Shown: positions 1 through 56,648 of the stretch, one piece after another
How positions within the stretch are numbered: position 1 is the stretch's first letter
Layout: every line of letters starts with the position of its first letter
DNA from: Gammaproteobacteria bacterium
GTDB taxonomy: Bacteria; Pseudomonadota; Gammaproteobacteria; Steroidobacterales; Steroidobacteraceae
Assembly (NCBI GenBank): GCA_027366635.1
Contig: DAHXNE010000092.1
Location: 1 to 56,648 of the forward strand
Direction: 5' to 3'
Length of the DNA: 56,648 nt
The notes under the pieces: generated by a model
The model's database searches: none
The model's input: the letters and a program-made list of their open reading frames with translations, nothing else
Told to the model about the DNA's origin: nothing
Program-made: the position numbers and the translations under genes

Positions 1-1
1 T

Positions 2-160
2 CACCAGCCGATCGCGCACATGGCCGGCGAGGCGGTCGACATGTTGGTGACGGCCGTGCGCGGCCGGCGTGGGGGCGGCGCCGGGCTGGTCCATCGCCTC
101 GTGGCGCACGAGCTCGTGGCGCGCGAGTCGGCGGCCCGGCCGAGAGACGCGACGGACTGA
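2..160 (+). CDS. LacI-family transcriptional regulator, C-terminal fragment
   Basis: Only the last 52 residues are present; the gene begins before the window. The reading frame from base 2 gives HQPIAHMAGEAVDMLV near its start and HRLVAHELVARES near its end, then TGA. This matches the usual end of LacI/GalR regulators, where a QPI...M...AV..L helix is followed by a short linker and a final strand reading L..ELVVRES. Such proteins bind a sugar or sugar phosphate through a periplasmic-binding-protein-like domain and repress nearby sugar genes. The next gene on the same strand is a sugar symporter 66 bases downstream, so local control of that transporter is a reasonable inference. The DNA-binding domain is not visible. 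Confidence 0.72.
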   Translation, partial: HQPIAHMAGEAVDMLVTAVRGRRGGGAGLVHRLVAHELVARESAARPRDATD

Positions 161-170
161 ACCGCAAGGC

Positions 171-200
171 TTGACAAGTCCGACCCCTGGAGCACAGGGT
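171..200 (+). promoter_or_regulatory. possible promoter ahead of the sugar symporter
   Basis: A perfect -35 hexamer TTGACA sits at 171-176 between the regulator stop codon and the symporter start. The best -10 candidate, CAGGGT at 195-200, is poor and lies at an 18-base spacing. A weak -10 fits a promoter that needs an activator or is tightly repressed. No clear LacI-type palindrome was recognised, although a GGTACC palindrome lies at 204-209. Confidence 0.28.
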
Positions 201-226
201 AGCGGTACCAATCGAGGGGGTTCTAC

Positions 227-1726
227 ATGAGCGAAGGCAAGTCCGGGCTCGTCGTCGCACTGACGATTGCCGCCACACTGGGCGGGCTGTTGTTCGGGTA
301 CGACACCGCGGTGATCTCGGGAGTCACCAGCGCAATCACGCATAATTTCGTCGACCCGCGGCATCTGGGGCGGACCGATGCCGACTTCCTCTCGGGGTTG
401 GCGATCTCGATCGCCCTCATCGGGTGTGCGATCGGCGCCGGCCTGGCCGGACCGATCTCCACGCGCATTGGCCGCAAGTCCGGCCTGCTGATTGCTGGGG
501 TCCTGTTCTTTCTCTCATCCCTCGGCGCCGGCTATCCGGAGTTCATCTGGGGCTTGTTTGGCGGCACCGGCTATCACGCGCTGCCGGCCTTTCTGGCCTA
601 TCGCACGCTGGCGGGCATGGCGATCGGCATGGCCTCCATGCTGGCGCCGATGTATGTGGCAGAGGTCGCCCCACCCGAGAAACGCGGCATGCTGGTCACG
701 TTCCAGCAGATCGCCATCGTCGTCGGCATCATGATCGTCTATTTTGTCAACGCCGGCATCCAGGCAGGACACACGCGCGCCTACCTCATGACGACGGCCT
801 GGCGGCACATGCTGGCCTCGGCGGCCATTCCGGCCACGCTGCTCATCATCGCGATGCTGTTCGTGCCCGAGACGCCGCGCTATCTGGTGCTGAAGGATCG
901 CGACGGGGAGGCGCTCGCGCTCCTGAAGCGCCTGGTGGGCGATGGCGCGGCGCAAAGGACCCTGCAGGAGATCAAGGCTTCGCTCGTGCAGCATACGCGG
1001 CCGCTGTTGAGCTTCGGCTGGCTGGTGCTCATCGTGGGCATCATGCTCTCGGTGTTCCAGCAGCTGGTCGGCATCAATGCCGTGCTCTATTACGCGCCGC
1101 ACATGTTCGAGACCATGGGCGCCTCGACCAACAAGGCACTGTGGGAAACGGCGATCTTCACCGGGGTGACGATGACCCTGTTCACCCTGGTGGCGACATT
1201 CACGGTGGACCGGCTCGGCCGCAAGCCGCTGCTGATCACCGGGGCGCTCGTCATGGCCGGAGCGATGACGTTTCTCGGCTTCCTGTTCGATGAGCACATC
1301 GTGAGCGTGGCCGTGGGGCAGCCCGGAGCGGGTCACGGGCCGTCCTATCTCGCCCTGGTCGCGGTCGTGCTCTACATCATGGGATTCTCGTTTTCCTGGG
1401 GACCGGTCGTCTGGGTGATGCTCGCGGAGATCTTTCCGAACTCGATTCGCGGCAAAGGCATGGCGATCGCCATCGCGGCGCAATGGATCATGGATTTCAT
1501 CGTCTCGCTGACGTTCCCGATGATGGATGGCAATGCCTACCTGAACGCACACTTCAATCACGGCTTCGCCTACTGGGTCTATAGTGCGTGCGCGCTCCTG
1601 GCCGCTGTGTTCGTCATGCGCTGGGTGCCCGAAACCAAGGGGCGTACGCTCGAGTCCATCCAGCATCTGTGGCGTCCGGGCGAGACCCGCCCGGCCGAAG
1701 AAGATTCCGAGCCGGTTGCACCCTGA
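227..1726 (+). CDS. MFS sugar porter (sugar/H+ symporter, XylE/GlcP type)
   Basis: 499-residue inner-membrane transporter of the sugar porter family, which takes up a monosaccharide with a proton. The family signatures are all visible: GGLLFGYDTAVISG in the first membrane segment, RIGRKSG in the loop after segment 2, PETPRYLV in the central loop, QQLVGINAVLYYAP in segment 7, DRLGRKPLL after segment 8 and PETKGRTLE just after segment 12. The length is normal for the family. The ATG start follows a GAGGGGG ribosome site by 7 bases. The upstream LacI-type regulator suggests sugar-responsive control. The substrate (xylose, glucose, galactose or other) cannot be set from sequence alone. Confidence 0.9.
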   Translation: MSEGKSGLVVALTIAATLGGLLFGYDTAVISGVTSAITHNFVDPRHLGRTDADFLSGLAISIALIGCAIGAGLAGPISTRIGRKSGLLIAGVLFFLSSLGAGYPEFIWGLFGGTGYHALPAFLAYRTLAGMAIGMASMLAPMYVAEVAPPEKRGMLVTFQQIAIVVGIMIVYFVNAGIQAGHTRAYLMTTAWRHMLASAAIPATLLIIAMLFVPETPRYLVLKDRDGEALALLKRLVGDGAAQRTLQEIKASLVQHTRPLLSFGWLVLIVGIMLSVFQQLVGINAVLYYAPHMFETMGASTNKALWETAIFTGVTMTLFTLVATFTVDRLGRKPLLITGALVMAGAMTFLGFLFDEHIVSVAVGQPGAGHGPSYLALVAVVLYIMGFSFSWGPVVWVMLAEIFPNSIRGKGMAIAIAAQWIMDFIVSLTFPMMDGNAYLNAHFNHGFAYWVYSACALLAAVFVMRWVPETKGRTLESIQHLWRPGETRPAEEDSEPVAP

Positions 1727-1845
1727 CCGGCCTCTGCCTCGGGGTGGGTGCGCTGGCGCTGTGGCCACCCGCCGCGGACTGATCGCGAAACGCTCGAGGC
1801 GCTGCGCCGCGCAATTCGCGCAGGTGTAGGGCGCGGAGCGCCTGC

Positions 1846-2526
1846 TCAGACCCGCCCGCCGACCTCGTCGATGTGGCGCAGCAGGTCGGCCGGGTCGTCG
1901 TAGACGCGGATAGCCCCCGAACGCGCGAGTTCATCCTGCCCGTAGCCGCCGGAGAGCAGTCCGACGCCGAGTCCCTGCGCCCGCCGCGCCGCGAGCATGT
2001 CCCAGATGCTGTCGCCGACGATGACCGCGCCGTGGATATCGACACCGAGGCGATCGGCGGCGGCGATGAACAGATCCGGGTCGGGCTTGGCGTGAGCCAC
2101 ATCGTCACGGGTGATGATCGGGACACTCGCGGGATCGACCTCGAGAATCCTGAGGTTATATTGCGCCGAGATCATCCGGCCGCTGGTGGCGATCGCCCAC
2201 GGCAGCCGCGCCCGGGTGAGATAGGCCAACAGGTCCTTCGCGCCCGGCAGGGGGCGCACCCATTGCACGAGCCCGGCATACGCCTCGGCGTGATGCCGTT
2301 GCAGCTTCTCGAGCAGGTCCGGCGTGATTGCGGCCGATACTTCACGCAGCAGCATTTCGCTGAACAGGCCGCCGCTCATGCCGATGCGGCGATGGATGCG
2401 CCAGACCGACAGCTCGATGCCGGCCGAATGCAGAGCCTGCTGCCAGGCGAGCACGTGCTGATAGACACTGTCGACCAGAGTGCCGTCGAGATCGAACAGA
2501 AAGCTCGTCTGCGTGCGCCGCATCAT
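1846..2526 (-). CDS. HAD-superfamily hydrolase (phosphoglucomutase/phosphatase-like)
   Basis: 226-residue cytoplasmic HAD hydrolase. Motif I is FDLDGTLVDS at residues 11-20 with the nucleophile Asp12 and the acid/base Asp14. A helical cap follows (residues about 20-90). Motif II is the ATSGR segment near 115, motif III is the Lys of HAKPDPDLF, and motif IV is VGDSIWDM. The DxDGT with a cap-1 domain is shared by beta-phosphoglucomutases, phosphoglycolate phosphatases and sugar-phosphate phosphatases. Its position next to a sugar transporter favours a sugar phosphate as substrate, but this is inference. It is convergent with the symporter gene. Confidence 0.82.
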   Translation of the reverse strand: MMRRTQTSFLFDLDGTLVDSVYQHVLAWQQALHSAGIELSVWRIHRRIGMSGGLFSEMLLREVSAAITPDLLEKLQRHHAEAYAGLVQWVRPLPGAKDLLAYLTRARLPWAIATSGRMISAQYNLRILEVDPASVPIITRDDVAHAKPDPDLFIAAADRLGVDIHGAVIVGDSIWDMLAARRAQGLGVGLLSGGYGQDELARSGAIRVYDDPADLLRHIDEVGGRV

Positions 2527-2847
2527 GTGCCGATCTCATGTGCAAGGGAGCGCGATTATCCGTGAAGGATCGCAAGTACGGCAACGTCCGACCTGATTCC
2601 GGGTGCGTGGTGCGTAGGGGTGTGCAGGAGCGGTGCGTACCATGCGCTGCAATTGCGCGGCAGACGCAGGTGGCGAGCGTCGCGGACCGGCGACGCGGTG
2701 GGGATAAAATCCTCAAACGATGCAGGACGAGCAGTTTCTGGGGAACCCTCGGCGCGCCGGGCACTCAACTTAAGGGATGACCCCTTAAATGAGGACTCGG
2801 GCGCAGAGTGCGCGCAGTCCACCGACGCGAACTGAAGGAGTAGGCGC
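2527..2847. other. 321-base divergent intergenic region
   Basis: This lies between the divergent HAD hydrolase and nucleotidyltransferase genes and must hold promoters for both. A -10-like TAAAAT is present at 2705-2710 on the plus strand without a good -35. A perfect inverted repeat lies at 2770-2788. A ribosome site GAAGGAG (2834-2840) precedes the ATG at 2848. No coding sequence was recognised here on either strand. Confidence 0.5.
2770..2788. repeat. inverted repeat, possible operator
   Basis: TTAAGGG and CCCTTAA form a perfect 7-base inverted repeat around a 5-base centre (ATGAC). It lies 59 bases upstream of the nucleotidyltransferase ATG and about 60 bases downstream of the TAAAAT element. 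It could be a protein-binding operator or a short leader hairpin in the mRNA. There is no T-run after it, so it is not an intrinsic terminator. Confidence 0.4.
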
Positions 2848-3831
2848 ATGCATGCAACATCCCCCGTGTGGACGGTGGTTCTGGCGGCCGGGGACGGCAG
2901 CCGGCTGCGAGCACTGACGACGACGTCCACGGGCACCGCCGTGCCCAAACAGTTCTGTTCGCTCTTCGACGGACCCACACTGTTGCATGAGGCGCTGCGC
3001 CGTGCGCGCACTCTCGCCGGTGAGCGCACGACCTGCGTGGTTGTCGCCGCACACCACCGCCAATGGTGGCAGGAGGCATTGGCAGGGCTGCCGGAGCGCA
3101 ACGTGATCGTTCAGCCGCGCAACCGCGGCACGGCCATCGGTATTCTGTTGCCGCTGCTGTGCATTCTCGAGCAGGATCCGGATGCTCAGGTGGTGCTCCT
3201 GCCGTCCGATCATCTCGTCCGCGAAGAGCCGGTGCTCGCCGCGGCGCTACGGTCGGCGCTTGGCAATCTGCACCGACGCACCTGCGAGCCGCTGCTGATG
3301 GGCATGGTGCCGGAGGAGCCGGACCCGCAGCTTGGCTACATCGTGCCCGAGGTGCGGGCGCCGGCGGCGGCGCTGCGCGTGGCGCAATTCGTCGAGAAGC
3401 CCACACGGGCGCAGGCCGAGGCATTGATTCGCGCCGGCGCGCTGTGGAATGCATTCATCATGGTCACCCGCGGTCAGGCATTGCTCGCGCTGCTGCGAGC
3501 CCGGTGCGCCGATATCGTGAGCGCGGTGCAGGCGGCGCTCGAGCGCGACCGCAGGCAGCCGGATGCCGGCGCGCTCGCAGCGCTTTACGAGCAGCTGCCG
3601 GCCCTCGACTTCTCGCGTGACATCGTTGCCGGACAGGAGGCGGCGCTGCGCGTCGTGGCGGCTCCGCCCTGCGGCTGGAGCGATCTCGGCACGCCGCAGC
3701 GCGTGCAGGCGGCGCTGCAGCGCGGTCCGCAGACGCGACCGCAGGTTCCGACGCGCGGGCGGGGTCCCTGGTTGAGCTTGGCGGCCCAGCATGCGCGCCT
3801 GTGCCTGCAACAGCAGGCCTTGCAGGCCTGA
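2848..3831 (+). CDS. mannose-1-phosphate guanylyltransferase-like nucleotidyltransferase
   Basis: 327-residue cytoplasmic sugar-phosphate nucleotidyltransferase. The N-terminus carries the nucleotide loop LAAGDGSRLR (residues about 12-21) and the Lys of PKQF. Further conserved elements are QPRNRGTAIG, the metal-binding LPSDH, EPDPQLGYIVPE, FVEKP, LWNAFI, DFSRDIV and GWSDLGTP. These are typical of ManC/RfbM-type enzymes that make GDP-mannose from mannose 1-phosphate and GTP, but the phosphomannose isomerase half of the longer bifunctional proteins is absent. The last 40 residues are not conserved family sequence. A good GAAGGAG site precedes the ATG. No polysaccharide cluster is adjacent, so the end use is unknown. 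Glucose-1-phosphate as substrate is a less likely alternative. Confidence 0.8.
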   Translation: MHATSPVWTVVLAAGDGSRLRALTTTSTGTAVPKQFCSLFDGPTLLHEALRRARTLAGERTTCVVVAAHHRQWWQEALAGLPERNVIVQPRNRGTAIGILLPLLCILEQDPDAQVVLLPSDHLVREEPVLAAALRSALGNLHRRTCEPLLMGMVPEEPDPQLGYIVPEVRAPAAALRVAQFVEKPTRAQAEALIRAGALWNAFIMVTRGQALLALLRARCADIVSAVQAALERDRRQPDAGALAALYEQLPALDFSRDIVAGQEAALRVVAAPPCGWSDLGTPQRVQAALQRGPQTRPQVPTRGRGPWLSLAAQHARLCLQQQALQA

Positions 3832-3842
3832 ATGGCCGTCGG

Positions 3843-4022
3843 CTAGGGGCGCCGAGCGCGCAGCGTATCGAGCAAGCCCGCCATGCCGCCGACCACCGAA
3901 CCGACTACGGCGCCGGCGCCGGTGAGTGTACCCACGGCGCCAAAGACCGGCAGTGCGGTGAGCAGAGCCACTCCTGCCGATGCGCCCCAGGCCACGCTTT
4001 TCAGCAGAGTCACGAGTTTCAT
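3843..4022 (-). CDS. small glycine-rich membrane protein of unknown function
   Basis: 59 residues beginning MKLVTLLKSVAWGASAG. I chose the ATG at 4022 because a GGAGG site lies 7 bases upstream; the open frame continues to 4103 but that extension has no ribosome site. The chain has one short cytoplasmic N-terminus and then two hydrophobic stretches (about residues 9-26 and 28-50) joined at a proline and rich in Gly and Ala in a GxxxG-like spacing, which resembles glycine-zipper membrane segments. It ends in a basic tail, DTLRARRP. It is convergent with the nucleotidyltransferase gene and only 11 bases from it. No family was recognised. Confidence 0.5.
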   Translation of the reverse strand: MKLVTLLKSVAWGASAGVALLTALPVFGAVGTLTGAGAVVGSVVGGMAGLLDTLRARRP

Positions 4023-4127
4023 CGCGTCCGCCTCCGCATGAGCTGCCACAATGCTCTCATGATAATCGAGGGCGCCCTGGGTTGCACGGGCTGGCGCGGA
4101 CATTACGGCCGCGCTCCGGCGCGCCGG

Positions 4128-4931
4128 TCAGCCGGTGCTCTCGGCGCTGTAGCGCGCCAGCAGCCCGGTGCGTACGGCGTGGCGGAAGACTCGGGCAAAG
4201 AAATAACCGGCCAGTACGATATCGAGCAGCGCAATCGCGCCGCCCGCGGCAAGGCTTGTGGCCGAGAACGGCCGGTGCGCCAACACCGCCCGCATCCCCT
4301 GGAAGACATAGGCGGGCGGCAGCAGATGGCCGACAGCCTGCATCCACCGCGGCAGCGTCGAGAGCGGATAGAACACCCCGACGAACGGTGAGAGCAGCGC
4401 CGGCAGTGGCCACACCAGCCACTCGGAGGCCGGTCCCAGGCGCAGCACCAGGGCGCTCGCCAGGATTCCGAGTGCGATCCCGAAGCAGAAGAGTGTCAGC
4501 AGGAACGGAATGAGCACGATGCCGAGGGCGAAGAAGGACAGGCCGAATACTGTCATGGCGAGCACCAGCATCACGATCAGCCCCACCGTGCTCGTGGCGA
4601 TGCTGGTGATGACAAGTCCGGTGATGTATTCCCCAAGCGTGAGCGGCGCGGCGAATAAATTGAGGAAGTTTCGCGACCAGACATCCTCCAGGAAGGCCGT
4701 GCTCACTCCCTGCATGATGCGGGTGAAGAAGTCCCACATCAGCACCGCACCGAGCAGGCTCGGGATGTAGTTGAAGCGCCCCGCGCTCATCGAGTTGAGG
4801 TAGCGCGTGATGAAACCCCATACGACGATGTCGATCGCCACCCAGGCAAACAGCGGCAGTGAGCGCACCGGACTGCCGCGCAGCAGATAGAACTGGCGCA
4901 GCAGCACGCCGGCCACGGGGCGCGGCTTCAT
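4128..4931 (-). CDS. ABC-2 type transporter permease
   Basis: 267-residue inner-membrane permease with about six hydrophobic segments, of the ABC-2 family (NodJ/drug and polysaccharide exporters). It starts MKPRPVAGVLLRQFYLLRGSP, a typical cytoplasmic N-terminal helix with basic residues. The segments FFALGIVLIPFLLTLFCFGI and PLPALLSPFVGVFYPLS match the central ABC-2 core. Its ATG overlaps the stop codon of the ATPase gene upstream by 4 bases, so the two are translated together and form one exporter. The substrate is not known. Its C-terminus ends in a short cytoplasmic tail. Confidence 0.85.
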   Translation of the reverse strand: MKPRPVAGVLLRQFYLLRGSPVRSLPLFAWVAIDIVVWGFITRYLNSMSAGRFNYIPSLLGAVLMWDFFTRIMQGVSTAFLEDVWSRNFLNLFAAPLTLGEYITGLVITSIATSTVGLIVMLVLAMTVFGLSFFALGIVLIPFLLTLFCFGIALGILASALVLRLGPASEWLVWPLPALLSPFVGVFYPLSTLPRWMQAVGHLLPPAYVFQGMRAVLAHRPFSATSLAAGGAIALLDIVLAGYFFARVFRHAVRTGLLARYSAESTG

Positions 4932-5713
4932 CCGGCGTGCTCCGCGTGCACGCTGAGCGGTTCGCGTGCCAGACGGATGAACAACTCCTCGAGCGTCGCG
5001 ACGCCGTGCAGGCGCGGCAGCTGGCGCGGATCGCCTGCGAGCAGAATCCGCCCCCGTGACAGAAACAGCACCCGGTCGCAGACTTCCTCGACTTCATACA
5101 TGTTGTGCGACGTCCACAGAATGCCGCAGCTGTTGTTCGCGGCGAGCGCACGGATGCGTGCGCGGATCGTACGGGCGGCGGCCGGGTCGAGCGAGGCCGT
5201 CGGCTCATCGAGGAGCAGGAGGCTGGGGTGGTTCAGCATCGCCTTGGCCAGTGCCACCCGCGTCTGCTCGCCGGAGGATAGAACGCCGCACTTGGTGTGT
5301 TGCAGCGCCTGCAGGTCGAACTCCTCCAGCAGAGTCGCAACCCGCGCGCGCAGCCTCGGTACGTTGTAGACGAGCCCGAAGAATCTGAGGTTCTGCGCCA
5401 CGGTGAGATTGCCCGGCAGCGTCGCGTAGACCGCCGAGAAGTTCGCCTGCGCCAGCGCGCGGGCGCGCTGGCGGGCGAGATCGATGCCCGCGATCCGGAT
5501 GCTGCCCGTGCTCGGGCTGAGTACGCCGAGAATCATATTGATGGTGGTCGTCTTGCCCGCGCCGTTGGGTCCGAGCAGCCCGACGACCTCGCGGCGGCGC
5601 ACCGCGAAGGAGATCCGATCGACGGCCAGGACGCCGGGATAATGTTTGCCCAGGTTCGTGACCCGCAGCACGCGGTCTGCGGTGGGGCCCGCCGCGGGAG
5701 CGACGCTGTTCAA
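4928..5713 (-). CDS. ABC transporter ATP-binding protein
   Basis: ATPase partner of the following ABC-2 permease. Conserved elements are Walker A GPNGAGKTT, the Q-loop region, the signature LSSGEQ, Walker B LLLLDEP, the D-loop SLDP and the switch histidine in WTSHNMYE. The core begins about residue 15 (LRVTNLGKHYPG). The start is uncertain. The frame is open to an ATG at 5839, but that 42-residue extension has no family similarity and no ribosome site. I place the start at the TTG at 5713, directly before NSVAP, giving 261 residues; a GTG at 5728 is also possible. Export of a lipid, drug or polysaccharide is likely from the family, without a firm substrate. Confidence 0.85.
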   Translation of the reverse strand: MNSVAPAAGPTADRVLRVTNLGKHYPGVLAVDRISFAVRRREVVGLLGPNGAGKTTTINMILGVLSPSTGSIRIAGIDLARQRARALAQANFSAVYATLPGNLTVAQNLRFFGLVYNVPRLRARVATLLEEFDLQALQHTKCGVLSSGEQTRVALAKAMLNHPSLLLLDEPTASLDPAAARTIRARIRALAANNSCGILWTSHNMYEVEEVCDRVLFLSRGRILLAGDPRQLPRLHGVATLEELFIRLAREPLSVHAEHAG

Positions 5714-6008
5714 GTGAGGCGATTGCACCGTCGAGCCTGGCTGAAGAGTCTGTCGGCGCCGAGTCCCGGGCCGCAGCTCGGTGCGCGAGGCTCCGGCATG
5801 CGTGAACGCTGCCGCCGCATACCGGGAGCAGAGTGGCATTGCGGCGCGGACCTGTCAATTGCGTGCACGAGCATCGCGTCGTCCGTGACCGACGATGAAC
5901 CGAGCGGTCTTAGACCGCCGTCACAGAAGGCGCACCGGCCAGCGTGAATCCTGTCGCGGTGTAGCGGTAACAGAAGAGCGATTCTCATGCCAGCCGAACG
6001 GGCGGGAA

Positions 6009-7613
6009 ATGACAATGATCGGCGATCTGGTCTTTACCGGCAGCCTCATGCTTGCGGCCGGCGGCGGCGCGGCCGGTGTTTGGCTGCTGTCCGTGCGGCG
6101 CGGCGCCTCGGGCCGCGCCGGGGCCCGTGAGCGAGCCATGCTGCGGACCCTCGTCGATCATCTGCCCGACCTGCTGTACGTCAAGGACGTCGAGGGGCGC
6201 TTCATCCTGGCCAATCTCGCCGTGGCGCGCGTCATGGGCGCGAGCCGCCCGCAGGAGCTGTTGGGCAAGAACGATTTTGACTTCCATCCTGCGGAGCTCG
6301 CCGCCCGCTATCATGAGGACGAGCAGGCCGTGATCCGCAGCGGCCAGCCTCTGCTCGGACGCGAGGAGGAATGTCGCGATCCGGCCGGCCGCCTGATGTA
6401 TCTCGAGACCACCAAGGTGCCGTTGCACGATGCCCGCGGCGCGGTGACCGGTCTCGTCGGCATCGGCCGCGATGTGACGCAGCGGCTCGAGGAGACCCGG
6501 GCGCTCGAGCACGCCGTGCAGGAGTCGCGCGAAGTCATCCAGGCGGTGCTCGCCGGTGTGAGCGAGCGGCGCGTGAGCACGCAGGGGCGCAGCGGACACC
6601 TGCTGTTGCTCGCGCAGAGTGTCAATGAGCTGATCGACAGGGTTGCCCGGACGGTCGGGGAGGTCGTGCGCACGGCGAGCCGCGCCGCCGAGGGGGATCT
6701 TACGGTGCGCATGGCGGTGGCCGGCAAGTCGGGCGATTTCAAGGCGCTCGCGCTCGCGGTCAACGGCCTGATCGATGCCATGCAGGCGGTGGTCGCAGGT
6801 CTGGCGGGCACCGCGCGCGCAGTACAGCGCGGGGCCGAGGACATTGCCCGCGGCAATCAGGACCTGAACCGGCGCACCGAGGAGCAGGCCGCAAGCCTCG
6901 AGGAGACGGCTTCCTCGATGGAGCACATGACAGCGATGGTCCGTGACACCGCGGCGAGCGCGGTGCAGGCGAACCAACTGGCCGTTGTCGCGCGCGAGCA
7001 CGCCGAGCGCGGCGGCACCGTCGTCGGCACGGCGGTTGCGTCGATGGGTCAGATCAACGCCGCAAGCCGCAAGATCGTCGATATCATCGGTGTGATCGAT
7101 GCGATCGCCTTCCAGACCAATCTGCTCGCGTTGAATGCCGCTGTCGAGGCCGCGCGCGCCGGGGAGCAGGGCAAGGGCTTCGCGGTGGTGGCGGCCGAAG
7201 TGCGTAATCTCGCCGCGCGCAGCGCCGAGGCGGCCCGGCAGATCAAGGTGCTGATCCAGGACTCGGTGGGCAAAGTGAGCGAGGGTGCCCGGCTCGTCGA
7301 TGAGTCCGGAGCGGTGCTGGGGGAGATCGTCAGCCGCGTCAAGAAGGTGACCGACGTCATGGCCGAGATTGCCGACTCGAGCCGCGAGCAGGCCGCCGGC
7401 ATCGAGCAGGTGAACCGGGCCGTGACCTCTATGGACGCGATGACGCAACAGAACGCAGCGATGGTCGAGCAGGCGGCCAGTGCCGCGCGGGCCCTCAATG
7501 AGCAGGCGATGCACCTGATGAAGCTGATCGGGCGCTATCGCACCACGGCCGGCGCGGACGGGCAGCCCGAGCACGTGCCCCTGCGCGCGGTGGCACAGGG
7601 CGCCCACGAGTGA
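6009..7613 (+). CDS. methyl-accepting chemotaxis-type protein with a cytoplasmic PAS domain
   Basis: 534 residues from the ATG at 6009, which is preceded by GGCGGGA; an upstream extension from 5895 has no support. One membrane segment (residues about 4-28) anchors the protein and there is no periplasmic sensor domain. A PAS domain follows (about 42-160; [18 protein letters not shown] near its start, GIGRDVTQR at its end). Next comes a HAMP-like helical region with two similar repeats (about 165-275). The coiled-coil signalling domain follows (about 285-510), with the conserved hairpin tip [20 protein letters not shown] and [15 protein letters not shown]. It should sense a small ligand, redox state or energy state inside the cell and control a CheA kinase. 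No che genes are adjacent. Confidence 0.88.
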
Positions 7614-7694
7614 TAGTGCGGCCCGCGCGCAGCCGAATTCCGCCGCGGCCGCCCGCTTGCGTCTCGCGCTGCCATCCGGCTGGGCCCGCCGCGC

Positions 7695-7700
7695 TATAGT
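7695..7700 (+). promoter_or_regulatory. -10 element ahead of yjbQ
   Basis: TATAGT at 7695-7700 lies 30 bases before the yjbQ start codon in otherwise GC-rich DNA. No good -35 hexamer is seen 16-18 bases upstream. GAGGGTGGGGAGA between it and the start supplies the ribosome site. Confidence 0.35.
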
Positions 7701-7730
7701 CGCGGCAGCGAGGGTGGGGAGAACGGGCGG

Positions 7731-8138
7731 ATGCGGCGTGAGGAACTGGTGATACCGACCGCGGGGCGCGGCTTTCATGAGCTCACCGGTCCAATCGATG
7801 CGTTCGTGCGCGACAGCGCCGTGGTCGATGGCCTGTGCAACGTATTTTTGCCGCACACGAGCGCGTCACTCCTGCTCGGGGAAAATTGGGATCCCAGTGT
7901 CCGCGTTGATCTCGAGGGGTTCATGCGCGGGCTTGCGCCCGATGGGGATCCGCGCCACACGCATCGGGCCGAGGGGCCGGATGACATGCCGGCGCATATC
8001 CGCACGATGTTGACCCAGAATTCGCTTGTGCTGCCGGTTGCCGGCGCGGCGTTGCTGTTGGGCAGTTGGCAGGGCATCTATTTGTGGGAGCACCGCCTGC
8101 GCGGCACGCAGCGTCGCATCATCCTGACCGTCTGGTAA
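7731..8138 (+). CDS. yjbQ: YjbQ/UPF0047 family protein
   Basis: 135-residue single-domain protein of the YjbQ family. Conserved features are FLPHTSASLLLGENWDPSV, then THRAEGPDDMPAHIRTML, LVLPV, LLLGSWQGIYLWEHR and RRIILTVW at the end. The paired His and Asp/Glu residues in these blocks line the family's proposed active-site pocket. Members have been reported to show weak thiamine phosphate synthase activity, but the physiological role is unsettled. Length and ends match the family. It is a single gene, convergent with tamB. Confidence 0.9.
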   Translation: MRREELVIPTAGRGFHELTGPIDAFVRDSAVVDGLCNVFLPHTSASLLLGENWDPSVRVDLEGFMRGLAPDGDPRHTHRAEGPDDMPAHIRTMLTQNSLVLPVAGAALLLGSWQGIYLWEHRLRGTQRRIILTVW

Positions 8139-8177
8139 GCGTGCGCGCCGCGCCCATCGGCGCTGCATCGGCACCGG

Positions 8178-11100
8178 TCAGTAGCGCAGCTCGTACGCCA
8201 GGCCGATGCTGCTGCCCGGATCGTTCTGCGGCGTCGTGCCCTGGGTGGTCGCGGTACCGTTGCCCACACGCGTCTCGAGCTTCAAGTGGCGACCGAGTGC
8301 GATATCCACGCGGATCTGGCTGGTGCCCTGGGTCGTGTGGGTCGCGGCGACGTACACCCAGTTTGACACATACTTGCCGGCGGTGATGCTCGCGCCGCTC
8401 GAACGTGTGCCGGGCGCTGCATTGGCGCTGCCCGACGGAGTGCCGCTGCCGATGGACAGCGTGTTCAGATCGAGGTGACGCCGGATCCAGGTGAGCGGAT
8501 TGAGACTGCCGGCGCCCACGCCGCCGAATCCCTCGAGGCTCGCGAGCGCCGCGCCGGTTTCTCCGAGCTGGTAGGGCGACAATTGCGAGGCAGGTTGTCC
8601 GAACAGCAGCAGCGCGAGCAGATCGTCTTCGGGAAGAGGTGGATTGCTCGACAGCTTGATCTGCGGATTGTCCGCAAAACCGGTGACGCGCAGCGTCACG
8701 GTGGTCGCAACAGTGGACATGACGCTGCTGCGGGCCAGGAAATCGATCGACGGATCGATCCGGTGCCGCAGTCCTTCGCCATCGAAGCTGACCCGCCCGC
8801 GCGTGAAATCGAGATTCCGGCCGGCGAGCGAGAAGGTACCGCGTGTCATCGCGAACCCGCCGCTCACCCGTGGATGGGCGGATGTGCCGGTGATCTCGAG
8901 TTTGCCGCCGAGCTGCGCATCGAGCCCCCGGCCGGTGACATATATGGTCTGCGGCGCCGTGAGGGTGAGCCCAAGACCGACCACGAGCCGGTGCACCGGG
9001 CGCACGGGCGGGGCCGCCTCACCCGGGCGGATCACGTTCAGTGTCGCGACATTCGGCGGCAATGCATTCGGGATGCTGATGGCGGCATGATGCACCTGGA
9101 TGACGCCGGTGACGTTCACCCGATCACGCAGTGTGCCATCGATGTGGATGTCGGCGCCGAAGTTGGCCGTCAGGATGTCGTTGGTGATCGGTTGGATTCG
9201 GTGGGCGATGAGCGCGATGTGGATCGGCAGCCGCGGCTGCAGCAACCCGATCGTACCGGTGGCGGACAGATGCCCCGGACCTGCCCGGGCCGACAGGCTC
9301 GAAATCCGCAGAACGCCGTGATCGCCGACGAGGCGCGCGTTGATATCCCCGATATGCACCCCGGAGGCATAATCGCGCAGATCGCCGCCTGCGAGCGTCA
9401 CGACGCCGCTGATTTCGGGCGAGCGCGTCGTTCCGAGCACACGTGCGTTGACCGCGAGGAGTCCGGTCGCGCGAGCCCCGCGCGCCTCGAGCATGGCATT
9501 CATCAGCGCGGCATCAAGCGTGCCCGTCAGGCGCAGGTCGAGCGATCCGGCGCGACTGAGCGGCGCGCGCCCACGCAGGGTGAGCCGCGATGCGCGACCG
9601 ACATCCAACGCGGCGGTAACGTTCGCCGCGCCGTCGCGCAACGTGGCCTGACCCCGAAGGTTCACCGCGGGCAGTCCCAGTGCCGCGGCGCCCGCGAACT
9701 CCAAGCCGCTGATTCTGACCGAGGCCTTGCCTGCGGGCGCCGTCCGCGCGCCAGTGAGGTGCGCGCGGACGCTCAGCGTGCCGGCCGAGAGCAGACCCGG
9801 TGCGAACGCATTGACGAGCCCGGCATCGAGATGTTCGACGGCCGCGCGGACATCGAGCCTCGGGGTAAGAGCGCCATCCAGTGTGAAGACCGTCCGGCGG
9901 ATGGCGAGTCGCAGATCGTGCACGGCCAGGCCCCCGGTCCATGTCAGTCGCGCCGGCCGCAGCAGATGCAAGTCCTGACCGCGATAGTGTGCAGCGAAGT
10001 TGACCAGTTCGAACGCATGCACTCGCGTGTCGAGCCGCGCGGAGGCGGACAGACGCGCCGGCGTGCCACGGATGTTGGCCGAATCCGCATCGAGCCGTAT
10101 GCGCAGCGCATCGAAGGGCCCGCTGGCCGCAAGCCTCACCGTACCGGTGAGTCCGTGCATCTCGATGGGGTGGGCGAGCAGGTCGATACGCGCACCGAGA
10201 CGGCCCGCATCCGGCACCACAACAAGACTGCCGTCGAGGCGTCCGGCAAGGGGTGTGCCCACGAGCGGTTGCAGGTCCGCCAGCCGATCTACGCTCAACA
10301 GCAGCCGGCCGCGAGTGGTGGCGAGGTGCGCGTTCGCGCGCAGCCGTCCACGGACGCTCAGGCTTTTCCAGGTCATACGCTCGACGTCGAGGTCGAAGGC
10401 GTGCGGGGCGGACCGTTTGAATGAGGCCGCGACCGTGAGCGGTGCGCCGGCCAGCGTGCCGCTCACCCGCAGGAGCGCGTGCGCCTGCGCGGGCAGATCG
10501 CGTGCCTGCAGGACCCCCGCGATCGTTCCATACGGGGAGCCATGCAGCGAAAGTCGCGAGTGGGCGTGGGCCGTGAGTGAGAACGAGTCCATCGGCCCGG
10601 CAGCCGATCCGGTCAGCTCGAAGGTCCCGGCGGCGGCGGGCGTGACCCGCGCCAGATCGGGCACGGAAACTCGCCAACGCGCGCGCAGGGTCTTCAGTCC
10701 AAGCGCCGCCGTGCCGCTCGCACTGCGCTCGGCCGTTGCGTTCGCCGCCAGTGCGATCGCCCGTCCCTGCAGTGTCAGGCGCTCGATATCGAACTGCGTG
10801 GGTGTCAGGCGCGCCTGCAGGCGTAACTGCGTGTTGCGGCCGAGCATGCGGTCGGCCGTGAGCGTGCCCCGCACGCGCGCGGTGGCGGCGAGTGCCAATC
10901 GAGTCACGTCGGCGCGCTGCGCAATCGTGCCCGTGGCCCGCAGCCCGCCGCGGATCGTCTTGTGGTAGAGCGCCGCAAACGGTGACAGGTCGGGCACGCG
11001 CAGCGCGAAGGTGGCACTGCGCGTGCCGGCGGTGAGGGCGCGGGCACGCAGGTCGAACAGTCGATCGGCCACGGTCAGCTGCAGCGGCCGCTGCGGCGCA

Positions 11101-12179
11101 TGCAGCTGCAGCAGCGCCTGCACCTGCAGGGGTGCGCCGCGCAACAGCCGCGGGTGTGGGCCGGGCAACCTGATGTGTTGGGCCCTGGCGTGCACCGACA
11201 GTGTCTGGCCGTTGGCCGACAGACTTGCCGTGAGAGCGCCGAGCTGTGCACCGTCGGCGAGCTGCAGGCCGGTCAGATCGAGCGTCGCGTGCGCCTGTGC
11301 GGTTGCGAGCGGTCCGTGCCACCACCCCACGATCGCCACATGCTGCCAGGCGAGACCCGGTCGCGGACTCATGGCGGGCGAGTCGATTTGATAGATCACA
11401 TTGGCCGAGCGCTGTCCGAGATCGATCGAGCCGTGGACTCGGGCGGTGAGCGGCCCGATGTGCGCGCGCAGCTGCAGCTGCTCGGCGCGCGGCGGCCCGG
11501 CGATGCTTGCGGTGAGCGCGACGGCACCGAGCCGGGGCAGTTTGAGCCACTGCTGCATGGGTCCGCCGTCCGGCTCCTCGATCGTCACATGCGCATCCAG
11601 TGCCGAGGGCGCACTGCGCAGCCGCAGCCGGTACAGTCCCGGGCCGTTGGTGCGGCGCGCGCGCACCGTTGCACGGGCATCGGTGATCGACCGGTAGAAG
11701 AGCGAGCCGTGCACGCTCAGGCGCACCACCGCACCGACGGTGGCCGGTGCGAGCTGCGCGGTGGCGATGTGGAACTGATTGATCGCGAGGCCCGGCAGTA
11801 GCCGTGTGAAACCCGTGTGGCTCGAGCGCGAGCGAACCGGCCGGCGCAGCACATCGACCCGGGCGACATCGAGGCGGTCTATCCGCACCATCCCCTTCAG
11901 CAGGGCCAGGGGCGACCAGCGCAGCGAGAGCTGCCGTGCGCGCAGCCACGGTCCGGCGGCGTCGCTCAACTGCAACCGGGCGATATCGATCCGGTCGGGG
12001 AAGCGCCCGCCGAGACCGGATATGCGCACATCGCCCGAGGAGAGCCGCGCCGTGGCGCTCGCGATCAGGCGCCGACCGCCGCGGGTGCCGCTTGCGACCA
12101 GGAGCGCCGTCGTCCCGAGCAGGACGAGCAGCGCCAATCCACCGCACATCCAGGCGAGAATGCGCAGCGCCCGACGCAT
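8178..12179 (-). CDS. tamB: TamB, translocation and assembly module inner-membrane protein
   Basis: 1333-residue AsmA/TamB-type protein. One N-terminal membrane helix (residues about 7-30, MCGGLALLVLLGTTALLV) anchors it in the inner membrane. The rest is a very long repetitive beta-rich region crossing the periplasm, with many short amphipathic strands. The C-terminal DUF490 domain is recognisable by GGFAMTRGTFSLAGRNLDF and GRVSFDGEG, and the chain ends in IGLAYELRY. With TamA it assists assembly of outer-membrane proteins; relatives also move phospholipid between membranes. Its ATG overlaps the tamA stop by one base (TGATG), so the pair is co-translated. The length is within the family's usual 1200-1500 residues. 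Confidence 0.93.
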   Translation of the reverse strand: MRRALRILAWMCGGLALLVLLGTTALLVASGTRGGRRLIASATARLSSGDVRISGLGGRFPDRIDIARLQLSDAAGPWLRARQLSLRWSPLALLKGMVRIDRLDVARVDVLRRPVRSRSSHTGFTRLLPGLAINQFHIATAQLAPATVGAVVRLSVHGSLFYRSITDARATVRARRTNGPGLYRLRLRSAPSALDAHVTIEEPDGGPMQQWLKLPRLGAVALTASIAGPPRAEQLQLRAHIGPLTARVHGSIDLGQRSANVIYQIDSPAMSPRPGLAWQHVAIVGWWHGPLATAQAHATLDLTGLQLADGAQLGALTASLSANGQTLSVHARAQHIRLPGPHPRLLRGAPLQVQALLQLHAPQRPLQLTVADRLFDLRARALTAGTRSATFALRVPDLSPFAALYHKTIRGGLRATGTIAQRADVTRLALAATARVRGTLTADRMLGRNTQLRLQARLTPTQFDIERLTLQGRAIALAANATAERSASGTAALGLKTLRARWRVSVPDLARVTPAAAGTFELTGSAAGPMDSFSLTAHAHSRLSLHGSPYGTIAGVLQARDLPAQAHALLRVSGTLAGAPLTVAASFKRSAPHAFDLDVERMTWKSLSVRGRLRANAHLATTRGRLLLSVDRLADLQPLVGTPLAGRLDGSLVVVPDAGRLGARIDLLAHPIEMHGLTGTVRLAASGPFDALRIRLDADSANIRGTPARLSASARLDTRVHAFELVNFAAHYRGQDLHLLRPARLTWTGGLAVHDLRLAIRRTVFTLDGALTPRLDVRAAVEHLDAGLVNAFAPGLLSAGTLSVRAHLTGARTAPAGKASVRISGLEFAGAAALGLPAVNLRGQATLRDGAANVTAALDVGRASRLTLRGRAPLSRAGSLDLRLTGTLDAALMNAMLEARGARATGLLAVNARVLGTTRSPEISGVVTLAGGDLRDYASGVHIGDINARLVGDHGVLRISSLSARAGPGHLSATGTIGLLQPRLPIHIALIAHRIQPITNDILTANFGADIHIDGTLRDRVNVTGVIQVHHAAISIPNALPPNVATLNVIRPGEAAPPVRPVHRLVVGLGLTLTAPQTIYVTGRGLDAQLGGKLEITGTSAHPRVSGGFAMTRGTFSLAGRNLDFTRGRVSFDGEGLRHRIDPSIDFLARSSVMSTVATTVTLRVTGFADNPQIKLSSNPPLPEDDLLALLLFGQPASQLSPYQLGETGAALASLEGFGGVGAGSLNPLTWIRRHLDLNTLSIGSGTPSGSANAAPGTRSSGASITAGKYVSNWVYVAATHTTQGTSQIRVDIALGRHLKLETRVGNGTATTQGTTPQNDPGSSIGLAYELRY

Positions 12180-14152
12180 CAGAGCGCCTGTCCGAGGCCG
12201 ATGTAGACCTCGAAGCTGCCGCCATTGCGCAGCGGGCTCGTGGGCACGGCGACTTCGAGCCGGATCGGTCCAATGGGCGTGTAATAGAGGATCCCGGTTC
12301 CCACCCCGACACGATATACGCTCTGTGAGCCGGCGGAGACACCGCCACCGTCGGCGAACAGCAGAACACCAAATTTGGCGCCGATGCGTTGGCTCAGCTC
12401 GAGATTCACGGCCTGCATGCTCGTGCCTCCCTCCGGGTCCCCGTTCGGAAACTGTGGGCCGACCGATTGATAGCGATAGCCGCGCACGGTGCCGCTGCCA
12501 CCGGCGTAGAAGCGCTGATCCGGTGGCAGTCCGAACTGGCTTGCCCCTGCTGCCACACCCGCGATCAGGCGCGCGGCGAGCACGGTGCGCCCGCGGGGAT
12601 CACTGCGTACGAGCCGATGCAGATCGAAGTAGCCGGTGACGCTTCCCTCCAGGATCACGAACAGCTTCTGCCCGGAGGCGCTCGGGGCCAGCGGGGAGGC
12701 GGGTAGGAGTGATGGGGCGGAAGCGTTCGCGGAAATCGTGGGCGAGGCGCGCAGCGATACCTTGATGCCATGCGTCGGGCTCGCGAGCGGCGAGCTCACG
12801 TCGGTGGAATTGAACTGCACCGCAAGCGGAATCGACAGCAGGTTGTAATTGTAGTGGAGGTTCTGTTGGATGACGGCCTCGTGCTCGTAGGCGGCGCCGA
12901 CGATTGCAGTCCAGTCCCGGGAGATCCGCCGGGTGAGCGTCGCACGCGCCATTTCTCCATTCTGGGTGTAGGCCTCGAGCGTCTGGCGCAGGGCAGTGAT
13001 CGAGAAGTCGAGATCCTGGTTGCGGCGGCGAAAATCCGGTATCGCATAGCCAATGCGTGCGTCGTAGCCGATGCCGGTGCTCACCGTGCCGCCGAGGTCG
13101 ATGGCCGTGGCCGAAAAACTGAGCAGCTGTCCGCCGCCGAATACGTTGTGATCACTCCAATGCAGACCGCTGCTGCCACCGAGGTCGCTCGAGTAGGCGG
13201 CACTGACGCCGACGGAAAAGCGCTTGCTCTCCTTGACGACAAACGTGATCGGTACCTTTGCCGCCAGATCCGGCGGCCCGCGCTGCACCGTAACGCTCGA
13301 GAACAGTCCGAGTTGCAGCAGCGCCTGGCGCGCGCGCTCGATGCGGACCGCATCGTAAATCTGTCCCGTATGGATGGGCAGTTGCCGTTGCGCGAGCCAC
13401 AGGCTCGCGTGCCGCAGGCCCCTGATGCGGATCGAGCCGATCCGCACGCGCGGGCCAATCGTGACGCGAAAGGTCAGATCAATCAGGTGGCGGTGTGGCC
13501 TTTCGTACGCGAGGGGCTTGGCCACCTGCGCGAGCGCGTAGCCGGCATTGTGCAATGCGATCTGCAGCCGCGCGCGCGCCGCGAGCACATCGGCGGCGAT
13601 TGCGGCTTCACCCGGGACCAGACCGAGCTCGGGCTTCATGCCGGTCGGCAGAGTGCCTTGGATGTCGATCCGGCCGATGCGAAAGAGCGGGCCGAGTGCG
13701 GGCACGATCTGCACGTGCGCCTTCTTGCCCTTGGGCAGGTTGCGTAGAGCTTTACCCAGACCTACGCTTTCAAGGGACCTGCCATCGATCGTGATGGTGA
13801 TCGTGCCCTCGTAGTAACCGAAGCTGTGCAGAACAGTCTGCAAGCGGCTCACGTCGCCGCGGGCGCGCATGATGAGTCCATAAGGACCGACCGGCGCGCT
13901 GCTGCGCAGTGCCTCGAGCTGCGAGGTCATCCGCAGGGTCGCATCCAGGGTACCCTGGCCGGTCGATTGCCAGTGAATGGTGTAACGCAGTCGAGGCACG
14001 GCATCGGCGGCACGCGCGACCATCGCCACACACAGCGCCAGCACGCTCAGGCATAGAAGGGGCGCCCGTCCGCACCGGTGGTCGCGGCACCTCTGGCGAG
14101 CCGGGCCGGTGGCGCGGCTGATCCATTTGCCGTCGGCCAGCTCACGAATCAT
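12179..14152 (-). CDS. tamA: TamA, outer-membrane Omp85-family protein
   Basis: 657-residue Omp85 protein. I chose the ATG at 14152 because GAGGA lies 12 bases upstream and the hydrophobic signal segment (PLLCLSVLALCVAMVARAADA) then follows at about residues 31-52, after an unusually long basic N-terminus. Three POTRA-type modules occupy roughly residues 55-310 (for example FGYYEGTITITID and PVHTGQ-like strand-helix units). The 16-strand barrel follows, with the conserved FYAGGSGTVRGY loop motif and the final strand ending FEVYIGLGQAL. It pairs with TamB in outer-membrane protein insertion. The upstream region (744 bases to the tRNA) carries its promoter, which I could not place. Confidence 0.92.
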   Translation of the reverse strand: MIRELADGKWISRATGPARQRCRDHRCGRAPLLCLSVLALCVAMVARAADAVPRLRYTIHWQSTGQGTLDATLRMTSQLEALRSSAPVGPYGLIMRARGDVSRLQTVLHSFGYYEGTITITIDGRSLESVGLGKALRNLPKGKKAHVQIVPALGPLFRIGRIDIQGTLPTGMKPELGLVPGEAAIAADVLAARARLQIALHNAGYALAQVAKPLAYERPHRHLIDLTFRVTIGPRVRIGSIRIRGLRHASLWLAQRQLPIHTGQIYDAVRIERARQALLQLGLFSSVTVQRGPPDLAAKVPITFVVKESKRFSVGVSAAYSSDLGGSSGLHWSDHNVFGGGQLLSFSATAIDLGGTVSTGIGYDARIGYAIPDFRRRNQDLDFSITALRQTLEAYTQNGEMARATLTRRISRDWTAIVGAAYEHEAVIQQNLHYNYNLLSIPLAVQFNSTDVSSPLASPTHGIKVSLRASPTISANASAPSLLPASPLAPSASGQKLFVILEGSVTGYFDLHRLVRSDPRGRTVLAARLIAGVAAGASQFGLPPDQRFYAGGSGTVRGYRYQSVGPQFPNGDPEGGTSMQAVNLELSQRIGAKFGVLLFADGGGVSAGSQSVYRVGVGTGILYYTPIGPIRLEVAVPTSPLRNGGSFEVYIGLGQAL

Positions 14153-14896
14153 TCGGTTCCTCACTCCTCGCTGCCTCAGGCGGGAGCCGGCTGACTCGCC
14201 TTGCCCGAGTAAGGCCGCGTCGCCGCGGGCCGGACTCAGGGTCTGGTCGTTTGTCTCCTCGAATGCGCCCGCACCGCGGACCGCTCCTGCCTCCAAAGGG
14301 CCTGCTCATGGTAATGCAAGAAGTGCCTTCGCGTTGACCGGCGTGTTGCCTCGGGCGCTTGCGCGGCGAGCACCGCCGCGCTTCGCGGGCGCGACGTTCC
14401 TGATTCCCGGTCACGCCCATGTCGATGCTGCTGCCCGCGACAGGTGAGGACCTGCTGCGGCTCGGCTGCAGGACCGCCGGGTGAGCCGCAAGGTCTCACC
14501 GTCGGCGGCAAACCTCGATCGGATCATCCCGGCGAAGCCGGTATCGTCGAGCCCACTCAGGCCGCCGACCCGCAGGTCGGCGCGACCTGCAGCGGGTCTC
14601 TCGGCTGCGACAGCGCATCGAGCGGATCATCCGCAGCGCCGCACCGCGGTGCCGTGGAAGGTCAGCCGCGTGCACGGTTCGTTCGCGACCCGGCAGAGCG
14701 GAGAGCCGCAGCGACGGACGGCGTCTGCGTCCAGGTTGGCGTGCATGCGACCTGAGTGTCAGCGCCGATCGCGCGCTTGACGGCAGGTCCGACCGCCTGA
14801 TCCGGCCCTAATGCAAGGGCATCTCCGCGACTCTGCGGCGCGGCAGCCGCGGCTTGCCACCCGACCCGGGAGGATTTCATAACTTATTGTTTTTAC
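14153..14896. other. 744-base gene-free stretch with dense inverted repeats
   Basis: No frame here has convincing codon pattern, ribosome site or known motif. The half next to the tRNA is rich in base-paired elements. An imperfect repeat joins 14443-14463 with 14483-14500. GTCGGCGG (14501-14508) pairs with CCGCCGAC (14562-14569) around nested CTCGA/TCGAG and CCGGC-GAA-GCCGG stems. A 12-pair stem joins 14567-14578 with 14584-14598. Short palindromes lie at 14622-14634 and 14641-14652. This may be a structured RNA or a degraded repeat. The first 140 bases should hold the tamA promoter and leader. Confidence 0.5.
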
Positions 14897-14972
14897 TGGC
14901 GCTCCCTACGGGATTCGAACCCGTGTTACAGCCTTGAGAGGGCTATGTCCTGGGCCTCTAGACGAAGGGAGC
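14897..14972 (-). tRNA. tRNA-Glu (anticodon CTC)
   Basis: 76-base tRNA read on the minus strand. The acceptor stem pairs GCTCCCT with AGGGAGC, the discriminator is G and CCA is encoded (14899-14897). The D arm contains CTAGAGGCCCAGGAC as in bacterial tRNA-Glu. The anticodon stem TAGCC/GGCTG closes the loop CTCTCAA, placing CTC at positions 34-36, which reads GAG. The T arm has GGGTTCGAATCCC. Enteric bacteria use only the TTC isoacceptor, so a separate CTC gene fits a high-GC genome with heavy GAG use. It has its own promoter just upstream. Confidence 0.96.
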
Positions 14973-15000
14973 GTAGCCGGCCAAGCTGCACGAGCGCGGT

Positions 15001-15028
15001 ATTATAGGTATCCTGGTTCATTGCTCAA
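15001..15028 (-). promoter_or_regulatory. sigma70-type promoter of tRNA-Glu
   Basis: On the minus strand TTGAGC (complement of 15023-15028) and a perfect TATAAT (complement of 15001-15006) are separated by 16 bases. The first transcribed base is expected near 14994, about 22 bases before the mature 5' end. The bases after the -10 are GC-rich (ACCGCGC), the type of discriminator that makes stable-RNA promoters sensitive to ppGpp. The same 70 bases also separate it from the divergent pcnB. Confidence 0.82.
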
Positions 15029-15043
15029 GCAGAAAGCGCCGAA

Positions 15044-16540
15044 TTGAATTCTCCCGATGCGCATCTCGATGCGCCCCAAGTAGTGCCCCGGATCATTCCG
15101 CGGGCTCAGCACACGATATCCCGCTCTCACATCTCGCCCAACGCGTTGCGCGTGCTCTACCGGCTGCGCGATGCCGGGTTTCAGGGGTTCCTCGTCGGCG
15201 GCTGTGTCCGCGACCTGCTCCTGGGATTGGAGCCGAAGGACTTCGACGTCGCCACCGATGCGTTGCCCGAACAGGTCAAGCGCCTGTTTCGCAATTGCAG
15301 GCTGGTCGGGCGGCGCTTCCGCCTGGCGCACGTGTTCTTCGGCCAGGAAATCATCGAGGTGGCCACGTTCCGGGCCGCCAGCGCACCGATCCAGGACGAG
15401 GAGGCGCCCGAGAGCGAGCTCGCCGGCGAGGAGCCGGTGCAAGCCGAGGACGAGCTGATCGATCAGGGCGGCCCGGTCACCGAGGCGGGCGCGGCACGGC
15501 TGGAAGCCGAGCACGCCGGCCGCGACGCGCCGGTCGCCGATACCGAGCGGATGTTCGACGACACGGGCCGCATCCTGCGCGATAACGTTTACGGCACTAT
15601 CGAAGCGGACGTCTGGCGGCGCGATTTCACCGCCAATGCGCTGTATTACAACATCGCCGATTTTTCGATCTGGGATTACGTCGGCGGTGCCGAGGACATC
15701 GCGGCGCGCGAGCTGCGCATGATCGGCGATCCCGAGACGCGCTATCGCGAAGATCCGGTGCGTATGCTGCGGGCGGCACGCTTCGAGGCAAAGCTCGGCT
15801 TCACGCTCGAGCCGGCCAGCGCCGAGCCGATCGGACGGCTGCGTGAGCTGATCGGGGGCGTACCGCCGGCACGGCTGTTCGATGAGACGTTGAAATTATT
15901 TCTCACCGGCCACGGCGAGCGCAGTCTGCCGGTGTTGCGCCGGCGCGGGCTGCTCGCGGCGCTGCTGCCGAACGTCGAGTCGTATCTGGTGACGCATCCG
16001 GACAGCCTGGTCGAGAAGTTGGTGACCCGGGGGCTGACCAATACCGATGCGCGCGTGAGCGCCGGCCGCTCGGTCACCCCGACGTTTCTGCTGGCGCTGC
16101 TGCTGTACGGCCCTATCGCCACGATCATCGAATCCCTGCCGCCCGCGCGCTGGCACGAGGTCACCTCGATCCTGGAGGCCTGTGATCAGGCGGTGCGCGA
16201 GGCGCAGCGCCACCTCGCCATACCGAAACGCTTCACGCTCGGCCTGCGCGAGATGTTTGCGCTGCAGCCGCGCCTGGAGCATCCCCGGGGCCGGCGCGCG
16301 CTGCGGCTGATCAGTCATCCGCGATTTCGCGCCGCCTATGATCTGCTGCTGCTGCGCGCGCAGTTCGGTATGGCCTCGGCCGATATCGCGAATTGGTGGA
16401 CCGAACTGCAGGGCGTCTCGGAAGACGAGCAGGGTCGCATGGCCGATGCGCTCGCGGCCGGACCGGAGCGTGCTGGCGGTCAAAAGGGCCGCCGGCGGCG
16501 CCGAGGCGGGCGCCGCCGTACGAGCACCGGCGCGTCCTGA
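15044..16540 (+). CDS. pcnB: poly(A) polymerase I
   Basis: 498-residue polynucleotide adenylyltransferase that adds A tails to RNA 3' ends and promotes decay. The nucleotidyltransferase core shows GGCVRDLLLG, then DFDVATDA with the metal-binding aspartates, and RRFRLAHV. RDFTANALYYN, DPVRMLRAARFEAKLGF and RLFDETLKLF mark the neck and body. A family-typical basic C-terminus ends in a run of Arg/Gly (GQKGRRRRRGGRRR) that may bind RNA. An acidic insert at about residues 110-165 (many E, D, A) is longer than in enteric PcnB. The start shown is a TTG with no clear ribosome site; conserved similarity begins about residue 15 (VVPRIIPRAQHTISR). Confidence 0.92.
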   Translation: MNSPDAHLDAPQVVPRIIPRAQHTISRSHISPNALRVLYRLRDAGFQGFLVGGCVRDLLLGLEPKDFDVATDALPEQVKRLFRNCRLVGRRFRLAHVFFGQEIIEVATFRAASAPIQDEEAPESELAGEEPVQAEDELIDQGGPVTEAGAARLEAEHAGRDAPVADTERMFDDTGRILRDNVYGTIEADVWRRDFTANALYYNIADFSIWDYVGGAEDIAARELRMIGDPETRYREDPVRMLRAARFEAKLGFTLEPASAEPIGRLRELIGGVPPARLFDETLKLFLTGHGERSLPVLRRRGLLAALLPNVESYLVTHPDSLVEKLVTRGLTNTDARVSAGRSVTPTFLLALLLYGPIATIIESLPPARWHEVTSILEACDQAVREAQRHLAIPKRFTLGLREMFALQPRLEHPRGRRALRLISHPRFRAAYDLLLLRAQFGMASADIANWWTELQGVSEDEQGRMADALAAGPERAGGQKGRRRRRGGRRRTSTGAS

Positions 16541-16555
16541 GCGGGTGGTGGGCCG

Positions 16556-17080
16556 ATGCAGTCCTGGCAGCCGGCCTATGTGGGTATCGGCAGCAATCTC
16601 GAGGCGCCGGCTCGGCAAGTGCTGCGCGCCTGGGAACGCCTGGCCGGGCTGCCCGAGACATTGGCGGTGTGTCGCTCGCGGCTGTACGGCTCGCGTCCGT
16701 TCGGTCCGGTGGCGCAGCCGGACTTCGTCAACGCGGTGGCCGGCTTGCTCACCCGGCTCGATGCCGAAGGCCTGTTCGCGGCGCTGACGGCGCTGGAGAG
16801 CGACCTCGGGCGCACGAGGGGCGGGCCGCGGTGGGGCCCGCGCCTGATCGACCTCGATCTGCTGGTCTTCGGCCGCGAATGTCGCCAAGGACCGGAGCTG
16901 CGCCTGCCCCATCCCGGTATAGTGGAGCGCAACTTCGTTTTGTATCCTCTGGAAGATATTGCCCCGGCTCTCGATGTGCCTGGGCTCGGCCGGGTGGCCG
17001 AGCTCAGAGCGCGGCTTACGCCCGAGGGTCTGTGGCCGCTCGAGCCGGAGTCCTTCAGGTCCGCGGTCCGTTCCGTGTAA
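16556..17080 (+). CDS. folK: HPPK, 6-hydroxymethyl-7,8-dihydropterin pyrophosphokinase
   Basis: 174-residue folate-pathway enzyme that transfers pyrophosphate from ATP to hydroxymethyl-dihydropterin. Visible signatures are AYVGIGSNL at the N-terminus, FVNAVA, LTALESDLGRTRGGPRWGPRLIDLDLLVFG (the substrate and metal site, with the two aspartates of DLDLL) and LRLPHPGIVERNFVLYPL. It starts with ATG 15 bases after pcnB, the same order as in enteric bacteria, so they are likely one transcript. The last 30 residues are less conserved. Confidence 0.94.
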   Translation: MQSWQPAYVGIGSNLEAPARQVLRAWERLAGLPETLAVCRSRLYGSRPFGPVAQPDFVNAVAGLLTRLDAEGLFAALTALESDLGRTRGGPRWGPRLIDLDLLVFGRECRQGPELRLPHPGIVERNFVLYPLEDIAPALDVPGLGRVAELRARLTPEGLWPLEPESFRSAVRSV

Positions 17081-17084
17081 AGAC

Positions 17085-17738
17085 ATGACCGAAGTCGAGC
17101 ATCAGTTCATCGTGGTGGAAGGCCCGATCGGGGTCGGCAAGAGCAGTCTGGCGCGATTGCTGGCCGAAAGCCTCTCGGCGCAGCCGGTGCTCGAGGACCC
17201 GGGCGCGAACCCGTTTCTCGAGCGCTTCTACAAGAGCCCACGGTCCGGGGCGCTGCCGGCGCAACTGTACTTTCTGTTCCAACGCTGCCAGCAGCTCGGC
17301 GCGCTGAACCAGAAGGACCTGTTCGCTCGGGTGCGGGTTGCCGATTACCTGTGGGAAAAAGACCGGCTGTTCGCGCGGCTGACGCTCGACGAGGCTGAAT
17401 TCGCGCTGTACCAGCAGGTCAGTGGCGGCCTCGACGTTACGCCGCCCAAGCCCGATCTGGTGGTGTATCTGCAGGCGCCGGTCGACGTGTTGCTCGAGCG
17501 TATCACGCGGCGGGCAGTCGGCTACGAGCACTACATCGACCGGGAGTATCTGGCGCGGCTGAACGAGGCCTATGCGCGCTTCTTCCACGAATACGACGCC
17601 GCGCCGCTGCTGATCGTCAACGCCGCGGCCATCGATCCGGTCAACAACGCGGCCGATTACCAGGAACTGCTCGCAGCGATCCGGCGCATGAAGCGTGGCC
17701 GGCTCTACTACAATCCGATGAGCGCCCGGACAATCTAG
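17085..17738 (+). CDS. deoxynucleoside kinase (dGK/dCK type)
   Basis: 217-residue kinase of the deoxyadenosine/deoxyguanosine kinase family, which phosphorylates deoxynucleosides for salvage. The P-loop is GPIGVGKSS at residues 13-21. The DRY-like active-site motif is seen as VADYLWEKDRLFA, and the lid arginines lie in ERITRRAVGYE. PDLVVYLQAPVDVLLERI is the family core. It begins 4 bases after folK and sits between folK and panB, a position also seen for this kinase in other gammaproteobacteria. Which base it prefers cannot be read from the sequence. Confidence 0.88.
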   Translation: MTEVEHQFIVVEGPIGVGKSSLARLLAESLSAQPVLEDPGANPFLERFYKSPRSGALPAQLYFLFQRCQQLGALNQKDLFARVRVADYLWEKDRLFARLTLDEAEFALYQQVSGGLDVTPPKPDLVVYLQAPVDVLLERITRRAVGYEHYIDREYLARLNEAYARFFHEYDAAPLLIVNAAAIDPVNNAADYQELLAAIRRMKRGRLYYNPMSARTI

Positions 17739-17752
17739 TCGACTGAATCGCG

Positions 17753-17758
17753 TAAACT
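17753..17758 (+). promoter_or_regulatory. -10-like element immediately before panB
   Basis: TAAACT at 17753-17758 ends 6 bases before the panB ATG at 17765, and no Shine-Dalgarno sequence is present between the kinase stop and that ATG. If used, transcription would begin at or next to the A of the start codon, giving a leaderless mRNA. No -35 hexamer is evident. Confidence 0.25.
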
Positions 17759-17764
17759 ACCGGC

Positions 17765-18592
17765 ATGTATACGCAGCTGCAGCTCAGAGATTCGGACCGT
17801 GCTCCCGTCACGCTCGCGACGCTGGGGCGCATGAAGGCGCAGGGCGAAAAGATCGCCTGTCTGACCTGCTATGACGCCAGCTTCGCCGTCCTGCTGGATG
17901 CGGCCGACGTCGATGTGGTGCTGGTCGGCGACTCGCTCGGCATGGTGATCCAGGGGCGCGAGACCACCGTTGCGGTGACGATGGATCACATGGTCTATCA
18001 CTGCGGCGCGGTGGCGCGCGGCCTGCGCCGTCCACTGTTCATCGCCGATCTGCCCTTCATGAGCTACCCAACCAAGGAACGGGCGCTGGAGAACGCCGTG
18101 CGGCTGATGCAGGAGGGCGGGGCGCAGATGGTCAAGCTCGAAAGCGGCGCCGGACAGATCGAGATCGTGGAATTCCTGGCCGGCCACGACATCGCCGTGT
18201 GCGCGCATTTGGGGTTGAAGCCCCAGTCGGTCCACAAGACCGGCGGGTTCCGCGTGCAGGGCCGGGAGGAAGAGGCGGCGCGGCGGATGATCGTGGACGC
18301 CAAGCGGCTCGAGGCCGCCGGGGCGGACGTGGTGCTGCTCGAGTGCATCCCCGCCGAACTCGGCAAGCGCGTCACCGCGGAGCTGGCCGTGCCGGTGATC
18401 GGCATCGGCGCCGGTCCCGACACCGACGGCCAGATCCTCGTGCTGTACGACATTCTCGACATCACCAGCGGCCGCAAGCCGCGCTTCGTACGCAACTTCA
18501 TGAGCGGCGCGGGCGACAACCTCGAGGCCGTCAAGCGCTACGTCACGGCCGTGCGCGAGCGCAGCTACCCGGCTGCCGAGCACTGCTTCTGA
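17765..18592 (+). CDS. panB: 3-methyl-2-oxobutanoate hydroxymethyltransferase
   Basis: 275-residue ketopantoate hydroxymethyltransferase, first committed step to pantothenate and coenzyme A, using methylene-tetrahydrofolate. The TIM-barrel signatures are clear: CLTCYDASFAVLLDAADVD, VLVGDSLGMVIQG (metal-binding Asp), TMDHMVYHC, DLPFMSY, VKLESGA, HLGLKPQSVHKTGGFRVQG and LECIPAELGK, then VIGIGAGPDTDGQILV. Length is normal. It lies upstream of panC with only 5 bases between them. No ribosome site precedes its ATG. Confidence 0.95.
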   Translation: MYTQLQLRDSDRAPVTLATLGRMKAQGEKIACLTCYDASFAVLLDAADVDVVLVGDSLGMVIQGRETTVAVTMDHMVYHCGAVARGLRRPLFIADLPFMSYPTKERALENAVRLMQEGGAQMVKLESGAGQIEIVEFLAGHDIAVCAHLGLKPQSVHKTGGFRVQGREEEAARRMIVDAKRLEAAGADVVLLECIPAELGKRVTAELAVPVIGIGAGPDTDGQILVLYDILDITSGRKPRFVRNFMSGAGDNLEAVKRYVTAVRERSYPAAEHCF

Positions 18593-18597
18593 GGCCG

Positions 18598-19446
18598 ATG
18601 CGCCGCGCCGCGACTATCGCCAACGTGCGTGCGGCGGTGCGTGCGTGGCGCCGGGCCGGCGAGCGCGTGGTGTTCGTGCCCACGATGGGCAACCTGCACG
18701 AGGGACACATGAGCCTGATCGATGCGGCGCGCGAGCACGGCGAGCGCTTCATCGCCAGCATCTTCGTCAATCCCATGCAATTCGGCCCGAACGAGGACTT
18801 CGCTCATTATCCGCGCACGCCGGAGCGGGACGCGCACATGTTGCGCGCCGCCGGCTGCGACTTGATGTTCCTGCCCGACGTCGCGCAGATGTATCCCAAC
18901 GGCACGGGGCATGCCACCCGCGTGGAAGTGCCGGGACTGTCGGATATCCTGTGCGGGGAATTCCGGCCCGGACATTTCCAGGGCGTCACCACGGTGGTCG
19001 CCAAGCTGCTGCACATCTGCGAGCCCGATGCGGCTGTGTTCGGCGAGAAAGACTTCCAACAGCTGACGCTGATCCGGCGCATGGTGCGCGACCTGTGCAT
19101 GAACGTACGGATCATTGCGGCACCCACCGTGCGCGCAGACGACGGACTTGCGATGAGCTCGCGCAACCAGTACCTCACGGACGCCGAGCGGGCGCGGGCT
19201 CCGGCGATCTATCGGACGCTGCGCGCGGCTGCGAGCCGTATTGCAGCGGGCGGGCGCGACTACGACAACATCGAGCGCGAGGGACTGCGCGGGCTCGAGG
19301 CCGAGGGGTTTCGGGTGGATTATTTCACCGTCAAGCGCGCCGAGGACCTCGGGCCGCCCACGCCCGAGAGCAGTCACCTCGTGCTACTGGCTGCGGCGCA
19401 CCTCGGCAAGGCGCGCCTGATCGACAACGTGCAGGTGAAGCTCTAG
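18598..19446 (+). CDS. panC: pantothenate synthetase
   Basis: 282-residue ATP-dependent ligase joining pantoate and beta-alanine. Signatures are FVPTMGNLHEGHMSLI (HIGH-like ATP site), SIFVNPMQFGPNEDFAHYPRT, GLSDILCGEFRPGHFQGVTTVV, FGEKDFQQL, and the KMSKS-equivalent LAMSSRNQYL. I chose the ATG at 18598, which follows the panB stop by 5 bases and starts MRRAATIANVRAAV, the usual N-terminus. panD is not adjacent, unlike enteric bacteria. The stop abuts the queG stop with no gap. Confidence 0.95.
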   Translation: MRRAATIANVRAAVRAWRRAGERVVFVPTMGNLHEGHMSLIDAAREHGERFIASIFVNPMQFGPNEDFAHYPRTPERDAHMLRAAGCDLMFLPDVAQMYPNGTGHATRVEVPGLSDILCGEFRPGHFQGVTTVVAKLLHICEPDAAVFGEKDFQQLTLIRRMVRDLCMNVRIIAAPTVRADDGLAMSSRNQYLTDAERARAPAIYRTLRAAASRIAAGGRDYDNIEREGLRGLEAEGFRVDYFTVKRAEDLGPPTPESSHLVLLAAAHLGKARLIDNVQVKL

Positions 19447-20520
19447 CTAGTCTTGCTCCGCCCGCGGGCGGCGGGCCAGCGCCCAGTCGATGTGCTCGCG
19501 CAGCAGCGCGGATGCGCCCTCGCGGCGCCGCCACAGCGCCGCGGTGACTTGCGGTCCGGGTGGCGCGTTACCGAGCGCCACGGCGATGTTGCGCGACCAG
19601 CGCTCGTAGCCGATGCGGTAGATGGCCGAGCCGCGCATGCGCGCATCGAACTGCGCTTCGCTCCAGGCGAACAGCTCGGTCAGGCGGGGCGCGTCGAGGC
19701 CGTGGCGGACCTTGAAGTCGGGGTGCGTGGCGCGGCGCGCGAACTTGTTCCACGGGCAGACCAACTGGCAGTCGTCGCAGCCGTAGATCCGGTTGCCGAG
19801 CGCCGGGCGCAGCGGCGGCGGAATGGGGCCGTCGAGCTCGATGGTCAGGTACGAGATGCAGCGGCGCGCATCGAGCCGGTAGGGCGCAATGATCGCTCCG
19901 GTGGGACAGGCCGGCATGCAGGCCGTGCAGGTGCCGCAGTGGGCGCTGGCGGGGGCATCCGCGGGAAGCGGCAGGTCGGTGAGGATCTCGCCGAGGAAAA
20001 ACCACGAGCCGGCTTCGCGCGCGATCAGGTTGGTGTGCTTGCCGATCCAGCCGAGGCCGGCATCGCGGGCGAGCGCTTTCTCGAGCACCGGTGCGCTGTC
20101 GACGCACACGCGGTAGCCGAATGGGCCGATGCGCTCGGCCAGCTCGCGCGCCAGCCGCGCGAGCGCCGCGCGCATCACCTTGTGATAGTCACGCCCGAGC
20201 GCGTACCGTGACACGTATCCTGCAGTTGGATCGGCGAGTATTGCCTCGGCGGGATGCGCCTCGTCCGGCCAGTAGTCCATGCGCAGGCTCACGACCCGTA
20301 CCGCTCCGGGCAGGAGCTGCGCCGGCCGGCTGCGCAGCGTGCCGTGTCGCGCCATGTAGTGCATGCGGCCGTGCAGACCCGCTTCCAGCCAGCGCAGCAG
20401 GTGCTGCTCGTCCTCGCGCAGGTCTATGGCCGCGATGCCGAGGGCGCAGAAGCCGAGGGCGCGCGCGCGTTCGGCGAGCTCGTGCCTCAGTACTGGCAGA
20501 TCCGGTGTCGCTTGCATCAT
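19447..20520 (-). CDS. queG: epoxyqueuosine reductase
   Basis: 357-residue iron-sulfur, cobalamin-dependent enzyme that converts epoxyqueuosine to queuosine in tRNA. Two [4Fe-4S] clusters are marked by CGTCTACMPACPTGAI and by CDDCQLVCPWN. The N-terminus has the family pattern GFCALGIAAIDL, and GRDYHKVMRAALARLA, DSAPVLEKALARDAGLGWIGKHT and RCISYLTIELDGPIP are conserved. It is divergent from nnr as in Escherichia coli, where queG (yjeS) also flanks nnr (yjeF). Length is normal. Confidence 0.95.
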   Translation of the reverse strand: MMQATPDLPVLRHELAERARALGFCALGIAAIDLREDEQHLLRWLEAGLHGRMHYMARHGTLRSRPAQLLPGAVRVVSLRMDYWPDEAHPAEAILADPTAGYVSRYALGRDYHKVMRAALARLARELAERIGPFGYRVCVDSAPVLEKALARDAGLGWIGKHTNLIAREAGSWFFLGEILTDLPLPADAPASAHCGTCTACMPACPTGAIIAPYRLDARRCISYLTIELDGPIPPPLRPALGNRIYGCDDCQLVCPWNKFARRATHPDFKVRHGLDAPRLTELFAWSEAQFDARMRGSAIYRIGYERWSRNIAVALGNAPPGPQVTAALWRRREGASALLREHIDWALARRPRAEQD

Positions 20521-20539
20521 GCCCAGCCCATGATCCCAG

Positions 20540-20545
20540 TATAAT
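20540..20545 (+). promoter_or_regulatory. perfect -10 element next to the nnr start, possible leaderless transcript
   Basis: TATAAT at 20540-20545 ends 7 bases before the nnr ATG at 20553. No Shine-Dalgarno sequence lies between them. The expected start of transcription falls at the start codon. The -35 region is weak (TCATGC at 20517-20522). Confidence 0.4.
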
Positions 20546-20552
20546 CAACTCC

Positions 20553-22034
20553 ATGAGACTGCCGGCCGCGCTGTACAGCTCCGCTCAGGTGCGGGCGATC
20601 GATCGCCAGGCGATCGAGACGCTCGGCATTCCCGGCTATACGTTGATGCAGCGAGCGGGCGGTGCGGCGCTACGCTGCCTGCGGGCACGATGGCCGGCGG
20701 CCCGACGCATCGCAGTCGTATGCGGCGCGGGAAACAATGGCGGCGACGGTTACGTGACGGCGCGTCTGGCGCGCGAAGCCGGATACGACGTGCGTGTGCT
20801 CACGGCGACCTCGCCGGAACGACTGCGCGGCGACGCGCTCACGGCTTGTGAGGACTGGCGCGCCTCTGGCGGCTCGATACAGCCTTTCTCGGCGCAGGCG
20901 CTGGATGCTTGTGAGGTCATCGTCGATGGTCTGCTGGGGACGGGTCTTGCCGGCGAGGTGCGTGCGGACGCCGCACAGGTCATCGCAGCGATCAATGCCA
21001 GTGGACGCGCCGTTCTTGCACTCGATGTCCCGTCGGGTCTCGATGCCGATAGCGGCGCCCCGTTGGGCGCGGCGGTGCGGGCCGAGTGCACCATTACCTT
21101 CGTCGCCTTGAAAACCGGCCTGTTTCTGGGGGCGGGCCCGTCCCAGGGCGGTGTGTTGTATTTCGACGATCTGGCGCTCACCGACGCCCTGGCGCACCTG
21201 CCCGTACCACAGCTGGAGCGGCTGCTGGACGGGGAAGTCAAACAGACCCTGCCGCCACGCGAACGGGCCGCGAACAAGGGAGATTTTGGCCACGTGCTGA
21301 TCGTGGGCGGTGGCCGCGGCATGCCTGGCGCGGCGCGTTTGGCGGGCGAGGCGTGCCTGCGCGTCGGAGCGGGCCGCGTGACGGTCGCGGTCGAGCCGCA
21401 GAACCTCGCGGCTGTCGGCTCGGGACGGCCGGAGCTGATGTGTCGCGCGCTGGAAGATCCGGCGCAGGTGCGCGCTGCGGCCGAGCGCTGCGGGGTGATC
21501 GCCATTGGGCCGGGCTTGGGGCAGGATGTTTGGGCGCGCGGGGTGTTGGCTGCGGCGCTGAGCTGCGGCAAGCCGTTGGTCGTCGACGCGGATGCGCTCA
21601 ATTTGCTCGCCGCGCAGCCGGTGCCTGCGCGTTCGGATTGGGTGCTGACGCCGCATCCGGGCGAGGCGGGCCGCCTGCTGGGCTGTCCCACCGCGGCGGT
21701 GCAGCGCGATCGCCCGGCGGCGCTCAGCGAGCTGCTCGCGCGCTACGGCGGCACGGTCGTGTTGAAGGGCGCCGGATCGCTCATCGGCCGCGGCGGGGAA
21801 GTCCCGGCGTTGTGCGAGCACGGGAATCCCGGCATGGCCAGCCCCGGGATGGGCGATGTGCTGACGGGGATCATCGCCGGCATCTGGGCGCAATGCGCCG
21901 ATCCGTGGCGGGCCGCCCGCGCCGGGGTGTTGGTGCATGCTCTGGCCGGCGATGCGGCCGCCCGGCGGGAGGGCGAGCGTGGCCTGCTGGCGGGCGATGT
22001 GATTCGGGAGTTGCGGCGCTGCGTCAACGTCTGA
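20553..22034 (+). CDS. nnr: bifunctional NAD(P)H-hydrate epimerase / ADP-dependent dehydratase
   Basis: 493-residue repair enzyme for damaged NADH and NADPH hydrates. Residues about 1-215 form the YjeF_N epimerase, with QRAGGAALR, VVCGAGNNGGDGYVTARL and LLGTGLAGEV. Residues about 225-493 form the ribokinase-like dehydratase, with ANKGDFGHVLIVGGGRGMPGAARLA, AIGPGLGQ, VVDADALN, LTPHPGEAGRLL and NPGMASPGMGDVLTGIIAG (ADP-binding and catalytic Asp). I chose the ATG at 20553, which begins MRLPAALYSSAQVRAID and is the family N-terminus. Downstream tsaE overlaps it. Confidence 0.95.
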   Translation: MRLPAALYSSAQVRAIDRQAIETLGIPGYTLMQRAGGAALRCLRARWPAARRIAVVCGAGNNGGDGYVTARLAREAGYDVRVLTATSPERLRGDALTACEDWRASGGSIQPFSAQALDACEVIVDGLLGTGLAGEVRADAAQVIAAINASGRAVLALDVPSGLDADSGAPLGAAVRAECTITFVALKTGLFLGAGPSQGGVLYFDDLALTDALAHLPVPQLERLLDGEVKQTLPPRERAANKGDFGHVLIVGGGRGMPGAARLAGEACLRVGAGRVTVAVEPQNLAAVGSGRPELMCRALEDPAQVRAAAERCGVIAIGPGLGQDVWARGVLAAALSCGKPLVVDADALNLLAAQPVPARSDWVLTPHPGEAGRLLGCPTAAVQRDRPAALSELLARYGGTVVLKGAGSLIGRGGEVPALCEHGNPGMASPGMGDVLTGIIAGIWAQCADPWRAARAGVLVHALAGDAAARREGERGLLAGDVIRELRRCVNV

Positions 22035-22504
22035 ATGCCGCGGCCGATACGCAGGCGCTGGGCGCAGGATTGGCGCGCACGCGGCCCGATGCGCGCGCGC
22101 CGCTCGCGACGGTGTATCTGCACGGCGAGCTCGGGGCCGGAAAGACCACGCTGGCGCAGGGATTTGTGCGCGCCTGCGGTGTTGCGGGGCCGGTGCGCAG
22201 CCCAACTTACCCATTGGTCCAGGTGTACACCCTGACGGGGCTGACTGTGGCGCATCTGGATCTGTACCGCTTGCGCGGCGCCGAGGAATTCGAGCATCTG
22301 GGGCTCAGCGAGTGGGCGCTGCCGGGCACCGTGTGGCTGATCGAGTGGCCCGAACGGGGCGCCGGGGTGCTGCCGCCGGCGGATTTGCGGATCACGTTGC
22401 GCCTGCTGGCCGACGCTCACGAGGCGCGGCTCCGTGCCGAAACGGCCACCGGCGAGGCCTGGCTCAAACGCCTGACGGGCCTGCGGAGCGCGGAATCAAG
22501 TTGA
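22019..22504 (+). CDS. tsaE: tRNA threonylcarbamoyladenosine biosynthesis protein TsaE
   Basis: About 160-residue ATPase partner of TsaB/TsaD in forming t6A in tRNA. The P-loop is HGELGAGKTTLAQGF, followed by VRSPTYPLVQVY, HLDLYRLRGAEEFEHLGL and WLIEWPERG. No ATG or GTG lies in this frame near the expected N-terminus. Two CTG codons are candidates: one at 22019 with GGGAG 8 bases upstream, and one at 22031 that overlaps the nnr stop (CTGA). I used 22019; similarity proper begins about residue 6. The overlap with nnr indicates translational coupling. Confidence 0.85.
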   Translation: MRQRLNAAADTQALGAGLARTRPDARAPLATVYLHGELGAGKTTLAQGFVRACGVAGPVRSPTYPLVQVYTLTGLTVAHLDLYRLRGAEEFEHLGLSEWALPGTVWLIEWPERGAGVLPPADLRITLRLLADAHEARLRAETATGEAWLKRLTGLRSAESS

Positions 22505-22516
22505 AATTCCGGCCCA

Positions 22517-22541
22517 ACTCGTAAAGTATACTTGAACGAGT
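22517..22541. promoter_or_regulatory. 25-base dyad overlapping a -10 element upstream of amiC
   Basis: ACTCGT (22517-22522) and ACGAGT (22536-22541) flank the perfect palindrome AAGTATACTT (22524-22533). Within it TATACT (22527-22532) is a good -10 hexamer, and TTGAAA at 22501-22506 is a possible -35, though the 20-base spacing is long. The layout, a dyad over the -10, is what an operator for a repressor looks like; as RNA it could also form a hairpin ahead of the amiC ribosome site (GGGGA). Confidence 0.45.
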
Positions 22542-22553
22542 GCGGGGAACCCA

Positions 22554-23738
22554 ATGATCAGGAAGGATTTTTGCCTGTTTCTCCTGGGGTTGTGCGGTGC
22601 CGCGGCGCTGCGTGCCGATCATTTGACGCGGCTGAGCGTCGCGACCTGGGCCCAGCAGGCGCAGGCAAAGCTTGACCTGTCCGGGTACACGCCCTACCGC
22701 TATTTCACACTGATGGGTCCGGATCGGGCCGTGGTGGATCTGCGCGGGACTCGGGCCGGCCCAGGACTGCAAGTGCCGCGCGTGCGCGGATGGCTCCAAG
22801 ACGTGCGCATGGGGCTGCAACCCAACGGGGCGCTGCGCCTGGTATTTACGACGCGCTCGGCCGCGGCGCTGCACTTTTCATGGCAGCGCTTGGCGGCCGG
22901 GCAGCGGCTCATCGTGCGGCTGAGCGCGGTCGGCGCGCCGATTCAGCCGGCGAACCAAGCGATCGCAACGCTGCGTGGGCGGGACATCATCATCACCGTC
23001 GATCCCGGCCACGGCGGCATCGATCCAGGCACGATCGGCATCGACGGCATCGAGGAGAAGAACATCACGCTCGCCATCGGCAGGCGCCTGGCGCGGCTGA
23101 TCGATGCGCAGCGCGGCATGCTCGCCACGATGACGCGGGATGCCGACGTCTACGTGCCGTTGCGCGAGCGAATGCACATCGCAGAGCGCGATCACGCCAA
23201 TCTATTCGTGTCCATCCACGTCAACGATTGCTCGGACCCGCACATCAAGGGCGCCGAGGTATACATCCTGTCGCTGCACGGTGCGTCGAATGAAGCGGCC
23301 CGCCTGGTGGCTGAGCGTGAGAACGCGGCGGATCGGTTCGGCGGGATGAATCTTCGCGGCACCTCCAATACGCTCGCCTCGGTATTGGTCGGGCTGTCGC
23401 AGGCGGCGACGATCAGCCGCAGCATGGTGGCGGCGCGCAGCGTGCTGAGCGCGCTCGAGCGGGCGCCGTACGTGCCGGTTTGGACCCACTCCGTATTGCA
23501 GGCCCCGTTCGTCGTGCTCAAGTCGCCCACGATCCCCTCGATGCTGATCGAGACCGACTTCATGTCCGATCCGTCCCAGGCCTTGAAGCTCACCCAGCCG
23601 TGGTTTCAGCAGAGCATCGCCGAGGCTATCTTCCGTGGGATCCTGGCCTACTTCCGCGCCCATCCACCGGCCGGCACGCTGTTCGCCGCGCAGCGCGCCG
23701 CGCGGTTGCATCAGATGGTGGCGAGCAACGCCGGCTAG
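22554..23738 (+). CDS. amiC: N-acetylmuramoyl-L-alanine amidase with AMIN domain
   Basis: 394-residue periplasmic amidase that cleaves the septal peptidoglycan cross-bridge stem from MurNAc during cell separation. A signal peptide (about residues 1-21, FCLFLLGLCGAAALRA) is followed by an AMIN septum-targeting domain (about 25-130) and the zinc Amidase_3 domain (about 142-375). Zinc and catalytic residues lie in VDPGHGGIDPG, the Glu of GIEEKN, SIHVND and the final IETDFMSD. The EnvC-regulated helix region follows DPHIKGAEVYIL. There is no LysM domain, as in AmiA/AmiC rather than AmiB. It occupies the amiB position between tsaE and mutL. Confidence 0.92.
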   Translation: MIRKDFCLFLLGLCGAAALRADHLTRLSVATWAQQAQAKLDLSGYTPYRYFTLMGPDRAVVDLRGTRAGPGLQVPRVRGWLQDVRMGLQPNGALRLVFTTRSAAALHFSWQRLAAGQRLIVRLSAVGAPIQPANQAIATLRGRDIIITVDPGHGGIDPGTIGIDGIEEKNITLAIGRRLARLIDAQRGMLATMTRDADVYVPLRERMHIAERDHANLFVSIHVNDCSDPHIKGAEVYILSLHGASNEAARLVAERENAADRFGGMNLRGTSNTLASVLVGLSQAATISRSMVAARSVLSALERAPYVPVWTHSVLQAPFVVLKSPTIPSMLIETDFMSDPSQALKLTQPWFQQSIAEAIFRGILAYFRAHPPAGTLFAAQRAARLHQMVASNAG

Positions 23739-23816
23739 GGTCGCCGCTGCTGCGCACCGCCGAACCCTGGTACGCTTTAGCGGCGCCGCTGGCGCGCGCC
23801 ACCCCGCACGGATCTC

Positions 23817-25574
23817 ATGCCCATTCGCATCCTGCCCAGCGAGCTCGTCGATCAGATCGCCGCCGGCGAAGTGATCGAGCGGCCGGCCTCCGTCGTGAAG
23901 GAGCTGATCGAGAACAGCCTCGATGCGCTCGCGCGCCGTATCGAAGTCGATGTCGAGCAGGGCGGCGCGGGATTGATCCGCGTGCGCGACGATGGCTGCG
24001 GCATCGAGGCGGCATCGCTGCCGGTGGCGCTGCAGCGGCACGCCACGAGCAAGATCGCCTCGCTCGAGGATCTCGCGGCGATCAGTACCCTGGGCTTTCG
24101 CGGCGAGGCGCTGCCCTCGATCGGCTCGGTGGCGCGGCTGCGGCTCGTGTCGCATCCGGCCGAGGCGCCGCACGCGGCCGAAATCCTCCTCGAGGGCGCA
24201 GCGATGGGCGAGGTGCGGCCCGCGGCGCACCCCCGCGGCACCACGATCGAGGTGCGCGATCTCTTCTTCAATGTGCCCGCACGGCGCAAGTTTCTACGTT
24301 CCGCGCCGACCGAGCTCGGGCACATCGCGCGGCTGCTCGAGCGCCTGGCGCTCGCCCGGCCGGAGGTCTCGTTCCGGCTGCGCAGCGGCGAGCGCGTGCT
24401 GCTCGATGCGCCGGCGGCCGAGGACGGGGCGCGCGTCGCGCAAGTGCTCGGGCGGGCCTTCATCGAGCATGCGCTGGCGGTCAACCACGCCGCCGGTCCG
24501 GTGCGTCTCGAGGGGTGGATCGCTCTGCCGACGGTCGCGCGCGCTCAGCCCGACCAGCAATACTGGTTCGTGAACGGACGGCCGGTCCGCGACAAGCTGC
24601 TGATGAGCGCCGCGCGCCTCGGGTATCGCGATGTGCTGTATCACGGGCGTCATCCGGCCTATGTTCTGCATCTGACGCTCGATCCGGCGCTCGTGGACGT
24701 CAATGCCCACCCCGCCAAGCTCGAGGTGCGCTTCCGCGACAGCCGACAGATTCATGAGTTCGTGCTGCGGGTGCTCGAGCGCGCTTTGGCGGCGACTCAG
24801 CCGCGTTCCGAGGCGGTTCCGGCGGCGCGCATCGCGCCGCTGCTCGGCGCCGCATCGCCCCATCCCTCGAGCGTCGAGTCCGGCCGTTTCGATTTCGCGG
24901 GCGAGGCCGGGCACCCGGCGCGCAGTCCCTGGGCGCTGGCCGCCGCCGTGCGCGAGCCGGAGCCGCTTCCCGAGGCGCACGCCGAGGCGGCGCGTCCCCT
25001 CGGGGAAGCGTTGGCGCAGTTGCATGGCATTTACATCCTCGCGCAGACGCCCGAAGGACTGATCCTCGTCGACATGCATGCCGCGCATGAGCGTGTGCTT
25101 TACGAGCAGCTCAAGAGCGCGCGGGACGCCGCGACAGCGGTGTCGCAGCAGCTGCTCGAGCCGCTCGTGGTCGAGCTCAAGCCCTACGAGCTCGATGCGC
25201 TGCTCGCCGAGCGCGCGGCCTGGGAACGTGCCGGGTTCGAGCTCGATGCGCTCGGTCCGGCGCGCCTTGCGCTGCGGCGAGTGCCGCCGCTGTTGGCCGG
25301 CGGCGAGATCGTCAAGATCGTGCAATCGGTGGCCGAGGCGCTCGGGCGTGAGGCGCCGGGTCATCACCTCGAAGCGGCGGCGGATCGGTTTCTCGGCACG
25401 CTGGCGTGCCGTACCGCGATCCACGCCCGGCGCCGGCTCACACTGCCGGAGATGGATGCGCTGTTGCGGCAGATGGAGCGTACGGAGCGTTCCAATCAGT
25501 GCAACCACGGCCGTCCGACGTGGACACGGTTGACATTGCGCGAGCTCGATCAGCTCTTCCTTCGAGGCCGGTGA
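23817..25574 (+). CDS. mutL: DNA mismatch repair protein MutL
   Basis: 585-residue mismatch repair ATPase. The N-terminal GHKL domain shows IAAGEVIERPASVVKELIENSLDA, DDGCGI and GFRGEALPSIGSVA. The transducer contains FFNVPARRKFL, YWFVNGRPVRD and VDVNAHPAKLEVRF. A proline-rich linker spans about residues 330-400. In the C-terminal domain DMHAAHERVLYE (residues 419-430) fits the endonuclease metal pattern D-x-HA-x2-E-x4-E, and ACRTAIHA, CNHGRPT and the final FLR correspond to the other nuclease motifs, so a nicking-competent MutL is likely. miaA follows with no gap. Confidence 0.95.
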   Translation: MPIRILPSELVDQIAAGEVIERPASVVKELIENSLDALARRIEVDVEQGGAGLIRVRDDGCGIEAASLPVALQRHATSKIASLEDLAAISTLGFRGEALPSIGSVARLRLVSHPAEAPHAAEILLEGAAMGEVRPAAHPRGTTIEVRDLFFNVPARRKFLRSAPTELGHIARLLERLALARPEVSFRLRSGERVLLDAPAAEDGARVAQVLGRAFIEHALAVNHAAGPVRLEGWIALPTVARAQPDQQYWFVNGRPVRDKLLMSAARLGYRDVLYHGRHPAYVLHLTLDPALVDVNAHPAKLEVRFRDSRQIHEFVLRVLERALAATQPRSEAVPAARIAPLLGAASPHPSSVESGRFDFAGEAGHPARSPWALAAAVREPEPLPEAHAEAARPLGEALAQLHGIYILAQTPEGLILVDMHAAHERVLYEQLKSARDAATAVSQQLLEPLVVELKPYELDALLAERAAWERAGFELDALGPARLALRRVPPLLAGGEIVKIVQSVAEALGREAPGHHLEAAADRFLGTLACRTAIHARRRLTLPEMDALLRQMERTERSNQCNHGRPTWTRLTLRELDQLFLRGR

Positions 25575-26525
25575 ATGAGCGTCGAGCGCAGCGCGCTCCC
25601 GGTGCTGGTACTCACCGGGCCGACCGGCAGCGGCAAGAGCGCATGGGCCGAGGGCCTGGCCGAGCGGGCGCCGGTCGAGATCGTGAGCGTCGATTCGGCT
25701 CAGGTGTATCGCGGTCTGGATATCGGTACCGCCAAGCCGCCGAGCGCCGTGCGGGCCCGGATCCCGCACCACTTGATCGACGTGTGTGATCCGGCCGAGG
25801 GGTACTCGGCCGGGCGGTTCGTGGCCGAGGCGCTCGAGTGCATCCGTGCGATCCACGGGCGCGGCCGGGTGCCGCTGCTGGTCGGTGGCACCATGCTGTA
25901 TCTGCGCGCCCTCGTTCGCGGACTGGCGCCGCTCCCCCAGGCGTCCGTGCCGCTGCGCCGCAGCCTCGATGCCCGGGCCGCCGAGGAGGGCTGGCCGGCG
26001 TTGCACGCCGAGTTGCATCGCCTGGATCCGCAAGCCGCCGCCCGTATCGCGCCCAACGATGCACAGCGCATCCAGCGGGCCCTCGAGGTGTGCTGGCTCA
26101 CCGGTGAGCGCTTGTCTGACCTGCAGCGCCGTGGCTCAAGCCCACTCGCGGGGGTACCGCTGTGGGCCTGGGCGCTGGTTCCGCGCGAGCGCGCCGTGCT
26201 GCACCGGCGCATTACCGAGCGCTTCCACGCCATGATGGCGGCGGGTTGGCTCGAGGAGGTGCGGGCGCTGTATGCCCGCGGTGATCTGTCAGCCGGTCAC
26301 GCCTCGATGCGTGCGGTCGGCTACCGCCAGCTCTGGGCGCACCTGGCGGGCGAGTGCACCCTGGGCCAAGCCGTTGAGCAGGGCATTACGGCCACCCGGC
26401 AACTGGCCAAGCGCCAGCTGACCTGGGTGCGTGCCGAGCCATGGGCCGCGTGGGTCGATCCGGCCCGCGAGGCTCTGTCGTGGAGCCGCGACGTCCAGCG
26501 CCGTCTCGCCGAGCTGCAGCTTTGA
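25575..26525 (+). CDS. miaA: tRNA dimethylallyltransferase
   Basis: 316-residue enzyme that adds dimethylallyl from DMAPP to A37 of tRNAs reading UNN codons. The P-loop is [13 protein letters not shown], followed by [16 protein letters not shown] (substrate site), [21 protein letters not shown] and [24 protein letters not shown] near the end is also conserved. Its ATG begins at the base after the mutL stop. The same isoprenoid pool (DMAPP) also feeds the hopanoid genes further on. Confidence 0.95.
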
Positions 26526-26538
26526 ATCCGGTCGCCTG

Positions 26539-26547
26539 TGTTACACT
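26539..26547 (+). promoter_or_regulatory. extended -10 promoter candidate for hfq
   Basis: TGT followed by TACACT at 26542-26547 forms an extended -10 element in the 146-base gap between miaA and hfq. TTGAAT at 26522-26527 is too close (14 bases) to act as a normal -35. Transcription would start near 26554, giving a leader of about 118 bases with a strong AAGGAGA ribosome site before hfq. Confidence 0.35.
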
Positions 26548-26671
26548 GCCCGCCCGGTAGCGCACTGTCTGCGCCCCAACGGGGTTTGCTTGCATCAGCC
26601 CCCTGTAGGAACCGGACCCGACCCCCAACCTGCCGAACAATTACAATCCATTAGAGAATAAGGAGAACCCG

Positions 26672-26935
26672 ATGGCCAAAGGCCAGTCGCTCCAAGATCC
26701 GTTTCTGAACGCGCTGCGCAAAGAGCGGATACCTGTGTCGATCTATCTCGTCAACGGCATCAAGCTGCAGGGCCAGATCGACTCATTCGACCAATTCGTC
26801 GTGCTGCTGAAGAACAGTGTCAGTCAGATGGTTTACAAACACGCCATCTCCACGGTCGTGCCGGCCCGCAATGTCAGGCTGACCACCGAGGAGGAAGGCG
26901 TCGTGGAAACCGTCGTCGAGACCGTCGTCGAGTGA
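26672..26935 (+). CDS. hfq: RNA chaperone Hfq
   Basis: 87-residue Sm-like protein that forms a hexamer and pairs small RNAs with mRNAs. Residues 1-65 are almost identical to enteric Hfq: [38 protein letters not shown] and [12 protein letters not shown], including the proximal-face FDQF and KH residues. The C-terminal tail is different: [17 protein letters not shown], an acidic tail built from a repeated VVET unit that comes from three near-identical 12-base DNA repeats (26900-26932). An excellent AAGGAGA ribosome site precedes the ATG. Confidence 0.97.
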
Positions 26936-26971
26936 GCCGCGCCGCCTCGCGCCCCCGCCGGGAATCAATTC

Positions 26972-29574
<2,603 letters not shown>

Positions 29575-29756
29575 GTTCAGTCAGTCTCGAGCGGAAACGT
29601 CTGCGCGCCGTTCCCGATGGCGCTCGCCGTGACGGGCGCGGTGCGCCAAGCTCGCGGTGCCGCCGCGGCCAGAGGTGCGCGCCGAGGCTGGATCTATCGG
29701 GGTGTTCTGCGGTCTAATGATCGCGTAAGGCGCAGCGTAACTTCGAGGTGATCGCC

Positions 29757-30305
29757 ATGCGGTCCACCATGTCGTCTCGATGGGTTGCGGCGGTCCTGGC
29801 CGCCGCGCTGTGGTACGCGCCCGCGTGGGCGGCCCAGCCCCCGCGGACCGTTCATGCGGTGTGGGTGTCCCGCCAACTGAAATTCACCTATCAGGGATTC
29901 ACGACGCAGTACAACTGCCGCGGTCTGAAGGACGCGATCACCCATCTGCTCGCCCGGCTCGGCGCGCGCAAGTTGCGGGTGCGGGATTGTCCGCTGGAAA
30001 ACCAAATCATCCCGTTCCCGTCGGTGCGGGTGACGATGCGGGTGTTGGTGCCCGCCGCGCCCGCCGCGCGCGGGCCGCTCGTCAGCGCGCGCTGGCGCAA
30101 GGTGCGGCTCTTCCCCAGCACGTATCTGAGCGGCAATTGCGATCTCATGACGGAGTTCCGCCATACGTTCCTGCCCTTGTTCGCCGCGCGCCACATCGAG
30201 ATGGACGCCACCTGCGTCCCGAACCAGCACATCATCGGCAACAGCCTGTACGCCGATGTGCTGGTCCCGGGTGTCCGCGCGGTCGGTGCGCTCGAGCGTC
30301 ACTGA
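29757..30305 (+). CDS. secreted four-cysteine protein of unknown function
   Basis: 182 residues with a clear signal peptide (WVAAVLAAALWYAPAWAAQ, cleavage expected after AWA). The mature part has exactly four cysteines, in YNCRGL, VRDCPLEN, SGNCDLM and DATCVPNQ, suggesting two disulfide bonds in the periplasm or outside the cell. The pattern with a FTTQYNCRGLKDAI helix and LLARLGARKLRVRDC looks like a conserved proteobacterial hypothetical family, but I do not know a function. The ATG at 29757 has GAGGTGA 5 bases upstream. It ends 24 bases from the M48 peptidase gene, which is convergent. Confidence 0.72.
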   Translation: MRSTMSSRWVAAVLAAALWYAPAWAAQPPRTVHAVWVSRQLKFTYQGFTTQYNCRGLKDAITHLLARLGARKLRVRDCPLENQIIPFPSVRVTMRVLVPAAPAARGPLVSARWRKVRLFPSTYLSGNCDLMTEFRHTFLPLFAARHIEMDATCVPNQHIIGNSLYADVLVPGVRAVGALERH

Positions 30306-30329
30306 GCGGGCGCAGAGGCGCTCAAACTG

Positions 30330-31574
30330 TCACGGCGAGGCGCAACGCAGCCGGGCGATCCGCTCGAGGGCGGGCGGGTGCGAATAGTGGATCGCCGCAT
30401 ACAGCCGGTCCGGCGTGAGCGTGCTGGCGTTGCTGCGGTAGAGCTTCACCAGCGCCGAGACCAGCTGGCGCGCATCGGCGTGGCGGGCGGCGAAGCGATC
30501 GGCCTGGAACTCGTGCCGGCGTGACCACATCGCGCCGAGCGGCGTGGCGAACTCCAACACCACGGGTGCGGCGAGGGCGAACAGCAGCAGCGCCGCGTGC
30601 GGCGAGGGGTGCGGGACTCCGAGGGCGGCATAGAAGGCGCTGTGGCGCGCCAGCCATCCGAGCAGCGCGAAACCCACGAACAGCGTCGCGATCGACACCG
30701 CCAGCATCGAGCGCACGTGATGCAGGCGGAAGTGTCCCAGTTCGTGCGCCAGAACGGCTTCGATCTCCGGGGGCTCGAGGTCTTGGAGCAGAGTGTCGAA
30801 GAACACGATGCGCTTGTGCCGCCCGAATCCGGTGAAGTAGGCGTTGCCGTGCGCGGAGCGGCGCGAGCCGTCGATCACGAACACGCCGTTCGAGTGGAAG
30901 CCGCAGCGCGTGAGCAGCGCATCGATGCGGGCGCGCAGCGCCGAGTCGGCCAGCGGCGAGAAGCGGTTGAACAACGGCGCGATCAGCACCGGCCAGGCCC
31001 AGCTGAGCGCGAGCATCAGCGTCACGCAGCCCCCGAACGCCCAGAGCCACCACGCCGGCCCGGCGCGCATCATCAGCCACAGCGCGCCGAGCACCACCGG
31101 TCCCCCGAGCAGTCCGGCCAGCGCGATCTGCTTGAGCAGGTCGGTGAGGAACACCGGCACGGTGGTGCGGTTGAACCCGAAGCGCGCCTCGAGCCGGAAG
31201 GTCCGCCAGAGCGACAGCGGCAGGTTGACCCCCAGGGCCACGGCGGCCACGGAGGCGATCACCGCCAGCCCGAGCCACGGCTCGGTCCAGCCGGTGCGCC
31301 GCCACAGCGCGTCGAGCCCGGCGATGCCGCCGCCGACGGTCAAGCCGAGCGTGACCAACGCATCGATCAGCGTGGCGATACGCCCGAGGCGCGCCTTGGC
31401 CACGGTGTAATCGGCCGCCTTGCGATGCGCCTCGGGGGTGATCTGGCCGGCGAAGGGCTCGGGTACGTGCGCACGGTGCGCGCGCACGGCGTTGATCTGC
31501 CGGCCGGCGAGCCACAACTCGAGGCTCGCGCCCGCGGCCACGAGCGCGATGAACACGGCCGTGAAGGCGCTCAT
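30330..31574 (-). CDS. M48 family zinc metallopeptidase (Ste24/CAAX protease-like)
   Basis: 414-residue integral membrane peptidase. The zinc site is HELGHFRLHH with the third ligand in EFQADRFAA. About seven hydrophobic segments are visible; the N-terminal half resembles the M48 N-terminal membrane domain (AGRQINAVRAHRAHVPEPFAG, then several helices). Relatives include eukaryotic Ste24 and bacterial quality-control proteases. It is the last gene of the minus-strand operon that starts at hpnI and begins 19 bases after the ferritin-like gene. Whether it serves hopanoid biology or general membrane protein quality control is unknown. Confidence 0.9.
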   Translation of the reverse strand: MSAFTAVFIALVAAGASLELWLAGRQINAVRAHRAHVPEPFAGQITPEAHRKAADYTVAKARLGRIATLIDALVTLGLTVGGGIAGLDALWRRTGWTEPWLGLAVIASVAAVALGVNLPLSLWRTFRLEARFGFNRTTVPVFLTDLLKQIALAGLLGGPVVLGALWLMMRAGPAWWLWAFGGCVTLMLALSWAWPVLIAPLFNRFSPLADSALRARIDALLTRCGFHSNGVFVIDGSRRSAHGNAYFTGFGRHKRIVFFDTLLQDLEPPEIEAVLAHELGHFRLHHVRSMLAVSIATLFVGFALLGWLARHSAFYAALGVPHPSPHAALLLFALAAPVVLEFATPLGAMWSRRHEFQADRFAARHADARQLVSALVKLYRSNASTLTPDRLYAAIHYSHPPALERIARLRCASP

Positions 31575-31593
31575 CGGCGCTGCCCGGGCGCGC

Positions 31594-32457
31594 TCAGAGA
31601 CGCGCCGGTAACAGCCGGTACAGCGCGCGCGCGATGGCCGGCACGAGGCGCGGGCGCACCAACCGGGCGTCGTACTGTCCCATGCGCCGGTCGTTCTCGC
31701 GCAGGCAGGTCTCGAGCAGGCCGTGCAGGGTCACCGGCGGGCCGATGTCCTGGTGCGCCGTGAGCGTGAAATTCTCGCTCGATTCGCGCGCGCCGCCGCC
31801 GAGGCTGCGCGCGGTCTGCGCGCGCGAGGCGACCTGCTTGAGAATGATCCAGCCGCAGCGCAGGCGGAACGCGGGACGCCGCCACCAGGGCAGCTCGGCG
31901 CGGCGCACCTTGATCCAGTTGACGAAGAACAGGATGTGGCGCACCTCTTCCTCCATCACCGGCTCGAATACCTCGACCAGCGCGGCGGGAAAGAATCCCG
32001 AATCGCGCGCCAGCGCGAATAGCCCGAAGGCGAAGAACGAATCGAAGCACTCGCCGAAGCCGGCGAAGAGAAAATCATCCTCCAGGTCGCGCGGCGCGTA
32101 CGGCGCGGGAAACTCGATCGGAATCCGGTAATGCGCGGTCAGCGCCGCGAGCAGGCGCGCATGGCGCTGCTCCTCGAAGCCCTGCAGCGCTATGGCGCGC
32201 TGCAGTTGCGGGTCGCTCTCCAGGGCCGCGGCGGCCGTGACGGTGTTGGAAGTCACGTTCTCGGTCGCGACCGCCTCCTGCCAGAACGGCAGACCCGTCA
32301 GGCGGTGCAGCTCCTCGGCAGACAGCGCCGGCCAGTCGATCCGTTCCGGGTCGTATTCGCGATGGGTGTCGATGAAGAACTGCGCCAGCAGCCGTTTGTG
32401 CTGTGGCGACCCGAAGCGGACGGTGGCGGTCTCAAAGTCGGCTGGAACTACGGACAT
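31594..32457 (-). CDS. ferritin-like diiron protein, possible hopanoid-modifying oxygenase
   Basis: 287 residues, from the ATG at 32457 with GAAGGGA 8 bases upstream. Four carboxylate/histidine positions fit a four-helix diiron centre: Glu66 (ATENV), Glu96-x2-His99 (EEQRH), Glu136 (FGECFD) and Glu171-x2-His174 (EEEVRH). Such sites occur in ferritins, fatty-acid desaturases and hydroxylases. The start lies 26 bases inside the end of hpnL, so it is translationally coupled to a hopanoid gene. There is no signal peptide; a hydrophobic stretch FFAFGLFALARDSGFF may contact membrane. The function is not known. An oxidation or desaturation of a hopanoid or a lipid is inferred from position only. Confidence 0.72.
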   Translation of the reverse strand: MSVVPADFETATVRFGSPQHKRLLAQFFIDTHREYDPERIDWPALSAEELHRLTGLPFWQEAVATENVTSNTVTAAAALESDPQLQRAIALQGFEEQRHARLLAALTAHYRIPIEFPAPYAPRDLEDDFLFAGFGECFDSFFAFGLFALARDSGFFPAALVEVFEPVMEEEVRHILFFVNWIKVRRAELPWWRRPAFRLRCGWIILKQVASRAQTARSLGGGARESSENFTLTAHQDIGPPVTLHGLLETCLRENDRRMGQYDARLVRPRLVPAIARALYRLLPARL

Positions 32458-33415
32458 GTTGCAATTCCCTTCTTCCCTCACTCCAGTACCAGGATAGCAG
32501 CGCCGGCACACCAAAGAGAATCTCCCGCATGCGCTTGGTCAACGCGAGGGCGAGGGCCATCTGCGGATCGATCCCGAGGAGGCTGCCGATTCCAACCAGC
32601 GTGACCTCCTGCACTCCGATGCCGGCGGGCACCACAAAGATAAAATTGCGGGCCGCCTGGGTGAGGCTTTCCAGCACGATCGCCGTCTCGAAGCCCACCG
32701 GATGTCCGAGCCAGCGCAGCGCCAGCCAGGTCTCGGCGGCGCCGGCTGCGAGTCCGGCGACCTGCCACTGCAGTGTGAGCGCCCAACGCGTCCAGTCGCC
32801 GATCAGCGCGCGGATCGCCGCATCGAGCGCGGCCCACTTGCCGTTGAGGAATCGCAGCATCTCCTCGCCGAGCATGCGCACCGCGACGTGCTCCAGACGC
32901 TCGAACAGCGAGCCGTAGTGCAGCAGGACGGCCAGCGTCACGATCACCGGCAGAAACGCGGCCAGACCGATCAGCACGGCGCTCTGCGAGTGCACCGTGC
33001 CGCACAGGCTGAGCAGACAGGTGACGCCGACCAACACGAACAGGTACTGGCTGAACAGCGTCAAGAGAATCTCGGTGGTGACACTGGCGGCGGCGGTCAC
33101 ACCGTCGACACCGCTCGCGGCGAGCAGCCGGATGCCCACCAGCTCGCCGCCGATGTTGGCGACTGGCAGGAGACGATTGATCGCCTCGCGCACCGCGGCG
33201 ATCCAGAACAACCGTCCGGCCTTGACCCGCTCGGGAATCAGCGCCCGCCAGCCGCGCGAGTCGAGCAGAATCGGCACGGCATGCAGCGGCGCCAGCCACA
33301 GCAGCACCCAGCCGGCGTGCTCGATGGGCGTGAGGATGGCGGTGCCTTCGTGCACGATCAGCCCGATCAGCAGCGCCAGGCCCGCCAGCAGCGCGATGCG
33401 AAACACTGTCTTCAT
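32432..33415 (-). CDS. hpnL: HpnL, hopanoid-associated membrane protein (LPG synthase TM-type)
   Basis: 327-residue inner-membrane protein with about eight membrane segments, related to the membrane domain of lysylphosphatidylglycerol synthases and to MprF flippases. Characteristic features are REAINRLLPVANIGGELVGIRLL, ASVTTEILLTLFSQYLF and VPAGIGVQEVTLVGIGSLLGI. It belongs to the HpnL family found beside hpnI, hpnJ and hpnK. The biochemical role is not settled; moving or presenting hopanoid is a guess. I chose the ATG at 33415, which overlaps the hpnK stop as ATGA. Its end overlaps the next gene by 26 bases. Confidence 0.87.
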   Translation of the reverse strand: MKTVFRIALLAGLALLIGLIVHEGTAILTPIEHAGWVLLWLAPLHAVPILLDSRGWRALIPERVKAGRLFWIAAVREAINRLLPVANIGGELVGIRLLAASGVDGVTAAASVTTEILLTLFSQYLFVLVGVTCLLSLCGTVHSQSAVLIGLAAFLPVIVTLAVLLHYGSLFERLEHVAVRMLGEEMLRFLNGKWAALDAAIRALIGDWTRWALTLQWQVAGLAAGAAETWLALRWLGHPVGFETAIVLESLTQAARNFIFVVPAGIGVQEVTLVGIGSLLGIDPQMALALALTKRMREILFGVPALLSWYWSEGRRELQHVRSSSRL

Positions 33416-34281
33416 GCGGCGCGGCGTGACTCGCCGCTCGAGCGCAGCGAATCGGTCAGGGCGCGGAAGCCGCCGGTGCGGGCGCCCGAGGCGCGCACGG
33501 CGGCGCGCACGCGCGCGCTGAGCAGCGCTTGCAGTTCGTCGCGATGGCGGTAGGCGCTCATGCCGGGCGTCAACCCGTCGCGCGTCGCGGGGTGCAGATA
33601 GATCTCGGTGAGGCCCTCGGGCAGCTGGGCGAGAATCTCGAGCAGCCGGGCCTCGTCCATGGCGCCGCTGGTCGAGATCCCGAAGACCGTCTGGTTGCAC
33701 TCGACGCCGGCGGCTCTGAGCCGCCGGCGCATCAGCGCGAGCCACGGTGTGAGCAGCGCGCCGGCGAGCCCGCCGCCGACGCGGCGCGCAACCCACAGCG
33801 GCTCGCGCGGCCAGCGCATCGGCGGCGCGCCGTATTCGGCCCCGATCGCAAGCAGCATGCCGAGTACCGTCGGATGCAGGTGAAAGTGCTTGTGCGCGTT
33901 CACGTGATCGAGCGTAAGCCCGGTGGCGGCGAAGGCCGCGAACTGCGCCCGGATCTCCGCTTCGAGCTGCCGCCTGACGCGCGGCAGCGCGAAGAAGCGT
34001 GCGCCCTCGCGCGCCATACGGTTCGGGAAACGGCCCGCGCCGTCGACCAGTGCCGGAATGCGCCGCGGCGGGAGCACCGCGTGTCCATCGGCGAGGACGA
34101 CATGCAGGCCCACCGCCAGCTCCGGCAGCGCGCGAGCGCGCCGCACGCCGTCATCGGCGGCAGCCTCCGCCACCATCAGGCTCGTCGCGGTGAGTACGCC
34201 CTGAAGGAAGGCCTGCTCGATGGCTTCGTTGACCGCCTCGTGCAAACCGAAATCGTCGGCGGTGACGACCAGGGCCCTCAA
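33412..34281 (-). CDS. hpnK: HpnK, hopanoid-associated deacetylase (YdjC-type)
   Basis: 289-residue polysaccharide-deacetylase-like enzyme of the HpnK family. In characterised species HpnK removes the acetyl group from N-acetylglucosaminyl bacteriohopanetetrol to give the glucosamine form. The metal site is seen in VTADDFGLHEAVNEAI near the N-terminus and HVNAHKHFHLHPTV in the middle; ATSLMV and IYLHPATRDGL are also typical. I chose the TTG at 34281, which gives MRALVVTADDFG, the family start, 10 bases after hpnJ ends. The frame remains open to 34338, but that extension reads as serine-rich sequence inside hpnJ and is unlikely. Confidence 0.88.
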   Translation of the reverse strand: MRALVVTADDFGLHEAVNEAIEQAFLQGVLTATSLMVAEAAADDGVRRARALPELAVGLHVVLADGHAVLPPRRIPALVDGAGRFPNRMAREGARFFALPRVRRQLEAEIRAQFAAFAATGLTLDHVNAHKHFHLHPTVLGMLLAIGAEYGAPPMRWPREPLWVARRVGGGLAGALLTPWLALMRRRLRAAGVECNQTVFGISTSGAMDEARLLEILAQLPEGLTEIYLHPATRDGLTPGMSAYRHRDELQALLSARVRAAVRASGARTGGFRALTDSLRSSGESRRAA

Positions 34282-34291
34282 CTGGGCGGGC

Positions 34292-35716
34292 TCAAGCCTC
34301 GTGCGCGTTGAGGAAGCGGAAGAACTCGACCCCCTCACGCAACCGCCGCTTGGTCATTTCCCAGCTGCGCAGCATCTCGCCGGTCAGCTCGGCGATCTTG
34401 CGCGGACGGAAATAGAACTGCTTGTAGAAGGTCTCGACCGCGTGATAGATCTCTTTGGCCGGCAGGTGCGGATAGCTGATCGGTGCGAGCTGAATGCCGC
34501 GGTCGTTGACCAGGTTGAGGTTCTCGTACGCGGTGAGCCAGCCGTTCTCGACCGCCTCCTCGTACAGCTGCGTGCCCGGATACGGCGCGGCCAGTGACAC
34601 CTGGATGGTGTGCGGATTGATGTCGACGGCGAACTGGATGGTTTCGCGGATGGTGTCGGCGGTCTCCCCGGGCAGCCCCAGGATGAAGGTGCCGTGGATG
34701 GTGACGCCGAGCTTGCGGCAGTCGCTGGTGAAGCGGCGCGCGATGTCGGTGCGCAGGCCCTTCCTGATGTTGTGCAGGATCTGGTCGTTGCCGGACTCGT
34801 AGCCGACCAGCAGCAGCCGCAGGCCATTGTCCTTCATGATCTTGAGCGTCTCGTACGGGACGTTCGCCTTGGCATTGCACGACCAAGTGACCCCGAGCTT
34901 GCCGAGGCCGCGGGCGATCTCCTCGACGCGCGGGCGGAAGTCGGTGAAGGTGTCGTCGTCGAAGAAGATCTCCTTCACCTGCGGCATGTTCTCCTTGATC
35001 CAGCGCACCTCGTCGATGACGCTGGCGGCGCTGCGCACGCGGTAGCGGTGGCCGCCGACGGTCTGCGGCCAGAGGCAGAACGTGCACTTGGAGCGGCAGC
35101 CGCGGCCGGTGTAGAACGAGACGTAGGGGTGCTGCAGATAGCCGATGAAGTAGTTCTCGATGGTCAGATCGCGCTTGTAGACCGGGGTTACCCACGGCAG
35201 ATCGTCCATGTTCTCGATCATCGCGCGTGGCGCGTTGTGCTCGATCGTGCCGTCGGCCCGACGGAAGGACAGGCCGGTAATGTCCTTGAAGGGCCGACCC
35301 TCGGCCACTTCCTTGCAGGTGTAGTCGAATTCCTCACGGGCCACGAAGTCGATGGCGCTCGAGGCGCTGAGCGAGCCGGCCGGATCGACCGCCACCTTGG
35401 CCCCGACCATGCCGACGAGCAATCGCGGGTTCTCTTCTTTCAGCAGCTCCGCCACTTTCGCATCCGTCGGAAACGACGGCGAGCTGGTGTGCATCACCAC
35501 CAGATCGTATTGGCGCGCCAGCGGCAGCACATCCGCCATCGACAGTCCGTCGGCGGGAGCATCGAGCAGCCGGCTATCGCTCACCAGTGCGGCCGGCTGA
35601 GCGAGCCACGTGGGGAACCAGAAAGAGCGGATCTCGCGCTTGGCCTGATAACGTGAGCCTGCCCCACCATCGAAACCGTCGAAGGAAGGGGGGTGCAGAA
35701 AGAGGGTTCTCATCAT
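34292..35716 (-). CDS. hpnJ: HpnJ, B12-binding radical SAM enzyme for BHT cyclitol ether
   Basis: 474-residue radical SAM protein of the HpnJ family. Residues about 1-160 form a B12-binding-like domain with a family-typical LFLHPPSFDGFDGG start. The radical SAM cluster is CRSKCTFC (Cys207, Cys211, Cys214), followed by FDDDTF, LVGYESGNDQIL and GTFILGLPGET. In characterised hopanoid producers HpnJ rearranges the glucosamine headgroup to the five-membered cyclitol ether of bacteriohopanetetrol. It starts 12 bases after hpnI and is followed by hpnK. Confidence 0.92.
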   Translation of the reverse strand: MMRTLFLHPPSFDGFDGGAGSRYQAKREIRSFWFPTWLAQPAALVSDSRLLDAPADGLSMADVLPLARQYDLVVMHTSSPSFPTDAKVAELLKEENPRLLVGMVGAKVAVDPAGSLSASSAIDFVAREEFDYTCKEVAEGRPFKDITGLSFRRADGTIEHNAPRAMIENMDDLPWVTPVYKRDLTIENYFIGYLQHPYVSFYTGRGCRSKCTFCLWPQTVGGHRYRVRSAASVIDEVRWIKENMPQVKEIFFDDDTFTDFRPRVEEIARGLGKLGVTWSCNAKANVPYETLKIMKDNGLRLLLVGYESGNDQILHNIRKGLRTDIARRFTSDCRKLGVTIHGTFILGLPGETADTIRETIQFAVDINPHTIQVSLAAPYPGTQLYEEAVENGWLTAYENLNLVNDRGIQLAPISYPHLPAKEIYHAVETFYKQFYFRPRKIAELTGEMLRSWEMTKRRLREGVEFFRFLNAHEA

Positions 35717-35728
35717 GACTTCTCGTCC

Positions 35729-36877
35729 TCAAGTAACGGGGCGGGCGGAGCCATCGCGAGCCACCCGGTATCGCGCATGGCGCCATTGAACTTCGCGCGT
35801 CGCGAAGCCCCAGCACCACAGCGCAAGGCCCAATAGGTCGCTCACCGGCAGCAGCCACAGGCGGCGCCAGGATCCGGTCCGGCGGGCGCCTTGGGCGCCG
35901 GCTGCGAAATGTAGCATTACGCGGGCCGTTGCGGTGGCGATCAGTAGGGCCAGGGCGGTCGGTCCGCCGTCGGCCAGCGCGTAGCCTAGTACCGCCATGG
36001 GCACGCTGAAGGTGAGGACCAGGCTGGCATAGCCGGCCGGTCGTACGGCCCGGATCGTGCGCAGCCAGCGGGTCTCATGCTGCACCAGGGCGCGCCATCC
36101 CGGCTCGTCGACCGTCGTCTCCACGACGACAGGGGAGAGCACCGTGCGCAGACCGCGGCGGCGGGTGAGCTCGCCCAGGCGATAGTCGTCCGCGAGCTGA
36201 TCGGCGATGGCGGCGAATCCGCCGATGCCCTCGAGCACCGATCGGCGCAAGGCGATGGTGGCTCCAAAGGCGAACGCCCGGGAGCCGAACCAGGAAGCCA
36301 CCCGTACCGAGGGCATGAACCAGTCGTTCACGAACAGCGCGCCGAGCTCGGAATACACGCCCGCCGCGCCCACGGAGCGGCCCGGCCGGCCGCGGTACGG
36401 GCATGTGACGATCCCGACGGTGGGATCCGCTAGGGGGGCGCACACGGCCGCCAGATACCCCGGGGGCACGTGTACGTCGCTGTCGGCGAGCACCAGATAG
36501 TCATGGCGCGCCACGCGCATCATATTGATCAAGTTGCTGACTTTGGCGCTGTGCCCATGGCGGCTGGAATCGACGACGACGGTGGTGTCGAGCGCCGGAT
36601 AGCGTGCGCACAGCGCTTGGACGATCGGCAGGGCCGGATCGGCCGGATCCTGCACGCCGAAGATGATTTGCGCGCTCGAGTCACACTGTGCGCACAGACT
36701 GTCGAGCGCCTGCTCGAGCCCCGGCTCCGCTCCGCACAGTGGCTTGAGAACCGTCACCGGAGGGGGCTGCCCGGCGGGATGGGGGAAGCCGCCGATGCGC
36801 GCTCGCCGCACGGCCAGATAGGCTGTGACCGAATAGCCGAACACGAGAATGCCAAAGAATAGACCCGGATCCAGCAT
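35729..36877 (-). CDS. hpnI: HpnI, hopanoid glycosyltransferase
   Basis: 382-residue membrane glycosyltransferase of the ceramide glucosyltransferase-like GT2/GT21 type. HpnI attaches N-acetylglucosamine to bacteriohopanetetrol in characterised species. The N-terminal membrane helix is followed by PPPVTVLKPLCGAEPGL, the donor-site DSDVHVPPGYL, DDYRLGEL and HETRWLRTIR (QxxRW-like). The C-terminus holds two or three membrane helices. It is the first gene of the minus-strand operon, divergent from idi across a 155-base region. A TTGGCA with TCCTAT 17 bases on is a weak promoter candidate there. Confidence 0.9.
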   Translation of the reverse strand: MLDPGLFFGILVFGYSVTAYLAVRRARIGGFPHPAGQPPPVTVLKPLCGAEPGLEQALDSLCAQCDSSAQIIFGVQDPADPALPIVQALCARYPALDTTVVVDSSRHGHSAKVSNLINMMRVARHDYLVLADSDVHVPPGYLAAVCAPLADPTVGIVTCPYRGRPGRSVGAAGVYSELGALFVNDWFMPSVRVASWFGSRAFAFGATIALRRSVLEGIGGFAAIADQLADDYRLGELTRRRGLRTVLSPVVVETTVDEPGWRALVQHETRWLRTIRAVRPAGYASLVLTFSVPMAVLGYALADGGPTALALLIATATARVMLHFAAGAQGARRTGSWRRLWLLPVSDLLGLALWCWGFATREVQWRHARYRVARDGSARPVT

Positions 36878-37032
36878 GGTGCCGTCAAGGAGTGATAGTG
36901 AACGTGGAGCCGGTTATCATGTCCATAGGAATCCCTACGCCGCAGGCTGCCAATGAGCGACAGAACCAGAGGGTTTCAAATCCGTGAAAGACGTATAGGG
37001 TACACGCTCGGGCCTGCGTCGGGGGCAACGGC

Positions 37033-37635
37033 ATGATGGATCAGAACGAAGCTTCCCGTGAACTGTTGCCGGCAGGCGACAGCGTGGTCGGGAGCGAGTC
37101 CCTTATTCTGGTCGACGACAACGATGACGAGGTCGGCTACGCGAGCCGGACTCGCTGTCACGAGGGCTCGGGGCTGCTGCACCGGGCGTTCTCGCTCTTC
37201 ATCTTCAATGACCGCGGCGAGCTGCTGGTCCAGCAGCGTGCAGCGGGCAAGCGGCTCTGGCCGCTATACTGGTCCAATAGCTGCTGCAGTCATCCGCGCC
37301 GAGCTGAGAGCTTGGACGTGGCGATTCATCGGCGGCTCGGCGAGGAGCTCGGGCTCAAGTGCCCCTTGCAGTTTCTATTCAAATTCAAGTATCAAGCACA
37401 ATTCGACGGAGCGGGTGCCGAGCATGAGCTGTGCTCGGTATTCATCGGGCGCTCGGCTGGGCCGGTGCGGGCCAATGCAGCGGAGATCAGGGCTTGGCGC
37501 TGGATCGGACCCGAGGCACTCGATGCCGAGATGCGCGGTGCGGACACCGCGCGCTTCACACCTTGGTTCACCCAGGAGTGGGAGCGGATCAGGCTGGATC
37601 ACCAGGCGGCCGTGCGTGCGCTGGTGCACGGCTAG
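37033..37635 (+). CDS. idi: isopentenyl-diphosphate delta-isomerase, type I
   Basis: 200-residue Nudix-fold enzyme that interconverts IPP and DMAPP. The catalytic Cys lies in NSCCSHP (residues about 91-97), the catalytic Glu in HELCSVFIG and the metal ligands in HRAFSLFIFNDRGELLVQQR and the Nudix-like helix DVAIHRRLGEELGL. It is the first gene of the plus-strand hopanoid operon, so it probably supplies DMAPP for farnesyl diphosphate made by ispA four genes on. The start is the ATG at 37033; MDQNEAS from the next ATG would also work. Confidence 0.92.
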   Translation: MMDQNEASRELLPAGDSVVGSESLILVDDNDDEVGYASRTRCHEGSGLLHRAFSLFIFNDRGELLVQQRAAGKRLWPLYWSNSCCSHPRRAESLDVAIHRRLGEELGLKCPLQFLFKFKYQAQFDGAGAEHELCSVFIGRSAGPVRANAAEIRAWRWIGPEALDAEMRGADTARFTPWFTQEWERIRLDHQAAVRALVHG

Positions 37636-37652
37636 ATGAGGAAACAGGCAAC

Positions 37653-37670
37653 AGCCCCGCTGGCGGGGCT
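37653..37670 (+). repeat. GC-rich hairpin between idi and hpnH
   Basis: AGCCCCG and CGGGGCT form a perfect 7-base stem around CTGG in the 77-base gap between idi and hpnH. There is no following T-run, so it is not an ordinary terminator. It may stabilise or process the mRNA between the isomerase and the rest of the operon. Confidence 0.4.
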
Positions 37671-37712
37671 GGCCGGCGGCCCGGGCGCCGGTACAACACT
37701 GGGAGACGGATT

Positions 37713-38870
37713 TTGGGTATTCCACTGATTCAAAAGTATCGGGTCGCCCGATACATCATCGGCCGCAAGCTGCGCGGGCAGAAGCGCTATCCACTGGTGC
37801 TCATGCTCGAGCCGCTCTTTCAGTGCAATCTGGCCTGCGCTGGCTGCGGCAAGATCGATTACCCGAAGGAGATCTTGCAGCAACGCCTGTCGGTGGAAAA
37901 GGCGCTCGCCGCCGTGGAGGAATGCGGCGCGCCCATGGTGTCGATTCCGGGTGGCGAGCCGCTGATCCACAAGGACATGCCGCAGATCGTGGCGGGCATC
38001 GTCGAGCGCAAGCGGTTCGTGTATCTGTGCACGAACGCGATCCTGCTCGCCAAACACATAGACGAGTACCGCCCGTCCCCGTACCTCACCTTTTCGGTGC
38101 ACCTGGACGGCAACCGAGAGCGCCACGACGAGTCGGTGTGTCTGGAAGGCGTGTTCGACAAGGCGGTCGCGGCGATCCGTCTGGCCCGTTCCAAGGGTTT
38201 TCGCGTGACGGTCAACTGCACGCTGTTTCAGAACGAGAATCCCGACGGCGTGGCCGACTTCTTCGACACCGCGATGCAGCTCGGCGTCGAGGGGATCATG
38301 GTCTCGCCCGGGTACAGCTATCAGCATGCACCCCGTCAGGACGTGTTCCTCGGGCGCAGCGCGAGCAAGAACCTGTTCCGGGAGATCTTCACCCGCGGTC
38401 GCGCCCGCCGCGCGCGCTGGTCGTTCAACCACTCGGCGCTGTTTCTCGATTTCCTCGCCGGCAATCAGGCCTACCAGTGCACGCCTTGGAGCACCCCGAC
38501 GTACAACATCTTCGGCTGGCAGCGGCCCTGCTATCTGCTGACCGGCGAGGGCTACGCCGAGAGCTTCAGCTCGCTGATGGCGGATACCGCATGGGAGCGC
38601 TACGGCGTCGGCCGCAACCCGCTGTGCAACAACTGCATGGCGCACTGCGGTTACGAGGGCACCGCGGTCGATGACGCGTTCGCCCATCCGCTGAAGGCGC
38701 TGTGGCGCTCGCTGCGCGGGCCGCGCCTGACCGGACCGATGGCGCCGGAGCTGCCGCTGCTGTACGAGGAGCCGCCGCTGAAGGCGCAGGTGCCCGCCGA
38801 AGTGACCATCCCGCTCGGTGAGGTTGGTCAGGCCGCGAACCGGGAAGGTCGCCGTGTCAGCGGTGCCTGA
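37713..38870 (+). CDS. hpnH: HpnH, adenosyl-hopane synthase (radical SAM)
   Basis: 385-residue radical SAM enzyme that joins the adenosyl group of SAM to diploptene, giving adenosylhopane, the first step in making C35 hopanoids. The cluster site is CNLACAGC (Cys38, Cys42, Cys45), preceded by KRYPLVLMLEPLFQ. Further family blocks are VSIPGGEPLIHKDMP, YLCTNAILL, SVHLDGNRERHDESVC, SPGYSYQHAP and FLDFLAGNQAYQCTPW. CNNCMAHCGYEGTAV near the end holds more cysteines. The start is the TTG at 37713 with GGGAGA 7 bases upstream, giving MGIPLIQKYRVARYI, the family N-terminus. Confidence 0.94.
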   Translation: MGIPLIQKYRVARYIIGRKLRGQKRYPLVLMLEPLFQCNLACAGCGKIDYPKEILQQRLSVEKALAAVEECGAPMVSIPGGEPLIHKDMPQIVAGIVERKRFVYLCTNAILLAKHIDEYRPSPYLTFSVHLDGNRERHDESVCLEGVFDKAVAAIRLARSKGFRVTVNCTLFQNENPDGVADFFDTAMQLGVEGIMVSPGYSYQHAPRQDVFLGRSASKNLFREIFTRGRARRARWSFNHSALFLDFLAGNQAYQCTPWSTPTYNIFGWQRPCYLLTGEGYAESFSSLMADTAWERYGVGRNPLCNNCMAHCGYEGTAVDDAFAHPLKALWRSLRGPRLTGPMAPELPLLYEEPPLKAQVPAEVTIPLGEVGQAANREGRRVSGA

Positions 38871-39759
38871 GCTGCTGCCCGCGCAGCTCGAGCAATGGCG
38901 GGCGCGCATGGAGGATGCTCTGGCGCGCCGCCTGCCGCGCGCGGACCGCTGGCCCGAGCGGCTGCACGCGGCCATGCGCTACAGCGTGCTCGGCGGCGGC
39001 AAGCGTGTGCGGCCGATCCTGCTGCTTGCCACCGCGCGCACGCTGGGGCTGAGCGAGGAGCGCGTGGAGGCGGCGGCCTGCGCGCTCGAGCTGGTGCACG
39101 TCTACTCTCTGGTGCACGACGATCTGCCGGCGATGGATGACGATGATCTGCGCCGTGGCCGCCCGACCTGTCACAAGGCCTACGATGAGGCCACCGCGCT
39201 CTTGGTTGGCGACGCGCTGCAGTCGCTCGCCTTCGAGCTGCTCGCGCGCGATCCGGATTTGCCCGACTCCGGCGCGGTGCGCGCGCGTCTGGTCGGTCTG
39301 TTGGCCGAGGCCATCGGCAGCCTCGGCATGGCCGGCGGGCAGGCGATCGATCTGGAGTCCGAGGGACGCCGCCTCGACATCGAGCAGGTCGAGCGCATGC
39401 ATGCGCTGAAGACCGGTGCGCTGATCCGCGCCAGCGTCATGATGGGCGCGGCGTGTGTGCCGGATCTCGATCCACGCCGGGAGCGTGCCCTGGCGGGATT
39501 CGCCGCGCCGATCGGGCTGGCGTTTCAGATCCAGGACGATCTGCTCGATGAGCTCGGCGACACCGCCACGCTCGGCAAAGCGGCTCAATCGGACCGCGAG
39601 CGCGGCAAGTCGACGTATCCGGTGATCCTCGGCATTCCCGCCTCTCAGGACCGGGTCCAGCGCCTGAGCGAGCAGGCGCTCGAATCGCTCGCGCCGTTCG
39701 CCGCGGCCGCCGAGCCGCTGCGGGCGGTGGCCGAGTGGTTGCTGACGCGCCGCAACTGA
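38854..39759 (+). CDS. ispA: farnesyl diphosphate synthase
   Basis: 301-residue trans-prenyltransferase. The first aspartate-rich motif is DDLPAMDDDD, with the two residues between aspartates 1 and 4 typical of bacterial (type II) FPP synthases; the second is FQIQDDLLD. GGGKRVRP and the aromatic positions before motif 1 (HVYSLVHDD) fit a C15 product. KTGALI and DRERGKSTYP are also conserved. I chose the GTG at 38854, with GGGAAGG 6 bases upstream; it overlaps the hpnH stop by 17 bases. It supplies FPP to the squalene synthase that follows. Confidence 0.92.
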   Translation: MSAVPELLPAQLEQWRARMEDALARRLPRADRWPERLHAAMRYSVLGGGKRVRPILLLATARTLGLSEERVEAAACALELVHVYSLVHDDLPAMDDDDLRRGRPTCHKAYDEATALLVGDALQSLAFELLARDPDLPDSGAVRARLVGLLAEAIGSLGMAGGQAIDLESEGRRLDIEQVERMHALKTGALIRASVMMGAACVPDLDPRRERALAGFAAPIGLAFQIQDDLLDELGDTATLGKAAQSDRERGKSTYPVILGIPASQDRVQRLSEQALESLAPFAAAAEPLRAVAEWLLTRRN

Positions 39760-39772
39760 ATTTTCGTCCGGG

Positions 39773-40912
39773 ATGCTCATGCCAGACCTGTCCGAGTCCG
39801 ACGCGGCTTTCCAGGACCAGATCCTGCCGCTGGTGTCGCGCACCTTCGCGCTGACCATTCCGCAGCTGCCCGCCGCGCTGTGCACGCCGGTCACCAGCGC
39901 TTATCTGCTCTGCCGCATCGCTGACACGATCGAGGACGAGCCGAGGCTGTCGGCCGTCGATACCCATCGCTTTCTGCGGCGCTTCACGGCCGTGGTGCAG
40001 GGCCGGGAGGATGCGCAGCGCTTCGCCGCCGATGTGGTGCCGCACCTCAGCGACAGCACGCTCGCCGCCGAGCGCGATCTGGTCGCCAATACCGCGCGCG
40101 TGATGCGTGTGGTCGGGCGTCTGCAGCCGCGCCAGCGCGCCGCCATCCGCCGCTGCATCGCGGTGATGGGCCACGGCATGCATCGGTTCCAGCAGACCGC
40201 GAGCCTGCGCGGCCTGGCGCGCGCGACCGATCTGGACACCTACTGCTACTACGTCGCCGGGATCGTCGGCGAGACGCTCACCGAGCTGTTCTGTGCCTAC
40301 TCGAGCCAGATCGAGCGTCACTATCGGTCGTTGTACGCGCTGGCGCCGTCCTTCGGTCAAGGTCTGCAGATGACCAACATCCTGAAGGATGTCTGGGAGG
40401 ATCGCGCCCGCGGGGCATGCTGGCTGCCGCAGGAGGTGTTCAGCCGTTATGGCGTCGACCTCGCCAACCTGACGCCCGAGCGCAGCGATGCGCGCTTTCA
40501 TACCGGCATGATGGAGCTCGCCGGAGTGGCGCACCGGCACCTGCGCAATGCGCTCGCCTTTACCGTGCTGATCCCGGCTGAGGAGGCCGGCATCCGCAAG
40601 TTCTGCCTGTGGGCGATCGGGCTCGCGGCGCTGACGCTGCGCAAGATCCAGGACCATCCGGGGTTCACCGCCGGCAGCCAGGTGAAGGTGTCGCGCTCGG
40701 CCGTGGCGATGACTCAGACCCTGACCAACCTGGCGGTGCGCAACGATGCGATGCTGCGGCGGCTGTTCGAGCGCGCCGCGCGCGGGCTGCCGCTCGCCGC
40801 GCACGAGGTGCCGCTGCGGCCGGCGGGCGTGCCCGCCTTCGATGGCGCCGATGGCGACGCCGCCCTGGATGAGTACAGCGAAACCATGTCGTGTCAGGGC
40901 GCCGCGCCTTGA
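39773..40912 (+). CDS. squalene synthase (Sqs-type), single-enzyme route
   Basis: 379-residue squalene/phytoene synthase superfamily protein. Motif 1 is DTIED (residues 51-55, preceded by SRTFALTIP), and motif 2 is DVWED (206-210) in TNILKDVWED; YCYYVAGIVGETLTELF lies between. Length and these blocks are closer to the long squalene synthases, which convert two FPP to squalene with NADPH, than to HpnC or HpnD (about 280 residues each). Neither hpnC nor hpnE is present near it. The C-terminal 90 residues, which in Sqs carry a reductive step, are retained. It lies directly between ispA and shc. Confidence 0.83.
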   Translation: MLMPDLSESDAAFQDQILPLVSRTFALTIPQLPAALCTPVTSAYLLCRIADTIEDEPRLSAVDTHRFLRRFTAVVQGREDAQRFAADVVPHLSDSTLAAERDLVANTARVMRVVGRLQPRQRAAIRRCIAVMGHGMHRFQQTASLRGLARATDLDTYCYYVAGIVGETLTELFCAYSSQIERHYRSLYALAPSFGQGLQMTNILKDVWEDRARGACWLPQEVFSRYGVDLANLTPERSDARFHTGMMELAGVAHRHLRNALAFTVLIPAEEAGIRKFCLWAIGLAALTLRKIQDHPGFTAGSQVKVSRSAVAMTQTLTNLAVRNDAMLRRLFERAARGLPLAAHEVPLRPAGVPAFDGADGDAALDEYSETMSCQGAAP

Positions 40913-41057
40913 GCCGCTCCTGCAGACGCAGCAACGGGCTCGCCGGAGCCGGTCGGCCGCGGCCTTAACCGAAGAACAACCATGCATCCTTGCCCCACCA
41001 ACAGCCGAAGTGGCAGCTGCCGCGCCGATGTGCCGGCGGCCTGTGCCCGAGATTCGC

Positions 41058-43022
41058 ATGCACGAGCCGCTTGACCTCGAGGCGCGCGCCGAGCCGGCGG
41101 TACCCGCCTGGCCGCTCGACGGGCTGCGCCCGAGCGCGGCGCGCCCGGATGCGCTGGAGCGGGCCATCCGCGCCGCGCACGCCGCACTGCTCGGCCAGCA
41201 GCAGCCGGATGGTCATTGGGTGTACGAGCTCGAGGCCGACTGCACGATCCCGGCCGAGTACATCATGATGATGCACTACCTGGATGAGATCGATGCGCCG
41301 TTGCAGGAGCGCCTGGCGGTGTACCTGCGCGAGCACCAGCAGCCCGAGGGCGGCTGGCCGCTTTACCAGGGAGGAGGGCTGGATCTATCGTGCACCATCA
41401 AGGCGTATTTCGCGCTGAAGCTCGCCGGTGATGATCCGCAGTCCGAGCACATGTGCCGGGCGCGCGCGGCGGTGCTCGCGCGCGGCGGCGCGGCGCACGC
41501 CAATGTGTTCACGCGCATCGCGCTGGCGCTGTTCGGTCAGGTACCGTGGCGGGCCGTGCCGTACATCCCGGTGGAGATCATGCTCCTGCCGCGATGGTTC
41601 CCGTTCCATCTGGAGAAGGTCTCCTACTGGTCGCGCACCGTGATGGTGCCGCTGTTGGTGCTGTGCACGCTCAAACCCGCGGCGCGCAACCCGCAGCGGG
41701 TGGATATCCGGGAGCTGTTCAGCGTGGCCCCGGAGGACGAGCATCACTATTTCCGCCTGCCTGAGCGAGGCCGATGGCTTGCCCGGACGTTCTTCACGCT
41801 CGATCGGGTGTTCCGCGTGCTGGACCCGCTGATTCCGCGGGCCATGCGCGCGCGCGCGATCCGCCGAGCCGAGCGCTGGACGATCGAGCGGCTCAACGGC
41901 GAGGATGGCCTGGGGGCCATCTTTCCGGCCATGGTCAATGCGCTGGAGATGATGGTACTGCTCGGTTACCGAGCCGATGATCCGCGGCGCGTGACCGCCA
42001 AGCGGGCGCTGGAGAAGCTCGTGGTCGAGCAGGGTGATCGCGCCTACTGCCAGCCGTGCGTTTCCCCGGTCTGGGATACGGGCTTGGCCTGCCTGACGCT
42101 GCAGGCGGTGGGCGACGATGCGAGTCTGGCCGCCGCAAACCGAGGCTTGGACTGGCTGCGGCCCCGTCAGATCCTCGAGCCGGTCGGGGATTGGCGCGCC
42201 CGGCGGCCGGCGGTGCGCAGCGGTGGCTGGCCGTTTCAGTACGGCAATGCCCATTATCCGGATCTTGACGACACCGCGGTGGTGGCTTGGGCGATGCATG
42301 CGGCGCCGGGCCGGGAGCGCTACGCGCACAGCATCGAGCGCGCGCTCGATTGGCTGGTCGGCATGCAGAGCGCGGGTGGCGGCTTTGCGGCCTTCGATGC
42401 CGACAACACCCATTACAACCTCAATTACATTCCGTTTGCCGATCATGGCGCGCTGCTCGATCCGCCAACGAGCGACGTGACCGCGCGGGTGGTCACGGTG
42501 TTGGCCCGCGCCGGGCGGCCGCAGGATCGACCGGCGCTCGAGCGGGCGCTCGCGTTTCTGCGGCGCGAGCAGGAGCCGGACGGCTCATGGTTCGGCCGCT
42601 GGGGGAGCAACTACATCTACGGCACCTGGTCGGTGCTGGTGGCGCTCGAGGCGGCCGGCGTCCCGGCCGCCGATCCGATGGTGGTGCGTGCCGTCGAATG
42701 GCTGTGCGCGTGCCAGAACGCCGATGGCGGGTGGGGCGAAAGCAATGACAGCTACGACCGGGCGCGCTACGGCGTTCGGCCGTTCGTCAGTACGCCCTAT
42801 CAGACCGCATGGGCCGTGCTGGGGCTGATCGCGGCCGGCGAGCGGACCTCGCGGGCGACGCGCCGCGGCGTGGAGTTTCTGCTGCGTACGCAACAGCACG
42901 GCCTGTGGAGCCATCCGAGCTTCACCGCGCCGGGCTTTCCACGCGTGTTCTACCTCAAGTATCACGGCTACAGCGCCTACTTTCCGCTCTGGGCGTTGGC
43001 GGCCTATCGCCAGGGGAGCTAG
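41058..43022 (+). CDS. shc: squalene-hopene cyclase
   Basis: 654-residue membrane-associated cyclase that turns squalene into hopene. The catalytic acid motif DxDD is PDLDDTAVVAWAM (Asp402, Asp404, Asp405). QW repeats are visible at GQQQPDGHWVYELEAD, HQQPEGGWPLYQGG, EQEPDGSWFGRWG, CQNADGGWGESND and TQQHGLWSHP. A hydrophobic entrance helix (LALFGQVPWRAVPYIPVEIMLLP) is present. I chose the ATG at 41058 (MHEPLDLEARAE), though an ATG at 41028 would add 10 residues and neither has a good ribosome site. 145 bases separate it from the synthase. Confidence 0.95.
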   Translation: MHEPLDLEARAEPAVPAWPLDGLRPSAARPDALERAIRAAHAALLGQQQPDGHWVYELEADCTIPAEYIMMMHYLDEIDAPLQERLAVYLREHQQPEGGWPLYQGGGLDLSCTIKAYFALKLAGDDPQSEHMCRARAAVLARGGAAHANVFTRIALALFGQVPWRAVPYIPVEIMLLPRWFPFHLEKVSYWSRTVMVPLLVLCTLKPAARNPQRVDIRELFSVAPEDEHHYFRLPERGRWLARTFFTLDRVFRVLDPLIPRAMRARAIRRAERWTIERLNGEDGLGAIFPAMVNALEMMVLLGYRADDPRRVTAKRALEKLVVEQGDRAYCQPCVSPVWDTGLACLTLQAVGDDASLAAANRGLDWLRPRQILEPVGDWRARRPAVRSGGWPFQYGNAHYPDLDDTAVVAWAMHAAPGRERYAHSIERALDWLVGMQSAGGGFAAFDADNTHYNLNYIPFADHGALLDPPTSDVTARVVTVLARAGRPQDRPALERALAFLRREQEPDGSWFGRWGSNYIYGTWSVLVALEAAGVPAADPMVVRAVEWLCACQNADGGWGESNDSYDRARYGVRPFVSTPYQTAWAVLGLIAAGERTSRATRRGVEFLLRTQQHGLWSHPSFTAPGFPRVFYLKYHGYSAYFPLWALAAYRQGS

Positions 43023-43029
43023 AGCGCTC

Positions 43030-43773
43030 TTGAGCTGCGTCGGTATCGTCGTGGCGCTGGCATCCGAGGCTCGGGCGTTTGCGCCGGACGCTGCGGCTGC
43101 GGCCGGCAAGGGCGAGGTCGTGCAACTCGAAGACAACGCACTGCTCACCGTCAGTGGAATGGGTTGGGACGCCGCCGAAGCCGGAGCGGGGCGGCTGGTG
43201 CGCTCCGGTGCGACCGCACTCGCCAGTATCGGGACGGCCGGCGGTCTCGATCCGGCGCTGCGCTGCGGCGCGGTGCTGGTGCCGCGGGAGGCTCACATGC
43301 TCGAAGGCGAACCGCTGGCCGCGCATGCGTCGTGGCGGGCGGCGTTGCTTGCGGCGCTGCCGCGCGATTGTCAGGTCAGCGAAGACCCGCTGCTCACCAG
43401 CCGCGTCCCGGTCGGCTCGCGGCTCGACAAGGCGATCGCCTGGCGCGAGACCGGCTGCGCGGCGATCGACATGGAGAGTGCCGCCGTGGCGCGCGTCGCC
43501 GCGTCGGCGGCGGTGCCGTTCGTGGTGCTGCGGGTGGTCGTGGATACCGCCGGCGACGAGTTGCCCGAGCCGGTGGTCGCCGCGAGCCGCGGCGGGGAAC
43601 TCGCGTTGGGTCGCCTGCTGTGGGGTCTGGCGCTGACCCCATGGAACGTGGCGGCGGTCCACCGGCTCGCCCGGCGCTTTCGCACGGCGTGCGCCATGCT
43701 CGCGCGACTGGGAGAGGCGGATCTGCCCGCCCGGCGGGCGCTCACGGCCGGGCAGAGCAGGACGCGGCCGTGA
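43030..43773 (+). CDS. hpnG: HpnG, adenosylhopane nucleosidase/phosphorylase
   Basis: 247-residue protein of the PNP/UDP-type nucleosidase family in the HpnG group. It removes adenine from adenosylhopane to give ribosylhopane or its phosphate. Features are GIVVALASEARAF at the N-terminus, GMGWDAAEAGAG, IGTAGGLDP, and ETGCAAIDMESAAVARVA, which holds the Glu and Asp of the base site. The start is a TTG (43030), 7 bases after shc ends, with GGGGAG upstream. Its stop overlaps the hpnA start as GTGA. Confidence 0.88.
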   Translation: MSCVGIVVALASEARAFAPDAAAAAGKGEVVQLEDNALLTVSGMGWDAAEAGAGRLVRSGATALASIGTAGGLDPALRCGAVLVPREAHMLEGEPLAAHASWRAALLAALPRDCQVSEDPLLTSRVPVGSRLDKAIAWRETGCAAIDMESAAVARVAASAAVPFVVLRVVVDTAGDELPEPVVAASRGGELALGRLLWGLALTPWNVAAVHRLARRFRTACAMLARLGEADLPARRALTAGQSRTRP

Positions 43774-44783
43774 GGGCGCTGGTCACCGGCGCGAGCGGCT
43801 TCGTCGGGGCGGCGCTGGCGCGCACGCTGCTTGCGGCGGGCTGGCAGGTGCGCGCGCTGGTGCGTGCGGGCTCGGATCGACGCAATCTGCAGGCGCTCAT
43901 GCTGGAGACGGTGATCGGCGACCTCACCGACGAGCCCTCGCTACGGCGGGCCGTCGAGGGGTGCGACGCGGTGTTTCATGCCGCGGCGGACTACCGCCTG
44001 TGGGTGCCGGATCCGCAGTCGATGTACCACGCCAATGTCGACGGCACACGCAACCTGCTCGATGCGGCGCACCGAGCTGGCGTGGCGCGCATCGTCTATA
44101 CCAGCAGCGTTGCGTGCGTCGGCTTGCCGGCGGGCGGCGGCCCTGGTACCGAGCAGACTCCCGTGTCGCTCGCGGACATGGTGGGGCACTACAAGCGCTC
44201 GAAATTTCTCGCCGAGCAGGTGGCGCTGGAGGCGGCCGCGCGCGGGGTGCCCGTGGTGATCGTCAATCCGGCCGCGCCGGTCGGGCCGCGGGATCTGAAA
44301 CCCACGCCCACCGGGCAGATCGTGCTCGATGCGGCGCGCGGGCGCACACCGGCCTACGTGGATACGGGACTGAACATCGTGCATGTCGATGACGTCGCCG
44401 CTGGACACGTGCTGGCGTTTCACCGCGGGCGGGTTGGAGAGCGCTACATCCTCGGCGGGGAGAATCTGCCGCTGCGCACGATTCTCATCGAGATCACCCG
44501 GCTCGCGGGCCGCGCCCCACCACGCCTGAGGCTGCCGCATGGGGTGGTGCTGCCGATCGCCTACGTCGCCGAGGGGGTCGCGCGCCTCAGTGGCAAGCCC
44601 ACGCGCGTGACCGTCGACAGCGTGCGCATGGCCCGCAAGCGCATGTACTTCTCGAGCGAAAAAGCCGAGCGCGAGCTCGGCTATCGGTTCCGTCCGGCCC
44701 GTTTGGCCTTCGAGGATGCCCTGGAGTGGTTTCGCGCCCAGGGATATCTGCGCGGGAGCCGGCCGCCCGCCGGGCAGCCTTAG
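43770..44783 (+). CDS. hpnA: HpnA, hopanoid-associated sugar epimerase-type protein
   Basis: 337-residue short-chain dehydrogenase/epimerase of the HpnA group. The NAD(P) site is TGASGFVGAALA (residues 6-17), the active-site Ser/Tyr/Lys lie in YTSSVACVG and HYKRSKFLAEQ, and NPAAPVGPRD and NIVHVDDVAAGH follow. The reaction in hopanoid biology is not proven; reduction of the ribosylhopane side chain has been suggested. It starts with GTG overlapping hpnG. Its stop overlaps the stop of the convergent barrel gene by 4 bases. Confidence 0.87.
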   Translation: MRALVTGASGFVGAALARTLLAAGWQVRALVRAGSDRRNLQALMLETVIGDLTDEPSLRRAVEGCDAVFHAAADYRLWVPDPQSMYHANVDGTRNLLDAAHRAGVARIVYTSSVACVGLPAGGGPGTEQTPVSLADMVGHYKRSKFLAEQVALEAAARGVPVVIVNPAAPVGPRDLKPTPTGQIVLDAARGRTPAYVDTGLNIVHVDDVAAGHVLAFHRGRVGERYILGGENLPLRTILIEITRLAGRAPPRLRLPHGVVLPIAYVAEGVARLSGKPTRVTVDSVRMARKRMYFSSEKAERELGYRFRPARLAFEDALEWFRAQGYLRGSRPPAGQP

Positions 44784-46150
44784 AACGGGTAGCCGATGCC
44801 GGTGAAGACGGCCAGACCCTGGCTGCTGCGCCCGAGGCCCTCGCCGATGTCGACGTAGCCGACCACCGAGGGCGCGGCGATGCCGCGGAAGCCGATGCCG
44901 ACCACCGGATGCAATTGACTGATCGGCCATTGGCCGTAGTGCCGGAAGACGCGCCCGGCATCGACGAAGGGGGTCACCTGGATGTCGATGTGCGTCGATA
45001 AGGCGTTGAACTTCAACACGGTCTTGCGCAGCTCGAGGTTGAAGTCGAATGCGTTGCGGTCATAGAAGCGCGAGGTACCGTAACCGCGCAGCGGCTGTGA
45101 GCCACCGATGGTCTCGTGGTCGCCGCCCAGGCTGCTCAGGGCCCAGAACGGGACGTGATGGACCGTCGGCTCGTAGCGCAGGTCGAAATGGGTCGCCACG
45201 GTGAGGCTGCGGGTCGGCGACCAGTAGAAGCGGGCATCGACTCCGGCCTCGGTGAACAGCGAGCTGTCAATGTCGACGTTGCGGCTGGCGAGGCCGCCGT
45301 AGACGATGACGTACGCGCCGCTCGTCGGGATGACGATGTTGTTGCGCGTGTCGTAGACCAGCGCGATGCGCTGGAGCAGTTCGTGGGTGACGCCGAGTCC
45401 GAGGACGTTGCGGAAGCGTGTGGTGATCGAGGGGACCCCGGGAAGGTGGCCGGCGGTGATGCGCACTTTTCGGGCGATGAAGGTGTAGGCCAGCTGCCAC
45501 GTGTGCGAGATGTTCCAGCCGATCTTGGCCCGCGTCAGCAGCTCCTGGTCGGTGTACACGGTCTGGTTGATGCGCCGCGACTCATTGCCGATGCCGTAGA
45601 AGCGCGAGGTGCCGCTGCGGTTGTACTCGAGCTGTACGCTCCACGACCAGCGGCTCTCGCGCAGCCGTCCGGTCTCGAATTTGGCATTGAACCAGCTCTG
45701 GACGCGCTGGCTCAGCCCGCCTTCGATGTACCACTGCGTGTCCGGCGAGGGATAGTCGAAGATCCGGCCGTCGATGCCCACGCCGAAGTTGGAGTTGTAG
45801 TTGATGTCCGGGGCGATGATGCGGGTGATCTGGCCGGCGGCATTGGTATGCAGTACCGTCGGGATGACCCCCAGGGTGAGACCGCTCAGCGGATCGACGG
45901 CGGTCAGGGGCACCGGCAGCACCGGCCAGGTGGTCGGATTGAGCCAATTGATCTTGCGCGCCCGCGGCGGCGGCGCCTGGGCGGCGCTGCGGACCGTGGC
46001 ATGAATCGCCGCGGCGCGCGAACCCGGCCGGAGTTGGGGCGCGACTTTCGGCGCAGTGTCGGCGGCGGCCGCGTGAGCCGCCCCAGACATCCCGAGCGCC
46101 AGCAGGGCCGCTGCCATGAGTGGCCACGTTGGGCTATGCTTGCGGGACAT
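44780..46150 (-). CDS. POTRA-less Omp85-type outer-membrane barrel protein
   Basis: 456 residues with a signal peptide (PLMAAALLALGMSGAAHAA). A proline-rich and low-complexity linker precedes a beta-barrel of the bacterial surface antigen family. SQPLRGYGTSRFYDRN matches the conserved VRGY loop motif of Omp85 proteins and the chain ends in IGYPF with a terminal Phe, the assembly signal of outer-membrane barrels. No POTRA modules are seen, so it is not BamA or TamA itself. It is convergent with hpnA and divergent from hpnB. Its cargo or substrate is unknown; export of a hopanoid or a lipid is only a positional guess. Confidence 0.78.
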   Translation of the reverse strand: MSRKHSPTWPLMAAALLALGMSGAAHAAAADTAPKVAPQLRPGSRAAAIHATVRSAAQAPPPRARKINWLNPTTWPVLPVPLTAVDPLSGLTLGVIPTVLHTNAAGQITRIIAPDINYNSNFGVGIDGRIFDYPSPDTQWYIEGGLSQRVQSWFNAKFETGRLRESRWSWSVQLEYNRSGTSRFYGIGNESRRINQTVYTDQELLTRAKIGWNISHTWQLAYTFIARKVRITAGHLPGVPSITTRFRNVLGLGVTHELLQRIALVYDTRNNIVIPTSGAYVIVYGGLASRNVDIDSSLFTEAGVDARFYWSPTRSLTVATHFDLRYEPTVHHVPFWALSSLGGDHETIGGSQPLRGYGTSRFYDRNAFDFNLELRKTVLKFNALSTHIDIQVTPFVDAGRVFRHYGQWPISQLHPVVGIGFRGIAAPSVVGYVDIGEGLGRSSQGLAVFTGIGYPF

Positions 46151-46346
46151 GCGGATCCATGTTCATCAACTCAATCAGCGTACGTTCCGCGTCCTGTGCA
46201 CGCGGCCTCGGGCTTGCGACAGTGGGCGCCATCAAGGCCATGGGTTTCCCAGGCGCGCCGATGGTGCGAAAGCGGCCAATGGGCGATCTTGGGCTGCGGA
46301 TTATATCGATGAATCATGATTTCCACAGGCCGGCGTAGCCGGGGGC

Positions 46347-47522
46347 GTGGGCGGGCGCATGCCCCCGTGGCCTGAGCCGTGCGCGGCGGCCGCGGTGCCG
46401 CTGCTGATCTGGCTGTACCTGGCGCTGTTTCGCGGGGGGTTCTGGCGAGCACGTACGCTGCCGCCGGCGGCGGTCGCCGTCCCGGCGCGCGTCGCGGCCA
46501 TCGTGCCGGCACGCAACGAGGCCGAGCACATCGGCCGCGCCGTGCAGTCTCTCCTGGGGCAGCGCTTCGAGGGACAGTTGCATGTGTTCGTGGTTGATGA
46601 CGGCAGTTCGGATGGCACGGCGGAGGCGGCGCGCGCGGCTGCCGAGGCGGCCGGCGCCGGTGAGCGGCTGACGGTGCTCCCGGGCGCGCCGTTGCCGCCG
46701 GGCTGGACGGGCAAGCTCTGGGCGATGGCGCAGGGCGTGCAGGCTGCGGCCGCGTCGCAGCCGGATTATCTGCTGTTCACCGACGCGGACATCGAGCATG
46801 CGCCGGACGGGGTTGCGGCACTGGTGTCCCAGGCGGTGACTCTGAGGCGCGATCTGGTCTCGGTCATGGTCCGGCTGTCGTGCGTCACGTGGGCCGAGCG
46901 CTGCCTGATACCGGCGTTCGTGTTCTTTTTCTTCAAACTCTATCCGCCGCGGTGGGTTGCCGCGGCGAACGCGCGGACCGCCGGCGCAGCGGGCGGCTGC
47001 ATGCTGGTCCGGCCTGCCGCACTCGCACGTTCCGGAGGGCTGGCGGCCATCCGCGGGCGCATCATCGATGACTGCGCGCTCGCCGGCCTGCTCAAGCGCG
47101 CCGGCGGCTCGCTCTGGCTCGGCCTGTCCGATACGACACGCAGTCTGCGCGTCTACGGCCGCTTCGCTGAAATCGGCGCCATGATCTCGCGCACCGCATT
47201 CCATCAGCTGCGCCACAGCGGGCTGTTGCTCGCCGGCTCGCTCGCCGCTCTGCTCGTGACCTACGTCGTCCCGCCGCTGCTGCTGCTGACCGGCGAGCCG
47301 TTGTGCATGGCGCTCGGGGCGGCCGCCTGGGCCGTGATGACGCTGTGCTATCTGCCCCTGGTGCGTTTCTATCGGCTCCCGAGCCGCTACGCGCTGCTCC
47401 TGCCGTGCATTGCGCTCTTTTACGCGGCGGCGACGCTGCATTCGGCGATCCGTTACGCGCGCGGCCGGGGGGGTGAGTGGAAGGGCCGGGCGCAGGATGT
47501 GCGCCCGAGCGAGACGGGGTGA
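46347..47522 (+). CDS. hpnB: HpnB, hopene-associated glycosyltransferase
   Basis: 391-residue membrane glycosyltransferase (GT2 fold) of the HpnB family. An N-terminal membrane helix (residues about 10-28) precedes the catalytic domain: AIVPARNEAEHIGRAV, VFVVDDGSSDGTAEAA, PPGWTGKLWAMAQG, LLFTDADIEHAPDG (DxD-type donor site) and a C-terminal region with three membrane helices, VTYVVPPLLLLTGEP and ALLLPCIALFY among them. The acceptor is unknown in all species to my knowledge. Start may be the GTG at 46347 or the ATG at 46359. It overlaps the next gene by 4 bases. Confidence 0.88.
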   Translation: MGGRMPPWPEPCAAAAVPLLIWLYLALFRGGFWRARTLPPAAVAVPARVAAIVPARNEAEHIGRAVQSLLGQRFEGQLHVFVVDDGSSDGTAEAARAAAEAAGAGERLTVLPGAPLPPGWTGKLWAMAQGVQAAAASQPDYLLFTDADIEHAPDGVAALVSQAVTLRRDLVSVMVRLSCVTWAERCLIPAFVFFFFKLYPPRWVAAANARTAGAAGGCMLVRPAALARSGGLAAIRGRIIDDCALAGLLKRAGGSLWLGLSDTTRSLRVYGRFAEIGAMISRTAFHQLRHSGLLLAGSLAALLVTYVVPPLLLLTGEPLCMALGAAAWAVMTLCYLPLVRFYRLPSRYALLLPCIALFYAAATLHSAIRYARGRGGEWKGRAQDVRPSETG

Positions 47523-48358
47523 CCCGGCGGGCGCAGCCGAGCGTGCCGCGGCCGCTCGAACCGGGGCGCATCGAGTTGTGGTGTACGTTCCTCGCCGATG
47601 TCGATGCCGAAGGAACGTGGGAGCGCTACCCCGCGCTGCTCAGCGAAGCCGAGCGCGCGCGCCAGCAGCGGTTTCGTTTCGCGCCGGATCGCCGGCGGGA
47701 CCTCGCCGCCCGCGCCCTTGCCCGCACCGTGTTGTCGCGCTACGCGCCCGTGGCTCCCGAAACGTGGGTCTTCGAAGCCGATGCGCACGGCCGCCCGCGG
47801 ATCTGCTCGCCACGAACCGCAGCATCGCTTGAATTCAATATCGCGCACAGCGGCGATCTGGTCGTGGTGGGGGTCGCGCCCGGAACGCCGCTCGGTGTCG
47901 ATGCGGAGCACCTGGCGCGTGGGACGGATACGACGGCGCTCGAGCGGTATTTCTCGCCGCTGGAGATCGAGCAGCTGCGGGCGCTGCCGGCGCATGCGCG
48001 GCGGCTACGGTTCTTCGAGCTCTGGACGCTCAAGGAGTCCTATCTCAAGGCTCGGGGCGTGGGTCTGCGCCTGCCGCTGCATTCGCTGACGTTCGAGTTG
48101 CCCGGATCCGGCGCGGTACGCTTGGTGCTGGCGGCGGGAGTTGCCGACAGCGCCTCCCGTTGGGCATTCGCGCAGTTCACGCTGCGCGATGAGTACGTGC
48201 TCGCCGTGTGCGCCGAGCGTGTGGGACCGCAGCCGCTGCAGCTTGTCGTGCGCGAGGCGGTTCCCTTCGGCTCGCAGCGGCGGCTCGCGCCGCGGCTCGA
48301 GCGCGCCGCCGGGATTGAAGCGGCCGCGCCGCAGCGGTGGTCCGAGTCCGGGCGCTGA
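47519..48358 (+). CDS. 4'-phosphopantetheinyl transferase (Sfp type)
   Basis: 279-residue Sfp-type enzyme that moves phosphopantetheine from CoA to a Ser of an acyl or peptidyl carrier protein. The metal site is GVDAE (residues 126-130, Asp128 and Glu130) and the second motif is FFELWTLKESYLKA (Trp169, Lys172, Glu173). RFRFAPDRRRDLAARAL and SLEFNIAHSGDLVVV complete the family pattern. The start is the GTG at 47519 that overlaps the hpnB stop as GTGA, indicating coupling. No carrier-protein or synthase gene is in the window, so the partner is elsewhere. Confidence 0.9.
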   Translation: MTRRAQPSVPRPLEPGRIELWCTFLADVDAEGTWERYPALLSEAERARQQRFRFAPDRRRDLAARALARTVLSRYAPVAPETWVFEADAHGRPRICSPRTAASLEFNIAHSGDLVVVGVAPGTPLGVDAEHLARGTDTTALERYFSPLEIEQLRALPAHARRLRFFELWTLKESYLKARGVGLRLPLHSLTFELPGSGAVRLVLAAGVADSASRWAFAQFTLRDEYVLAVCAERVGPQPLQLVVREAVPFGSQRRLAPRLERAAGIEAAAPQRWSESGR

Positions 48359-48455
48359 GGGGGCGGGCGCCGCAGAAACCCTGCTCGGGCGCCGTGCCCG
48401 ATTCCGCTCAAGTTAGGTTAAGCTGCCGCGATCGCTCACCTCCAGGTTCGCGTCA

Positions 48456-48953
48456 ATGGATCTTTTGATCGTGCGGCATGCCATCGCCTGCGCGCACAAT
48501 CCCCGGCGTTGGCCGGATGATGGCGAGCGTCCGCTCACGCCCGAGGGGGCGGAGCGCGCCAAGCGGGCCGCCCGGGGGATCGGCCGCGTCGTCGGTGCTC
48601 CGGAGCGGGTGCTGACGAGCCCGCTGGCCCGCGCGCTCGAGACGGCCGCGATTCTCACGGCGCACGCGGGTTGGCCGCAAGCGAGGCTGTGTACGGCTCT
48701 TGCGCCCGAGGCGGCGCTCGAGGCGCTGCTCGAGGCGCTGCGTGCCGAGCCGGGCCGGCGGGTCGCGATCGTCGGCCATCAGCCGGGACTCGGCCGTCTC
48801 ATGGCCCACTGCCTGGCGGGCACCGCGCGGCCCGAAGCGTTCGAGCTGAAGAAACCCGGGGTGGCCCTGCTGGGGTTCGCCGGCGCGGTGTGTGCGGGCG
48901 GCGGGACGTTGCGCTGGCTGCTCCCACCGGGCGTCCTGCGCGCGGTGCGCTGA
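48456..48953 (+). CDS. sixA: phosphohistidine phosphatase SixA
   Basis: 165-residue histidine phosphatase of the SixA subgroup. The catalytic RH is in LIVRHAIAC (residues 4-12), the second Arg in SPLARALETA and the second catalytic His in VAIVGHQPGLGRLM. SixA removes phosphate from histidine phosphotransfer proteins. It is short, without a signal peptide. It is followed by a perfect 16-base palindrome and is convergent with the large flavoprotein gene. Confidence 0.9.
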   Translation: MDLLIVRHAIACAHNPRRWPDDGERPLTPEGAERAKRAARGIGRVVGAPERVLTSPLARALETAAILTAHAGWPQARLCTALAPEAALEALLEALRAEPGRRVAIVGHQPGLGRLMAHCLAGTARPEAFELKKPGVALLGFAGAVCAGGGTLRWLLPPGVLRAVR

Positions 48954-48956
48954 GCG

Positions 48957-48972
48957 TTGCGGCCGGCCGCAA
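48957..48972. repeat. perfect 16-base palindrome after sixA
   Basis: TTGCGGCC is followed directly by GGCCGCAA, 4 bases after the sixA stop and 117 bases from the end of the convergent flavoprotein gene. With no loop and no T-run it is not a classical terminator, but in RNA it could still form a stem, or act as a site for a dimeric protein. Confidence 0.45.
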
Positions 48973-49088
48973 GCCCTGCGCCTGGGGTTGAGCAACACGA
49001 TGACGTCCGGCCGGCAGATCAGATCGGCAAGGGGAATCCTCGCCGTGGGTGCGCCACCGGTGCGCGTCGCGCGCGGCGGACCGCCGCC

Positions 49089-52000
49089 TCACTCCACGGT
49101 GTCGCGGCAGGCGTTGATCCAACGGGCCGTCAGCTTCTCCTGCAGGGCATTCTGACCCAGACGCTGGCGCAGCACGCCGAAGTCGACGCGGTCCATCTCC
49201 TGGTCCTGGTTCAGGCAGCTGAAGACGATGGTCTCGATGCCGGTGGTCGGATCACGGTGCGACTGGAGACATTGGGCGCAAATCGCCTTCATCATGCACT
49301 GCATCGGCGAGTTGATACTGGCGAGCGCGACGTGCCCGCGCTTGAGGCGCGCCGCGAGTCCGCCGCGCCTCGCGGCGGCCACGGCGGCCATCATCGACTC
49401 GGAGCCGATGGCGATGATGCGATCGACCTTCTCGAGCGCGATGGGCACCGCGCCCAGCCCGGAGGTGGCGTAAGCCTCGAGGGCCTGCACGACATTGCCG
49501 ACGAACTGTCTGTCCTGTGGCCGCGCGGGCTGCGGCGCCGGCGCCGAATCGGTGCACCACACCAGCGCATCGGAGGCGTCCTCGAGATCCTGGCGTTTGA
49601 ACACGTCGGTACTGGAGCGATAGCCGGCGAAATACAGGACGCGGGAGCCGGCGGCGCGCATGGCGCGGCCGATCGAGAACAACACCGCGTTGCCCAGCCC
49701 GCCGCCGATCAGCAGGACCGTCTCATCGCGGGGTATGTGCGTCGGCTCGCCGGTCGGTCCCATCAGCGCGACCGGCTGTCCCGGCTCGAGCAGGGTGCAC
49801 AGGCTCGAGGAGCCGCCCATCTCGAGCGCCACCAGCCCGACGTGTCCCGGCCCCGGATCCACCCAGGCGCCGGTCAGGGCGATTCCCTCCATCGCCAGGC
49901 GCGTGCCGCAGGCCTGCGGCGCGCCGGCCTCGTAGTTCTGCAGTCTGAAGAACTGACCAGGGCGGAACGCGCGCGCTGCAAGTGGCGCCTCGACAACCAC
50001 CTCGACGATGGTGGCGGTCAGCCGCTCGACCCGCACCACGCGCGCGCTGCCTTGCGAGCGCAGCCGCTCGAGCACTGTCGCGGGCTCCGTAGTGCTGGCG
50101 ACGCGCTCGAGCAGACGCGAAATGATGGGATAGCCGTTCTTGGCGCTCGCCATCGCCTTCACGACGGTGCCGGCGAAGGACGGGTGAAGATCGCCGAAGA
50201 AGCTGATGGCCTTGCCGTCCGCGCCGAGATGCGCGATCACGTGCGTGGCGGCGGGCTTGCCGCAGCGCTCCGGCGCGACCGGCGTGCCGGATTCGTCGTA
50301 CGCCTGGAAATGGTTGCCATCGAGCCGCAGGACCGGCGCCTCGCGCGCCAGCACCGTATTGGGTACCGTGCCGGCGGCGATCAGCACCGTCCGCGCGGTC
50401 AGGGTGGATTCGGCCCCGGTCACGGTGTTGCGGACGCGCAGGCCGTTGGCGTGACCAAACGGGTCGATCTGCACCGCAAGGGGCTGAAGGTTCTCCGCGT
50501 AGGCGATTCCCTCCGCCAGCGCGTTGATGATCTCCTCGTGATTCTTGTAGGCCGGCGAGGCCGTCATCACGCGCCGGTACAGGATGCGGGCGCCGCCCCA
50601 GGCACGCAGCAGGCCGACGATGTCGGGCTCGCGGCCGTCGCGCTCGGCCGCGGCCCGTTCGGCGCGCAGTGCGCGCGCGTGCTGCAGAAACTCCTCGGCG
50701 ATGGCCCGATCCTCCTCGGACCAGCCGCCGCGGACCTGCTCGGCGCCGAAGCGGGCGCAGAGGCGCTCGTAGCGGCTCAGGAACCGCTCGACCTGCACCG
50801 GATAGTAGGCCAACGCCTCGGTGCAGGTATCGATGGCGGTCAGGCCGCCGCCGATCACCACGACCGGCAGGCGCATCTGCAGGTTGGCCAGCGTGTCGGC
50901 GCGCGCCGCGCCGGTCAGCTGCAACGCCATGAGGAAGTCGGAAGCCTGGCGCACGCCGCGGGCCAGGCCGTTCGGAATCTCCAGAAGCGTGGGCCTGCCG
51001 GCGCCCATGCACAGCGCGATGTGATCGAAGCCGAGGGCAAAGGCGTCCTCGACGCCAAGCGCGCCGCCGAAGCGCAGGGCGCCGAGCAGCGCGAACTGCG
51101 CGCGCCGCTCGAGCAACAATCGGAGGATCTTCAGGAAGTTCTTGTCCCAACGGACGGTGATGCCGTATTCGGCCACGCCGCCGAAACCGGCGCTGACCCG
51201 CTCGGCGAGCGACTCGCGCAGCGCGTCGATCCGGCGGATCAGGCCGAATCGGATGCCGTCGCGGTCGCGGCCGGCGAGCTCGGGCGGCAACGGCTCTATC
51301 TTCAGCCCGTCGATGAGCGCGACCGCGTGGCCGTCGTTGAGCAGGTGATGCGCCAGCGTGTAGCCCGCAGGACCGGCGCCGACGACCAGCACGGAGCGGC
51401 CGCTCGGCGGACGCGGCAGCGGCCGGCGGAAATTCAGCGGGTTCCAGCGGGTGAGCAGGCTGTAGATCTCGAAGCCCCAGGGCAACTCGAGCACGTCCTT
51501 CAGGATGCGGGTCTCCGCCTGGGGAATGTTCACCGGATCGCGGTGTTGCTTCTGGTAGATGCAGCTGACCATGCAGTCGTTGCAGATGCGATGACCCGTG
51601 CCGGCGAGCATCGGATTGTCGACGCAGGCGATCGCCAGGGCGGACAAGACATGACCGCGCCGCTTCGCCTCGTGCATCTCCGAGATGCGCTCGCCGAGCG
51701 GGCAGCCGGTCTGCGGCGCCCCGACCGCGCTCTGCTCGAATGATCCCGACGCGGCGCGCAAGCCGCTCGAGCACGAATCCTTGTCCTGGTGATGACAGTA
51801 GATGCAGTAGTGGATCTCGCCCAATCCTCCCGTCAGGTCGCAGCCGGCATCCGTCAGCTCGAATCCGCGCCGCTGCCGCACCGCGTGCTCGGCGGGCGCC
51901 TCGAGCCAGGCGATGCCGCCTTCCTGCCGGCTGTCGGTGGCCACCAGTTGCAGCGGGTCGTGCTTGCGCGGCACTTGAAACAGCGCGTGATCGCCGAAGC

Positions 52001-52535
52001 GCCGGCGGCCGTCCGGGCTGAGCGCGGCCCAGGTGACGAATCGCTCGGCCGCGGCGAGCTCGGCGCGGCACTGCGGCTCGTGCTCCAGCCACGAGCGTAC
52101 CGCGCGGGCGAAGCGCACCGCCTCGAATGGGCCGTGCAGATGCGTCTCGAGCGCCGCGAGCGCCGCGTCGCCGTCGATGCCCGCGGCATCCTCGCGGGTG
52201 GCCTTCTTGGCGATGTGCCGCTGGACGAACTTGCGGCGCACTTCGAAGACGACCTCGAGATCGTTCTGGCGCTCGACCAACTCGGCCACTTCCGCGCCGA
52301 TTGCGAATAGCGCGCAGAGAAACTCGTCGACGAGCGGGGCAAGCAGCAGCCACAACTCGCTCTCGTCCGGGCGCGCCACTGCCTCGCCGGCCCTCGCGGC
52401 CGCCAGACGCCCGGCCAGCGCCGGGTCGCGCTCGAGCAGGAACCGGCGGAAGCGGGCATCGAGCCGCTCGAGCCCGGCACCGGAATAGAGGTCTTCGGGC
52501 GTCGGCAACCCGCTTGCCGCCATGGTGACGTTCAT
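49089..52535 (-). CDS. fused GltD/NfnB-like plus PyrK/NfnA-like iron-sulfur flavoprotein
   Basis: 1148-residue cytoplasmic oxidoreductase with a composite plan. Residues 1-235 are helical and unfamiliar. Cysteines 244, 247, 255, 278, 318, 321 and 325 (CIYCHHQDKDSC, CNDCMVSC) resemble the two N-terminal [4Fe-4S] sites of GltD/NfnB. An FAD Rossmann fold follows (VVGAGPAGYTLAHHLL at 385-400) and then an NAD(P) fold (VVVIGGGLTAIDTC, 558-571). Residues about 830-1148 look like PyrK/NfnA: PGQFFRL (FAD), LLIGGGLGNA (NAD) and a [2Fe-2S] set Cys1080, 1086, 1089, 1107. This arrangement suggests electron transfer between NAD(P)H and another carrier, perhaps with bifurcation. The exact reaction is unknown. 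Confidence 0.82.
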   Translation of the reverse strand: MNVTMAASGLPTPEDLYSGAGLERLDARFRRFLLERDPALAGRLAAARAGEAVARPDESELWLLLAPLVDEFLCALFAIGAEVAELVERQNDLEVVFEVRRKFVQRHIAKKATREDAAGIDGDAALAALETHLHGPFEAVRFARAVRSWLEHEPQCRAELAAAERFVTWAALSPDGRRRFGDHALFQVPRKHDPLQLVATDSRQEGGIAWLEAPAEHAVRQRRGFELTDAGCDLTGGLGEIHYCIYCHHQDKDSCSSGLRAASGSFEQSAVGAPQTGCPLGERISEMHEAKRRGHVLSALAIACVDNPMLAGTGHRICNDCMVSCIYQKQHRDPVNIPQAETRILKDVLELPWGFEIYSLLTRWNPLNFRRPLPRPPSGRSVLVVGAGPAGYTLAHHLLNDGHAVALIDGLKIEPLPPELAGRDRDGIRFGLIRRIDALRESLAERVSAGFGGVAEYGITVRWDKNFLKILRLLLERRAQFALLGALRFGGALGVEDAFALGFDHIALCMGAGRPTLLEIPNGLARGVRQASDFLMALQLTGAARADTLANLQMRLPVVVIGGGLTAIDTCTEALAYYPVQVERFLSRYERLCARFGAEQVRGGWSEEDRAIAEEFLQHARALRAERAAAERDGREPDIVGLLRAWGGARILYRRVMTASPAYKNHEEIINALAEGIAYAENLQPLAVQIDPFGHANGLRVRNTVTGAESTLTARTVLIAAGTVPNTVLAREAPVLRLDGNHFQAYDESGTPVAPERCGKPAATHVIAHLGADGKAISFFGDLHPSFAGTVVKAMASAKNGYPIISRLLERVASTTEPATVLERLRSQGSARVVRVERLTATIVEVVVEAPLAARAFRPGQFFRLQNYEAGAPQACGTRLAMEGIALTGAWVDPGPGHVGLVALEMGGSSSLCTLLEPGQPVALMGPTGEPTHIPRDETVLLIGGGLGNAVLFSIGRAMRAAGSRVLYFAGYRSSTDVFKRQDLEDASDALVWCTDSAPAPQPARPQDRQFVGNVVQALEAYATSGLGAVPIALEKVDRIIAIGSESMMAAVAAARRGGLAARLKRGHVALASINSPMQCMMKAICAQCLQSHRDPTTGIETIVFSCLNQDQEMDRVDFGVLRQRLGQNALQEKLTARWINACRDTVE

Positions 52536-52721
52536 CGCGTCAGGTCCTGGGCGGGGCGGATGTCACGCGCCGGCGGCCGGTGTTCGCGCCGGGATCGAGC
52601 CTCGCGACCGTGGCCTGACACCCGCACGACACGCGTGCCTCGAGTACGCGTCAGTGCCGCCGATCGGGGGGCAGGTCCGGGCAGGCGGGGGGATGAGCGC
52701 GCGAGGCATAACCGGCCCAGT

Positions 52722-53429
52722 TTACTTTACGGCAACTGTGTCGGTCCAATAGGTCCGCGTCTGCCCGTCCGGTCGCACCTGAATCATTCCGGTCCACGTC
52801 TCGCGGCGAAGGGGATGCACCTGCTCGCCGGCGCGCAGCACGATGCAGCCGTGTTTTCGTCCCCTGGCCTGCGCCTTTGCCCAGTCGGACTTGTCGATCA
52901 GCGCGGCGCTGAGCAGTGCCTGGAAGTCGATCCGGCGGGGGCAGGCGGGGAAATTCGACGTCACCGCCACGGACGGGTTGTCGGCAGGGGCCGGCGCGGG
53001 CCGGACCCCGCTCGATGTCGGGCGTCGTTCACCGGCAGGCGGGCCGCCGGTCGCGCTCGACTGCGCAATCGCGCCCGAGCCGGGCCGGCGTGGTCGGCTC
53101 CAAGGGACCGTCAGGGCCGCGATCGAACCGACACTACGAGTCCGCAGCGATCGGGGCGACAGCCCGAGCCTGGAATATCGAGCCAGGTCGCGGCCGTGGA
53201 ATTTGGCGCGACAGGCGGCGCGCATCGCCCGGTCGACTTGCTGGGCCATTGTCCGCGGGAGCGAGGCATGGTCGGCAGAGTGCCTCGCCGCGAGCATGCC
53301 CAGCCGAAATTCGTCCCTGCCGAATCGCGCGACGCTCTCGCCATACGGGGGCCTGGTACAACTCACGTGGGCACTGGCCACGTTCCAGGCCAGCATGAGA
53401 CATCCGAGAAGTGCAATCCGCCTCTTCAT
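52722..53429 (-). CDS. secreted protein of unknown function with low-complexity linker
   Basis: 235 residues with a signal peptide (IALLGCLMLAWNVASA, cleavage expected before HVSC). A helical segment of about 60 residues (DEFRLGMLAARHSAD...DRAMRAAC) is followed by a Pro/Arg/Ser-rich linker (about 105-155). The C-terminal 80 residues read as a mixed domain: NFPACPRRIDFQALLSAALIDKSDWA, GCIVLRAGEQVHPL and TWTGMIQVRPDGQTRTYWTDTV. Four cysteines in the mature part could pair. No family was recognised. It lies alone between the flavoprotein and the sulfotransferases, all on the minus strand. Confidence 0.62.
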   Translation of the reverse strand: MKRRIALLGCLMLAWNVASAHVSCTRPPYGESVARFGRDEFRLGMLAARHSADHASLPRTMAQQVDRAMRAACRAKFHGRDLARYSRLGLSPRSLRTRSVGSIAALTVPWSRPRRPGSGAIAQSSATGGPPAGERRPTSSGVRPAPAPADNPSVAVTSNFPACPRRIDFQALLSAALIDKSDWAKAQARGRKHGCIVLRAGEQVHPLRRETWTGMIQVRPDGQTRTYWTDTVAVK

Positions 53430-53727
53430 TCATGGCCCTCGTTGCGAAGGGTGCAGCATACGCCGGGCGTGTCGCTGCGCAAAGCGCGCCACGGACGGCG
53501 TGACCGACAACAGCCGGCCCGGGGCCGGGCCGCACTGACCCGGCGCGACTGGCGCGCCGGCCGCGCAACCGGCGTCGAGTCGCAACATGGACCGGCCGCA
53601 ACAAACTCCCGCGCCGTCGCCACCGCGTGGCGCGTCCGGTATCGCGATCCGGGCGCCATGCCGCAATCGCCTCGGGCCGGCCATCGCGGCGGGCGGGCGG
53701 ATGTTTCGCGTCTCCTCCGGTCGCCCA
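53430..53727. other. 298-base intergenic region
   Basis: Lies between the secreted protein and the TPR-sulfotransferase gene, both on the minus strand. GC-rich short palindromes are present (for example CGGCC-CGG-GGCCG), but no open frame with plausible codon use and no clear promoter were found. Confidence 0.4.
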
Positions 53728-55788
53728 CTACGGGTCGTTTTGCGTGTTGCTGGTTGGCGGGTCGACTGCTGTGACCGCGAGGCTCGCCAGAGCGTCCTGC
53801 AAGGGTGCGAGCCACGGCTCGAAGTGGCGCCAGTGATCGAGACCGGCGCGGTCGATCGGCCGGCGAACCTGCTCGGCGCTCAGGGTGTGCACGGCGCGCT
53901 CGGTCGCGTAGAACCGCAAGCAGCCGGGCTCCGGTGACAGCGCGCAGAATTCCAACATACGGCGCACGCTCGCCGGGAAATCCGTGACCAGATCCTCGTA
54001 CTGGACCCGCAGTATCCTGCCCGGCAGCACCGCGTCCCAATGGCGCATGAGCCCGAGGTACATGCGGTAGTAGCGGGCGAGGTCGGCGAAGTCGTAGGCG
54101 AACTCCGGTCCGGATCCGGGCAGAAACAGCTGTTTGAAGTTGCTGAAACAGCAGGCGATCGGGTCGCGGCGCGCGTCGATGATCCGGGCATTGGGCAGAA
54201 TGAGGTGAATGAAGCCGAGATCCTGGAAGTTGCTCAGGCACTTGTCGATGAACAACGGCTTGCCGTGCCGGTACACGCGCGTAGCGCGGATGTACTGCTC
54301 GCCGAGCCGGCGGCAGTCGTCTCGGCTGAGCTCGGCGAGCGCGCCGGGATAGTGCGGCGTCTCGCCCGGTCGGGTTCGGCCCTGCAGATCGGCGACCAGC
54401 TGCGCGATGTTGGGCAGCTCCAGGGTTCCCTCCACCGCGGAATGCGCGGCCAGGATTTGCTCGATCAGCGTCGAGCCGCAGCGCGGTAGTCCGACGATGA
54501 AAATCGGCGCCGCATCAGCGCAGCCCCAGCCGCGGCGCTCGGCGAAGAATTCGGGCGTGCAGGTGGCGGCCTGCAGTCGCGCGAGGTTTTCGAGTAACTC
54601 GGGCCGGAAGCGGCCTTCCCGCTTCCGCAGCGCATTGCCGCGCGCGTAATACTCAAACGATCGGGCGTACTGCCCCCGATCCTCGAGCGCTTTGCCGAGC
54701 GCGAAGCACAGGTGATAGCGATCGGCGACGCTCGTGTCGGCATCCGCCTCTTTACGGATCATCCGTTCGAGCTCGGCTTCTTCGAAGCGGTAGGCGCTGA
54801 GCGTCGCCAGATGCCAACACGCGGTGGCGTAGCCGGCGGGCGCGGCGGCGGCGGCGCGATACGACTGGGCCGCCTCGGCGGAGCGGCCCAGACTCTTCAG
54901 CGCGTGGCCGATGGCCAGTTGCACCTCGGCACTGTCGGGGGTCCGAGTCAGGAGCGCCTGGTACTCGCGCAGCGCCTGGTCGAGATCCCCGAGGCGCGCG
55001 CACGCGGTGGCATGCGTCAGGCGGTAGGAGGAGTTGTCCGGCTCGAGCGCCAGCAGCGTCTCCAGCTCTTCGCGCGCGCGCGGATAGTTCAGCCGCCGCA
55101 ATAATGCGCGGGCGTACTCGTAACGGGCGGCGTGGTATTCCGGCGCGATTTGGAGTACCCGCTCGAGCAGCAGCTGCGCGTCACGCGGCACCTCGTGCGC
55201 CATGGCGATGCGGGCGAGCAGGCGCAGGGCTTCGATATGATCGGGATGTGTCCCGAGGTAGCGGCGCACCAGGTGTTCGGCGGCGCCGATGTCGCCATCG
55301 GCGAACAGGCCGTGCGCCGTCCTGATCTCGTTCGGGAGTTTCGCGAGCGCCACCGAGGACCGTGCCGCCTCATCGGCTTGCCGCGGTTGCTCGAACTTGC
55401 GATGCAGACGCTGCAGGGCGCTCCAGCTCACCGGCAGCCACGGGTTCAGCGTCACCGCCGTCGAAAAGGCCGTCATCGCCGGTTGCAGGTCCCGCTGCGC
55501 CAGATGGCACAGCCCGCGCTCCTCGAACAATCTGCCGAAGCGCGGGTGGTGACGCTGCAGCTCCCCAAGCGCCTCGAGGGCGTCCGCAGGGCGACCGAGG
55601 TGGCGCAGGCTGACGGCCAGAAGAAACAGAACATCCCGATTGTTGGGATGACTGGCCCGCAACGCGCGCGCCGTTTCGTACGCGGCCGCGAATTCCCGGT
55701 GCTGCAGCTGCGACCAGGCGCCGTCCATCCGCAGGGCGAGCTCGGAGTGTTCCGATCCCGCAGGAAGAGGCGGCGCCGGGTCGCTCAC
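53728..55788 (-). CDS. TPR-repeat sulfotransferase
   Basis: 686 residues in two parts. Residues about 20-380 are tetratricopeptide repeats, with repeated units such as ALEALGELQRHHPRFG and ALREYQALLTRTPDSAEV. Residues about 420-670 are a PAPS-dependent sulfotransferase: the 5'-phosphosulfate loop GLPRCGSTLIEQIL and the 3'-phosphate site RRDPIACCFSNFKQLF. Such fusions are common in gammaproteobacteria, but substrates are rarely known. No signal peptide is seen. The paralog upstream ends 46 bases before its start. Confidence 0.9.
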   Translation of the reverse strand: MSDPAPPLPAGSEHSELALRMDGAWSQLQHREFAAAYETARALRASHPNNRDVLFLLAVSLRHLGRPADALEALGELQRHHPRFGRLFEERGLCHLAQRDLQPAMTAFSTAVTLNPWLPVSWSALQRLHRKFEQPRQADEAARSSVALAKLPNEIRTAHGLFADGDIGAAEHLVRRYLGTHPDHIEALRLLARIAMAHEVPRDAQLLLERVLQIAPEYHAARYEYARALLRRLNYPRAREELETLLALEPDNSSYRLTHATACARLGDLDQALREYQALLTRTPDSAEVQLAIGHALKSLGRSAEAAQSYRAAAAAPAGYATACWHLATLSAYRFEEAELERMIRKEADADTSVADRYHLCFALGKALEDRGQYARSFEYYARGNALRKREGRFRPELLENLARLQAATCTPEFFAERRGWGCADAAPIFIVGLPRCGSTLIEQILAAHSAVEGTLELPNIAQLVADLQGRTRPGETPHYPGALAELSRDDCRRLGEQYIRATRVYRHGKPLFIDKCLSNFQDLGFIHLILPNARIIDARRDPIACCFSNFKQLFLPGSGPEFAYDFADLARYYRMYLGLMRHWDAVLPGRILRVQYEDLVTDFPASVRRMLEFCALSPEPGCLRFYATERAVHTLSAEQVRRPIDRAGLDHWRHFEPWLAPLQDALASLAVTAVDPPTSNTQNDP

Positions 55789-55834
55789 TGCTCCTCACCC
55801 GTGTCGAGGTGCGGGGCGGCGGGCTGCGGCGCGC

Positions 55835-56648
55835 TCACACGTCGCATGGCAGGCCATCCCGGTTGAGGACGTTCCATCTCAGCAGAGCCTCCCGCAAGGG
55901 TCCCAGCCACGGCTCGAAGTGGCGCCATTGATCGAGCCCGGCGCGGTTGATCGGCTGACGAACCTGCTCGGCGCTCGGGGTATGAATGGCGCGCTCGGTT
56001 TTGTGGAATTCGAAGCACGCCGGCTCGGGCTCCAGGTCGCAGAACTCGAGGATGCGCCGCACGGTCGCCGGGAAATCCGTGACCAACTCCTCGTGCTGGA
56101 TCCGCAATATCTTCCCGGGCAGCACGGCGTCCCAGTGGTGCATGAGCGTGAGATACATGCGGTAGTAGCGGGCAATGTCCTCGAAGCTGTAGACGAACTC
56201 CGGTCCGCCTCCGGCAGGAAAGAGCTGCTTGAAATTGCTGAAACAGCAGGCCATCGGCTCGCGGCGCGCGTCGATGATCCGGGCATTGGGCAGAATGAGG
56301 TGAATGAAGCCCAGGTCCCGGAAGTTGCTCGGCCACTTGTCGATGAAGAACCGCCTGCCGTGACGGTACACGCCGGTTTCGCGGAGGTATTTTTCCCCGA
56401 GCCGCGCGCACTCTTGCCGGTCGAGTTCGGCGAGCACGCCGGGGTAACTCGGGCTGTCGGGCGGGCGGGTGCGGTCGTGCAGATCGAATACCAGATGCGC
56501 GATATCGGGCAGCTCCATGGTGCCATCCACCGCGGAATGCGAGGCGAGAATCTGCTCGATCAGCGTCGATCCGGCGCGGGGTAGTCCCACGATGAAGATC
56601 GGCGCCGCATCCGGATGTCCCCAGCCGCGGCGCGCGGCGAAGAAATCC
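55835..56648 (-). CDS. sulfotransferase, partial, paralog of the preceding gene
   Basis: At least 270 residues; the N-terminus lies beyond the window. The 5'-PSB loop GLPRAGSTLIEQIL and the 3'-PB segment RREPMACCFSNFKQLF are almost the same as in the TPR-sulfotransferase, and the two share long runs such as FIHLILPNARIIDARR. The first visible residues (DFFAARRGWG) match those at the start of the sulfotransferase part of the neighbour, so a TPR half may also exist upstream. The two are likely a tandem duplication. Confidence 0.88.
   Translation of the reverse strand, partial: DFFAARRGWGHPDAAPIFIVGLPRAGSTLIEQILASHSAVDGTMELPDIAHLVFDLHDRTRPPDSPSYPGVLAELDRQECARLGEKYLRETGVYRHGRRFFIDKWPSNFRDLGFIHLILPNARIIDARREPMACCFSNFKQLFPAGGGPEFVYSFEDIARYYRMYLTLMHHWDAVLPGKILRIQHEELVTDFPATVRRILEFCDLEPEPACFEFHKTERAIHTPSAEQVRQPINRAGLDQWRHFEPWLGPLREALLRWNVLNRDGLPCDV

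Follow-up and report, generated by a model that had tools for sequence, protein, structure and literature searches.

A ferritin-like protein family encoded with hopanoid genes in three proteobacterial classes is a candidate for bacteriohopanepentol and bacteriohopanehexol formation

INTRODUCTION

Few bacterial lipid fossils are used as widely as hopanoids. Their polyol side chain is begun by the radical SAM protein HpnH. A 2025 survey of 54 strains describes the genes for bacteriohopanepentol and bacteriohopanehexol, and also those for ring unsaturation, as unknown, and its authors report that a look around the hpn clusters yielded no candidate for the pentol and hexol genes (PMC12583986). According to Table 3 of that survey, pentol and hexol together make up 77% of the hopanoids of Enhydrobacter aerosaccus (Reyranellaceae) and unsaturated compounds 1%, whereas high unsaturation marks Skermanella, Afipia, and acetic acid bacteria. 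Other pentol makers in the survey include Sphingomonas mali, acetic acid bacteria, and Nitrospirillum, and Nitrospirillum and Asaia are hexol makers besides Enhydrobacter; the order of Rhodopseudomonas palustris TIE-1, in contrast, is reported there to lack pentols. Oxidation followed by hydration is proposed there as an alternative route to the pentol. In Burkholderia cenocepacia K56-2, a feature has been annotated as bacteriohopanepentol cyclitol ether, and an unsaturated cyclitol ether has been reported for three strains of the species (PMC8560942).

In the passages of the survey considered here (PMC12583986), no hopanoid gene is described as encoding a diiron protein, and neither "diiron" nor "ferritin" appears anywhere in its main text. 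A literature search, which covered mostly papers available without subscription, returned no report of a ferritin-like or diiron enzyme, hydroxylase, or bacteriohopanepolyol oxygenase acting on hopanoids. The described diiron proteins closest to the one presented here are R2lox and class I ribonucleotide reductase R2, the AurF-type N-oxygenases (PF11583), and the rubrerythrin (PF02915) and Ferritin_2 (PF13668) families. Here we describe FER, a ferritin-like, presumed diiron protein encoded in the window, by which we mean the whole stretch of 56,648 nucleotides of gammaproteobacterial DNA that was analyzed. Like the known hopanoid accessory genes (hpnA, hpnB, hpnI to hpnP, and hpnR), FER sits in or near the hpn clusters of several lineages and accompanies hpnH in the three genome sets scored for it; it is also a predicted diiron protein, which none of the genes named in those passages is said to be.

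RESULTS

FER is the last gene of an hpnI-J-K-L group and overlaps hpnL

The open reading frame labeled FER here lies on the minus strand, with its ATG at 32457 and its stop codon ending at 31594, and encodes 287 amino acids. As the original prediction had stated, it starts 26 bases inside hpnL, which ends at 32432. The gene had also been placed inside the hopanoid operon; its site is the 3' end of hpnI-J-K-L and not the middle. An M48 peptidase gene (30330-31574, minus strand) comes after FER on the same strand. The features of the region, each with the evidence for it, are the following.

31594..32457, minus strand: FER, ferritin-like, presumed diiron protein, last gene of hpnI-J-K-L-FER (frame, relatives, fold model, ligands)
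32432..32457, minus strand: overlap of 26 bases between the 3' end of hpnL and the 5' end of FER (sequence; same length in 27 of 30 hpnL-adjacent loci)
32466..32472, minus strand: ribosome-binding-site-like GAAGGGA within hpnL, 8 bases before the FER ATG (sequence)
32432..33415, minus strand: hpnL, start codon placed by eye (TIGR03476, 277.9 bits, cut-off 195.65)
33412..34338, minus strand: hpnK, start uncertain (TIGR03473, 378 bits, cut-off 232.6)
34292..35716, minus strand: hpnJ, radical SAM, bacteriohopanetetrol cyclitol ether (TIGR03471, 821.2 bits, cut-off 577.6)
35729..36877, minus strand: hpnI, glycosyltransferase (TIGR03472, 414.9 bits, cut-off 310)
37716..38870, plus strand: hpnH, divergent from hpnI, start codon approximate (TIGR03470, 530.3 bits, cut-off 225.05, match 37716-38675)
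40746..43022, plus strand: squalene-hopene cyclase-like frame (open reading frame; tblastn with queries from locus L037)

The same tblastn queries placed a squalene-synthase-like gene before the cyclase-like frame and HpnA- and HpnB-like genes after it. Within 37033-39759, an isopentenyl-diphosphate isomerase gene lies between hpnI and hpnH, and a farnesyl-diphosphate-synthase-like frame, recognized by eye, follows hpnH; judged by their sequences, the two are a putative precursor supply within the hopanoid region.

Among 32 loci of the window's kind (L001-L032; Proteobacteria, Gammaproteobacteria, or Steroidobacteraceae), hpn genes were nearby in 31, L028 having none, and hpnL adjoined FER in 30. 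Of these 30 loci, 27 had the 26-base overlap and one an overlap of 20 bases; in the other two, FER and hpnL were separated by 94 or 18 bases. An adjacency and an overlap kept so widely indicate that the arrangement is more than chance. Wherever the overlap was 26 bases long, a purine-rich stretch occupied the place of the window's GAAGGGA.

Another contig of the window's assembly (G000:C115:7875-8120, minus strand; L040/L051) carries a fragment resembling the C-terminal 80 residues of FER, with 63% identity and a stop inside the match. This fragment would be either a decayed second copy or part of a foreign contig.

FER combines a diiron-type ligand pattern with an R2/R2lox-like model

The six residues that the original prediction had named as ligands of a diiron center were all found at the positions claimed, on four helices of the FER model. 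Each of the four features below rests on the translation, the model, and the alignment.

32260..32262, minus strand: codon of Glu66, presumed metal ligand, model helix 59-79
32161..32172, minus strand: Glu96-x2-His99, presumed metal ligands, model helix 83-109
32050..32052, minus strand: codon of Glu136, presumed metal ligand, model helix 125-153
31936..31947, minus strand: Glu171-x2-His174, presumed metal ligands, model helix 165-188

All six were conserved in 97 of 98 distinct FER sequences, the 98th being without its N-terminal part. The E, ExxH, E, ExxH pattern of carboxylate-bridged diiron oxygenases is therefore present on four helices by both alignment and model.

The best matches of the FER model among solved structures were the two-metal proteins R2 and R2lox, at sequence identities of 6 to 14%; according to the structure-comparison tool, unrelated helical bundles can reach scores close to that of this match. 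The folds of acyl-ACP desaturase and aldehyde-deformylating oxygenase were not among the structural matches listed, an absence that excludes nothing. A phmmer search of FER against PDB sequences returned no R2 chain and one irrelevant weak match. No sequence relation to R2lox and R2 was thus detected, although a remote kinship may exist, and the genomic context of FER is a different one.

No Pfam or NCBIfam model scored over cut-off for the window's FER, and no Pfam model did for eight relatives. Taken together with the PDB sequence search, this led us to reject membership in a known family. AurF, rubrerythrin, Ferritin_2, COQ7, and DUF455 gave weak scores only when Pfam was compared with FER proteins. 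For AurF, the local score had an E value of 0.2 with the window protein and of 0.025 to 0.037 with three relatives, reaching 11.3 to 14.2 bits versus a cut-off of 29.6, and the best stretches spanned 32 to 51 residues. Rubrerythrin and Ferritin_2 have ExxH helices in common with FER and scored weakly with some of its relatives, but both stayed below their cut-offs (at most 18.8 versus 22.8 bits and at most 14.8 versus 24.7 bits, respectively), and they differ from FER in that its best structural matches were R2-type proteins. FER is an undescribed and unnamed protein family, carrying no NCBIfam name and having an R2/R2lox-like model.

FER is physically linked to hpn genes in gamma-, alpha-, and betaproteobacteria

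Linkage between FER and hpn genes was found in three proteobacterial classes, with hpn neighbors that vary among them and a pathway that stays constant. In alphaproteobacteria, whose loci were probed for hpn genes and a few others, we observed the order hpnK-FER-(FER)-hpnL-like-hpnA-B-C-D-E-shc, with two FER genes in genomes G615 and G714 and one in G480 and G863, as well as hpnJ-FER-hpnL-like in G795; the HpnL-like matches in alphaproteobacterial FER loci were 29 to 34% identical. FER lay beside hpn genes in all 14 FER-positive genomes of the Reyranella family. Twelve of them had FER-hpnA-B-C-D-E-shc (G475, G542, G471, G874, G875, G876, G883, G884, G895, G900, G901, and G908), and the other orders were hpnK-FER-hpnL-like in G863 and FER-hpnN-FER, on a 10-kb stretch, in G886. 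When one of these loci, L037, was checked against NCBIfam, HpnN (TIGR03480), HpnA, HpnB, HpnD, HpnE, and squalene-hopene cyclase were over cut-off and HpnM was below. As for betaproteobacteria, Cupriavidus metallidurans CH34 and Cupriavidus sp. EM10 had FER-hpnB-hpnA-hpnH-hpnM-hpnN, and in Burkholderia cenocepacia a single replicon carried FER and HpnH at a distance of about 377 kb.

In the class-wide draw of alphaproteobacteria, FER was within the fetched flank (about 9 kb, some shorter) of hpn genes in 6 of 27 genomes (G475, G480, G542, G615, G714, and G795), and hpn genes were not found within that flank in the other 21. Because flank linkage is limited to these six, co-occurrence across genomes is the wider evidence. 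A pair of FER genes in G470 (L033) and in G858 (L091) lay beside Sco-/PCuAC copper-chaperone-like genes and not beside hpn genes; likewise, FER of G136 (L054) lay beside a Sco-like gene and not hpn genes. All three genomes were HpnH positive.

In G865, the gap between hpnK and hpnL (L147, 7734-11330), which holds FER in the relative G863, is occupied by a LysR-like regulator, isochorismatase-like frames, and a DedA-like gene (by eye). That other genes fill this gap indicates that FER is accessory. A further cluster without FER was seen in G381, from the window's genus (L053): it has the rearranged order hpnJ-hpnI-hpnL-hpnK, is 43 to 72% identical to the window's genes, and was perhaps separately acquired.

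HpnH is the constant partner of FER in three genome sets

Of 385 alphaproteobacterial genomes, 27 carried FER and 106 an HpnH over cut-off; every one of the 27 FER-positive genomes was also HpnH positive. The same held in the window's class (274 genomes; FER in 3 and HpnH in 36; 3/3) and in the Reyranella family (61 genomes; FER in 14 and HpnH in 15; 14/14), where G865 was the sole HpnH-positive genome without FER. In the window's order, for which HpnJ was scored, FER was present in 9 of 196 genomes and HpnJ over cut-off in 11, with 9/9 FER-positive genomes being HpnJ positive; the two HpnJ-positive genomes without FER, G329 (L052) and G381 (L053), hold hpn clusters. The hypergeometric chances, which ignore kinship, were 5e-17 for the alphaproteobacteria, 0.002 for the class, 7e-13 for the Reyranella family, and 6e-14 for the order with HpnJ.

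FER was searched for with one query sequence in the window's class and with the A1 profile, which combines the window's FER with 26 of the 38 loci from an initial genome-contig scan, in the order, the alphaproteobacteria, and the Reyranella family. The genome draws are not independent: the alphaproteobacterial and Reyranella-family sets have G475 and G542 in common, and the order and class samples overlap with the initial scan, since L043-L050 (order search) and L041 (G156, class search) sit on MAG contigs that had also yielded loci of that scan.

Co-occurrence and adjacency with hpnL, which the original prediction had proposed to look for in related genomes, proved very strong, both in the 30 of 32 adjacent loci and in the HpnJ-positive genomes of the order. 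The partner of FER in every genome of three sets is nonetheless HpnH, that is, the polyol side chain, and not HpnI-L. Indeed, HpnJ was over cut-off in just 12 of the 27 FER-positive alphaproteobacteria, and the common factor is thus the polyol side chain rather than the cyclitol ether. A role in cyclitol-ether formation was rejected on this count and because hpnI-J-K-L occurs without FER in G329 (L052), G381 (L053), and G865 (L147). We also rejected FER as a general hopanoid gene, as 79 of the 106 HpnH-positive alphaproteobacteria and 33 of the 36 HpnH-positive genomes of the window's class gave no match. In the three sets scored for HpnH, FER occurred only where the core polyol pathway was present, as for a hopanoid accessory gene. 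Type I methanotrophs make an aminopentol; if they are among the 33 genomes of the class that gave no match in the single-sequence search, another enzyme would act there.

A diverged paralogue, clade B, nearly always accompanies clade A

A FastTree phylogeny with midpoint root was computed from the 98 distinct sequences, leaving out those below 200 residues (L031, L040/L051, L086/L117, and the second piece of L140); G659, which has two partial FER matches, was assigned to no clade. Clade C, which includes the window's FER, contained 32 sequences and clade B 21, each with a support of 1.0. Clade A comprises the remaining 45 alpha- and betaproteobacterial sequences, with a unity that depends on the root and a support of 0.87. 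A clade A copy accompanied clade B in 20 of 21 genomes (19 by tree and G473 by score), G136 being the sole clade B genome without clade A; genomes with A alone were common. The clade B gene was beside or near hpnN in 11 of the 14 FER-positive Reyranella-family genomes. In G809 (L097), clades A and B are fused in one frame, with domains at 9275-10087 and 8360-9136 on the minus strand, and in G615 the stop codon of A overlaps the start codon of B (TGATG). Such a nesting of B within A is the pattern expected of two successive hydroxylations.

By analogy with its family, Enhydrobacter most likely has FER genes, given that FER was found in 14 of the 15 HpnH-positive Reyranella-family genomes and both paralogues in 11.

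DISCUSSION

Proposed function and rival explanations

We consider it almost certain that FER belongs to hopanoid metabolism. The original prediction, a diiron enzyme acting on a hopanoid or on the side chain of one, is supported by the co-occurrence and by the R2/R2lox structural matches, with the reaction as we infer it below. FER is probably an O2-dependent diiron oxidase acting on polyols, and, with somewhat less assurance, we favor the reading that it makes the pentol (clades A and C) and the hexol (clade B). Its substrate would be a bacteriohopanepolyol made by HpnH and its successors, either free or with a head group. O2 would be activated at the presumed diiron site and OH inserted into the unactivated side-chain CH2 beside the tetrol (C-31), giving bacteriohopanepentol, while the clade B paralogue would place a further hydroxyl at C-30, yielding bacteriohopanehexol. 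With its hpnI-J-K-L, the window organism is predicted to make bacteriohopanepentol cyclitol ether. The high share of pentol plus hexol in Enhydrobacter aerosaccus (PMC12583986) and the B. cenocepacia K56-2 feature annotated as bacteriohopanepentol cyclitol ether (PMC8560942) speak for this reading. The most specific version of this proposal, in which clades A and C are C-31 hydroxylases and clade B a C-30 hydroxylase, forming an O2-dependent hopanoid branch across alpha-, beta-, and gammaproteobacteria, is tentative, and we would give it slightly less than an even chance.

Ferritin-like diiron proteins can also desaturate, and the main rival explanation is that FER introduces double bonds into hopanoid rings (delta-6 and/or delta-11), carrying out a diiron dehydrogenation like the acyl-ACP desaturases. 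Such an enzyme would answer to the ring-unsaturation genes that the survey describes as unknown (PMC12583986), and B. cenocepacia, which carries FER, makes unsaturated hopanoid (PMC8560942). As this species makes the unsaturated cyclitol ether besides the feature annotated as pentol, it cannot separate a hydroxylase from a desaturase, and its FER was found in strain CMCC(B)23006, which is not the strain K56-2 of the lipid data. Enhydrobacter aerosaccus, in contrast, does argue against a desaturase, having 1% unsaturated hopanoids versus 77% pentol plus hexol (PMC12583986) in a family where nearly all HpnH-positive genomes have FER. We consider a desaturase unlikely, but less so than the following two alternatives. 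Alcohol oxidation is more often carried out by NAD(P)-dependent enzymes, which counts against a FER that oxidizes an existing side-chain hydroxyl to a ketone (e.g., at C-32), from which a separate hydratase would then give the pentol. FER would likewise track pentol formation by this route, and a 32-oxo glycoside in Zymomonas is a possible intermediate of it (PMC12583986); on balance we regard it as improbable.

We think it just as improbable that FER is a rubrerythrin- or ferritin-like protein for O2 protection or metal handling, shielding hopanoid synthesis and, for example, the radical SAM proteins HpnH and HpnJ. The presence of HpnH in every FER-positive genome of three sets, the weak Rubrerythrin and Ferritin_2 scores below cut-off, and the copper-chaperone-like neighbors in G470, G858, and G136 would all suit such a role. 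However, FER is present in just 27 of the 106 HpnH-positive alphaproteobacteria and is therefore accessory and not generally needed, its best structural matches are R2/R2lox proteins, and two diverged paralogues together with their fusion fit two chemical steps better than protection.

With a suitable predicted ligand set and an exceptionless co-occurrence with HpnH in the tested sets, FER is a concrete candidate for the pentol and hexol genes, and its two-paralogue pattern predicts which species make pentol and which make hexol. If the hydroxylase reading is true, O2 would be needed for pentol and hexol in these lineages. The two compounds could then be scored from genomes and from environmental DNA, and, when made by these lineages, they would be molecular evidence that O2 was present as they were synthesized.

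FER and hpn genes on plasmids and chromids

A match to HpnH or HpnJ was present in 12 of 13 FER-positive plasmid or chromid records, the exception being Paraburkholderia phymatum pBPHY01; matches were taken at E values up to 1e-60, at which HpnH matched 31 and HpnJ 20 of 72,556 records. Plasmid p3 of Caballeronia zhejiangensis has the order hpnI-hpnL-like-FER-hpnJ, with a FER copy that lies in two frames and is absent from the gene table of the record. The region (L144, 8159-16284) holds hpnI, hpnJ, hpnK, an hpnL-like gene, and the two-frame FER; the plasmid is typed as mobilizable and IS transposase genes are nearby, so cyclitol-ether genes may be moving between replicons here. Finally, the 27-kb plasmid records of Lawsonia intracellularis (H75-H77) encode a radical SAM protein that is 34% identical to HpnJ over nearly its full length and, judging from this comparison, is probably not HpnJ itself.
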